Positions 1 to 35,818 of a DNA stretch of 35,818 nucleotides are shown piece by piece. The stretch lies in IMG/VR virus record IMGVR_UViG_3300036785_000354, positions 1 through 35,818 of that record. One strand, written 5' to 3'. The notes below the pieces were generated by a model. The model did no database searches, was not told the DNA's origin, and saw only the letters and a program-made list of their open reading frames with translations. The DNA comes from a virus. The position numbers and the translations under genes were made by a program. Each line of letters begins with the position of its first letter. Positions within the stretch are counted from its first letter, which is position 1.

Positions 1-143
1 GGCCGATTTTTACGTCCACGATTCAGAGGTTTGAACGTTAACAAGCGAGATTCAGGCCTTGATTTAAGCCGCGCATAAAGGGCGCCAGGCGAGCGCAGGG
101 AAAGGCCAGGGGCGCGCGGCGAGACGGCCGGGAGGGCCGCGAC
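1..143. other. Gene-free stretch before the terminase genes; possible packaging-site region
   Basis: No gene is visible. The segment ends in a good ribosome-binding site (GGGAGG at about 131-136) for the small terminase gene. If the window is a circular genome opened here, this is the gap between the HNH nuclease gene and terS, where HK97-like phages usually have their cos or pac site. I see no clear cos-type palindrome, so that role is inferred from position only. Confidence 0.3.
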
Positions 144-611
144 ATGCCGGCACGCAGGAAACCGACGGCCATGCTTGAGGCGAGCGGCGCATTCGACCAC
201 AATCCGGCCAGGCGCCGCGAACGTGAGGGCGAGCCCGTGCCCGAGGGGCCGCTCGGCGACCCGCCGGCCGAGTGGCTCGAGCAGGCGAAAGCCGGCAACG
301 CGAAGTATGCGAAATACGTCGCGATTTGGTGCGAGCTCGCGGCGCAAGCGCAATTCGGCGTTTTGAGCTCAATGGATCGGTTTTTCGTCGAGCAAACCGT
401 CGACCTTACCTACAACCTGCGCCGCGGTATGGCCGGGCACGGGCCGCGACTGACGGCCGGCGAGCAATCGCAACTTAACAAAAACCTGGGGCAAATGGGA
501 TGTATCCCGAGCGAGCGTTCACGTGTCAAGGGGCAAACAAAGACAGCCGAGGCCGCCGGCGAGTGGGCCGAGCTCGCCGCCGAGCAGGGCAAACGGCCGC
601 CCGTCAATTGA
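144..611 (+). CDS. terS: Terminase small subunit, P27-like
   Basis: 155 aa. Small terminase subunits bind the packaging site on phage DNA and hand it to the large subunit. The N-terminus (RRKPTAMLEASGAFDHNP) fits the P27-type pattern of a basic RKPT segment followed by a short Gly-Phe-x-x-Asn-Pro motif. The C-terminus carries LGQMGCIPSERSRVKG, matching the family's closing 'L.L.PssRsR' motif. The middle is helical and probably holds the oligomerisation region. The ATG at 144 has a GGGAGG ribosome-binding site. The gene overlaps the large-subunit gene by 89 bp, which suggests translational coupling. Position as first late gene supports the call. Confidence 0.85.
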   Translation: MPARRKPTAMLEASGAFDHNPARRREREGEPVPEGPLGDPPAEWLEQAKAGNAKYAKYVAIWCELAAQAQFGVLSSMDRFFVEQTVDLTYNLRRGMAGHGPRLTAGEQSQLNKNLGQMGCIPSERSRVKGQTKTAEAAGEWAELAAEQGKRPPVN

Positions 612-2319
612 CGCGCCGCGCGACTATGCGGCGATTTGCAACCAATACGCGCGCGATGTTCTGGTCGGCCGCATCATCGCGTGCAAGTGGATTCGGCTTG
701 CGGTAAAGCGGCACCTTGATGACCTGGCGCGCGAGCGGGCGCCCGAGTATCCGTATCGGTTCGACGCCGGCCGGGCCGCGAAGGCCTGCCGGTTTATCGA
801 GTTGCTTCCGCACGTCAAAGGGCAATGGGCCAGGCCGACGCCGGGCGTATCGAATCGGATCCGGTTGGAACCGTGGCAAGTTTTCAAAACCGCGGCCATC
901 TTTGGATGGGTTGAAAAGGCGAGCGGCTTTCGGCGCTTTCGCCGAGTGTACGAATGCGTCGCGCGCAAGAATGCTAAGAGCACATGGGCCGCGGCCGTCG
1001 GCCTGTTCATGTTCGCGTTCGATGGGGAATTTGGCGCCGAGGTTTATTCCGGCGCGACGACCGAAAAGCAGGCCTGGGAAGTTTTTCGGCCGGCGTGGTT
1101 GATGGCGCAAAAGACGCCCGAACTACAACAGTATTTCGGCGTGATTGTGAACGCCAAAAACCTGCTTATTGAATCCGATTACTCACGGTTCGAGCCGGTG
1201 ATCGGAAAGCCGGGCGACGGCGCGAGCCCGAGTTGCGCCATCATCGACGAGTACCACGAACATTTGACGCCCGAGTTATTCGAGACGATGGAAACCGGCA
1301 CGGGCGCCCGGCAACAGCCGCTTTTGATTGTGATCACGACCGCGGGCTCGCTTATCGAGGGGCCGTGTTACGTCATGCAGCAAGAGGCGCAACAGGTTCT
1401 CGAGGGCACGCTCGACAACGATCGTTTTTTCATCCTGATTTTTACTCTCGATTCTGAGGAAGAATGGAAGACGGACGACGGCATTTTTAAGGCGAATCCG
1501 AACGCCGGCGTCTCTGTTTCTCTCGAGTTTCTACACGCGCAGCAACGAGAGGCGATGCAGTCGGCGCATAAGCAGAGCATCGTCAAAACGAAACACTTCG
1601 ATTGTTGGGTCAACGCCCGGCACGCGTGGATGAATATGGAGGCCTGGCGGCAATGCGGCGACGCCAGTTTGCGGCTTGAGGATTTTCGCCGCGAGCTCAC
1701 TTTCGAGGGCGCCGACCTGGCGGCAAAAATCGACCTGGCGAGCCGGTGCAAGGTTTTCATTCGCGACGAGGATGGGTTGCGGCACTATTACGCGTTTCCG
1801 CGTTCGTACGTGCCGCGCGACCGGGCGCTCGACACACGTCATCCGCAGTATGAGAAGTGGGTACACTCGGGCGCCTTGATTGCGCACGAGGGGCCAGAGA
1901 TTCAGTTAGCGAAAATTCAGCGCGAGATAGAGGCCGAGCTCGAGGTTTTTAATTTCGCGTGCATCGCGTTCGATCCGTGGTCGGCGCTGCAGATGCAGCA
2001 AGAGCTCGCCGCGCGCACGGGCTCAGACGTTGTGATTTCGATTCCGCAGACGGTTCAATATCTCTCGCCGGCCATGAAAGAGCTCGAGGCCGCGGTACTC
2101 TCGGGCCGCTTTCATCACGACGCAAATCCGGTGCTCACCTGGGCGATTTCGAATGTAATGGTGCGCGAGGATGCCAACGAAAACATCTTTCCGCGCAAGG
2201 AAACGACCGGCGGCGGCCTGCAAAAAATCGATCCGGCGAGCGCGCTATTCAATGCGATGAATCGCGCAATGGTGGGCAATCCGACCGAGGCCGCGACCGA
2301 TTGTTTTTTCCTGACCTGA
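523..2319 (+). CDS. terL: Terminase large subunit (packaging ATPase and nuclease), HK97/phage terminase 1 type
   Basis: 598 aa, normal length for the family. It is the motor that pumps DNA into the prohead and cuts the concatemer. The ATPase domain shows a deviant Walker A (ARKNAKST, residues 147-154), Walker B (CAIIDEYH, 238-245) and a coupling motif (LLIVITTAGS, about 267-276). The nuclease domain shows GADLAAKIDLAS (396-407) with the acidic residues expected after the first strand, and FDPW (483-486). The start is a GTG at 523 inside terS. The conserved part begins near residue 34 (DYAAICNQYARDV), so a slightly later non-ATG start cannot be excluded. The portal gene follows after 16 bp. 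Confidence 0.95.
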   Translation: MSRGKQRQPRPPASGPSSPPSRANGRPSIDAPRDYAAICNQYARDVLVGRIIACKWIRLAVKRHLDDLARERAPEYPYRFDAGRAAKACRFIELLPHVKGQWARPTPGVSNRIRLEPWQVFKTAAIFGWVEKASGFRRFRRVYECVARKNAKSTWAAAVGLFMFAFDGEFGAEVYSGATTEKQAWEVFRPAWLMAQKTPELQQYFGVIVNAKNLLIESDYSRFEPVIGKPGDGASPSCAIIDEYHEHLTPELFETMETGTGARQQPLLIVITTAGSLIEGPCYVMQQEAQQVLEGTLDNDRFFILIFTLDSEEEWKTDDGIFKANPNAGVSVSLEFLHAQQREAMQSAHKQSIVKTKHFDCWVNARHAWMNMEAWRQCGDASLRLEDFRRELTFEGADLAAKIDLASRCKVFIRDEDGLRHYYAFPRSYVPRDRALDTRHPQYEKWVHSGALIAHEGPEIQLAKIQREIEAELEVFNFACIAFDPWSALQMQQELAARTGSDVVISIPQTVQYLSPAMKELEAAVLSGRFHHDANPVLTWAISNVMVREDANENIFPRKETTGGGLQKIDPASALFNAMNRAMVGNPTEAATDCFFLT

Positions 2320-2335
2320 CAAGCGAGGCGAGCGA

Positions 2336-4054
2336 ATGAATCTATTTTCCCGAGTGCGATCGGCATGGACGAGCGCGCGCGCGAGTCTCGAGAATCCAAG
2401 CGTGCCGCTTTCGCTCGCGGCTTTTCTCGGTTGGCTCGGCGCCGGCGAGCCGACCGCGAGCGGCGAGATTATCAACGTCGCGAGCGCGATGCAGATTACG
2501 ACGGTTTACCGTTGCGTTCGCCTGCTCGCCGAGAGCGTCGCCAGTTTGCCGCTTGTCATCTACGCGTCGAAAGCCGATGGGTCGCGGCAACGGGTCGACC
2601 ACGATCTAACGTGGATCCTGGCCAGCGAGCCCAACGACGAGATGAGCGCGGCGGCCTTTTGGGAAGCATTCACGGGCAACATGGCCGCGGCCGGCAATGG
2701 CTATGCGGAGATAATTCGCGACCGCGGCGGCGCCGCGCGCGGGCTCTATCCATTGAGCTCGGGGGTTACGTCGCCGCGGCGAAACTCACGCACGGGCGTG
2801 CTCGAGTTCGTGACCTCGAGCGGGTTGGGGTCGGGTGTCGAGCGGGTGATAGCGAAAGAAAACATGATCCATTGCCCGCTAGTAGGTTTCGACGGGCTCA
2901 AAGGTTTCAATCCGATTACGCTCGCGCGGCAAATGCTCGGGCTCGCGAGAGCAACGGAAAAATTCGGGTCGAAGTTTTTCGGCAACGGCGCTTTTCCGAG
3001 CGGCATTATCACGCCGGATCCGGCCGCGGGCTCGATTGTGACCGACAAACAAAAAGCGGATCTAAAAGAATCCTGGGAGCGCAACTATGGCGGCGACAAT
3101 CAACGCCGCGTCGCGGTTCTCACGGCGCCGTGGAAGTGGCAAGCGCTCGGTATCTCTCCTGAGGATTCGCAGTTTCTCGGCACGCAGCAATTTACGCGCT
3201 CGCAAATCGCCGGCCTGTTCGGCGTGGCGCCGCACAAAGTCGGCGATACCACACGGTTGTCGAATAACAACCACGAACAAGAATCACTCGCGTTTGTGAC
3301 CGACACGCTGCGCCCATACTTGAACCGCATCGAGCAGGAGCTCGAGCGCAAGCTATTGCCGCGCTCGGGGCCGAATGCATACAGCTATCAAATTGAATTC
3401 GATGTGAGCGAGCGGTTGCGCGGCGATTTTGTTACGACCCAAGAGGGGATGGCGCTCGGGCGGCAATGGGGTTGGCTCTCGGCGAACGACGTTCGCCGGC
3501 AACTGGGCTTGAATCCGCTCGGATCGGAAGGCGACGTTTATCTCTCGCCGTTGAATATGGTCAACGCCAAGCAGGCCGCGGCCGAGACGGCGCCGCCGCC
3601 GGCGCCTGCGCCTGCGCCCGATGCGGCCGGCCAGGCCGGCGCCCGGCTCGAGCTCGACGGCGACGGCCAGGAGCTCGGCCACGAGGGCCGCATGCTCGGC
3701 CTGTACGCCGCGCAGCATGCGGCCGGATTTGTGCGCGCCTTTCGGGCCGCCGAGGGTGAGCCCGAGCGGTTGCGGGCCGGCCTGGTGCCCGTGGTCGCCG
3801 GCCTGGCCGATACTGCAGCGCGCGAGATGCCGTTTATTTTCTGGCCGGATGAGACGCAAAAACGCATCGCGGCCGAGGCGCTCGAGGGCATCTTGCGGCG
3901 CATGCGGCGCGCCGGCGCCCGCTTTGAGTTGAGCGAGCAATTGTGTCGCGGAGAATTCCGGCGCCTGGTGCGCGCCATTCACATTCAGACCGCGCGCGAG
4001 GGCGCGGCCATTCAAGCCGAGCACGAGGTACACGGGGAGGAATTTGCGTTATGA
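2336..4054 (+). CDS. Portal protein, HK97 type
   Basis: 572 aa. Forms the dodecameric ring at one head vertex through which DNA enters and leaves. The N-terminal part has typical HK97-portal features: ITTVYRCVRLLAESVASLPL, then the 'N..GNGYAEI' type strand and the conserved FTRSQIAGLFGVAPHKVGD near residues 290-310. The core ends near residue 405. A proline-alanine linker (PPPAPAPAPDAA) then leads to an extra helical domain of about 140 residues that most HK97-type portals lack. This extension could be an internal or scaffold-contacting domain; its function is unknown. ATG at 2336 follows GAGG. The stop overlaps the protease start (ATGA). Confidence 0.93.
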   Translation: MNLFSRVRSAWTSARASLENPSVPLSLAAFLGWLGAGEPTASGEIINVASAMQITTVYRCVRLLAESVASLPLVIYASKADGSRQRVDHDLTWILASEPNDEMSAAAFWEAFTGNMAAAGNGYAEIIRDRGGAARGLYPLSSGVTSPRRNSRTGVLEFVTSSGLGSGVERVIAKENMIHCPLVGFDGLKGFNPITLARQMLGLARATEKFGSKFFGNGAFPSGIITPDPAAGSIVTDKQKADLKESWERNYGGDNQRRVAVLTAPWKWQALGISPEDSQFLGTQQFTRSQIAGLFGVAPHKVGDTTRLSNNNHEQESLAFVTDTLRPYLNRIEQELERKLLPRSGPNAYSYQIEFDVSERLRGDFVTTQEGMALGRQWGWLSANDVRRQLGLNPLGSEGDVYLSPLNMVNAKQAAAETAPPPAPAPAPDAAGQAGARLELDGDGQELGHEGRMLGLYAAQHAAGFVRAFRAAEGEPERLRAGLVPVVAGLADTAAREMPFIFWPDETQKRIAAEALEGILRRMRRAGARFELSEQLCRGEFRRLVRAIHIQTAREGAAIQAEHEVHGEEFAL

Positions 4055-4977
4055 CCACACTCGAGAGGCGATTTTTTGCGGGCGGCGAGTTGCGCGCCGC
4101 GGCCGCCGGCACGACGCCCGGCATTGCCGGCCTGGCGGCCGTCTATTCGCAGCAATACGACACGGGATGGTTTATCGAGTCGATTGCGCCTGGCGCCTTT
4201 ACGCGGGCTCTGGCCGAGCAACAGGATGTTCGATGCCTGTTCAACCACGATGTAAACAACGTTCTGGCGCGCACCAAAAACGGAACTTTGCGGCTCAATG
4301 ATTCAACCGCGGGCCTGAGGTTCGAAGCCGATACGGATCCGGCGACGAGCGTCGGGCGCGATGTGCCGGCCATGATCGGCCGCGGCGACGTCGACGGTTG
4401 CAGTTTTAGCTTTAACGTGCGCTCGGCGACCTGGCGCGACGAGTACGACGCGGCCGGAAACTACGTGCAGAGTTACCGGACGATCGACGACGTCGACCTT
4501 TTCGACGTGGGGCCGGTGACGTTTCCGGCGTACACGGCGACGAGCGTCGACGTCACGGGGCCGGATCCGGACGCCGAGCCGGATCCAGATGCGGCGCGCG
4601 CCGCGCGGGCGCGGTTGTGGCCGGCCGGGATGCCGGCCGACGTGCGCCGGCATGCGCTCGAGGTAGAGACACGCCAGGCGGCGCGCCAGGCCGCCCGCCA
4701 GGGCGCCGACCAGGCCGCAGGCGGGCCGAGGCCTGCGCCGGCGGGCCGGGCGCCAGGAGCAGGCCGCCAGGGGCCAGGAGCTCGGCCACGCGCCGGCCGC
4801 GGCGCCGATAGCGCCGAGCCTGGGTATTGTGTCTGCGATTGCGAGCAGTGTCTCGCCGGCGATTGCGCGACCTGCTCGCACGTCGATTGCGATTGCATGG
4901 ATTGCCTATGCGATGCGGCGCAGGGGTTGCGCGCGCTTCGCTTGCGGGCACGGGCGGCCGTCGCCGTCTCGGCTTAA
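4051..4977 (+). CDS. Prohead maturation protease (S78/U35 family) with a cysteine-rich C-terminal tail
   Basis: 308 aa. Cleaves the scaffolding part of the capsid protein during head maturation. Likely catalytic residues are His66 (LFNHD), Ser118 (GCSFSF) and an acidic residue in LFDVGPVTFPAY (Asp152, where many members have Glu). Start: ATG at 4051 in an ATGA overlap with the portal stop, with GGGGAGG upstream. After residue 170 the protein becomes a low-complexity Ala/Arg/Gln/Gly/Pro stretch, then a segment with ten cysteines in about 30 residues (roughly nt 4825-4914; spacings such as CxCxC, CxxC and CxCxxCxC). The catalytic domain is clear. The tail is unexplained and looks metal-binding or disulfide-rich. 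Confidence 0.92.
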   Translation: MTTLERRFFAGGELRAAAAGTTPGIAGLAAVYSQQYDTGWFIESIAPGAFTRALAEQQDVRCLFNHDVNNVLARTKNGTLRLNDSTAGLRFEADTDPATSVGRDVPAMIGRGDVDGCSFSFNVRSATWRDEYDAAGNYVQSYRTIDDVDLFDVGPVTFPAYTATSVDVTGPDPDAEPDPDAARAARARLWPAGMPADVRRHALEVETRQAARQAARQGADQAAGGPRPAPAGRAPGAGRQGPGARPRAGRGADSAEPGYCVCDCEQCLAGDCATCSHVDCDCMDCLCDAAQGLRALRLRARAAVAVSA

Positions 4978-5122
4978 ATTTCTTCGCTTGAAACTCCGCG
5001 CGCTCTCGCGGCGCCGCTTTCACTAGCGAGCGGGGCGTTTCTATTCCTTGCTCTCGGCCGTCGGCCGAAGGGCGCAACGCATGAATCGATCGACAAACCG
5101 CGAGAGCGAAAGGAAACAAATC
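4978..5122. other. Intergenic gap before the capsid gene
   Basis: 145 bp without a convincing gene. It contains a short perfect palindrome, TCGGCCG-t-CGGCCGA at 5054-5068, that could form a small hairpin in the capsid mRNA leader. It also holds an alternative in-frame ATG at 5081, preceded by GAAGGG, that would add 14 residues to the capsid protein. The downstream ATG at 5123 is preferred. Confidence 0.4.
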
Positions 5123-6370
5123 ATGGCGATTCAAGACTTGAAACTTCGCCGCGGCCAGTGTGGCACGCAGGCACAAAAAATTCTAACGACGCCAGGTTGC
5201 ACGGCCGAGCAGCGGGCCGAGGCGAGTCGGTTGCTCGACGAGGCCGACGCGTTAACCGAGCAAATCACCTTGCTTGAGCGGGCCGAACACTGGCGCGAGA
5301 TTCCGTCGACGCCGCGGCCGGCGCCGGGCGCCGATCACGTCGACGACGACGAGCGCGAGGCCGGGCAGCGCATGACGCAATACCGCAACGCGTTCGAGGT
5401 TTACATGCGCGGCGGGGAGAGAAGTTTGCGCGACAACGAACGGGCCTTGCTCGCAAGCGGGCAAAGGAAACTCGACCACAATCCGATTTTGATCGGCGGC
5501 GAAAAGCGCGATATCACGATCGGCGGGACGGGAAACTATATCGTGCCGCAGGAGTTTTACAACGAGCTCATTTCGGCGTCGAAATACATCGGCGCGTTGT
5601 ACGGCAACGTCAAGAAAAAGACCACGCCGGGCAACGGGGCGCCGATGAAAATCGGTTACGAAAACGACACGGCAAACACGGTTGTCGTAGTGGCCGAAAA
5701 TACGCCGGTGACCGAAGCCGACCCGCTTTTTTCGGGGGTCATTCAATCAACCGACACGCTCGCGACCATGATCAAGGTGAGCCGCCAGGAGCTCGCCGAC
5801 TCCGGTTTTGATTTGCCTGCATTGTTTCGCGATCGGCTCGGTAAACGGTTTTTACGCGGGCTCGAGAACTTTATCGCGGTTGGCGACGCCGCGAACATTG
5901 CGAGCCTGACGGCCGGCACGACGATATTCGCGACGACCGCGGCGGCGACCGGGCCGACTTATCCCGATTACGTTGCGTGCCAAAGTCTGCTCGATGTGAG
6001 TTACGAGCCGGCCGCGGCCTGGTACATGAACAAAGCGAGCCGGAATTACACAATGGGTTTGCTCGACACGCTCAATCGGCCGCTTTTCCTGCCGAATCCA
6101 CAGACCGGGATGCTTGATCAGATTCTCGGTTTCCCGATTCGGCTTACGTCGTATCTTCCAAGCGCGGCCGTCGCGGCGGCGTACGGGATCATTTACGGCG
6201 ACCTCGAGGAACAGTATTTGCTCCGCAATGACGGGGAAATGACCATGCAGCGGCTCGACGAACGTTATGCGGATCAACTGATGGTCGGATTCCTCGCTTA
6301 CATGCGCGCCGGCGGCAATGTGACCGATGCCGGCACGCATCCTTGCGTCGGCCTGAAAACTCACGTGTAG
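5123..6370 (+). CDS. Major capsid protein, HK97 fold, with N-terminal scaffolding (delta) domain
   Basis: 415 aa. Builds the icosahedral head. Residues 1 to about 100 are charged and helical (starting MAIQDLKLRRGQCGTQ), the typical delta domain removed by the protease. The HK97 fold starts near TIGGTGNYIVPQEFYNELIS and includes LATMIKVSRQELADS and the long E-loop/P-domain region. Start: ATG at 5123 with AAAGGA eight bases upstream; the alternative ATG at 5081 fits the family less well. A strong factor-independent terminator follows the stop, as is common after capsid genes. Confidence 0.94.
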   Translation: MAIQDLKLRRGQCGTQAQKILTTPGCTAEQRAEASRLLDEADALTEQITLLERAEHWREIPSTPRPAPGADHVDDDEREAGQRMTQYRNAFEVYMRGGERSLRDNERALLASGQRKLDHNPILIGGEKRDITIGGTGNYIVPQEFYNELISASKYIGALYGNVKKKTTPGNGAPMKIGYENDTANTVVVVAENTPVTEADPLFSGVIQSTDTLATMIKVSRQELADSGFDLPALFRDRLGKRFLRGLENFIAVGDAANIASLTAGTTIFATTAAATGPTYPDYVACQSLLDVSYEPAAAWYMNKASRNYTMGLLDTLNRPLFLPNPQTGMLDQILGFPIRLTSYLPSAAVAAAYGIIYGDLEEQYLLRNDGEMTMQRLDERYADQLMVGFLAYMRAGGNVTDAGTHPCVGLKTHV

Positions 6371-6384
6371 CTTTTTTCCGAAAA

Positions 6385-6432
6385 GCGCGGCGCCCACTTC
6401 CAACGCCCAAACCTGGCGCCGCGCTCTTTTTT
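6385..6432 (+). terminator. Factor-independent terminator after the capsid gene
   Basis: Perfect 10-bp stem GCGCGGCGCC (6385-6394) with GGCGCCGCGC (6415-6424), a 20-nt loop, then a T-rich run (TTTTTT at 6427-6432); AAAA precedes the stem. Probably reduces transcription beyond the capsid gene. It also argues against upstream starts for the next reading frame, which would have to be translated through the hairpin. Confidence 0.85.
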
Positions 6433-6462
6433 AAAAACGACACAAAAGAATCGAGGCCGCAA

Positions 6463-6702
6463 TTGCGCGTAGTTGCGATTGAAAACTTTCACCCGCCAGG
6501 CCTGGCGCGCCCGATTGTGCCGGGCGAGGAGCTCGAGGTTGACGAAGACATTGCGAGCGGTTGGCTCGGCCTGGGGTTCGTTCGGCGAATGGATGAGCCG
6601 GCCGAGGATGCAATGCGCCGGCCACAGGAAACGCCGGCGACGTCGGCCAAAGAAAAGGCAATTTTACGGCCGCGCGAAAATGCGGCGCGGAGGAAACGGT
6701 AA
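6463..6702 (+). CDS. Small conserved-looking head protein of unknown function
   Basis: 79 aa if started at the TTG at 6463; the frame stays open upstream to 6343 but would cross the terminator. The N-terminal half (RVVAIENFHPPGLARPIVPG, then EELEVDEDIASGWLGLGFVRR) resembles the short beta-rich proteins often found between capsid and connector genes in HK97-like phages, where polypeptide ends with 'A..L...G.'. The C-terminal third is basic and probably disordered. It lies 3 bp before the connector gene, so the two are probably co-translated. Function unknown; the start is uncertain because no strong ribosome-binding site precedes the TTG. Confidence 0.55.
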   Translation: MRVVAIENFHPPGLARPIVPGEELEVDEDIASGWLGLGFVRRMDEPAEDAMRRPQETPATSAKEKAILRPRENAARRKR

Positions 6703-6705
6703 CCA

Positions 6706-7596
6706 ATGCTCAACGCCCGCCCGATAACCGCGCCGTTACTCGAGCCCGTGACACTGGCGCTCGCAAAGCAACAGTGTCGCGTATCGCCGACCTTTACCGA
6801 CGACGACGAGTTGCTCGCGGTTTATATCGCCGCGGCGCGCAACTACGTCGAGAACAAATTGCAGGGCTCGCTATTTAATCGCACCTGGGCGCGAACGATC
6901 GACAATTTTCCTTTGGCGGCGAACTACGACACGACGATTTCGCCGGCCGACCGAATCGGGTGGCCGGTTGCGTCGCAAATCGCGAATCGGGTTGTCATCG
7001 ATTTGCCGGGCGGCCAGGCGCGCAAAGTAAATTCGATTTCCTATCTCGACGGCAATAGTTTTCAAGTGGTCACGCTCGACCCTGCGCTCTATCAGGCCGA
7101 TTTATCGAGTGTGCCGGCGCGGCTCACGCCGCTTAATTACTACTGGCCGTGGCAAGGGCAATTCATGCCGGGCTCGGTTCGGGTGAATTATGAGATTGCG
7201 AATTTTATTTCGGCCGTTGTCGGCGAGGCCTTCACGGTGGCGCCGCCGTCGGGCGCGACGTCGACCTATGAGCTCGCCGAGGCCTGGGCGACGGGGCTCG
7301 AGCGGCTCGTCGACGGAACGGGCGCGCCGGTTGCGGGCGCCGTGCTCGCGACCGATGCGACAACCGGCGCGAGTACCTTGACACTGCCAGGCGCGCTCGC
7401 CGGCCAGGCCTTGACGGTCGACTACGACGTCGAGGATTTGCCGGGCGATATTGCGCAGGCGCTTTTGCTTTTGATCGGGCACGCATACCGGAATCCCGAG
7501 GCCACAACCGATTTGAAACTTACGACCGTTCCGTTTGGCGTCGATTCTCTGCTCGGGCCGCATGTCATCACCTGGGGAGATTACCGGCCGTGTTGA
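6706..7596 (+). CDS. Head-tail connector, phiE125 gp8 / HK97 gp6-like
   Basis: 296 aa. Joins the portal ring to the neck. The N-terminal half has the family pattern: LEPVTLALAKQQCRVSPTFTDDDELL, then YIAAARNYVENKLQGSLF and a beta segment NSISYLDGNSFQVV. The C-terminus ends with helical IAQALLLLIGHAYRNPEA and a short 'DSLLGPH' tail, as in gp8-type connectors. Between residues 165 and 245 there is an Ala/Thr/Gly-rich insertion (VDGTGAPVAGAVLATDATTG region) not usual for the family, probably a surface beta domain. ATG at 6706 with GGAGG 13 bases upstream. Overlaps the next gene by 7 bp. Confidence 0.8.
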   Translation: MLNARPITAPLLEPVTLALAKQQCRVSPTFTDDDELLAVYIAAARNYVENKLQGSLFNRTWARTIDNFPLAANYDTTISPADRIGWPVASQIANRVVIDLPGGQARKVNSISYLDGNSFQVVTLDPALYQADLSSVPARLTPLNYYWPWQGQFMPGSVRVNYEIANFISAVVGEAFTVAPPSGATSTYELAEAWATGLERLVDGTGAPVAGAVLATDATTGASTLTLPGALAGQALTVDYDVEDLPGDIAQALLLLIGHAYRNPEATTDLKLTTVPFGVDSLLGPHVITWGDYRPC

Positions 7597-7952
7597 GATC
7601 GATTACAAATCCGTCGATCGGCGCCGGCGAGCTCGTGCATTCGATCGAGATACAAAAGCCGCGCACGGCGCCCGGCGACTCTTTCGGCCAGTCGATCACG
7701 CCGGCGATTTACGACACGGTGTTAACCGTGCGCGCGTCGATCGAGGCCGTCGGCGGTTCTGAGGTTAACGAGATGGGGCAACTTGTTTCGCAGATTGGGC
7801 AGACGGTAACAATTCGATGGACGCCGACGTTTATCGGCGCCAATTTTCGTGTGCTCTGGGGCTCGCGTGTGTTTGTGGTGCAGGCAGTAAGAAACGTGCT
7901 CCAACGCAATCGGGTTCTCGAGCTCTTATGTTCCGAGGTTAACCCGCAATGA
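7590..7952 (+). CDS. Head-tail joining protein (SPP1 gp16 / Phage_H_T_join type)
   Basis: 120 aa, typical length. Closes or stops the connector and binds the tail. Pattern: GAGELVHSIEIQKP at the start (the common 'G.lr.rI.iq.p' strand), then VRASIEAVGGSEVNEMGQ, and a TVTIRWTPTFIGANFRVLWG strand pair, ending in LELLCSEV. The start is GTG at 7590, overlapping the connector stop; the adjacent TTG at 7593 is possible. The stop overlaps the next ATG (ATGA). Confidence 0.85.
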   Translation: MLRSITNPSIGAGELVHSIEIQKPRTAPGDSFGQSITPAIYDTVLTVRASIEAVGGSEVNEMGQLVSQIGQTVTIRWTPTFIGANFRVLWGSRVFVVQAVRNVLQRNRVLELLCSEVNPQ

Positions 7953-8353
7953 TGCAAGAGGGGCTCGCGGCCTTACTCGAGGCCGACGCGGGCGTCGCGG
8001 CGATTGTGGCCGGCCGCATCTTTGCCATACAGGCGCCGCCGCAAGGCGAGGTGTATCCGTGTTTGGTTTACAAGTGCGTCGGTGGCGAGGGCGCGGCGAT
8101 TTTCGAAGATGGCGCCGGGCCGATCCGGCAACGAATCGAAATTACGGCATACTCGGCCGACGGCGGCGAGGCAATGCGCCTGCGCTATGCGGCAACGGTC
8201 GCGCTCAAGCAATGGCGGCACGAGACATTGAGCGACGGCACGCGGATTGATACGTGTAACCTGCTCAATCCTGGTTTAGATATCGAGCCGGGCTCGACGC
8301 GTTATTTCTCTTGCATGGCGGAATTTTACGTGTTTTTTAACATGCCAAACTAA
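7949..8353 (+). CDS. Tail-completion/neck protein, DUF3168
   Basis: 134 aa. DUF3168 proteins terminate or complete the tail tube at the neck. The N-terminal helix LAALLEADAGVAAIVAGRIF, the conserved PCLVYKCVGGEG strand and the IEITAYSADGGEAMRLRYA segment are typical. In most HK97-like genomes a gp10-like gene sits between the joining protein and this one; here it is missing from that place and found about 1.7 kb downstream. Start ATG at 7949 in an ATGA overlap. Confidence 0.8.
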   Translation: MMQEGLAALLEADAGVAAIVAGRIFAIQAPPQGEVYPCLVYKCVGGEGAAIFEDGAGPIRQRIEITAYSADGGEAMRLRYAATVALKQWRHETLSDGTRIDTCNLLNPGLDIEPGSTRYFSCMAEFYVFFNMPN

Positions 8354-8375
8354 CCAACGAAGGGAGTGAAAAACT

Positions 8376-8816
8376 ATGGCTTATGCCGGAACACAAGCGC
8401 AAACCGGCGCCGGGACCATCATCGATATCGGCGCTACGCCCGTAGTCATCGGAGAGGTTTCCGACCTGCCGTTGAATCGTCCGAAATGGGCAACAGCGAA
8501 CGTTACTAACTTTTCATCGGGGCTCGATGCCGAATACATCGGCACGGTTCGCGAGGGTGCAACCGTGAACATGAAAGGCAATCGGGTGCCGTCGGATGCC
8601 GGGCAAACCGCGGCCGAGGCGGCTTATCAGTCGGGCGCGATTACTCCATTCAAAGCAGTTTTGCCGAAAACGAAACTGCAAACCACGACCGGCGACTCGA
8701 TTGCATTTTCGGCGATTGTGCTTTCGGTCGATTTTTCGATTTCGCCAACTAAACAAGTCGAGTTTTCGATGGATTTGCAATTGTCTGGGCCGACTGTAAT
8801 CACGCCGGGAACTTAG
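8376..8816 (+). CDS. Major tail tube protein
   Basis: 146 aa. Polymerises into the tail tube. It has the usual tail-tube plan: a beta-sandwich with a central 'DAEYIGTVREGATVNMKGNR' strand pair, a helix (AGQTAAEAAYQSG), and a C-terminal hairpin ending FSMDLQLSGPTVITPG. ATG at 8376 has GGGAG 8 bases upstream. It is followed by a terminator and then the tail chaperones, the standard order. A lambda gpV-like Ig domain at the C-terminus is absent. Confidence 0.85.
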   Translation: MAYAGTQAQTGAGTIIDIGATPVVIGEVSDLPLNRPKWATANVTNFSSGLDAEYIGTVREGATVNMKGNRVPSDAGQTAAEAAYQSGAITPFKAVLPKTKLQTTTGDSIAFSAIVLSVDFSISPTKQVEFSMDLQLSGPTVITPGT

Positions 8817-8856
8817 AGGCCGGCCAGGCCTGGTTTTCGCTTTTCCTTTAAGGTTG

Positions 8857-8885
8857 GGCCGCCGGTAATTCGGCGGCTCTTTTTA
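8857..8885 (+). terminator. Factor-independent terminator after the tail tube gene
   Basis: Stem GCCGCCG (8858-8864) with CGGCGGC (8871-8877), loop GTAATT, then TCTTTTT. It probably lowers expression of the chaperone genes relative to the tube gene, a common arrangement because the tube protein is needed in far greater amounts. Confidence 0.8.
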
Positions 8886-8902
8886 TGGGAGGTGGGGAGT
8901 TT

Positions 8903-9307
8903 ATGAAGCAACGAAAAATCGCGGGCACGATTGTCGACGCGACGTTACCGAAAACGCCGATCGAGATTGACGGCAAGATTTATAACCTATGCTTTACCCT
9001 GGGCGCGCTCGCCGAAGCCGAGACGTCGATCAATGCCGAGCTCGCGCGCGAGGGCCGCAACGATTTTGTAAACCTGCTTTTTGCTTTGCCGCCCGTGGGG
9101 AGTCTCGCAAATACGCGGATTGTTTTTGCGGCCGCGGTGCGCACCTTTCATCCCGAGCTCACTTTCGAGCAGGCGTGCGAATTGCCGGGGCTCTCGGATT
9201 TGTACGAGGTTGCAAACAAGGTGCGCGCGGCCTGGTATGAGGCGACAGTCAAAGACAAAGACGAGCCCGCGCAAAACCCCAACGAGCCGGCGGCCGCGGT
9301 AGCGTGA
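8903..9307 (+). CDS. Tail assembly chaperone, gpG-like
   Basis: 134 aa. Coats the tape measure during tail assembly. It has the family's beginning (GTIVDATLPKTPIEIDGKIY, then LCFTLGALAEAETSINAE) with a helical core and a charged Lys/Asp/Glu tail (KDKDEPAQNPNEP). ATG at 8903 follows a long GGGAGGTGGGGAG ribosome-binding site. The codons at 9274-9280 read A AAC CCC, a -1 slippery heptamer, and the -1 frame is open from there into the next gene. A minor G-T fusion product is therefore likely, as in lambda and many siphoviruses. It also overlaps the next frame by GTGA. Confidence 0.82.
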   Translation: MKQRKIAGTIVDATLPKTPIEIDGKIYNLCFTLGALAEAETSINAELAREGRNDFVNLLFALPPVGSLANTRIVFAAAVRTFHPELTFEQACELPGLSDLYEVANKVRAAWYEATVKDKDEPAQNPNEPAAAVA

Positions 9308-9657
9308 GCCCGCCGACCTGGCTCGATTTGTGGGCATTCGCGCGGGTTCGCATCGGCCTGGGGAAAGCGGAATTTTTCTCGCTCACGCCGCGCTCGTTTG
9401 CCAGGATGCACGAGGTTTGGCTCGAGCGCGAGCGCGACACGCATCGCATGTTCGCATTACTCCGGGTCGATTTAATCAACCACAGTTTTTATCGGCCGAC
9501 GAAACCGCTCGAGCTCGCCGACCTGATGCCGGCCAGGCCAGGCGCGGCCGGATCCGGCCGGCCGCGGCGGCGCCGGCTTACAAAGAAGTTTCGCGGCCAG
9601 ATTGCCGACCGCATGCGCCAGATATTCGGCGCGCCGGCCGAGCCCGCGGGGAGTTGA
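9304..9657 (+). CDS. Tail assembly chaperone, gpT-like (probable frameshift extension of the upstream gene)
   Basis: 117 aa from the GTG at 9304. The sequence PTWLDLWAFARVRIGLGKAE followed by FFSLTPRSFARMHEVW fits the C-terminal partner of tail chaperones ('W...A...lG..p.ef..LTp.ef'). It lies in the -1 frame of the upstream chaperone, and the route from the slippery site at 9274-9280 has no stop. It may be made mainly as the tail of a G-T fusion, or independently by re-initiation at the GTGA overlap. The C-terminal 45 residues are basic (GSGRPRRRRLTKKF). Confidence 0.75.
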   Translation: MSPPTWLDLWAFARVRIGLGKAEFFSLTPRSFARMHEVWLERERDTHRMFALLRVDLINHSFYRPTKPLELADLMPARPGAAGSGRPRRRRLTKKFRGQIADRMRQIFGAPAEPAGS

Positions 9658-9661
9658 GAGT

Positions 9662-10168
9662 ATGGGCGGCTTTACGGCGCAGGTTACCGGCCTGAAAGAG
9701 CTCGATCAGAAACTCGGCGAGCTTGGCGACAAAGCGGCAAAAAAGATCATTCACGACGCGCTGAAGGCCGCGGGCACGGTGTTTGAGCTCGCCGTGAGGG
9801 CGCGGGCGCCGGTGCGCTCGGGCGGGCCGAGCTCGACGGCATTGCCGCCGGGCGCCTTGAAAAACGACATTGAGGCGCATTTCGGCACAACCGACGACGG
9901 CGGGCCGGCGCTTCCGGCCGTGATTGTGCGGCCAGGCAAATACACACGCCGCGCGGCCGAGTGGGTCGAGTACGGGCATAGACAGGTTCGCGGCGGTTAC
10001 TCGAAAGTTTTAGCGAGCGGCAAGCGGCGCGGGCCTGGCCGTGAAATAGGCGCGCCCGTGCCGGCGCATCCCTTTGTTCGGCCGGCATACGAGGCGGCGA
10101 GAGAAGAGGCCGCGGCGGTTTGCTGCAATGAGCTCGCGCTCGGGGTTGAAAAGGCGGCGAAAAAATGA
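9662..10168 (+). CDS. HK97 gp10-like neck/tail protein
   Basis: 168 aa. These proteins act at the head-tail interface, often called tail-component or gp10-like. Pattern: VTGLKELDQKLGELGDKAAK (the 'G...l...l..l..k..kk' helix), LKAAGTVFELAVRARAPVRSG, the AEWVEYGHRQVRGG motif and VPAHPFVRPAYEAARE near the end. All are standard. ATG at 9662 is preceded by GGGGAG with 8-base spacing; the longer frame from 9602 lacks this. Its place after the chaperones, not before the DUF3168 gene, is unusual. The stop overlaps the next ATG. Confidence 0.85.
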   Translation: MGGFTAQVTGLKELDQKLGELGDKAAKKIIHDALKAAGTVFELAVRARAPVRSGGPSSTALPPGALKNDIEAHFGTTDDGGPALPAVIVRPGKYTRRAAEWVEYGHRQVRGGYSKVLASGKRRGPGREIGAPVPAHPFVRPAYEAAREEAAAVCCNELALGVEKAAKK

Positions 10169-10431
10169 ACCTGCGGGAATGGTTAAAATCGGCGGCCGTT
10201 GCGATCGGCGGCGGCGCGGCCGCGGCGCTCTCGGCGGCGGCGATGGATCCGTCAAAATTCAATCTTGCGAACGGATTGAAAGACGAGTTTTTTATCGCCG
10301 TGCAAGGCGCGGTAATCGGCCTGGGCGCGTTGTTCATTCGCTCGCCGCTCGGCTCGTCGGTTATGGCCGCGGTGAGACAAGCGAAGCCGCCCGACGACGA
10401 GCCGCACGGGCCGGCGCCGCCCGGCGGTTGA
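10165..10431 (+). CDS. Small membrane protein, holin candidate 1
   Basis: 88 aa. Two hydrophobic segments are visible: about residues 9-27 (AAVAIGGGAAAALSAAAM) and 43-60 (FIAVQGAVIGLGALFI). A short polar stretch separates them, and a charged Pro-rich tail follows (AKPPDDEPHGPAPPGG). Two-helix topology with a polar tail is typical of class II holins, but also of other small phage membrane proteins. It overlaps the gp10-like stop by ATGA, so it belongs to the late operon. No sequence family is recognised. Confidence 0.6.
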   Translation: MNLREWLKSAAVAIGGGAAAALSAAAMDPSKFNLANGLKDEFFIAVQGAVIGLGALFIRSPLGSSVMAAVRQAKPPDDEPHGPAPPGG

Positions 10432-10491
10432 GGGTACAACTTTCAGGGTAGAAAACAGCCTTTTTGGGGGGCCGGGCACGTCTAAAACGAC

Positions 10492-10725
10492 ATGACAACT
10501 CAAACACTTACTATCCTCGTCGCGGGCCTGTTTTGCGCGGCCATTATCGGCTTTGGAATCTGGGGCACGCTACGCAACCAAAGAAATAATCCGGTTTCTG
10601 CGACCGCGGCCGCGACGCCAGCTAAATCGTTAACCATTATGCGCATTGCTTGCGGGGTTTTCCTGGGGAATATCTTCGCCGCCATTGTGATCAGTTTCAT
10701 TTACTGGATGATGACCACGAAGTAA
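10492..10725 (+). CDS. Small membrane protein, holin candidate 2
   Basis: 77 aa with two strong transmembrane segments: residues 7-26 (TILVAGLFCAAIIGFGIW) and about 49-73 (IMRIACGVFLGNIFAAIVI and following aromatic residues). A polar Ala/Thr linker joins them. No family is recognised. Tandem small membrane genes just before the tape measure gene are an odd place for a lysis cassette but are the only membrane-protein pair in the late region. The start codon at 10492 lacks an obvious ribosome-binding site. A terminator follows the gene. Confidence 0.6.
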   Translation: MTTQTLTILVAGLFCAAIIGFGIWGTLRNQRNNPVSATAAATPAKSLTIMRIACGVFLGNIFAAIVISFIYWMMTTK

Positions 10726-10751
10726 CTCAAACTTTTTGCCGACCAAACAAA

Positions 10752-10779
10752 GCCGCCCGCGAGGCGGCTTTTGTGTTTT
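10752..10779 (+). terminator. Factor-independent terminator before the tape measure gene
   Basis: Stem GCCGCC (10752-10757) with GGCGGC (10763-10768), loop CGCGA, followed by TTTTGTGTTTT. A compact, credible terminator between the membrane-protein gene and the tape measure. Confidence 0.75.
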
Positions 10780-10797
10780 AGGGAAACGAGGGCACAA

Positions 10798-13104
10798 ATG
10801 GCCGAGGCCGCCGGATCCGTAAAAATCATTCTCGCGGTTGATTCGACCTCTTACTCGGCCGCGCTCGACAAAGCGAAAGCGCAGTTAAAGCAGCTTGAGG
10901 GCGGCATGCATTCGGCGGCCGCGACCACTAAGCACGAAATGACCGAGGCGAAAGGCACGATTGCCTTACTCGGCGAACAAATCGGCGTGAGTTTGCCGCG
11001 GCACATCCGTTCATTTATCGCCGAATTGCCGGGCGTGGCGTCGGCCATGTCGGCGGCCTTTTCCGCGGTTGCAGTGGTCGGGATTGGGCTCGCGATTTTC
11101 GAGGCCGGCAAAAAAGTTTACGAATTCATGGAGAAGACGCGCGAGGCCGCGGAGAAGAATGCGGAGGCCTGGGAAAAATCGCGCGATGCGGTGCGGCTCT
11201 CGAATCTCGAGCTCGACGCGTCGACGATTCACTTACAAAACGAGCTCGCGAAACTCGAGCATAAACCAGAGAACGCGCTCGCCGAGGAACTGGCGCGCAC
11301 GGCCGTCGAGACGACAAAACTCGATCGGGAGCTAGTAAAAGCAACCGACGACGCGCGCAAATTGCTCGCCGAACAAGAGCCGAGCGGGATGATGCAATTG
11401 ATTACCGGGGCGAGCGGCACGGGCTACGAGCAGAAGTTGGCAAAGGATCACTCGAAAGCATTGCACGAGGCGACGACCGAGCAGGATCAACTAGACGAGA
11501 GTGTGAAATATTTCAACTCGCTTTTAGAACGCCGCAATGAGCTCGAGGCCGTGCAGGCCGGCCGGGCGACCTATCTATCGGCGACGGGTGAAACAAAGCA
11601 AACCAAAATGCGCATCGGCTCGACCGTCGATACAGAGCTCGAGGCGACTATTCACCTGCAGGAGCAGCAAGCCGACGAGCAAGCGAAGATTCAAGGCACG
11701 ATGACCGACACGGCGGCGAAGGGTGAGCTCGACCGGGCCGAGAAACGCCGCGATGCGCTCGAGGCGCAAAAGCAAGCCGCCGAGAAACAAATGCAGGAGT
11801 GGCGCCGCGAGCTCGACGCCGTAAAGGCGATAACTGATTTTTCGGTTGAGCAAGAGGCCGTCTACTGGAAGGCGCTCGCCGATTCCGTCAAAGGAAATTC
11901 GCCGTTACTAATCGCCGCGACCGAGGAAGCGAACAAAGCCGCGGCGGTTGCAAATAAGAAATATCAAGCCGATTTATTGAGCGGTTGGGTTGAGGCAAAT
12001 CGCGAATTTCAACAGCAACAGGCGGACGATGTACGGATCCATAATGCGCTCGAGGCCGCTTTCGATCAATCGCAACGCGAGCTCGCCGAGTCGGCGCACG
12101 AACAGCAACAGGCGGCGAAGGCGAATTACGAAAACACGGCGGCCGAGATTGAGGCCGCCGCGCGTATGCAAGAGGCGGCAATCAAACTGCAGGAGCAACG
12201 CGGGCAGCTTTCGCACGCGGCCGCGGCGCTCGCTATTCAGCAATTACACGCGAGCTCGGAAGAGCAGCGGCGCCAGGCGCTTATTCCGGCTCTGCTCGGC
12301 GGCGCCGACCTTTCGATGAAAAGTTTAAGCACGGCCGCGGCCGGCGCGGGGCTCAGGGGCCAGGCCGACGAGGCGACGAGGAAAGCGGCGACCGCGCTCG
12401 GCGCGCTCGAGGATTCGGCGACCGAGCTCGCCGGCCAGTTTACCGACATTCCGGCGCATATCAAAGACGCGCTCAATTCGACCGTGAGCACGATCAACGG
12501 CGCTCTCCTGCGCACCTTGACGGATCCGTACCACAGAGGGCAATGGAAGGATGCCGGCAAACAGATATTTTCTGGCCTGGCGGGCTCGGGGCTCAAACTG
12601 GCCGAGGGCGCGATCGGCAAGGCCTTTCTCGGCGGCAAGCGCGGCGATACGCCGTCGGTGCCGCTTTATACCAAAGACGTGCAGGGCGCCGGCGCCGCGG
12701 TTGCGTCGGTCGCCGGCTCGCTCGGGCAACTGTTCACATCGAAAGGCGGCTCGGCCGCCGGCCAGGCCGTCGGCTCGTTTGGCTCGAAGTTACTCGCGAG
12801 CCTGCTACACTTCGCCGCCGGCGGCGATATCCCGTCGGGGATGCCCGCGGTTGTCGGCGAATCGGGGCCGGAATTGTTTGTGCCGTCGACCTCGGGGCGC
12901 ATCATTTCAAACCGCACGCTCAACATGGCGGGCGGCTCGGTTTCACACGTGATCAACGTCGACGCCCGCGGCGCCGGCGATCCGGCGGCCGTCGAGGCCG
13001 CGGTACATCGGACGATGGGCGCTTACATGGCGCAATTGCCGGCCATGACCGTCGAGACAATGCGGAACTACAACGCCAGGCGGCCGAGCGGGGCGAGGAT
13101 CTAA
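10798..13104 (+). CDS. Tape measure protein
   Basis: 768 aa. Sets tail length and is ejected with the DNA. The first 110 residues are mixed, with two hydrophobic helices (SFIAELPGVASAMSAAFSAV and VVGIGLAIFEAGKKVYEF). Residues 120-520 are long Glu/Lys/Gln/Ala-rich coiled coil. The C-terminus has the typical VVGESGPELFVPSTSGRI motif followed by a Gly/Ser-rich end. No lysozyme or peptidase domain is visible. Start ATG at 10798 after CGAGGG; the upstream frame start at 10771 overlaps the terminator. The length predicts a medium-length flexible tail. Confidence 0.93.
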   Translation: MAEAAGSVKIILAVDSTSYSAALDKAKAQLKQLEGGMHSAAATTKHEMTEAKGTIALLGEQIGVSLPRHIRSFIAELPGVASAMSAAFSAVAVVGIGLAIFEAGKKVYEFMEKTREAAEKNAEAWEKSRDAVRLSNLELDASTIHLQNELAKLEHKPENALAEELARTAVETTKLDRELVKATDDARKLLAEQEPSGMMQLITGASGTGYEQKLAKDHSKALHEATTEQDQLDESVKYFNSLLERRNELEAVQAGRATYLSATGETKQTKMRIGSTVDTELEATIHLQEQQADEQAKIQGTMTDTAAKGELDRAEKRRDALEAQKQAAEKQMQEWRRELDAVKAITDFSVEQEAVYWKALADSVKGNSPLLIAATEEANKAAAVANKKYQADLLSGWVEANREFQQQQADDVRIHNALEAAFDQSQRELAESAHEQQQAAKANYENTAAEIEAAARMQEAAIKLQEQRGQLSHAAAALAIQQLHASSEEQRRQALIPALLGGADLSMKSLSTAAAGAGLRGQADEATRKAATALGALEDSATELAGQFTDIPAHIKDALNSTVSTINGALLRTLTDPYHRGQWKDAGKQIFSGLAGSGLKLAEGAIGKAFLGGKRGDTPSVPLYTKDVQGAGAAVASVAGSLGQLFTSKGGSAAGQAVGSFGSKLLASLLHFAAGGDIPSGMPAVVGESGPELFVPSTSGRIISNRTLNMAGGSVSHVINVDARGAGDPAAVEAAVHRTMGAYMAQLPAMTVETMRNYNARRPSGARI

Positions 13105-13108
13105 AAAC

Positions 13109-13750
13109 ATGCAATCGATAACCGTCGGGTCGAATACTTACAACCTGGCGACTCTGCCAACGTCGCCAGGCGCCGCCGACATGTCTCTCGGCATGAATGA
13201 TGCCGTCGCGACGGTATCGTCGCCGTACGTGCCCGCGCAGACGCAGGCGCAGGCCTGGCCGGGCGCCGATGCCTGGGATGCGACCGTCAGCATGCCGCCG
13301 CTCACAAACGCGCAGGCGGCCGAGTGGGAGGGGTTTTTAGCGAGCCTGCGCGGAATGTTGAACGTGTTTCAAATCGGCGACCCGCGGCGACAAACGCCGC
13401 TCGGCAATGCGCAGGGCTCGGCGCCGGTTCTCACGGGCACGAATAACGCAATGGCGACCTCGATCACAACCGCGGGTTGGAAACCGAACACGGCGCGATG
13501 CCTGTTGCGCGGCGATTTATTCCAGATTGGGTATCACCTTTACCGGACGTGCGAGCAGATATCCGCCGATCCTGGCGGCCTGGCGACGATTCTCATTTGG
13601 CCGAGCCTGCGCGAGTCGCCGGCCGCGGGCGCGCCGCTCATTCTTTCAAAACCGCTCGGATTGTGGCGCCTGGCCGACAACCGGCGCGAGGCACAGTTTT
13701 CGCCGATGCGGCTTACGACGATGAGTTTCAAATTGGCCGAGGTTCGATAA
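13109..13750 (+). CDS. Distal tail / minor tail protein
   Basis: 213 aa. It lies directly after the tape measure, where the distal-tail or lambda gpM-like protein is expected. It is a beta-rich protein: SLGMNDAVATVSSPYVPAQT, a Trp-rich SMPPLTNAQAAEWEGFLASL segment and C-terminal QFSPMRLTTMSFKLAEVR, similar to the ends of tail-tip adaptor proteins. The family is not firmly identified, so the role rests mainly on position. ATG at 13109 with GGGGCGAGG upstream; the next gene starts immediately after its stop. Confidence 0.65.
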   Translation: MQSITVGSNTYNLATLPTSPGAADMSLGMNDAVATVSSPYVPAQTQAQAWPGADAWDATVSMPPLTNAQAAEWEGFLASLRGMLNVFQIGDPRRQTPLGNAQGSAPVLTGTNNAMATSITTAGWKPNTARCLLRGDLFQIGYHLYRTCEQISADPGGLATILIWPSLRESPAAGAPLILSKPLGLWRLADNRREAQFSPMRLTTMSFKLAEVR

Positions 13751-14314
13751 ATGCCGCGCAATTTGCCGGCGGCAATGCTCACGGGGCCGGGCTCGATCGA
13801 AGACAACCAGATTCGGCCGGCACTACTCGCCGAGATTCACTTTCGCTCGGAGGTTTCCTTCATCTGGTCGGGTGTCGGCAACCTGGTTTACGCCGGCAAC
13901 ACGTATTTGGGCGTCGGCTCGCTCGGCCGAATCTCACGCGTCGGCGCGGGCGTCGAAGTGGCCGCGGGTGGCGTGACGGTTGCTCTAAGTGGGATCGATG
14001 TAAATCTCTTTTCGGAATCAATGACCGATATTCAACTCGGGGCGCCGGCCGTGATCACCTTTGCTCTTTTAGATCCGGCCGGCAATATTCTCGGCGCGCC
14101 GTATCCGATGTTTGTCGGCCTGGTCGACAAACCAATCGTTACGCCGGGGCTGAATGAGATAACGATTTCGCTCGCGCTCGAGACGCGGCTCACCAATTTG
14201 CAGCGCGCCAACGCGCGCCGGTACACGGCCGCCGATCAGCGGCTCTATTACTCCGACGACTCGGCGTTTCAATGGGTCGAGCAACTAAACGATCAGGCCT
14301 TGAAATGGGGTTAA
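13751..14314 (+). CDS. Minor tail protein, gpL/DUF2163-like role
   Basis: 187 aa. Beta-rich, with IRPALLAEIHFRSEVSFIWSG at the start and the pattern VGSLGRISRVGAGVEVAAGG ('G.l..i..i.es.e'), common in minor tail proteins that link the tape measure end to the hub. The ENDs in LTNLQRANARRYTAADQRLY, resembling 'R.n.rrYt..dQr..pgD' of this group. The neighbouring peptidase-like gene and hub gene support a tail-tip role. Assignment is by pattern and order, not by an exact family match. Confidence 0.7.
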   Translation: MPRNLPAAMLTGPGSIEDNQIRPALLAEIHFRSEVSFIWSGVGNLVYAGNTYLGVGSLGRISRVGAGVEVAAGGVTVALSGIDVNLFSESMTDIQLGAPAVITFALLDPAGNILGAPYPMFVGLVDKPIVTPGLNEITISLALETRLTNLQRANARRYTAADQRLYYSDDSAFQWVEQLNDQALKWG

Positions 14315-14761
14315 GTGGAACGTAAAAAGTTTTGGGACACGCGCGAGCTCGAGCGGTTTTTGATCGAGCGGGCGCATATGCCGTTCAAGTGGGGTGCGAA
14401 TGATTGCGCGCTTTTTGTGGCCGATGCCGTCGAGCGCATGACTGGCGTCGATATCGCCGCCGACTTTCGCGGTTACGTCGACGAGCCCGGCGCCTTTCAA
14501 GCGATTCGCGCCGTGATCGGCGCCCGAGCCGGCGCCACGGTGACGGTTGAGCATGCGGCCGAATACTGCGCGGGTAAATATGGCCTGGCAGAGCTCGAGG
14601 CGCCGCTTTATGCGCAACGGGGCGATATCTGCTCGCTCGAGGAATCGGGCCGGATCATTCTCGCGCTCGTACATCCGAGCGGGCGCGAGGTAGTCACGGC
14701 CGGCGAGCTCGAGGCGAAACGTTTCCCGATAACGCAAATTCGGCGGGCCTGGCATGTCTAA
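14315..14761 (+). CDS. Tail-tip peptidase-like protein (DUF6950, NlpC/P60-like; gpK-type position)
   Basis: 148 aa. It contains FKWGANDCALFVADAVERMTGVD (residues about 24-46): the Trp-Gly-x-x-Asp-Cys motif puts a cysteine where NlpC/P60 enzymes have their nucleophile. A histidine (VHPSGREV) follows later. Proteins of this type precede the hub gene and may cut peptidoglycan or process tail proteins during tail-tip assembly. The start is GTG at 14315 right after the previous stop. It overlaps the hub gene by 8 bp. Confidence 0.75.
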   Translation: MERKKFWDTRELERFLIERAHMPFKWGANDCALFVADAVERMTGVDIAADFRGYVDEPGAFQAIRAVIGARAGATVTVEHAAEYCAGKYGLAELEAPLYAQRGDICSLEESGRIILALVHPSGREVVTAGELEAKRFPITQIRRAWHV

Positions 14762-17729
14762 GGCGATTCAGGGCGCGGCGATGGTGGCGGGTGGGCTCGC
14801 TCTCGCGGCCGTCGGTTTTTTCCTTCCGCCGGTTGGGATTCTAACGGCGTCGATCCTGGCGGAAATGATGGCGGCCGGCGCCGGCCTGGCGGTGACCGGC
14901 GCGAGCTCACTCATCGCGAGCGCGCTCACGACGAATCGCGGCATGAACATTACGACCCGCATGGCGGCCGGTTTCCGGCAAATCATCTATGGGACACAAC
15001 GCGTCGGGGGAACGACGATTTACCAGTCGACGACCGGCGCCGGTGGCTCGGGCGGAACGTACGTTTATAACTTTGTGATTGTGCTCGCGACGCACGAAAT
15101 TGATTGCGTTCAAAACGTCTATCTCGACGGCCGCCAGGTTTTCTTTCGATCGGACGGCAACATCGGCAATGTCGGCGCCGGCAAAGTGGCGACCTCGCCG
15201 GCCACGACGGTTACGGTCGCGGGCGGGGCCGTCACGGCCATAACCGCGACCGGCGGCTCGGGGTTTGCGCAAGTGGCGCCGGCGCGCTATCGGGTGCGCA
15301 TCTATGGCGGCGGCGGCGCCGGCGCGACGGCGTACGCGACTGGCGGGCCTGGGGCGTGGGTTGTGTACATGACCGCGGGCGGCTCGGGTTACACGTCGGC
15401 GCCGACGGCCGAGATTCAAGGCGCGTTCACGTTCGGCGGGCATTCACGTTCCGACGATCCGGACCCGACAAGCGGCGGCTATCACCTGGGTTACGGAATC
15501 GGGCCAGGCGGCGCGCACTACAACTTTGACGGCAAAGTATATGCCGAGGTTCGATTCGGGGATCAGTTAGCGGGCGATGTGATTCACGAGCTTTCGGTCA
15601 ACGACCCGCAATGGCTCTCCTACACGAGCGCGCAGGGTGGGACGCCGTACGTCGGCGGGTGCAGTTACTTGTACATTAACGTCGGCCGCGATGCGGCCAT
15701 GTTTCCGACTTATCCCGAGATTCGGATCACGGTGAACGGCAAAAACCGCATTTTCGACCCGCGCTCGGGCAAAACAACTTTTACGAATAACTGGGCTCTA
15801 TGCGTCGCCGACGTTTTGACCGATGTTCAATTCGGCGTCGGCGACCCAAACGTAAATCAGGCGCAATTGATTGCCGCGGCGAACGTGTGCGACGAGCTCG
15901 TCGCGACGGGCCAGGGCGGCGAGCGGCGCTATTGTCTTGATTTGCACTATGACACGTCGGCGTCGCCGGGCGATGCGCTCGGAATGATGATGCCGTGTGC
16001 CGCCGGCCGGTTGAGTTACATTGCGGGGGAGTGGTACATCTGGCCGGCTTACTGGCAAGGGCCGAGTTTCACGTTTGATCAGAGCGCGCTCATTGAGGCG
16101 CCGGTTTGGAATCCTTACCGGAGTTTTCGCGAGCTAGTCAACCGAGTTACCGGAACTTACACGGCGCCGAACTTCCCCTATTCAACCGCGGGCAACCTGT
16201 ACGACCGAAACGGGTGGTACTACGGCACGAAAGATAATGTTTGGGCGTTCGCGTTTCAGCCGACAAATTTCCCCCAGTACGCCGCGGATCCGTTGCACGG
16301 TTTCGCGACCGACGTTTTTTTGACCGAGGACGGGGGCGTGCAATTGCCGCAGGAGATTACTCTGCGCGGCGTGCTCTCGATTGTGCAGGCGCAACGGGTC
16401 GCGAAAATTGTTTTGATGCGCAACCGCATGCAGGGCTCGGGCACGTTTCGGATGGGCCTGGCGGCCTGGGCGATGCAGGAAACGGACGTGATGCAATTCA
16501 CGTTTTCGCAAATGAGTTGGGCAAACAAGTATCTCGAGGTTGTGCGGGTTGATTTTGTGGCCGAGCCCGCGGCCGGCGACTCGGGCGCGGTTGCGCTCAC
16601 CACTTCGATAACCGTGGGAGAGACGGCGCCCGACGTTTACGAGTGGTCGCCGGCCGAGGAATTGACGCCGTACGACGTTGCCGCCAATCCGGGTTTCATC
16701 CTGGCCAATCCATTGCCGCCGACAAATCTCGCGCTCGAGGATGACTCGTCTACGGCGCTCGTACTCGCCAACGGCGCATCGATTCCGCGCCTGCTCATTT
16801 CATGGACGCCGCCCGATGACGTTTACGTAAACATCGGCGGGCACATTCAGGTTCAATATCAAGACGCGCAAGGGCAGTTACTAAGTGGCGCCTGGATCGA
16901 TGCCGGCATGTTCGACGGCGCGTCGCAGTATTGTTACATCGACGGGATCAATTCAGTTACTTTCCTTAACGCGCGGGTGCGGGCGATTCGCGGCAATGGG
17001 GCGACGAGCGATTGGGAGCTCTACTCAAATTACGATTGGCAACACCCGCCGGCGGGGCCGTTTACGGGCACGCTGGTAATAAGCGGCACGACGCCTAATC
17101 CGAGGGTTTCAACGACCGGCATGGCGGGCCTGCCTGAGCTCGCGAGCATTTCGATTGACCTATCGGGCGGCGCCCTTTTAATGGCGCTTAACATGCAATT
17201 CGCATCGCGCGGCACGGGCGGCGCGGTGACAAACATCGGCACGTCATTCGGGCCGGCGCAGGGCTCGGGGCCGCCGACGGTAAATATTTCGATTACGGGC
17301 GACGGATCCGGCGCCGCGGCCAGTGTTTCGTTTCAGGCAGACATTGGAGGGGGCGCCGGCACGATTTGGGATCCGACCCTTACGCTCGTCGGCGGCTCGA
17401 ATTACACGGTGGCGACCGCATCGGTGAACATTGTGGCCGGCTCGAGTAATTACACGTCGGGCAATAGTACCTATCCCTGTACGGTTTCGGCGATTACTCC
17501 GGTTGCGAATGTGCCGGTGAGCGTACAGGTTTTGATGGATGGCGCCGCCATCCTGGGGCCGGCGACGGTTTCAACCGATGCGACGGGCTCGGCCGTGCTC
17601 TCGCCGAGTCAATTGATTTCGCCGGTGCCGACGGCCGGCACGCACGTGTTTGCCGTGCAGGCGTCGACGACCTCGGCGACGCCGATCTATTCGACGTCGC
17701 GCACATTCTCGCTCGTCAATATGGGTTGA
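14754..17729 (+). CDS. Central tail hub / host-specificity protein, gpJ-like
   Basis: 991 aa. It forms the tail-tip hub and carries receptor-contacting domains. Residues 1-65 are very hydrophobic (AAMVAGGLALAAVGFFLPPV), as in lambda gpI/J-type N-termini. The hub part follows (MNITTRMAAGFRQIIYGTQR; HEIDCVQNVYLDG; VNDPQWLSY). A glycine-rich insert, about residues 140-250, contains GGSGYTSAPTAEIQ-type strands. A fibronectin-III-like region lies near residues 645-770 (PPTNLALED ... LLISWTPPDD). The C-terminal 200 residues are Gly/Ser/Thr-rich beta repeats. Position after the peptidase-like gene supports the call. Confidence 0.88.
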   Translation: MSKAIQGAAMVAGGLALAAVGFFLPPVGILTASILAEMMAAGAGLAVTGASSLIASALTTNRGMNITTRMAAGFRQIIYGTQRVGGTTIYQSTTGAGGSGGTYVYNFVIVLATHEIDCVQNVYLDGRQVFFRSDGNIGNVGAGKVATSPATTVTVAGGAVTAITATGGSGFAQVAPARYRVRIYGGGGAGATAYATGGPGAWVVYMTAGGSGYTSAPTAEIQGAFTFGGHSRSDDPDPTSGGYHLGYGIGPGGAHYNFDGKVYAEVRFGDQLAGDVIHELSVNDPQWLSYTSAQGGTPYVGGCSYLYINVGRDAAMFPTYPEIRITVNGKNRIFDPRSGKTTFTNNWALCVADVLTDVQFGVGDPNVNQAQLIAAANVCDELVATGQGGERRYCLDLHYDTSASPGDALGMMMPCAAGRLSYIAGEWYIWPAYWQGPSFTFDQSALIEAPVWNPYRSFRELVNRVTGTYTAPNFPYSTAGNLYDRNGWYYGTKDNVWAFAFQPTNFPQYAADPLHGFATDVFLTEDGGVQLPQEITLRGVLSIVQAQRVAKIVLMRNRMQGSGTFRMGLAAWAMQETDVMQFTFSQMSWANKYLEVVRVDFVAEPAAGDSGAVALTTSITVGETAPDVYEWSPAEELTPYDVAANPGFILANPLPPTNLALEDDSSTALVLANGASIPRLLISWTPPDDVYVNIGGHIQVQYQDAQGQLLSGAWIDAGMFDGASQYCYIDGINSVTFLNARVRAIRGNGATSDWELYSNYDWQHPPAGPFTGTLVISGTTPNPRVSTTGMAGLPELASISIDLSGGALLMALNMQFASRGTGGAVTNIGTSFGPAQGSGPPTVNISITGDGSGAAASVSFQADIGGGAGTIWDPTLTLVGGSNYTVATASVNIVAGSSNYTSGNSTYPCTVSAITPVANVPVSVQVLMDGAAILGPATVSTDATGSAVLSPSQLISPVPTAGTHVFAVQASTTSATPIYSTSRTFSLVNMG

Positions 17730-17765
17730 TTTCCTTTTCTCTTGCTTTCCCACGGGGGGTTTCTA

Positions 17766-20700
17766 ATGCATGTCTCGAGAATCGTCGCGGCCGCGGCCGC
17801 GGCCGCACTGGCGTGCTCGCTTGTCATTCTGCGGGTGCCGCGCGTCAACGTTTGGGCGCAGGCGCCAGGTGTCGGCTATATGCAGGTGACGGCGAGTCGG
17901 GTGAGCGATGCGACCGGGGGTTTGCTCGCGAGCGGCACGGTATCGTTTGCGCCCGTCGACAACAACGGGAAACCGATCAGTTTTAAAGTCGGCGGGCCGG
18001 GCGGCCAGGTGATTTCGCAGGCCGTCACGGCGCCGGTAACGAACGGCGTGTATTCGATCCTGCTCGCCGACACGGCGCTAACTTCGCCGATTCACGTTTG
18101 TTACTCGGTGACGATTCTCGACAATGTGACAGGTTACAACTTACTCGGGCCGGGTTATACATGCGTGCAACCTGAGAGCACGGGCGATCCGGTGACCGGG
18201 ACTCATGCCTGGTGCACGGCGGGCACGGGCTCGGCCGGCGGCGCCTGTTACTGGGATCAGTATGTACCCAATTTACAGGCGCAGATTGTGACGCAGGCCG
18301 GGCCGATGGGGCCGCCGCCTAATATGGCGGTGCAGAGTACGACGACTCTGGCGCCAGGCCAGGCCGCAACGGTTACCATGAGCGGCACGACGCCGAGTTA
18401 TCAAATGCAATTCGGGATTCCGGCCGGCGTGCCGGGCGGCTCTCTCAGTTATCCGGGGGTGATTACAGACGGCAACAACGGGCTCACGGTGGCCGGGGGT
18501 CAAGCGGTAGGTAGTACGACCACGCCCGCGACGTTGACTTATGCAGCGGATAGCGCAAAGGCAACTTACGGCAATATGTCTAATTACATGACGGTGACTT
18601 GCACCAATACCGTCAATGCGTTTTTTATCGGCGCGGGCGCGACTACTGGCCAGGTGGGAACACATCACTTTTGCCTCAACCTGGGCGGCCTGGCGCCGAA
18701 AGGCACGATGTGGTCTGCGCCGGGAATTGATTATGGCACGCCGACTTTCGGGCCGACAGGGTGGTCGGTGCAAACCGGCTTGCAGGTTCAGGCCGTGGTG
18801 AATACGCCGGGCATATATGGCGATGAGATTGCAACTCACGTTAAATCGTCGATCGGCGACAATGTGAACGCGTATTTTTACAACTATTTCTACGGCGGCG
18901 CGGTGTCGGGCTCTGATGAGGGGAATTACAACTTAGGCACGGGGTTGATTGAACAAGCGAACACATTTACGGGCACGGTGGCGACCGGCTCGGGGGGAAC
19001 AGGGGCGACGGGGCTCAAAATCAATTGCCTGAAAGATTGCGCCAATCCGGGGGACGGGCGCTATCTTTACGACACGGTCAATCCGGTAACTGGTTTCGTG
19101 ACCGCGCGAACTTTGCCGAGTGGGAGTTTCACGCCAGGCACGTTTACGACCGACGTTGCGGTAACTCCGTCAACTTTCTGGTGTACCGCGGGACCGCTCG
19201 GGATACCGACGCCGGCGCCGTCTAATCCGGCTCTGGCCGGCGTGCAGGCGACGCCGGTAACCTGGGTATGTAACTCGGGGCCGGGCAACACCGGGGCGCC
19301 CGCGGTTGGCAACTTGCTTTGTTTTGGTGGCAATTTTCACGAGCAAGCAACAGTGTCGGGGTTTACTGGGACGGGGCCGTGGAACATTACCGCATCCTTG
19401 CGCCATGCGCACGAGGCGAATAGCTATGTGGTCGCGGGTGGGCCGTGCGGGCAATTCATTGAGTTCACGGCCGACACGGTGCTCGTGAATGCCGTGGGTA
19501 ATGGGTCGCCGGCGCAGCCGATTCGTTATCCCATCGACATTCTCGGGGCGCCGGACGCGCACACGCTTTGGTGGCGCATGTTCTCTCTGGTGGGCGCAAG
19601 TAATTCCGCACTGACGCAAGGCAATGTAAGATTTCCCGCGGCCTTTGCGGGAACGACCGCAACCAACACGGCGGGCGTAGTCACGTTTAATAACATTACG
19701 TCGTCGCAAACTTTCGGCTCTAACTCCTATTTGTTTAATCAGCCGACACTCACTATTTCAGGCACGGGCACGGCGTTCGACACTCAATGTACTAACTCTG
19801 CGCCTGATTCAACGGGGCATCTTCTGTGCACGCAGGCGGCCAGTACGGGAGTCGGGCCAGTGACCGGCTTGACGTTGTCGATCGGCTCGTCGGGAAAGGG
19901 CAACGGGGGATTTAATTTGTATAAGGGCGCGGAAGTGCTAGACGTGCAGACTTACACTACGAGTCCGCCAAGCGTCTCGCCTGGCAATGTAACGACGTTG
20001 GCGCTCGAGCCTAATAATGCGGCCTGGGCGCCGGCAACGACGGTGCCAGTTTACGCCGGCGATGCCGTCGAGCAGGCGCATCACTACTTACTGCAGGCGC
20101 ATACCATTCATGAGGTGGAAGTCGCCTATAACCCGATGGTTTTTTCGACGAATGTGCATTCTATCACTGCCGCGGGGGGCGGGATTCGGGGCGGAAATAC
20201 GGGCAATCCGGCGGGGAATTTTTCGATGGAAAACATCACGAATACTTCGCCGCTCTCTCAGTACACATATCGCGGCGGCTTTTCGAATCCGCCGGGCGGA
20301 ATAGCCTTAGGGGGGTTGATGAATTACGGGTTATATATGCAATGGGCACCTGGGCCGCCGGGATCGAGCGCGTTTTACATTGGATGTCCGGCGAGCACTA
20401 TCTCGTCACAGGGCGATTGCACGGATCCGTCCTTTAATTACAACCTTTTCACGATGGCGGGAACGGGAGGAAGCGGCGTTTTAAATTGGGTTCCGAGCAC
20501 GCACACGTTCAACTGGGGGCCGAATCAGATACCGATGGACATGCTTAACTTACTGATGCAACGCCCGACGATTCAGAGCGCGGCCAACGGATCGACCGCG
20601 ACCTTAAAATTTAACGCAATGGACAGTGGCGGCACGGCGCACGCGATTACGATTGCGGCGCCTATTACGGGCGCGGGTGGATTCACTCTCAATCTTCCCG

Positions 20701-21137
20701 CGTTGACGGCCAGTGGAACCGTGGCGCTTGCATCGCAATTGAACGCCATGCGCGCCGGCGCCTGGTCGATTACGGGGGCGACCTCGGCGCTCGTCACGTT
20801 TGCGCCGGCATTTAGTGCCACGCCGACGAGTTGCGCCATTACGCCGACCTCGGATCCGACCGCGGTGGGCGCGCTCTGGTATACGGCGCTCTCGTTTTCG
20901 GGCTTCACTGTCAACGTGCACACGTCGGGCACAATTTCGGGAACCTATCAATGCGTGATACAGGCGACGGCGCCGACGCGCGGCGGGCCGCATCCCAAGC
21001 CGCCAGGGCGAGGCGATGGTCACGACGGCCACGAAGCGCGCCAGGACGCCCGCCAGGCGGGCAGAGAGGGCCGCCAGGACGCCCGCGAGGCGGCGAGAGA
21101 GGGACGCCAGGCCGCGCGGCCGCCGCGCACGCCGTAA
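17766..21137 (+). CDS. Large tail fibre / adhesin with signal-peptide-like N-terminus and basic repeat tail
   Basis: 1123 aa. It is probably the receptor-binding fibre. ATG at 17766 follows CACGGGGGG. The N-terminus (MHVSRIVAAAAAAALACSL, then hydrophobic residues to AQA near position 33) looks like a Sec signal peptide, odd for a virion protein. A beta-sandwich domain of about 120 residues follows (TASRVSDATGGLLASGTVSF), then a short collagen-like GPMGPPP segment and IPAGVPGG. Long Gly/Thr/Ser/Asn-rich beta regions make up the bulk. Residues 1000-1070 form a compact beta domain ending GTISGTYQCVIQ. The last 55 residues are a basic Arg/Gln/Ala/Gly repeat. The style resembles fibres of acidobacterial phages (my recollection, not checked). 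Confidence 0.78.
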   Translation: MHVSRIVAAAAAAALACSLVILRVPRVNVWAQAPGVGYMQVTASRVSDATGGLLASGTVSFAPVDNNGKPISFKVGGPGGQVISQAVTAPVTNGVYSILLADTALTSPIHVCYSVTILDNVTGYNLLGPGYTCVQPESTGDPVTGTHAWCTAGTGSAGGACYWDQYVPNLQAQIVTQAGPMGPPPNMAVQSTTTLAPGQAATVTMSGTTPSYQMQFGIPAGVPGGSLSYPGVITDGNNGLTVAGGQAVGSTTTPATLTYAADSAKATYGNMSNYMTVTCTNTVNAFFIGAGATTGQVGTHHFCLNLGGLAPKGTMWSAPGIDYGTPTFGPTGWSVQTGLQVQAVVNTPGIYGDEIATHVKSSIGDNVNAYFYNYFYGGAVSGSDEGNYNLGTGLIEQANTFTGTVATGSGGTGATGLKINCLKDCANPGDGRYLYDTVNPVTGFVTARTLPSGSFTPGTFTTDVAVTPSTFWCTAGPLGIPTPAPSNPALAGVQATPVTWVCNSGPGNTGAPAVGNLLCFGGNFHEQATVSGFTGTGPWNITASLRHAHEANSYVVAGGPCGQFIEFTADTVLVNAVGNGSPAQPIRYPIDILGAPDAHTLWWRMFSLVGASNSALTQGNVRFPAAFAGTTATNTAGVVTFNNITSSQTFGSNSYLFNQPTLTISGTGTAFDTQCTNSAPDSTGHLLCTQAASTGVGPVTGLTLSIGSSGKGNGGFNLYKGAEVLDVQTYTTSPPSVSPGNVTTLALEPNNAAWAPATTVPVYAGDAVEQAHHYLLQAHTIHEVEVAYNPMVFSTNVHSITAAGGGIRGGNTGNPAGNFSMENITNTSPLSQYTYRGGFSNPPGGIALGGLMNYGLYMQWAPGPPGSSAFYIGCPASTISSQGDCTDPSFNYNLFTMAGTGGSGVLNWVPSTHTFNWGPNQIPMDMLNLLMQRPTIQSAANGSTATLKFNAMDSGGTAHAITIAAPITGAGGFTLNLPALTASGTVALASQLNAMRAGAWSITGATSALVTFAPAFSATPTSCAITPTSDPTAVGALWYTALSFSGFTVNVHTSGTISGTYQCVIQATAPTRGGPHPKPPGRGDGHDGHEARQDARQAGREGRQDAREAAREGRQAARPPRTP

Positions 21138-21174
21138 AGGCCGGCGGGCGGGTTGGCGAAAGAGGTTCGGGGGT

Positions 21175-21202
21175 TTGGGGCGTGGCTCTACTCTGCTATA
21201 CT
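21175..21202 (+). promoter_or_regulatory. Predicted integrase promoter with an arm-type site in its spacer
   Basis: -10-like TATACT (21197-21202) and a weak -35-like TTGGGG (21175-21180), spaced 16 bp, end 38 bp before the integrase start. The spacer and the last -35 base coincide with GCGTGGCTCTACTC (21180-21193), one of five copies of the 14-bp motif that flanks the putative attP. Binding there would block RNA polymerase, suggesting integrase autoregulation. Confidence 0.55.
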
Positions 21203-21240
21203 TTTTCCACAGGGAAAAATTTCAGAACTAAAGAGGTACT

Positions 21241-22407
21241 ATGGGCGCCATGAAACACACGCCAGGGCACATCGATTGCCCGGCGTGCGATGGGATAACT
21301 AACATGGAAACTCACACAATTTCGGGTAACATGCCGTTCGAAGCGGCATTCAATCGCTGGATTGATAACTTGACAATTCAGCGCGCGGGCGTTCTTACAA
21401 ACGCTCGTTATCTTTCCGACCGAGGGATATCGGACCTCAAACAATATGCACGGGCGGCGAGCCGGTTTTTTGGCAAGATTCCGCTCGCGAAGATCCACGC
21501 CGGCCATTTGATGACCTATCAACAGGCGCGCGCGATTTGCGATAACTCGGTTCTCGACGACGGCGTCGAAAATGGTTGGGCGGCGCCGGCGGGCGCGAAC
21601 CTGATTCGCAAAGAGGTTCAAATCGTGGTGCGGTTGATGAAAGCCGCCGACGTTTGGGATAAAGAGAAGATGGCGCGCACCTGGCGGCCGCTCGAGGTTG
21701 TAGTTAGCGACGTGGGACAGGCCTTGACGCCGCGCGAACAACAAATTTGGCTCGAGACGGCCGCCCGCCGGCCAGAGTGGCAAGCGATTTACTGGTACAC
21801 GATTGTCGGGCTCGAGACGTCGTGCTCGTCGGATGAATTGCGCGGCTTGCGGCTCGGCGACATTTTTCTCGATCAAGGAATTCTCGAGGTACGCAAGGGA
21901 AAAAACGTGCATCGCAAACGCACGATTCCGTTGCAATCCGAGCGGGTCATTTGGGCGCTCTCGAAATTGATGGAGCAGGCCGCGAGCCGCGGCGCGCGCG
22001 AGCCTTACCATTACCTGTTTCCCTTGCACCTGACCTTTAATCGCTACGACCCGAACAAGCCGATGACCGTCTCGGGAATTAAAAAACCGTGGATGGCGGT
22101 GCGCCACGCCGCGGGCCTGCCGAATTTTCGGCCGTACGATTTGCGCCACACGGCGATAACGCGCATGGCTGAGGCGAATTTGCCGATCCATGTGATTCTC
22201 GCTTTCGCCGGGCACATTTCGTTTGCGATGCAACAGCACTACACGCACATTTCGATGAACGCAAAGCGGCGTTGGGCGGCGAGTGCATTCGCCGGCGCCG
22301 AGATGCCGTACGGGCCGAGCTCGGGATCCGGCGCGGCCTGGCACGAGCCGGCGCCCGCGGTTCTGGCCGTGCCGACGCCGGCCGCGCAAGGGCGCCTGAT
22401 GCGATGA
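21241..22407 (+). CDS. int: Tyrosine recombinase integrase, divergent active site
   Basis: 388 aa. Catalyses phage integration and, with a partner, excision. A CPAC pair (residues 13-16) precedes an N-terminal arm region. The SAM-like core-binding domain covers about 33-150, the catalytic domain 160-340. Visible active-site residues are the beta-strand lysine (EVRKGKNVHRKRTIPL), Arg302 in YDLRHTAITR, His325 in AGHISFAM and Tyr334 in HYTH. The first catalytic arginine is replaced: the segment ETSCSSDELRGLR has Ser196 where TGxR has Arg. The first His of HxLR is Tyr299. I recall acidobacterial integrases with a similar 'ELRGLRLGDI' signature. ATG at 21241 (or 21250) after AGAGG. Confidence 0.93.
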   Translation: MGAMKHTPGHIDCPACDGITNMETHTISGNMPFEAAFNRWIDNLTIQRAGVLTNARYLSDRGISDLKQYARAASRFFGKIPLAKIHAGHLMTYQQARAICDNSVLDDGVENGWAAPAGANLIRKEVQIVVRLMKAADVWDKEKMARTWRPLEVVVSDVGQALTPREQQIWLETAARRPEWQAIYWYTIVGLETSCSSDELRGLRLGDIFLDQGILEVRKGKNVHRKRTIPLQSERVIWALSKLMEQAASRGAREPYHYLFPLHLTFNRYDPNKPMTVSGIKKPWMAVRHAAGLPNFRPYDLRHTAITRMAEANLPIHVILAFAGHISFAMQQHYTHISMNAKRRWAASAFAGAEMPYGPSSGSGAAWHEPAPAVLAVPTPAAQGRLMR

Positions 22408-22454
22408 ATTGATTTCAGGGGGGAAATGAAAAATTTGCAGGGAAATTAAGTTAT

Positions 22455-22484
22455 AAGGCCTTGGGTAAATCGCCCGAGGCCTTT
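22455..22484. terminator. Bidirectional-looking terminator between integrase and the first RHH gene
   Basis: Stem AAGGCCTTGGG (22455-22465) with CCCGAGGCCTT (22473-22483, one G-T pair), a short loop and TTTTTT after it. It ends integrase transcription; on the other strand the stem is followed by a short AT-rich stretch and could also stop the convergent RHH gene. Confidence 0.85.
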
Positions 22485-22495
22485 TTTGTCGCGTT

Positions 22496-22663
22496 CTAGC
22501 GTCTTTGCCGGGCCGCCGCGGGGCGGTTTTCCTCTTCGATAAACCTGGCCAATGCAAGCCGCACAATATTCGTAATGCTCACGCCGAGTCGTTGCGACAG
22601 TCGGACGATGGCGGCATATTGAGCCGAGTTTAAGCGAACGGTGAAGGGGTGTGTTTTTCCCAT
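22496..22663 (-). CDS. Ribbon-helix-helix (CopG/Arc-like) regulator 1
   Basis: 55 aa from the ATG at 22663. The RHH fold is plain: beta strand PFTVRLNSAQYAAI, helix A IVRLSQRLGVS, helix B ITNIVRLALARFIEEE. It is a small DNA-binding dimer, convergent to the integrase. A longer reading to 22723 adds 20 non-conserved residues and runs through the promoter-like region, so the shorter start is preferred; it also matches the length of its paralogue at 25510-25698. Direct repeats GGTAGCAA (22689-22696 and 22710-22717), 21 bp apart, lie upstream and are candidate operators for autoregulation. Confidence 0.8.
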   Translation of the reverse strand: MGKTHPFTVRLNSAQYAAIVRLSQRLGVSITNIVRLALARFIEEENRPAAARQRR

Positions 22664-22688
22664 ATCTGGTACTCTAGCGCCGTTTTTA

Positions 22689-22720
22689 GGTAGCAACCGG
22701 GTGCGGTTTGGTAGCAATCC
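22689..22720 (-). promoter_or_regulatory. Candidate operator: two GGTAGCAA direct repeats upstream of RHH gene 1
   Basis: GGTAGCAACC starts at 22689 and GGTAGCAATCC at 22710. The spacing of 21 bp is two helical turns, fitting cooperative binding of RHH dimers on one face. On the - strand the first repeat gives TTGCTACC, which doubles as a -35-like element for the RHH gene. A related GCAACCG occurs upstream of the second RHH gene near 25730. Confidence 0.45.
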
Positions 22721-22752
22721 CATGTGAGTCTATGAAATTGCAGTTTTGAAAC

Positions 22753-22791
22753 AGGCGGCGAAGCGGAAACTTAGAGCTCGCCGCCTTTTTT
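22753..22791 (+). terminator. Terminator-like hairpin in the intergenic control region
   Basis: Perfect 9-bp stem AGGCGGCGA (22753-22761) with TCGCCGCCT (22778-22786), 16-nt loop, followed by TTTTTT. No + strand gene ends just before it, so it may insulate the downstream promoter from read-through or end a short untranslated transcript. Confidence 0.7.
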
Positions 22792-23101
22792 AATTCCTCA
22801 ACGAAAGCGAATTAGTAGCTTGTTCGAGATATGACAATTTAATGACAACTTTTTCCTTGACGGTGCGTGTTACTCGCTGGTAACGTCTCAAATCGAGCAC
22901 TGGTTATGAACTAGATCGAATTCGGGTAATTTTAGTAACTCTAAGTTAAGAGCATGCACGCGCGGTTTTATCAAACCGCAAGCGATTGCGTGCCATACTT
23001 CGCAGACGCGCCGGGCACGCGTTGACCCCATTGCGAGAAACTAACCCCCAAAACCTTTTTTCAGAAATTCGACATTGAGAAACGAAAGGTTTGGTTTCTT
23101 T
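22792..23101 (+). promoter_or_regulatory. Gene-free control region with a promoter, palindrome and hairpins
   Basis: No gene. Promoter candidate: TTGACG (22857-22862), 18-bp spacer, TAACGT (22881-22886). The palindrome GTTAC-tcgctg-GTAAC (22869-22884) overlaps the spacer and -10 and looks like an operator. Just upstream, ATGACAA occurs twice (22831-22837, 22842-22848), 11 bp apart. Downstream the leader could form GCGGTTT-tatc-AAACCGC (22962-22979) and GCGTGCC/GGCACGC (22988-22994 with 23014-23020). It probably drives the accessory genes from 23102. Confidence 0.5.
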
Positions 23102-23695
23102 ATGGAGAGTGATTCTGCGCGTGTGCCTGGCGCCATGCGCAATTTGCCGCTTTATGACGGGTGGCCGGTTCCGTGGTTCGCATCCTGGGAGGATCACAAG
23201 CCGAACCTGGCCGCGGGCATGTCGGACGAGAAATTTTCACGGGCGCTAGTGCATCGGGTGTGCATCGTTTGCGGGCATTCAATCAAGGCGCCGCTTGCAT
23301 TCGTCGACGGCGTGCGTTTAGGGATTGAACAAGCCGCGCTCGTGCCGGCGTCGCATATCGACTGCGCGCAATGGGTCGCGGCGCGCGTGGAACATTTGCC
23401 GCGGCCGCCGAGCTCAGATGGTGGGCCGCCTGGCGGTTTTGGCCTGGTGCGGCTTTTGTGGATATGTCGAGGTTGGGAGTTGCGACACACGAACGGCCAG
23501 GCGCGGTTTACTCTCTGGGCGCCCGAGACGGTCGAGTGGTACATGCACGGACGATCGGCCAGGCGGTTCGAGGTTCTTGATTCTCTCGAGGCGAGCCGGC
23601 GCGAGCTCGAGCGGCTCGCGCTCACCTGGTCGGGCGGCCTGGCCGAACTGCGCCGGCGGCGCGCGAGGTTGGAGAGATGGCTTCCCAACAATTAA
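23102..23695 (+). CDS. Conserved phage protein with a zinc-ribbon motif, unknown function
   Basis: 197 aa. Sequence DGWPVPWFASW, then HRVCIVCGHSI, then VPASHIDCAQWVAAR fits a family I recall from actinophage and other phage genomes ('rG.PvPWFv.w.dG.p.f', 'R.CwvCG..lg', 'PPSHldCA.w'). The CxxC...HxxC residues probably bind zinc. The second half is mixed alpha/beta with FTLWAPETVEWYMHGR and a helical C-terminus. Function is unknown in the family. Start at ATG 23102; an in-frame TTG at 23075 is possible but has no ribosome-binding site. First gene of an accessory operon. Confidence 0.7.
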   Translation: MESDSARVPGAMRNLPLYDGWPVPWFASWEDHKPNLAAGMSDEKFSRALVHRVCIVCGHSIKAPLAFVDGVRLGIEQAALVPASHIDCAQWVAARVEHLPRPPSSDGGPPGGFGLVRLLWICRGWELRHTNGQARFTLWAPETVEWYMHGRSARRFEVLDSLEASRRELERLALTWSGGLAELRRRRARLERWLPNN

Positions 23696-24021
23696 CACGG
23701 GTGACGGCGCGGTTATGGTCGCCGGTTTGGGTCCATGCGATGTGTGCCGAATGCTGGAATGAGCGCGTGCCGGGCGCCAATCAACAGGCGATTGCGCGCG
23801 GCACGGGGCACTGTTGCTTTTGCGGGGAACGGCGCGCCGCCGGAATCTTTGTGCGCGAGAATCCGGCGCTCGTGCTTTGCGGCGGCCGGCACGAGGCGGC
23901 GGGCGCGTGTTGGCATTGTCCGGCCGATCCTGAGGCCTGCGAAACGATTTGTTGTGCATGCGGCGAGTTGATTCGCCGCGAGGGTGATCGATGGATAAAG
24001 ATGCGAAAAAAAATCGCGTGA
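23677..24021 (+). CDS. Cysteine-rich zinc-ribbon protein
   Basis: 114 aa, overlapping the previous gene by 19 bp, with GGAGAG just upstream of the ATG. Cysteine pairs: MCAECW, HCCFCGERR, an isolated LCGG, CWHC and ICCACGEL, giving two or three likely zinc knuckles in one small protein. No family is recognised. Such proteins in phage accessory regions are often regulators or host-takeover factors, but nothing here shows the target. Confidence 0.65.
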   Translation: MASQQLTRVTARLWSPVWVHAMCAECWNERVPGANQQAIARGTGHCCFCGERRAAGIFVRENPALVLCGGRHEAAGACWHCPADPEACETICCACGELIRREGDRWIKMRKKIA

Positions 24022-24077
24022 ACTGGCCGCATGCGTTGTTACTCCTGGCGCTCGGTTGCCAAACGGTTGCTTACTAA
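23991..24077 (+). CDS. Possible 28-residue lipoprotein-like peptide
   Basis: A short frame with a good ribosome-binding site (GAGGGTG before the ATG), overlapping the previous gene by 31 bp. Product: MDKDAKKNRVNWPH, then hydrophobic ALLLLALGC and QTVAY. A positively charged start, hydrophobic core and Gly-Cys resemble a lipoprotein signal peptide, although the residues at -2 and -3 (Leu, Ala) are not ideal for a lipobox, and only five residues follow the Cys. It may be a leader peptide for the structured region that follows. Uncertain. Confidence 0.35.
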   Translation: MDKDAKKNRVNWPHALLLLALGCQTVAY

Positions 24078-24307
24078 GGTTTGTCGAGCCCGTCGGGAGC
24101 CGGCTCGACAAAGGGAAAGGGCGCGGGGCGCAGGGGTTTTCCCCAGTCTGCCAGTCCTGCGCCTGGCATGGGCCGCGCTCTTTCCTTCGCATGCCGCGGC
24201 GGGCTATTCCACCCGGCGGGGGCCGTGGCCGGCCTTTGTCGGAGCTCGCCGCGGCGGCGGGAAATGGTTCGAGGTTTTATCTAAAGAAAAACCGGAGGGT
24301 TAACGAA
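24078..24307 (+). ncRNA. Gene-free, strongly structured leader upstream of the 24308 gene
   Basis: About 230 bp with no credible gene. Inverted repeats: a perfect 11-bp stem TTTGTCGAGCC (24080-24090) with GGCTCGACAAA (24102-24112), 11-nt loop; GGCGCAGG (24127-24134) with CCTGCGCC (24156-24163); and inside it GGGG-tttt-CCCC (24133-24144), which competes for part of the stem. None is followed by a T-run, so these are not simple terminators. The segment ends in GGAGGG, the ribosome-binding site of the next gene. It could be a regulatory 5' leader or a separate RNA. Confidence 0.4.
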
Positions 24308-24565
24308 ATGAGCGAGCGTGAAGATTTACAGGCGATGGAGTTATATGCCTGGGTCGGTTGGGATGAGTTGTCGACGGGCGGGTTAGGTTTGAAACAAGGG
24401 GTTGTGCCGGCGGGCGTGATTCCTATCGTTTCCGTCGATCGGGCGCAAATTGAAAAGTATTGGGATCAGGCCGAAGTGCAAGCCGAGTGGTACGGTAAGC
24501 GAATTTTTCTGGCGCGCTTTCGGCTCGTCGAGGTAGTGCGGGAAACAAGCGAGGGCAAACCATGA
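24308..24565 (+). CDS. Small protein of unknown function
   Basis: 85 aa. ATG at 24308 with GGAGGG 8 bases upstream; the frame is open further upstream but only through the structured leader. Soluble, mixed alpha/beta, with DLQAMELYAWVGWDELSTGG and a C-terminal AEWYGKRIFLARFRLVEVVR strand/helix. No family recognised. Its stop overlaps the next ATG, so the two are one translational unit. Confidence 0.65.
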   Translation: MSEREDLQAMELYAWVGWDELSTGGLGLKQGVVPAGVIPIVSVDRAQIEKYWDQAEVQAEWYGKRIFLARFRLVEVVRETSEGKP

Positions 24566-24999
24566 CCGATGAGCAGGGGCGCGTGCCGTCGAGTGTGATC
24601 GGCGCGACGCATGTCAAAGTCGACGGGCAAGTCGAAGCGATTACCGGCACCTGGGGAATAGGGCCGGCGGGCGAGCTCGCCAAACCATCCGAGGGCGGTT
24701 TCGGCGTGATCACGGCGAGCGGGCGGCGCGTCGGCATGATGGAAGCGCAGGCGTATTACACGACGACCGCGGCCGAGCTCTTCGATCAGGCGGCCGAGTT
24801 GCTGGCCGCGGTTCGGGCCGAGCCCGAGCGGGTGATCGAAGTCGGCCTGCGCCGCGTGGAACTGTTCGCATTGACTTTGATTTTGATCGAATATTCGCGT
24901 TCGAAGGATGCGACCCAAACCTGGGAACGAATTGTCGACGGCGCAACGGTTACGCTCGGCGACCTGCTCTCGCTTCTGCTCAAGGCCGGCGAGCGATGA
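24562..24999 (+). CDS. Protein of unknown function
   Basis: 145 aa. Coupled to the upstream gene by ATGA. The first half is beta-rich (VIGATHVKVDGQVEAITGTW, FGVITASGRRVGMMEAQ). The second half is two long helices (TAAELFDQAAELLAAVRAEP and VELFALTLILIEYSRSKDAT) ending in LGDLLSLLLKAGER. No family recognised; no membrane segment is predicted, since the hydrophobic helices carry charges. Confidence 0.65.
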   Translation: MTDEQGRVPSSVIGATHVKVDGQVEAITGTWGIGPAGELAKPSEGGFGVITASGRRVGMMEAQAYYTTTAAELFDQAAELLAAVRAEPERVIEVGLRRVELFALTLILIEYSRSKDATQTWERIVDGATVTLGDLLSLLLKAGER

Positions 25000-25361
25000 G
25001 ATTTTGGCGGCGAAAAGGCGAAAACCGAGCCCGGCGCCGCCAGGCCGTTTTTTCTGAATTATCAATGTTTATGTGTAGTTGTTTGATTCTGGAAGGGTTG
25101 GAAGGGGCAAAAATAAATCTCGACGCCCGTGGCGGCGTTTCTAAGGGGCGGGTGAGGGAATCTATCGTTGAAATTTGCCGGCCGCGTGTGGTGGCATTGT
25201 GGTGTCAGCAATGGGCATATCGACTTCGCTATTATTTCGCCCGAATGGGGCGCCTTTTGGCATCGGTTTTCATGGGTTTTGGTTTAGTAAATCATCTTTA
25301 CTGGGCAATTTTCGCGATAGTTGTTCTCACATCTAATTTTAGGTGGTGTGACACTCTGTAA
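24996..25361 (+). CDS. Possible small membrane protein
   Basis: 121 aa. Its ATG overlaps the previous stop (ATGA), which favours translation. A very basic start (MRFWRRKGENRARRR) and a hydrophobic segment at about residues 88-112 (LLASVFMGFGLVNHLYWAIF onward) suggest one membrane helix near the C-terminus. The codon use is less GC-biased than neighbours after residue 25. The gene may be real, or only its first codons may be read. No family recognised. Confidence 0.4.
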   Translation: MRFWRRKGENRARRRQAVFSELSMFMCSCLILEGLEGAKINLDARGGVSKGRVRESIVEICRPRVVALWCQQWAYRLRYYFARMGRLLASVFMGFGLVNHLYWAIFAIVVLTSNFRWCDTL

Positions 25362-25509
25362 CACTGCTCAAAAAAGGGCGCAGTAAAGTCGATTTACCTA
25401 GTTGGAGCGTAGTGTTTGCCCAATGTTCATGCGGGTTTTAATGAATGTGAGTGAGTTAGTGTCATGCTTGGGCGGTTTGCGTTTGGCAATGCACGTGCTT
25501 ACGACGTGC
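25362..25509. other. Gap downstream of convergent genes
   Basis: 148 bp with no gene. It lies between a + strand gene and the 3' end of the second RHH gene. A nine-base tandem, ACGTGCTTA (25493-25501 and 25504-25512), covers the RHH stop codon. Less GC-rich than the genome average. No clear terminator is seen. Confidence 0.4.
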
Positions 25510-25698
25510 TTAGGACGCGGCCGGCCGGGCGGCTTTTTTGGGGTTGGCGGGCGCCGGGCAAAAGGCCTTGAGGGCCAGGCGCACGACGTTCGAAACCGGA
25601 ATCCCGAGCCGCTCGGCGTGCTCGTGCAGGGCGGCATACTGGGCCGCATTCAATCGGACGGTGAGCGCGACGACCGGCGTTTTCGGTTTCGTTTGCAT
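25510..25698 (-). CDS. Ribbon-helix-helix regulator 2, paralogue of the 22496 gene
   Basis: 62 aa. LTVRLNAAQYAALHEHAERL then GIPVSNVVRLALKAF aligns with regulator 1 without gaps; more than half of the RHH core is identical (TVRLNxAQYAA, RLG, N-VRLAL). The C-terminus is basic and Ala/Pro-rich (PANPKKAARPAAS), unlike regulator 1. On the - strand a TTGCAA / TACCAT promoter-like pair spaced 16 bp lies close to the ATG, so the mRNA may be nearly leaderless. These two are the only convincing - strand genes, which suggests lysogeny or immunity control. Confidence 0.8.
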   Translation of the reverse strand: MQTKPKTPVVALTVRLNAAQYAALHEHAERLGIPVSNVVRLALKAFCPAPANPKKAARPAAS

Positions 25699-25759
25699 GG
25701 CGAGTCAATGGTATCGCCGCGGCGCCAGTTTGCAACCGATGTTTTTTAGGGGTGAACCA

Positions 25760-25954
25760 ATGGACGCAAGTGGAGCGTTAAGCGAGCAAGAGATTATCGA
25801 TTTGAGGACGGCCGCGGCGACGATGCGAAGTGTATTGTTGACCATCCTTGACGCGGTTGACTACGACGCGGGCCGTTGTAGGGTAAACGAAATGATTGGG
25901 GCGGTTCTTCCGCTTGAGCTAATTCTGAAAGCGCGCAAGGCGGCGGGGTTATGA
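25760..25954 (+). CDS. Small helical protein of unknown function
   Basis: 64 aa. ATG at 25760 after TAGGGGTGA; upstream codons in this frame overlap the - strand RHH gene and are not used. Helical: LSEQEIIDLRTAAATMRSVL and VLPLELILKARKAAGL. Divergent from the second RHH gene, so the 61-bp gap between them could be a shared control region. No family recognised. Stop overlaps the next start (ATGA). Confidence 0.6.
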   Translation: MDASGALSEQEIIDLRTAAATMRSVLLTILDAVDYDAGRCRVNEMIGAVLPLELILKARKAAGL

Positions 25955-26184
25955 AAGGCCGGCGGGATCCTGAGACGCCCGACGAGTGGCGCGACGCCGT
26001 CGACGCGGCCGCGTTCGTGCTCGCGCTCGACTCCTGCCGGCAATATGGGTTGATCGAATGGGATCAGCAAATCAACGTCGATCGATGTATCGAGATTCTC
26101 GCCGAGGGCCGGCGCCGCGGTATTGAGCCGGTAGAATTTCCGAGCCGGTTTTTTGAGGGTGCAGACAATGAAAAGGGGAACTAA
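25951..26184 (+). CDS. Small helical protein of unknown function
   Basis: 77 aa, coupled to the upstream gene by ATGA. Contains DEWRDAVDAAAFVLALDSCR and INVDRCIEILAEGRRRGIEP, two amphipathic helices, with an acidic C-terminus. No family recognised. Soluble and charged, consistent with a small regulatory or accessory protein. Confidence 0.6.
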   Translation: MKGRRDPETPDEWRDAVDAAAFVLALDSCRQYGLIEWDQQINVDRCIEILAEGRRRGIEPVEFPSRFFEGADNEKGN

Positions 26185-26215
26185 ATAGAATTTTCTCAAA
26201 TGAAAGGGGTGCAAT

Positions 26216-26410
26216 ATGGCCGCGCCATACTTGGAAGAATTAGAACAAGCATTTTTAGCAGGGGCGGGAGACTTAATCACAGCGGCTGAGATGTGCGGCA
26301 TTGACTTCGAGTCTGCGTGTCTGAGTTTCAACAATGGTTTGATTAAGGGTTACTGGCGCATCGTGGTTAATCCGCCAGGGTACAGACTGCCTGTGCAAAT
26401 TGCGCGATAA
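26216..26410 (+). CDS. Small protein next to the attachment region; possible regulator
   Basis: 64 aa. ATG at 26216 after GAAAGGGG. The segment GDLITAAEMCGIDFESACLS, followed by FNNGLIKGYWRIV, could be a helix-turn-helix with a short wing, but the match is weak. Because it is the last gene before the putative attP, an excisionase or transcription factor role is possible. This is inference from position; no Xis family signature is visible. Confidence 0.55.
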   Translation: MAAPYLEELEQAFLAGAGDLITAAEMCGIDFESACLSFNNGLIKGYWRIVVNPPGYRLPVQIAR

Positions 26411-26450
26411 AAAGTGGAATCAACAGGTTGCGCGGCGGCAAATTTTTCGG

Positions 26451-26478
26451 TTGCAAAGTGATCATTTGCTTTTATGAT
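26451..26478 (+). promoter_or_regulatory. Predicted promoter with operator palindrome for the structured RNA
   Basis: -35-like TTGCAA (26451-26456), 16-bp spacer, -10 TATGAT (26473-26478, one mismatch to consensus). The near-palindrome GCAAAGTGATCATTTGC (26453-26469) overlaps the -35 and spacer and looks like an operator. The expected start of transcription, about 7 bases after the -10, is 26484-26486, exactly where the closing helix of the structured RNA begins. Confidence 0.6.
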
Positions 26479-26483
26479 TTTGC

Positions 26484-26736
26484 CTTCCCTGGTAAGGCCT
26501 GATTCGGGGAAACCAGAATGAGTGAGCGCACCAAACGAGCGAGCTCGAATCAGGCCAGGGGAAGAGAAGCGGCGACCGCGCCCGAAGGCGCCGGCCAAAG
26601 TCGGTAACATACCGACGGTGCACCTGTCAAACTGAGTAGAGCAACGGATCGAGACAGGGGCACGAATTCAATTTCGGGCGTTTTGGCTCAAGTTTCACAC
26701 GTGCAAGGGGTTAGAGAGTAGAGCCACGGTTTTTTT
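26484..26736 (+). ncRNA. Candidate structured small RNA (about 250 nt) with its own promoter and terminator
   Basis: Helices seen: CTTCCC (26484-26489) with GGGAAG (26559-26564), continued by a perfect 11-bp stem GGCCTGATTCG (26496-26506) with CGAATCAGGCC (26546-26556); GCGCC-cgaa-GGCGC (26578-26591); GTCGGT-aacat-ACCGAC (26600-26616); an 11-bp stem with one mismatch, GTGCACCTGTC (26618-26628) with GACAGGGGCAC (26653-26663). The unit ends in TGGCTC (26684-26689) with GAGCCA (26721-26726), followed by CGGTTTTTTT, a plausible terminator despite its 31-nt loop. No conserved ORF; no known RNA family recognised. Two 14-bp arm-type motifs lie inside it. Confidence 0.55.
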
Positions 26737-26746
26737 GGGGTGCTAT

Positions 26747-26796
26747 GCGCCCTTTTAAGGCGGATGTCGCCGGTTCAAGTCCGGCCGGGCTCACTT
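26747..26796 (+). repeat. 3' half of a tRNA-Lys(UUU) gene (likely attP core, identity block with the host)
   Basis: From 26747 the sequence folds as the 3' half of a tRNA: anticodon stem GCGCC / GGCGG with loop CTTTTAA (anticodon TTT, Lys), variable region ATGTC, T arm GCCGG-TTCAAGT-CCGGC, acceptor strand CGGGCTC and discriminator A at 26793. CCA is not encoded. The 5' half is absent: the bases where the D arm should be read T7-G4. Phages that integrate into tRNA genes carry exactly this part so that the host gene is restored after insertion. Confidence 0.7.
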
Positions 26797-26863
26797 AACC
26801 ACTACATCTTGTGTAACTCCGAAGCAAAAACCCCAAAATCTAGCTTTTTCCACAACTAGAGCG

Positions 26864-26897
26864 ACGCATTGCGGGACGTGTGTCTACCCGAATGCGT
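26864..26897 (+). promoter_or_regulatory. Hairpin in the leader of the 26940 gene
   Basis: ACGCATTGCGGG (26864-26875) pairs with CCCGAATGCGT (26887-26897) as 11 bp with one bulged G and an 11-nt loop. Its right arm overlaps the third arm-type motif (26894-26907). No T-run follows, so it is not a terminator. Possibly a translation control element, or a protein-binding inverted repeat in the attachment region. Confidence 0.4.
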
Positions 26898-26939
26898 GGC
26901 TCTACTGAGGGCGAACCTTTGTTTTCAGGGGGTTACCGG

Positions 26940-27884
26940 ATGATAAAAAAGCGAGTCTCGTCTCAACTGAGAAAAGGCGCCAGGAACCGCGCCCACGCGC
27001 ACGGTGGTTCTACTCACCCGCCAGGAGAGAAAAGCGGCGTCGACACGCCCGGTAAACCGGGAGCTTCGAAACCACAAAAGTTGTGGGCCGGCTTTGTCCG
27101 GCTCTTGTTTGCGGCGCGCAACCTGGTCGTCGGCCTGCGCTATTGCCACGCCGGCGAGCCCGCGATGTACTGCTCGGTTTGCGATATGCGCCTGGCCGGC
27201 GACGGGTGGGCGGCCGGGCCGCATGCGTCGACATGTCCCGTCGGCCAGGTGGCCGCGGTGATCGATGAGCTCATGCGGACGGCGACGGTTGAGGAATTGG
27301 GCCGCGCGCTCGCGGGTGAGGGATCGGGCGAGCCGGATCCGGCCGAGGGCGCCGCGGTTTTCCCCTGGCCGCGGCCGCCGGCCAGAAACGCGCCAGGGGC
27401 GCCAGGCGAGCCCGCCGGCGACGAGATGAGCCGTGAGGCCGCCGCGCGCCTGGCGGCCTGGCGAGGGCGCGGGCGCAAGCCGCCGGCGCGGGCCGAGGTT
27501 GCGGGTGCCGATGCGGTTGCGATCGAGTCGCGCGGGATGGTCGATTTCGGGGAGCCGTGGCAAGTGGGAAAGATTGACGGCGGGCTCGTGGCGGCCGTCG
27601 ACCGGGCCGGCGAGTTGAGATTTGCCGGCCTGGGCGCCGGGGCTGAGGCCGTGGCAGTCCGGCGGGTGGCGGCTTGCGTGAATCTTTGTGCCGGCGCGCC
27701 GACCGAGGCGCTCGAATTCGCTTACGACGAGATTTCGGCGAGCTCGCCGCAATGGGCCTTACTCGCGCTCAATATTTCGAATCTAAGCCGCGCCCACGTC
27801 GCAATGGTGCGCGACTACATCGACGACGTTGTGAAAGCCGCGGCGCGCCAGGATAAAAGCCGCGGGTTCGGCCGGCCGCAGTAA
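26940..27884 (+). CDS. Phage protein with zinc-finger motif and NxCAGxxTE-type C-terminal domain
   Basis: 314 aa. ATG at 26940 has an ideal AGGGGG 7 bases upstream; the frame is open from 26880 but crosses a hairpin. The basic N-terminus contains an arm-type repeat at DNA level. A CSVCDM...HASTCPVG motif (about residues 77-100) probably binds zinc. A Pro/Ala/Gly-rich linker follows. The C-terminal domain has VAVRRVAACVNLCAGAPTEA, like the 'RIvaCvNaCaGi.tE.Le' motif of many uncharacterised phage early proteins. Function unknown. First gene of the early operon. Confidence 0.65.
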   Translation: MIKKRVSSQLRKGARNRAHAHGGSTHPPGEKSGVDTPGKPGASKPQKLWAGFVRLLFAARNLVVGLRYCHAGEPAMYCSVCDMRLAGDGWAAGPHASTCPVGQVAAVIDELMRTATVEELGRALAGEGSGEPDPAEGAAVFPWPRPPARNAPGAPGEPAGDEMSREAAARLAAWRGRGRKPPARAEVAGADAVAIESRGMVDFGEPWQVGKIDGGLVAAVDRAGELRFAGLGAGAEAVAVRRVAACVNLCAGAPTEALEFAYDEISASSPQWALLALNISNLSRAHVAMVRDYIDDVVKAAARQDKSRGFGRPQ

Positions 27885-27897
27885 AAGGGGGCACGGG

Positions 27898-28185
27898 ATG
27901 ACAAAGCCGACGCCCGGTGTTTGCCGGTATTGCCGATGCACGGAAGCGAACGCGTGCCGCTTGCCCGACGGCGAGGCCTGCGGGTGGTTGAATACCGAGC
28001 GCGACGTATGCTCGGCGCCGGCTTGCCTCGCGGCTCACTCGCGGGCCTTGAAACGCGCCGAGCGGCGGCGCTACGAACGCCCGCGGCGGCGCTCGCCGGC
28101 CGAGATTCTCGAGCTCAGAAAGCAGGAGCAGGCCGACCGCAGGAAACGCGCGCGCCTGCTCAAGCGGGCCAGGGGCCACAAATGA
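27898..28185 (+). CDS. Small zinc-binding phage protein
   Basis: 95 aa. The N-terminal 45 residues have eight cysteines in the pattern CRYCRCTEANAC ... ACGW ... VCSAPAC, matching a finger common in phage early genes ('CrvCGCte..aC....GvpC.Wve.dlCsaC'). The rest is an extremely basic helix (RRRSPAEILELRKQEQADRR). Probably binds nucleic acid. ATG at 27898 after GGGGGCACGGG; ATGA overlap with the next gene. Confidence 0.7.
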   Translation: MTKPTPGVCRYCRCTEANACRLPDGEACGWLNTERDVCSAPACLAAHSRALKRAERRRYERPRRRSPAEILELRKQEQADRRKRARLLKRARGHK

Positions 28186-28376
28186 GCGAGAACTTTTTTG
28201 TCTCGAGCACGAAAGACATTCAAAACGATTCGCTTTCGTTCGCGCGCGCCTGCTCTCAGACGAGCGATTTTGAAACGTCGGGCCGTACGCTTATCGCGCA
28301 TTGTTTGAAAAGTTTGGTTGTCGCCGTTTACGCCGTCGCCGAACAACTGGCCGCGACGCGCGAGGGGTTCAAATGA
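28182..28376 (+). CDS. Small helical protein of unknown function
   Basis: 64 aa. Coupled by ATGA on both sides. Sequence SSTKDIQNDSLSFARACSQT and SLVVAVYAVAEQLAATREGF form helices; no cysteine finger and no membrane segment. No family recognised. The tight coupling to the following XRE regulator suggests linked expression. Confidence 0.6.
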   Translation: MSENFFVSSTKDIQNDSLSFARACSQTSDFETSGRTLIAHCLKSLVVAVYAVAEQLAATREGFK

Positions 28377-28702
28377 AAACGAGCCGGGCCGACACGAGCG
28401 AGGCGCTTGTCGAGTTACGGCGCGCGATGAACATGAGCCAGGCGCAATTCGCCGTGTTAGTGCTCGACGTTGCGATTACGACCGTTGCGCGCTACGAAAC
28501 GAGCCACGCGCCCGAGGGCGATTTGATTTTGCGGCTCGCCAGGATTGCCGAGGATCGGGCGCGCGCGAGCGCGAAGGGCACGGCCGAGCAACTGGCATTC
28601 GTTCGTCTGGGGAGTCGTTTTCGGGAGTTGTATCTCAAAGATGTAATCGGGAAGTTTCTCGGGAAAGTGAATTTAAGAGAGAGGCGAGACGATGCCGGCT
28701 GA
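28373..28702 (+). CDS. XRE-type helix-turn-helix regulator
   Basis: 109 aa. Residues 11-60 form a Cro/CI-like HTH: EALVELRRAMNMSQAQFAVL then VLDVAITTVARYETSHAPEG, with the usual 'R...g.sQ..fA..lgvs..tv.r.E'. A helical C-terminus (AKGTAEQLAFVRLGSRFREL) may dimerise; there is no LexA-like peptidase domain. ATG at 28373 in an ATGA overlap. It lies within the early operon, so Cro-like control is more likely than a CI-type role. Confidence 0.8.
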   Translation: MKTSRADTSEALVELRRAMNMSQAQFAVLVLDVAITTVARYETSHAPEGDLILRLARIAEDRARASAKGTAEQLAFVRLGSRFRELYLKDVIGKFLGKVNLRERRDDAG

Positions 28703-28913
28703 ATGGACCGAGCCCGATATCGTGATCAACGGCACGCGATTAAATCTCGCGCAATCGATGACCGTTCGGGTTGCAATCGAAACTTTCGCGATCACCATCG
28801 GCACAATGCCGGGCATGGGCGCGGGGCGCCGGCCGTCGACGCCGAGTTATGAAGGATACGCGGCGCGGCTCGAGGAAATTCGCGCCATCCTTTTCGCCAA
28901 TCAACCGAGGTAG
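28692..28913 (+). CDS. Small phage protein of unknown function
   Basis: 73 aa, overlapping the XRE gene by 11 bp, with GAGGCGA before the ATG. The sequence WTEPDIVINGTRLNLAQSMT, VRVAIETFAITIGTMPGM and YEGYAARLEEIRAILFANQP is typical of short phage early proteins in which 'i.l.g..ls.gqsmtvRVA...F' is followed by a final helix. I recall this pattern from other phages but cannot name a function. Confidence 0.65.
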   Translation: MPAEWTEPDIVINGTRLNLAQSMTVRVAIETFAITIGTMPGMGAGRRPSTPSYEGYAARLEEIRAILFANQPR

Positions 28914-28915
28914 AG

Positions 28916-29119
28916 ATGCCGGCCGAATTGCTAACGAAAGCCGCGTATGACGCGTTGAGCCCGTGGCGCCAGGGTTACATGCATTACATGCAAGAGGCAC
29001 AACCGGGGAGCATGCTCGCGGGCACGGGCAATCCATATGCCGCAGGTACGCGCGAGCATGAGAGTTGGAACGAGGGACAAATGCAGGCCTGTTTAGTGGC
29101 TCAAGATTCCGAGGAATGA
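28916..29119 (+). CDS. Ribosome-modulation-factor/CrpP-like small protein
   Basis: 67 aa. The pattern RQGYMHYMQEAQPGS, then NPYAAGTREHESWNEG, matches the short Rmf/CrpP-like domain common in phages ('a...G..a...g...NPY......hdaW..G'). In bacteria RMF dimerises ribosomes; many phage copies are uncharacterised and may act otherwise. GAGG upstream supports the ATG at 28916. Confidence 0.6.
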   Translation: MPAELLTKAAYDALSPWRQGYMHYMQEAQPGSMLAGTGNPYAAGTREHESWNEGQMQACLVAQDSEE

Positions 29120-29121
29120 CA

Positions 29122-29475
29122 ATGCCGGCCGCATCGATCGAGCTCGACAAATGCAAATGCGGGCGGCCGCATGACGGTTGGCCGGGCGACGATGGCGGCG
29201 AGCTCTGTCAAGACTGTTGGGAAAGCGAATGCTCGGAGTCGTACTGGCGCGAGCTCGGGAAACTCGAGGCAATCATGCCGCAACACTACACGCGCGCGAC
29301 GACCGAGGTTAGCGTCTACTGCAACCGATGCCGCAAGGAAACTATGCATCGGGTCGACGATCGAAAGCGCGGGCCGTGTCTCGAATGCCTGGCGCGGCTC
29401 GAAAACCTGGCCGACGAGCGCAAGCGCAAGCCGGATCCGAAACCGCAACCAAAGCAAGGGGGGTTATTCGAATGA
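29122..29475 (+). CDS. Double zinc-ribbon protein
   Basis: 117 aa. Two fingers: KCKCGRPHDGW ... LCQDCW (residues about 10-34) and YCNRCRKETMH ... GPCLECL (about 65-90). The C-terminus is basic and Pro/Gln-rich (KRKPDPKPQPKQGGLFE), with a possible clamp-like or peptide-binding tail. The second ATG (29122) is chosen because GAGG lies 7 bases before it; an ATG at 29116 overlaps the previous stop. No family name assigned. Confidence 0.65.
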   Translation: MPAASIELDKCKCGRPHDGWPGDDGGELCQDCWESECSESYWRELGKLEAIMPQHYTRATTEVSVYCNRCRKETMHRVDDRKRGPCLECLARLENLADERKRKPDPKPQPKQGGLFE

Positions 29476-29873
29476 CCGAACGCAATGTAACGAGCGAGCC
29501 GGCGGCCGTGAATCTCGGCAATATCTCGAAAGGCGCCGTGCTTGAGGGTTTTGCGCACGAGCTCGCGCTCGTGCTAACCAATATCGCCGACCTGCGCACG
29601 CCGGCGACCGCGAAGCGATCGATCACGCTCAAAGTCGATTTTGTGCCGCAAGTCGACCGGGTGAAAGTCGACACAACGTTTTCGTGTACGACGAAACTCG
29701 CCGGCATGGAATCCTGCGCCGGCCAAATGTTCATTGCCAAACAACAGGGCGGCGGCTTTGTGGCGCTCGACGAGGATCCGCGGCAAATGGTTCTCTGGCC
29801 GGCGCCGAAGCCGCTCGAGGGAAACACAATCGAATTCAAGGCCGCGGGCGCGGCCGCGAAATACGACGCGTGA
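29472..29873 (+). CDS. Conserved phage early protein ('replication terminator'-like annotation in other phages)
   Basis: 133 aa. The sequence NLGNISKGAVLEGFAHELAL then VLTNIADLRTPATAKRSITL and KVDFVPQVDRVKVD fits a family found in Gram-positive phages ('in...l..Gal.e.f..el..vl.NI.D.nt...kkR.itl...f.p...r'). Those are sometimes annotated as replication terminator proteins, without experimental support that I know of. Coupled to the zinc-ribbon gene by ATGA. Confidence 0.6.
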   Translation: MTERNVTSEPAAVNLGNISKGAVLEGFAHELALVLTNIADLRTPATAKRSITLKVDFVPQVDRVKVDTTFSCTTKLAGMESCAGQMFIAKQQGGGFVALDEDPRQMVLWPAPKPLEGNTIEFKAAGAAAKYDA

Positions 29874-29888
29874 AGGGAGGATAACGAC

Positions 29889-30107
29889 ATGCGATTGCGC
29901 GACGGGATGCGTATCCGAGTTACTCAACACGGGAGCAACAGCGAATTCGACGGGCGGTTGGGCCGGGTTGTGCGGCTCTCGACGAAAGGCGATTTTGCCT
30001 GGGTAAACGCCGATGAACCTTTACCGGCAAACTTGCGTTCGTTTGTGGCAACCGACCCGCGGGCAAACGAGTTCAAAATTTACGCCGACGAATGTGTCGA
30101 AATGTGA
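29889..30107 (+). CDS. Small beta-barrel-like protein
   Basis: 72 aa. ATG at 29889 with GGGAGG 9 bases upstream. Short strands GMRIRVTQHGSNSEFDGRLG and RVVRLSTKGDFAWVNAD suggest an SH3/KOW-like barrel, as in 'G..vrV......g..G.v..v......v.vd' proteins. Function unknown; possibly a nucleic-acid-binding accessory protein of the early operon. Confidence 0.6.
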   Translation: MRLRDGMRIRVTQHGSNSEFDGRLGRVVRLSTKGDFAWVNADEPLPANLRSFVATDPRANEFKIYADECVEM

Positions 30108-30122
30108 AAGGGAGGAAACGCG

Positions 30123-30866
30123 ATGCAAAATTGGCTCGACTATCTGCTCGGCCGGCTGAAAGCCGAACGGCCGGTAACTCACGAAGTAAAAGGGCAACCG
30201 TACGCCGTCAATGCCGACGGCACGCTCGGCGCCGCGGTGCGCGACCTGGCGCCGCAATGGACCAAACCAACGCTCGAGGTTTCGAGCCTGCGCGCTCTGG
30301 CCGAGCTCTGGAAAACGAAACTCGACGATTTCGAAGACGATGCGGCCTTTCATGTGGTGAATTACCGCACGGTGCGCCTGGTGCGCATGAAAGCCGACGA
30401 CTACGGCCGCCGGCACGTGTACGCCGCGGCGACCTATAGCGACGAAACGCCGTTCAAGTTTAATCAGTTTTTGGCGCCCGATAAATTCATGATCGATTTC
30501 CGCGCGAGTTTCTATTGGAACGAGGAAGCGGTAAAGGTGACGACCGTCGTGTCGCATCTTGAAAGTAAAACGCAAATCGCCGTCGCCGATGACGGGCTCT
30601 CGCAGAGACTCGAGATTTCAAACGACACGCGCTCACTTAATACGCCCGTGACCCTGCCGGCCGAGGGCGTGCCGCTCATCCCCTGGCGCACCTTTCGCGA
30701 GGCGCCGCCAGTCGAAAGCCGCTTTTTGCTGCGCCTGCAGTCGGTCAAAGACGCGGCGCCGAATGCGGCTCTATTCGAGATTGATCAAAAGTGGAAACTC
30801 GACACGGTCGAAAGTATCGCCGGATGGTTGTCGGCGGCCGTGCCAGAGGCGCGGGTGATTGCGTGA
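30123..30866 (+). CDS. Conserved phage protein, DUF2303-like
   Basis: 247 aa. The middle and end (FKFNQFLAPDKFMIDFRASF; VTLPAEGVPLIPWRTFREA; ESRFLLRLQ ... ALFEIDQKWKLDTVESIAGW) match an early phage family I know from several lineages and which resembles DUF2303; the name is tentative. It often lies next to the replication-terminator-like gene, as here. Role unknown; recombination or replication support is a guess from gene neighbourhood. ATG at 30123 after GGGAGG. GTGA overlap with the next gene. Confidence 0.6.
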   Translation: MQNWLDYLLGRLKAERPVTHEVKGQPYAVNADGTLGAAVRDLAPQWTKPTLEVSSLRALAELWKTKLDDFEDDAAFHVVNYRTVRLVRMKADDYGRRHVYAAATYSDETPFKFNQFLAPDKFMIDFRASFYWNEEAVKVTTVVSHLESKTQIAVADDGLSQRLEISNDTRSLNTPVTLPAEGVPLIPWRTFREAPPVESRFLLRLQSVKDAAPNAALFEIDQKWKLDTVESIAGWLSAAVPEARVIA

Positions 30867-31108
30867 CGCGGCTCGCTCTGGCGCTCGCAATTCTCGGCCT
30901 GGGCGCCGAGTGTCCGGTTGCGCCGCCGGCGCCGAAACTTCACGCCACGAAACTCACGGGCGGCGGTTTTTACGTTGAGGCGATTTGTCCCGACGGGTGG
31001 CATTCGCACACGACTAAGCCGGAAACCGAGGCCTACAACAAAAGCAACAGGGACGCGGCCGAGACAATCAATTTTTTGGCCGATGCAACTTGCGTTGTAA
31101 AAAACTGA
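30863..31108 (+). CDS. Small secreted protein
   Basis: 81 aa from GTG 30863, which overlaps the previous stop (GTGA). A short signal peptide is visible (MTRLALALAILGLGAECPVA). The mature part contains two cysteines (AICPDGW, DATCVVKN) that could form a disulfide in the periplasm. No family recognised. An exported small early protein might alter the host envelope, for example to exclude other phages; this is inference only. Confidence 0.5.
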   Translation: MTRLALALAILGLGAECPVAPPAPKLHATKLTGGGFYVEAICPDGWHSHTTKPETEAYNKSNRDAAETINFLADATCVVKN

Positions 31109-31180
31109 GACGCCCGCGAAGTAAAGGCACGGGCGGCGCGCGATGACAAGCAAGGCAACCAAACGGGAGGGTGGAAGCAA

Positions 31181-31921
31181 ATGAGCACAACCACAGAGGG
31201 CATGATCCTGTTAGAGCCGCAGCTACAACGCGACGTTGCGAATTGGAAAGGCAACACGGGGCCGACGATCAACGACCCGCCGAGCGACTATTTCGGCGCG
31301 ATGGCGGGCGTCGACGGTGCGCTCGTGGTTACGAATGCTTACGGCGGCGACAAAAAATTCCCTGGCGGCCTGGTATCGCATAAGAAATTGCCGCCGCGCG
31401 ATGCCGCGGGGAAGTTGTTTCAATATATCGCGATGAAAGTCGGCTTTAAGTGGTCGCGCCAGGTGCATCGGCAAATCGCGCGGCTCGAGCTCGATTTGAA
31501 AGTTTGTTACAAGTCGAGGCCGAATTCGCAAACCAAAATTCCCAACGTCGCAAATCTAAGCACGCAATGGAATCGCGATCGAAAAATGTGGCAGATCGAC
31601 GAGGATCCGCCGGGATGGATTGATTCGGGGTATGTGGTTACAGAAGAGCAGATGGCGCCCGACGTGCGCCACACGGCCGACTTTCGTTTTTGGTATGACC
31701 CTGACGCGAACGTGTTTTCGGTGTGCTCGATCGACCTCGACGACAATCCGTATACCGTGCCCGAGAAACTGCAAGGCGTCAACGCGCAAAAAACCAACTG
31801 GGAGGAAATTCGCTCGGTTCAATTACAGACCGAGAATTACGAGCCCGGCTCGTCGACGGTTGTTTTCGACCTAGTGCAACTTGGATGGAGCCATAACCCG
31901 ATTCCCATCGGCGCATGGTAA
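31181..31921 (+). CDS. Protein of unknown function
   Basis: 246 aa. ATG at 31181 after GGGAGGGTGG. Soluble, mixed, rich in Trp/Tyr/Asp: PSDYFGAMAGVDGALVVTNA, then KWSRQVHRQIARLELDLKVC, DRKMWQIDEDPPGWIDSGYV, and a C-terminal VVFDLVQLGWSHNP strand. No catalytic motif or finger is visible and no family is recognised. It is one of the largest unassigned early genes and so a good target for structure prediction. Confidence 0.7.
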   Translation: MSTTTEGMILLEPQLQRDVANWKGNTGPTINDPPSDYFGAMAGVDGALVVTNAYGGDKKFPGGLVSHKKLPPRDAAGKLFQYIAMKVGFKWSRQVHRQIARLELDLKVCYKSRPNSQTKIPNVANLSTQWNRDRKMWQIDEDPPGWIDSGYVVTEEQMAPDVRHTADFRFWYDPDANVFSVCSIDLDDNPYTVPEKLQGVNAQKTNWEEIRSVQLQTENYEPGSSTVVFDLVQLGWSHNPIPIGAW

Positions 31922-31936
31922 GCGAGGGCGGCGCGC

Positions 31937-32167
31937 ATGTGGCTCGAGGTTGATACCGGCAATTTGCTGATTATCGTCGACGGGGTTCCGATCACGTTCG
32001 CGGTTCTCGAGGTTTTGACGCGGCCGGATCCGTCGAAGTTTTATCGGTTCGAACGTATGGCAAATGACGCCGTGCTCGTGCGCGCCTATGTCGGGGAGCT
32101 CGAGCCGGCCGAGGTTTTTCGGGAAAGGAAAAGGGATGCGCGAGTACAAGATTTACCTGAAAGGTGA
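31937..32167 (+). CDS. Small beta-rich protein of unknown function
   Basis: 76 aa. MWLEVDTGNLLIIVDGVPIT followed by FAVLEVLTRPDPSKFYRFER and a basic end. No family recognised. Overlaps the next gene by 32 bp, which carries its own ribosome-binding site inside this frame. Confidence 0.55.
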   Translation: MWLEVDTGNLLIIVDGVPITFAVLEVLTRPDPSKFYRFERMANDAVLVRAYVGELEPAEVFRERKRDARVQDLPER

Positions 32168-32339
32168 GCCCGCGGCCGAGCCGATTTCGATTCGCGCCGA
32201 CGATGTAAATTTGGTTTCGGCCGATGGGCCGAGCGTCGGCGTTTTTCTGAATTTTTGGCTCGCGGCTCACGATGGTTTAGACGAGTGCACGGTCGCGGCC
32301 GTGCCGCTCGGCGAGGTTCGCTATGTGCTTTCAGCATGA
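32136..32339 (+). CDS. Small protein of unknown function
   Basis: 67 aa. ATG at 32136 with AAAGG upstream. Beta-rich: REYKIYLKGEPAAEPISIRA, DDVNLVSADG, VFLNFWLAAHD, ECTVAAVPLGEVRYVLSA. It resembles small phage proteins in which an 'i.l..d.v......G.l.f' strand set ends in 'a.vpl..v..v', but I cannot name a family. Overlaps the next gene by 17 bp. Confidence 0.55.
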   Translation: MREYKIYLKGEPAAEPISIRADDVNLVSADGPSVGVFLNFWLAAHDGLDECTVAAVPLGEVRYVLSA

Positions 32340-32544
32340 TTTAGACAGGCCAGGCACGGCCGCCGCGGCGCCGGCGCACGGGCGTCGGCCGAATGTCGAG
32401 GCGAACGACTACGCGGCCAGGTTGGGCGTAGACGTCGCCGCCGTTCGCCGCGTCGGCCGCACGGTTCTCGAGGCCTGCAAGGATGACGACACGCGCCGAG
32501 TTCTGTTGCATGGAACGTTTCGCCGCAAAAAAGGGGGGGAGTGA
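32323..32544 (+). CDS. Small helical protein of unknown function
   Basis: 73 aa. ATG at 32323 after GAGG. NDYAARLGVDVAAVRRVGRT and VLEACKDDDTRRVLLHGTFR form helices; the first could be a short DNA-binding helix-turn-helix, but this is weak. Basic C-terminus. No family recognised. Confidence 0.5.
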   Translation: MCFQHDLDRPGTAAAAPAHGRRPNVEANDYAARLGVDVAAVRRVGRTVLEACKDDDTRRVLLHGTFRRKKGGE

Positions 32545-32931
32545 ATGACGACGCCGGCGCTTTATAACGGCGAATTCGGCGCCGCGGTGATTGCCGCGGA
32601 ACGGCGCCGGCAAATCGAGGCCGAGCAATACACGCTCGAGTACGATCAGCGGCACGCGGCGAGCGAGCTCGTGCGCGCCGCGATTTGCTACGCGTACGCG
32701 GGTTGGATCCTGGCCGGCGGCGGCGCGCCGCGGGAAGTGCGCACGAGCGCGAAAATCGCCGTGCTCTGGCCGTGGTCGCAAGGGGAGTTCAAGCCGGACG
32801 AGGATCCGATACGGAATCTCGAAAAGGCCGGCGCCTTGATTGCCGCCGAGATTGATCGGCTCGAGCGGTTGCGATTAGACGCGGAGCTCGATGCGGAGCT
32901 CGACGGCGACAGACGCGCCGCCGGGGGGTGA
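32545..32931 (+). CDS. Conserved phage early protein ('AERxxQ...WPW...KAGAL..AEI' family)
   Basis: 128 aa. It matches a widely spread uncharacterised phage family: AAVIAAERRRQIEAEQYT, then YDQRHAASELVRAAICYAYA, VLWPWSQGEFKPDED and IRNLEKAGALIAAEIDRLER. Members usually read 'eR.RQi..eGy...hDd.h..geL..AA..Y' and 'WPW...w.Kp.d..r.L.KAgALi.AEieR'. The function is not known. A Gly-rich insert follows YAYAGW. ATG at 32545 with GGGGGGAG upstream. Confidence 0.75.
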   Translation: MTTPALYNGEFGAAVIAAERRRQIEAEQYTLEYDQRHAASELVRAAICYAYAGWILAGGGAPREVRTSAKIAVLWPWSQGEFKPDEDPIRNLEKAGALIAAEIDRLERLRLDAELDAELDGDRRAAGG

Positions 32932-32935
32932 GCCC

Positions 32936-33190
32936 GTGCAAATGCCGCGCGACTGGTCGGCCGTGAGTACGCTCGTGCAAATGAGCGAATGGTTGCGCAA
33001 GGAAAGCGGCGCCTTGTGCGTGCTTACGATTCGAGTCAAGGATTGCACGCTCGCGGTTGATGCGCGCCTGGCGCCGGCCGAGGCCTTGCGGTTGATTCAC
33101 GACTACGCGCCAGGCCTGGCGATCGAGCTCGAGCAGGCGCGGCAAGAGAAGCGCGCGGCGCGCCTGGAATTTGACGATGCGCATGAATAG
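32936..33190 (+). CDS. Small protein of unknown function
   Basis: 84 aa from GTG 32936, with GGGGGG 8 bases upstream; the ATG at 32942 is an alternative. LVQMSEWLRKESGALCVLTI, RVKDCTLAVDARLAPAEALR and a charged C-terminal helix (IELEQARQEKRAARLEFDDA). No family recognised. It precedes the replication gene by 18 bp and is probably in the same transcript. Confidence 0.55.
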   Translation: MQMPRDWSAVSTLVQMSEWLRKESGALCVLTIRVKDCTLAVDARLAPAEALRLIHDYAPGLAIELEQARQEKRAARLEFDDAHE

Positions 33191-33208
33191 AGAGAGCGGC
33201 GAAAACTT

Positions 33209-34084
33209 ATGTCCTGGCGAGCGAGTGCGTATGTCAAGCAACTGCAGAATTGCCCCAACGGCGAGCCGATTTCGCGCGGGGAGAAATTTGTCGCATTGAT
33301 CCTGGCCGACTCTCATCAAGACAAAACCGGCGCTTACACTTTCCCGAGTGTCGAGACAATCGCCGCCGATGCGCTCATAGACGAGCGAACCTGCCGGCGC
33401 ACGCTTGCGCAACTTGAGAGCAAGGGCGTAATTCGCCGCATGCGGGCCAGCAATCAAGGCCGCGGCCAGGTGACGTTTTACAGCTTTCCCGAGCTCGACG
33501 AGCAACGGCCAAAACTGGCCGCGAACGGCGCCGAGAAAGGGGACAAAATGCCCGCCTTTTCGGTGAATAAAGGGGGGCAAAATGCCCGCCTTTTTTTTGC
33601 CAGAAGGGGGGCAAAAGGAGGGCAAAAGGAGGACAAAAGTCGACCGCACACTAAAGGTAGAACAGGAACAGGAACACAAAAGCAAAAGATAACCCCCCCT
33701 GCCCCCCCTGCTCGCGCAGGTGGGAGTGTGACAGGTTCGCTCTTTCCACCTGCAGAACGAACAACGGCCGCCGCCAGGGGGCCGGATCCGGCGAGCTCGG
33801 CGCCGATCGAGGCCGCGATCGAGCAATGCATGTCTGGTTGCGCCTGGACGAAACGCCGCTTGCGGGAAAAACTGCGCGCCGCGATTGCGCTCGAGTGCGA
33901 CAAGGGCGCGATGCCGGCGACAACTGCGCTCGCGATTATGGCCGCGTGGAAATTTCAAACTGAAAACTCGAGCGTTCTGCGGGGCAAATTCGGGGCGGCG
34001 AATTTTATCGAGCTCGGGATTTGGAAAGATGCGAATTTATTGCTTTGGGATCACGAGCGCATCGACCGAAAGGCGCGGTTATGA
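33209..34084 (+). CDS. Winged-helix replication initiator-like protein (HTH_36) carrying iterons in its gene
   Basis: 291 aa. Residues 22-90 form a winged helix: SRGEKFVALILADSHQDKTG, then FPSVETIAADALIDERTCRR and TLAQLESKGVIRRM, the 'T.pS...iA...g.s.rtv.r.l..L...G.i' pattern of phage and plasmid initiators. A basic Gly/Lys linker (about 110-190) is encoded by G-rich repeats (33539-33639) resembling iterons, as in lambda gene O. The C-terminal helical domain (TKRRLREKLRAAIALECDKG) may bind a helicase. No separate helicase gene is seen in the window, so host DnaB is probably recruited. ATGA overlap with the next gene. Confidence 0.72.
   Translation: MSWRASAYVKQLQNCPNGEPISRGEKFVALILADSHQDKTGAYTFPSVETIAADALIDERTCRRTLAQLESKGVIRRMRASNQGRGQVTFYSFPELDEQRPKLAANGAEKGDKMPAFSVNKGGQNARLFFARRGAKGGQKEDKSRPHTKGRTGTGTQKQKITPPAPPARAGGSVTGSLFPPAERTTAAARGPDPASSAPIEAAIEQCMSGCAWTKRRLREKLRAAIALECDKGAMPATTALAIMAAWKFQTENSSVLRGKFGAANFIELGIWKDANLLLWDHERIDRKARL
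33539..33639 (+). repeat. Iteron-like repeats, candidate replication origin
   Basis: Two copies of a 21-22 bp unit GGGGRCAAAATGCCCGCC + TTTT (33539-33560; 33574-33594), followed by three shorter units GGRCAAAAG (near 33610, 33620 and 33631). All share GG(G/A)CAAAA. An A-rich stretch (about 33661-33690) and twin CCCCCCCTG repeats (33693-33710) follow. The cluster within the initiator gene next to an A-rich segment mirrors lambda's ori inside gene O. The G-runs also have quadruplex potential. Confidence 0.6.
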
Positions 34085-34395
34085 GCGCGACGCGCCGCAA
34101 TGACGCCGAGGCGCGTTTCGATGCTTCCGTCGGCCTGCGCATCGCGCGGGCTCGCAAGGTGCAGCGAATCGCGGCCGTCGACCTGGCGTGGCGGCTCGGA
34201 ATTAGTACAAGCGGCTTATACAGGGTTGAGGCCGGCGGGCGTTGTTCGTTTTTCCTGGCCTGCGAAATTGCCGCGGCGCTCGGCCTGGGTTTGGCCGATT
34301 TAGTGCCCGATAAAACTCACTTATCCACAAAATTCTCATCTGGCGAGAAAAATCCGCGATTTGTGCGCGGGCCGGCGTTTCATCGGTTAGGCTGA
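34081..34395 (+). CDS. XRE-type helix-turn-helix regulator 2
   Basis: 104 aa. RIARARKVQRIAAVDLAWRL then GISTSGLYRVEAGGRCSFFL is a Cro/CI-type HTH, followed by ACEIAAALGLGLADLVPDK, the 'la.aLgv.l.dL' helix usual in XRE proteins. No dimerisation or peptidase domain follows. ATG at 34081 overlaps the replication gene stop. Immediately downstream is an 18-bp operator-like palindrome (34417-34434) that it may bind. Confidence 0.78.
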   Translation: MSATRRNDAEARFDASVGLRIARARKVQRIAAVDLAWRLGISTSGLYRVEAGGRCSFFLACEIAAALGLGLADLVPDKTHLSTKFSSGEKNPRFVRGPAFHRLG

Positions 34396-34471
34396 AACAC
34401 GTTTTACAAAACTTTCTTTAGTCGATCGGCTAAACGGTACGCTTCCCGTTGAATGCAGGAGTACCAAGGAC
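34396..34471 (+). promoter_or_regulatory. Operator-like palindrome in the 34396-34471 gap
   Basis: TTTAGTCGATCGGCTAAA (34417-34434) is an 18-bp palindrome with a single asymmetric base pair, centred on CGATCG. A weaker AACGG (34433-34437) / CCGTT (34446-34450) repeat follows. A -35-like TTTACA lies at 34403-34408, but no convincing -10 is visible. It probably controls the 34472 gene; the XRE regulator encoded just upstream is the obvious candidate binder. Confidence 0.5.
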
Positions 34472-34921
34472 ATGCAGAGTCGCGCATACACTGAGGCCGG
34501 CGCCGGCGAGCGTCGGTTTTTTTATTTGTGGGGATCCGACGCCCGTGGTTGGCGCCTGATTCGCAAGGTGCGGCTTGACTATGGTCGCCGGCAATGCGCG
34601 CGCGGATTGTGGCGCGAGAAATTCGACGAGGAAACTTTCGAGCTCATCGGTTTTCAACTGCTCTCGGCCGAGGAAATTTTCGGCGACGTTCATGTCGAGA
34701 CATTGCCGGGCTCGACGGCCGCGATTGTGCGCAAGGAAATAGAAGCGAACGCCGGCCTGCGCGGCGGCTCACACACGGCGCGGTTATACGAGGATCAGCG
34801 GCTCGAGCGGCGCCGGCCAGAGGATTTTGTAGAACGTACGGAAAGGAAAGTTTTCGTGTATCCATTCGTCGGCGAGGCGCGCGGCGACATTCTGCGCGCC
34901 TGGCCGCGCAAGGGCGAATGA
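34472..34921 (+). CDS. Protein of unknown function
   Basis: 149 aa. ATG at 34472 after AGGAG and AAGGA. The sequence RFFYLWGSDARGWRLIRKVR, then LWREKFDEETFELIGFQLLS, then GDVHVETLPGSTAAIVRKEI is soluble alpha/beta; the C-terminus is Arg-rich. No family recognised. Separated from upstream genes by the operator-like palindrome, so it may start its own transcript with 34996 and the HNH gene. Confidence 0.65.
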   Translation: MQSRAYTEAGAGERRFFYLWGSDARGWRLIRKVRLDYGRRQCARGLWREKFDEETFELIGFQLLSAEEIFGDVHVETLPGSTAAIVRKEIEANAGLRGGSHTARLYEDQRLERRRPEDFVERTERKVFVYPFVGEARGDILRAWPRKGE

Positions 34922-34995
34922 GCTCGAGAGCAAAACGACGGCGAGGCCTGCCAGGTGCGGGCCGTTTGCATTTTACAGAGGGAGGAAATTTCAAA
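34922..34995. other. Short gap with a strong ribosome-binding site
   Basis: 74 bp without a gene. It ends with GAGGGAGGAAATT before the ATG at 34996, an unusually strong ribosome-binding site that suggests high expression of the next gene. Confidence 0.4.
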
Positions 34996-35397
34996 ATGGC
35001 TGAAGAGCATTTTCACGTCGCGGTGAGCGATGAGCAATTGGAAGCGGCGCGCGTATCGGCCGCGGCGCGTGGCGTTAACCTGGGGCCGGTTGGCTCAATG
35101 AGCCGCGACGGCGTGACGATCAATTACACGATTGAGAAAGACGACGCCGGCGCGAATGACGTTTCGGTGTACGTGCTTTACCGGCCGTTCTATGTGCCGG
35201 CCGAGACGGTTCAATCTTTGATAACCGAGTTTCTAACCAATCCGCCGGCGCCGCCTGCGCCGCCTGCGCCGCCTGCGCCGGCCGAGCCTGCGCCCGAGCC
35301 TGCGCCAAAGGCGACGAAGCGAGACGACGCGCCCGAGACGACGGTCGCGCCGCACCTGGTCGATGCTGAGTCGCCGCGGCACCATAACAAGAAATGA
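34996..35397 (+). CDS. Small protein with Pro-Ala repeat linker
   Basis: 133 aa. Strong ribosome-binding site (GGAGG). The N-terminal 80 residues are a compact alpha/beta unit (HFHVAVSDEQLEAARVSAAA, VTINYTIEKDDAG, VYVLYRPFYVPAETVQ). A Pro-Ala repeat (PPAPPAPPAPPAPAEPAPEP, from near-perfect 9-bp DNA repeats at about 35246-35281) and a charged His-containing tail follow. The repeats may vary in number. No family recognised. ATGA overlap with the HNH gene. Confidence 0.6.
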   Translation: MAEEHFHVAVSDEQLEAARVSAAARGVNLGPVGSMSRDGVTINYTIEKDDAGANDVSVYVLYRPFYVPAETVQSLITEFLTNPPAPPAPPAPPAPAEPAPEPAPKATKRDDAPETTVAPHLVDAESPRHHNKK

Positions 35398-35795
35398 TCA
35401 AACGCCCGTGTGCCCGTTGTTTCGCGGTGATGGTCGAGCGCGGTTTATGCGACCGATGCCGGCCGGCGGGCGCGAGCGCAATCAATGAACGTGAACGGGG
35501 GAGCTCGGCCGCCCGCGGCTATGGTTGGATGTGGCAGCGGGCGCGGCGCTATTACCTGGCCGAGCACGTCGTTTGTGTGGATCCGTACAAGCGGCATGTT
35601 TCGGTGTTAGTGCCGGCGACCGACGTCGATCACATTCGGGCCGTGACCGGGCCGACGGATCCGTTGTTTTGGGTGCGCGAGAATTGGCAGGCCTTATGCC
35701 ACGCGTGCCACGCATACAAGACGACCTCGGTCGACGGCGGGCTCGGCCGGCTCAGGCCGAGCGGGCCAGGCCTGGGGGTAGGGGGGTCGAAATGA
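35394..35795 (+). CDS. HNH endonuclease, packaging-associated
   Basis: 133 aa. An N-terminal zinc ribbon (PCARCFAVMVERGLCDRCRP) is followed by an HNH domain: TDVDHIRAVTGPTDPLFW, ENWQALCHACHAYKT, i.e. the D-H ... N ... C..CH..K pattern of the HK97 gp74 family. Such nucleases lie beside terS and are needed with terminase for specific DNA cleavage in HK97-like phages. Its place at the right edge, with terS at the left edge, is the main reason to regard the genome as circular. Confidence 0.85.
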   Translation: MIKRPCARCFAVMVERGLCDRCRPAGASAINERERGSSAARGYGWMWQRARRYYLAEHVVCVDPYKRHVSVLVPATDVDHIRAVTGPTDPLFWVRENWQALCHACHAYKTTSVDGGLGRLRPSGPGLGVGGSK

Positions 35796-35818
35796 TTCAG
35801 GGGTTGAGCGTCTAAGAC

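Follow-up and report, generated by a model that had tools for sequence, protein, structure and literature searches.

Does a compact, strongly folding segment beside a phage attachment site give rise to an RNA of its own, to the leader of a neighboring operon, or to no functional RNA at all? We addressed this question for positions 26451–26736 of a 35.8-kb phage record from IMG/VR (IMGVR_UViG_3300036785_000354; the window is this whole record, 35,818 nt), which a preliminary description had presented as a compact, undescribed small-RNA gene inside the left arm of attP. The structured segment lies beside attP, some 4 kb downstream from the integrase gene; across its region (24.0–26.7 kb) the related phages examined share no gene with this phage, apart from a short ORF whose match is distant. 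Such a location, as of accessory cargo, speaks for an RNA. Judged from its predicted structure and surroundings, the segment is an orphan candidate and plausibly a small RNA or a leader RNA. The features discussed are listed in Table 1.

Table 1. Features of the attachment site, the structured segment and their surroundings.
Feature	Coordinates	Strand	Basis
Tyrosine integrase	21241..22407	+	50% identical integrase in G011
Sigma-70-like promoter TTGCAA-N16-TATGAT, predicted start ~26484	26451..26478	+	Consensus scan and PWM
Hairpin P1, 7 + 11 bp, 5-nt bulge, 39-nt apical loop	26484..26564	+	Ensemble folding
Branched domain, closing helix 26578-26586/26673-26681 (9 pairs, one G-U)	26578..26681	+	Ensemble folding
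Hairpin GTCGGTA-ACA-TACCGAC, 7 bp	26600..26616	+	Pair probability at least 0.77
Hairpin, 10 pairs, one A-G mismatch	26618..26663	+	Pair probability at least 0.97
Arm-type site, left arm, distal, GAGTAGAGCAACGG	26634..26647	+	Motif search
Weak stem and T7, claimed terminator (unsupported)	26684..26736	+	Terminator scan and folding
Arm-type site, left arm, near core, GAGTAGAGCCACGG	26716..26729	+	Motif search
attP core, 3' half of tRNA-Lys(TTT)	26747..26793	+	tRNA match and relative G011
Arm-type site, right arm, inverted	26895..26906	-	Motif search
First gene beyond attP, unknown function	26940..27884	+	Start codon by inspection of sequence
Arm-type site, right arm, inverted, diverged	27003..27013	-	Motif search

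The attachment site and its relatives

A terminase gene lies at position 523 of the record, and searching with the terminase yielded 37 related loci. One of these, the 36.7 kb prophage G011, has an integrase 50% identical to that of the phage; a complete tRNA-Lys(TTT) gene borders this prophage at one end and the 3' half of the gene at the other, and the sequence common to the two ends begins at CTTTTAA, in the anticodon loop. The core in our phage is likewise a tRNA 3' half and corresponds to the att site of this homologous integrase, with CTTTTAA at 26752–26758, in the anticodon loop, as the probable 7-bp crossover region. Around the core, the arm-type motif GTAGAGCMACG is direct on one side (26636 and 26718, + strand) and inverted on the other (26895, - strand, with a diverged copy at 27003, - strand), which is the arrangement of a lambda-type attP. 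The arms of G011 carry a diverged form of the motif in identical orientations (GTCGAGCGACGCC and GTCGAACGACGCC on the left, inverted GGCGTCGTTAGAC on the right), a match that supports the arm-type assignment. The left-arm setting given in the preliminary description is thus borne out by the tRNA-Lys(TTT) core, the G011 flanks and the shared arm motifs, and both arm-type motifs that it placed in the segment are real. On these sequence comparisons, an attP with a tRNA-Lys(TTT) core is well supported, as is its membership of a known attP type. Searches of the GTDB genome collection with a 42- and a 25-nt core found no sequenced host tRNA that matches exactly. Probably either the host lacks a genome sequence or the core has diverged, and attP as such is not defined by an exact match of this kind.

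The arm-type motif also recurs beyond the attP. A perfect copy at 21181–21194 (- strand), upstream of the integrase gene, falls within that gene's best promoter-like site, between its -35-like and its -10-like box, suggesting that the integrase may repress its own gene through this copy. In addition, the arm motif GTAGAGCAACG (26636–26646) recurs unchanged in the tRNA-Lys gene of the G011 attachment site (L069:3621-3631, - strand), where it forms the D-arm/anticodon-stem junction directly adjoining the core, and the G011 arm motif resembles this junction too; the arm sites may thus be mimics of the target tRNA or have arisen from it. A read-through tRNA-like fold involving the arm-site GAGCC appeared in folds and was discarded, ARAGORN giving no call. 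Two closer relatives, G006 and G010 (L072, L073), with terminases 88% identical to that of the phage, have an unrelated integrase in opposite orientation and their own att region in place of the module, which on this comparison is swapped as a block among related phages.

Promoter and predicted fold

The promoter-like site at 26451–26478 is present as claimed and ranks sixth in the whole phage by PWM, both strands counted. A consensus scan found two such sites in 5 kb against 1.3 expected, so that the mere presence of a match is weak evidence. The predicted start at ~26484 coincides, as the preliminary description had it, with the first base pair of hairpin P1. That the sixth-best promoter of the phage should start on this pair argues for an RNA. 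The spacer of this promoter contains a palindrome (GCAAAGTGATCATTTGC), which we rejected as an operator given its imperfect symmetry and the absence of a second good copy.

P1 is an 18-bp imperfect hairpin (26484–26490/26558–26564 plus 26496–26506/26546–26556), formed by an 11-bp perfect inverted repeat and a 7-pair extension, with sub-domain z-values of -3.75 (+) and -4.07 (-). Perfect inverted repeats of at least 11 bp with loops up to 60 number six in the phage and 0–3 in its shuffles, and the P1 repeat therefore counts in favor of an RNA. Besides both P1 arms, the robust helices of the ensemble are 26578–26586/26673–26681, 26600–26606/26610–26616 and 26618–26628/26653–26663, the last carrying the distal arm-type site in its loop. 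The four further strong hairpins originally described are thus more exactly a 9-bp long-range helix, a 3-bp stem, a 7-bp hairpin and a 10-pair hairpin, whereas the last stem (26684–26726) is weak.

Stretches starting at 26484 fold with z-values of -4.5 to -5.2, which favors an RNA: -4.5 on the plus and -3.9 on the minus strand for 26484–26736, and -5.2 and -2.9, respectively, for 26484–26700, a 3' end picked post hoc; 26485–26736 gave -3.8 (200 shuffles). As a control, 950 windows of the same phage were scored on an unselected grid (mean z -0.5, sd 1.3) and the top 24 re-scored. The grid window nearest the segment reached -3.8, and five others -4.1 to -4.9, among them a capsid gene region (5476–5692). 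The fold of the segment is extreme for this phage without being unique. It is unusual yet not decisive, since comparable values occur elsewhere in the phage and folding of the minus strand is nearly as strong as that of the plus strand, save when the 3' end is set at 26700. Both the nearly equal folding of several phage windows, coding ones included, and a strand preference that hinges on the chosen 3' end weigh against an RNA. Two other strongly folding stretches of the plus strand are 24076–24292 (z -4.9), in which a perfect inverted repeat of 11 bp lies at 24080, and 22951–23167 (z -4.5).

These same values bear on the main rival explanation, that the segment is attP left arm and intergenic DNA with no functional RNA, its inverted repeats being incidental or protein-binding (for accessory factors or attP insulation) and its promoter match fortuitous. 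Good folding on both strands, z-values equalled elsewhere in the phage and a 3' third that is demonstrably attP arm all fit this explanation, which we nevertheless consider somewhat unlikely. Fold z-values in the G011, G006 and G010 att regions range from -1.1 to +1.7, so that structured attP arms are no general feature of these phages; even G011, despite its homologous integrase, has a left arm without structure. This lack of structure in relatives, with z-values about zero, favors an RNA, and half of the structure in our phage lies upstream of the distal arm-type site. A purely fortuitous promoter would also have to start by coincidence at the first pair of a helix.

The 3' end and the gene beyond attP

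The terminator claimed for the end of the segment did not hold up. A terminator scan made no call at the stem and T7 run of 26684–26736, and 26688–26736 folds no better than chance (z +1.1). The right half of the last stem is the arm-type site itself, and a 9-bp inverted repeat flanks the attP core, TTTTGGGGT at 26733–26741 having a perfect inverted copy, ACCCCAAAA, at 26830–26838; these are possible sites for accessory proteins. The inverted partner of the T-run and GGGGT across the core suggests attP architecture, and the stem and T-run are better explained as attP DNA than as a terminator, a point that also fits the DNA-only explanation given above. Of the promoter and terminator expected of an RNA gene, the former is present and the latter was not called; the want of a convincing terminator counts against a stand-alone RNA.

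The 3' end also bears on a second explanation, in which the segment is the structured 5' leader of the operon beginning with the 26940 gene. The 26451 promoter would read through attP in the free phage, with the hairpins and T-run serving as attenuator or insulator, and integration would sever promoter and leader from the operon as an integration-dependent switch. The gene does lie downstream of this promoter in the free phage and apart from it in a lysogen. By PWM the 26451 site is the sole strong plus-strand site within 26410–26940, with none comparable within 26560–26940 (best score 9.0 vs 12.9), no good terminator precedes attP, and a plausible ribosome site (CAGGGGG) stands ahead of the 26940 start. 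This explanation is also favored by related phages that retain a homologue of the gene although their integrase and att region differ. Against it, the sequence upstream of the homologue is quite different and no conserved leader is seen. The leader would moreover be about 450 nt long, crossing the tRNA half and four arm-type sites, and the T7 run would interfere. On balance we regard this explanation as unlikely, and more so than the DNA-only one.

Coding potential and homologue searches

As stated earlier, no protein gene fits the segment, which is in keeping with an RNA: the longest plus-strand ORFs have 29 codons (ATG) and 37 codons (GTG), and an 86-codon minus-strand ORF lacks a third-position GC excess. 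It is very improbable that a short ORF in the P1 loop (29 codons from ATG 26518, or 37 from GTG 26522) is translated under the control of P1. GGGGA precedes ATG 26518 at a plausible distance, but ORFs of such size are common by chance and tblastn found no match in 50,697 phage records.

The Rfam search proposed in the preliminary description gave no family match at gathering score, and at E<=10 nothing beyond the tRNA half and chance matches. Searches with blastn against phage and plasmid records returned tRNA or chance matches only, no homologue of the element was present in 25 related virus records, and nhmmer found none in all loci retrieved by that stage. Probing viral contigs with the integrase, its neighbor protein and small ORFs identified no matching contig with the element. 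Two hairpin-pattern scans covered 2.9 million viral contigs, where exact patterns exclude near-identical copies only; that for P1 had zero matches. The pattern GGTAACATACC..CACCTGTC had eight, in apparently coding DNA without further similarity to the element, and was set aside. The term "undescribed" thus holds within the libraries searched. With no homologue there is neither covariation nor a sign of selection on the pairs, which counts against an RNA, as does the finding that antisense complementarity of the loops to phage gene starts is no better than that of shuffled loops.

Discussion

We favor, at slightly less than even confidence, a rightward structured transcript from ~26484, just upstream of the attachment site, with a stand-alone RNA slightly likelier than a leader. 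The promoter match, the fold and the overlap with a true attP arm are observed; transcription, an RNA function and integrase interference are inferred. Transcription would start at ~26484, and the first ~200 nt would fold into P1 and then the branched domain, yielding a stand-alone structured RNA carried as cargo of the accessory region next to attP. As the last third of this RNA doubles as the attP P arm, integrase bound to the arm-type sites should block or pause polymerase. Integration would then swap the downstream DNA, from the 26940 operon in the free phage to host sequence that follows a tRNA remnant once the phage is a prophage. Of the original "compact small-RNA gene", the attP setting, arm motifs, promoter and fold stand, whereas the RNA gene itself is a candidate only: no homologue allows covariation analysis, the 3' end is unconvincing, and a leader or plain attP DNA fits nearly as well.

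A bolder form of the favored reading is that an RNA gene is at once the attP P arm and that a hairpin loop displays the distal arm-type site; integrase occupancy and integration would then determine both RNA synthesis and its joining to the phage operon, coupling the RNA to integration state. We consider this improbable as a whole. If the RNA is real, site-specific recombination would itself rewire transcription of a phage RNA, tying RNA output to the lysogenic state in a simple way. Even as an orphan candidate, the segment makes attP arms worth examining as transcribed sequence.

Several known systems invite comparison. Phages and prophages encode the structured RNAs GOLLD and ROOL, which often lie near tRNA sequences, many GOLLD exceeding 800 nt (PMC12286853). 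Our candidate would likewise be a structured phage RNA near a tRNA sequence, but it has no match in Rfam, which holds both families, no covariation support and no tRNA island, its only tRNA half being the att core; it is assigned to no known RNA family. The prophage regulatory sRNA svsR (PMC12803456), recognized through alignment of a 77-nt region with a host sRNA and located at the 3' end of cI, comes from a temperate phage, as does our small-RNA candidate, whereas the segment is ~200–250 nt, multi-branched, beside attP and without a relative.

In BPs-like mycobacteriophages, attP lies inside the repressor gene itself. If the segment were a leader, and in that case only, the likeness would be an attP position that lets integration alter a transcription unit; in those phages, whose immunity is integration-dependent (PMC4557955), this serves immunity, whereas here it would detach the promoter and its leader from an operon of unknown function. 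The closest counterpart of the attachment site is integration at attB-4, a tRNA-Lys(TTT) gene, by mycobacteriophages with a tyrosine integrase, a tRNA 3' half core, an anticodon-loop crossover and flanking arm-type sites (PMC10865867). The att type is the same in our different phage, where in addition a structured segment and a promoter overlap the left arm.
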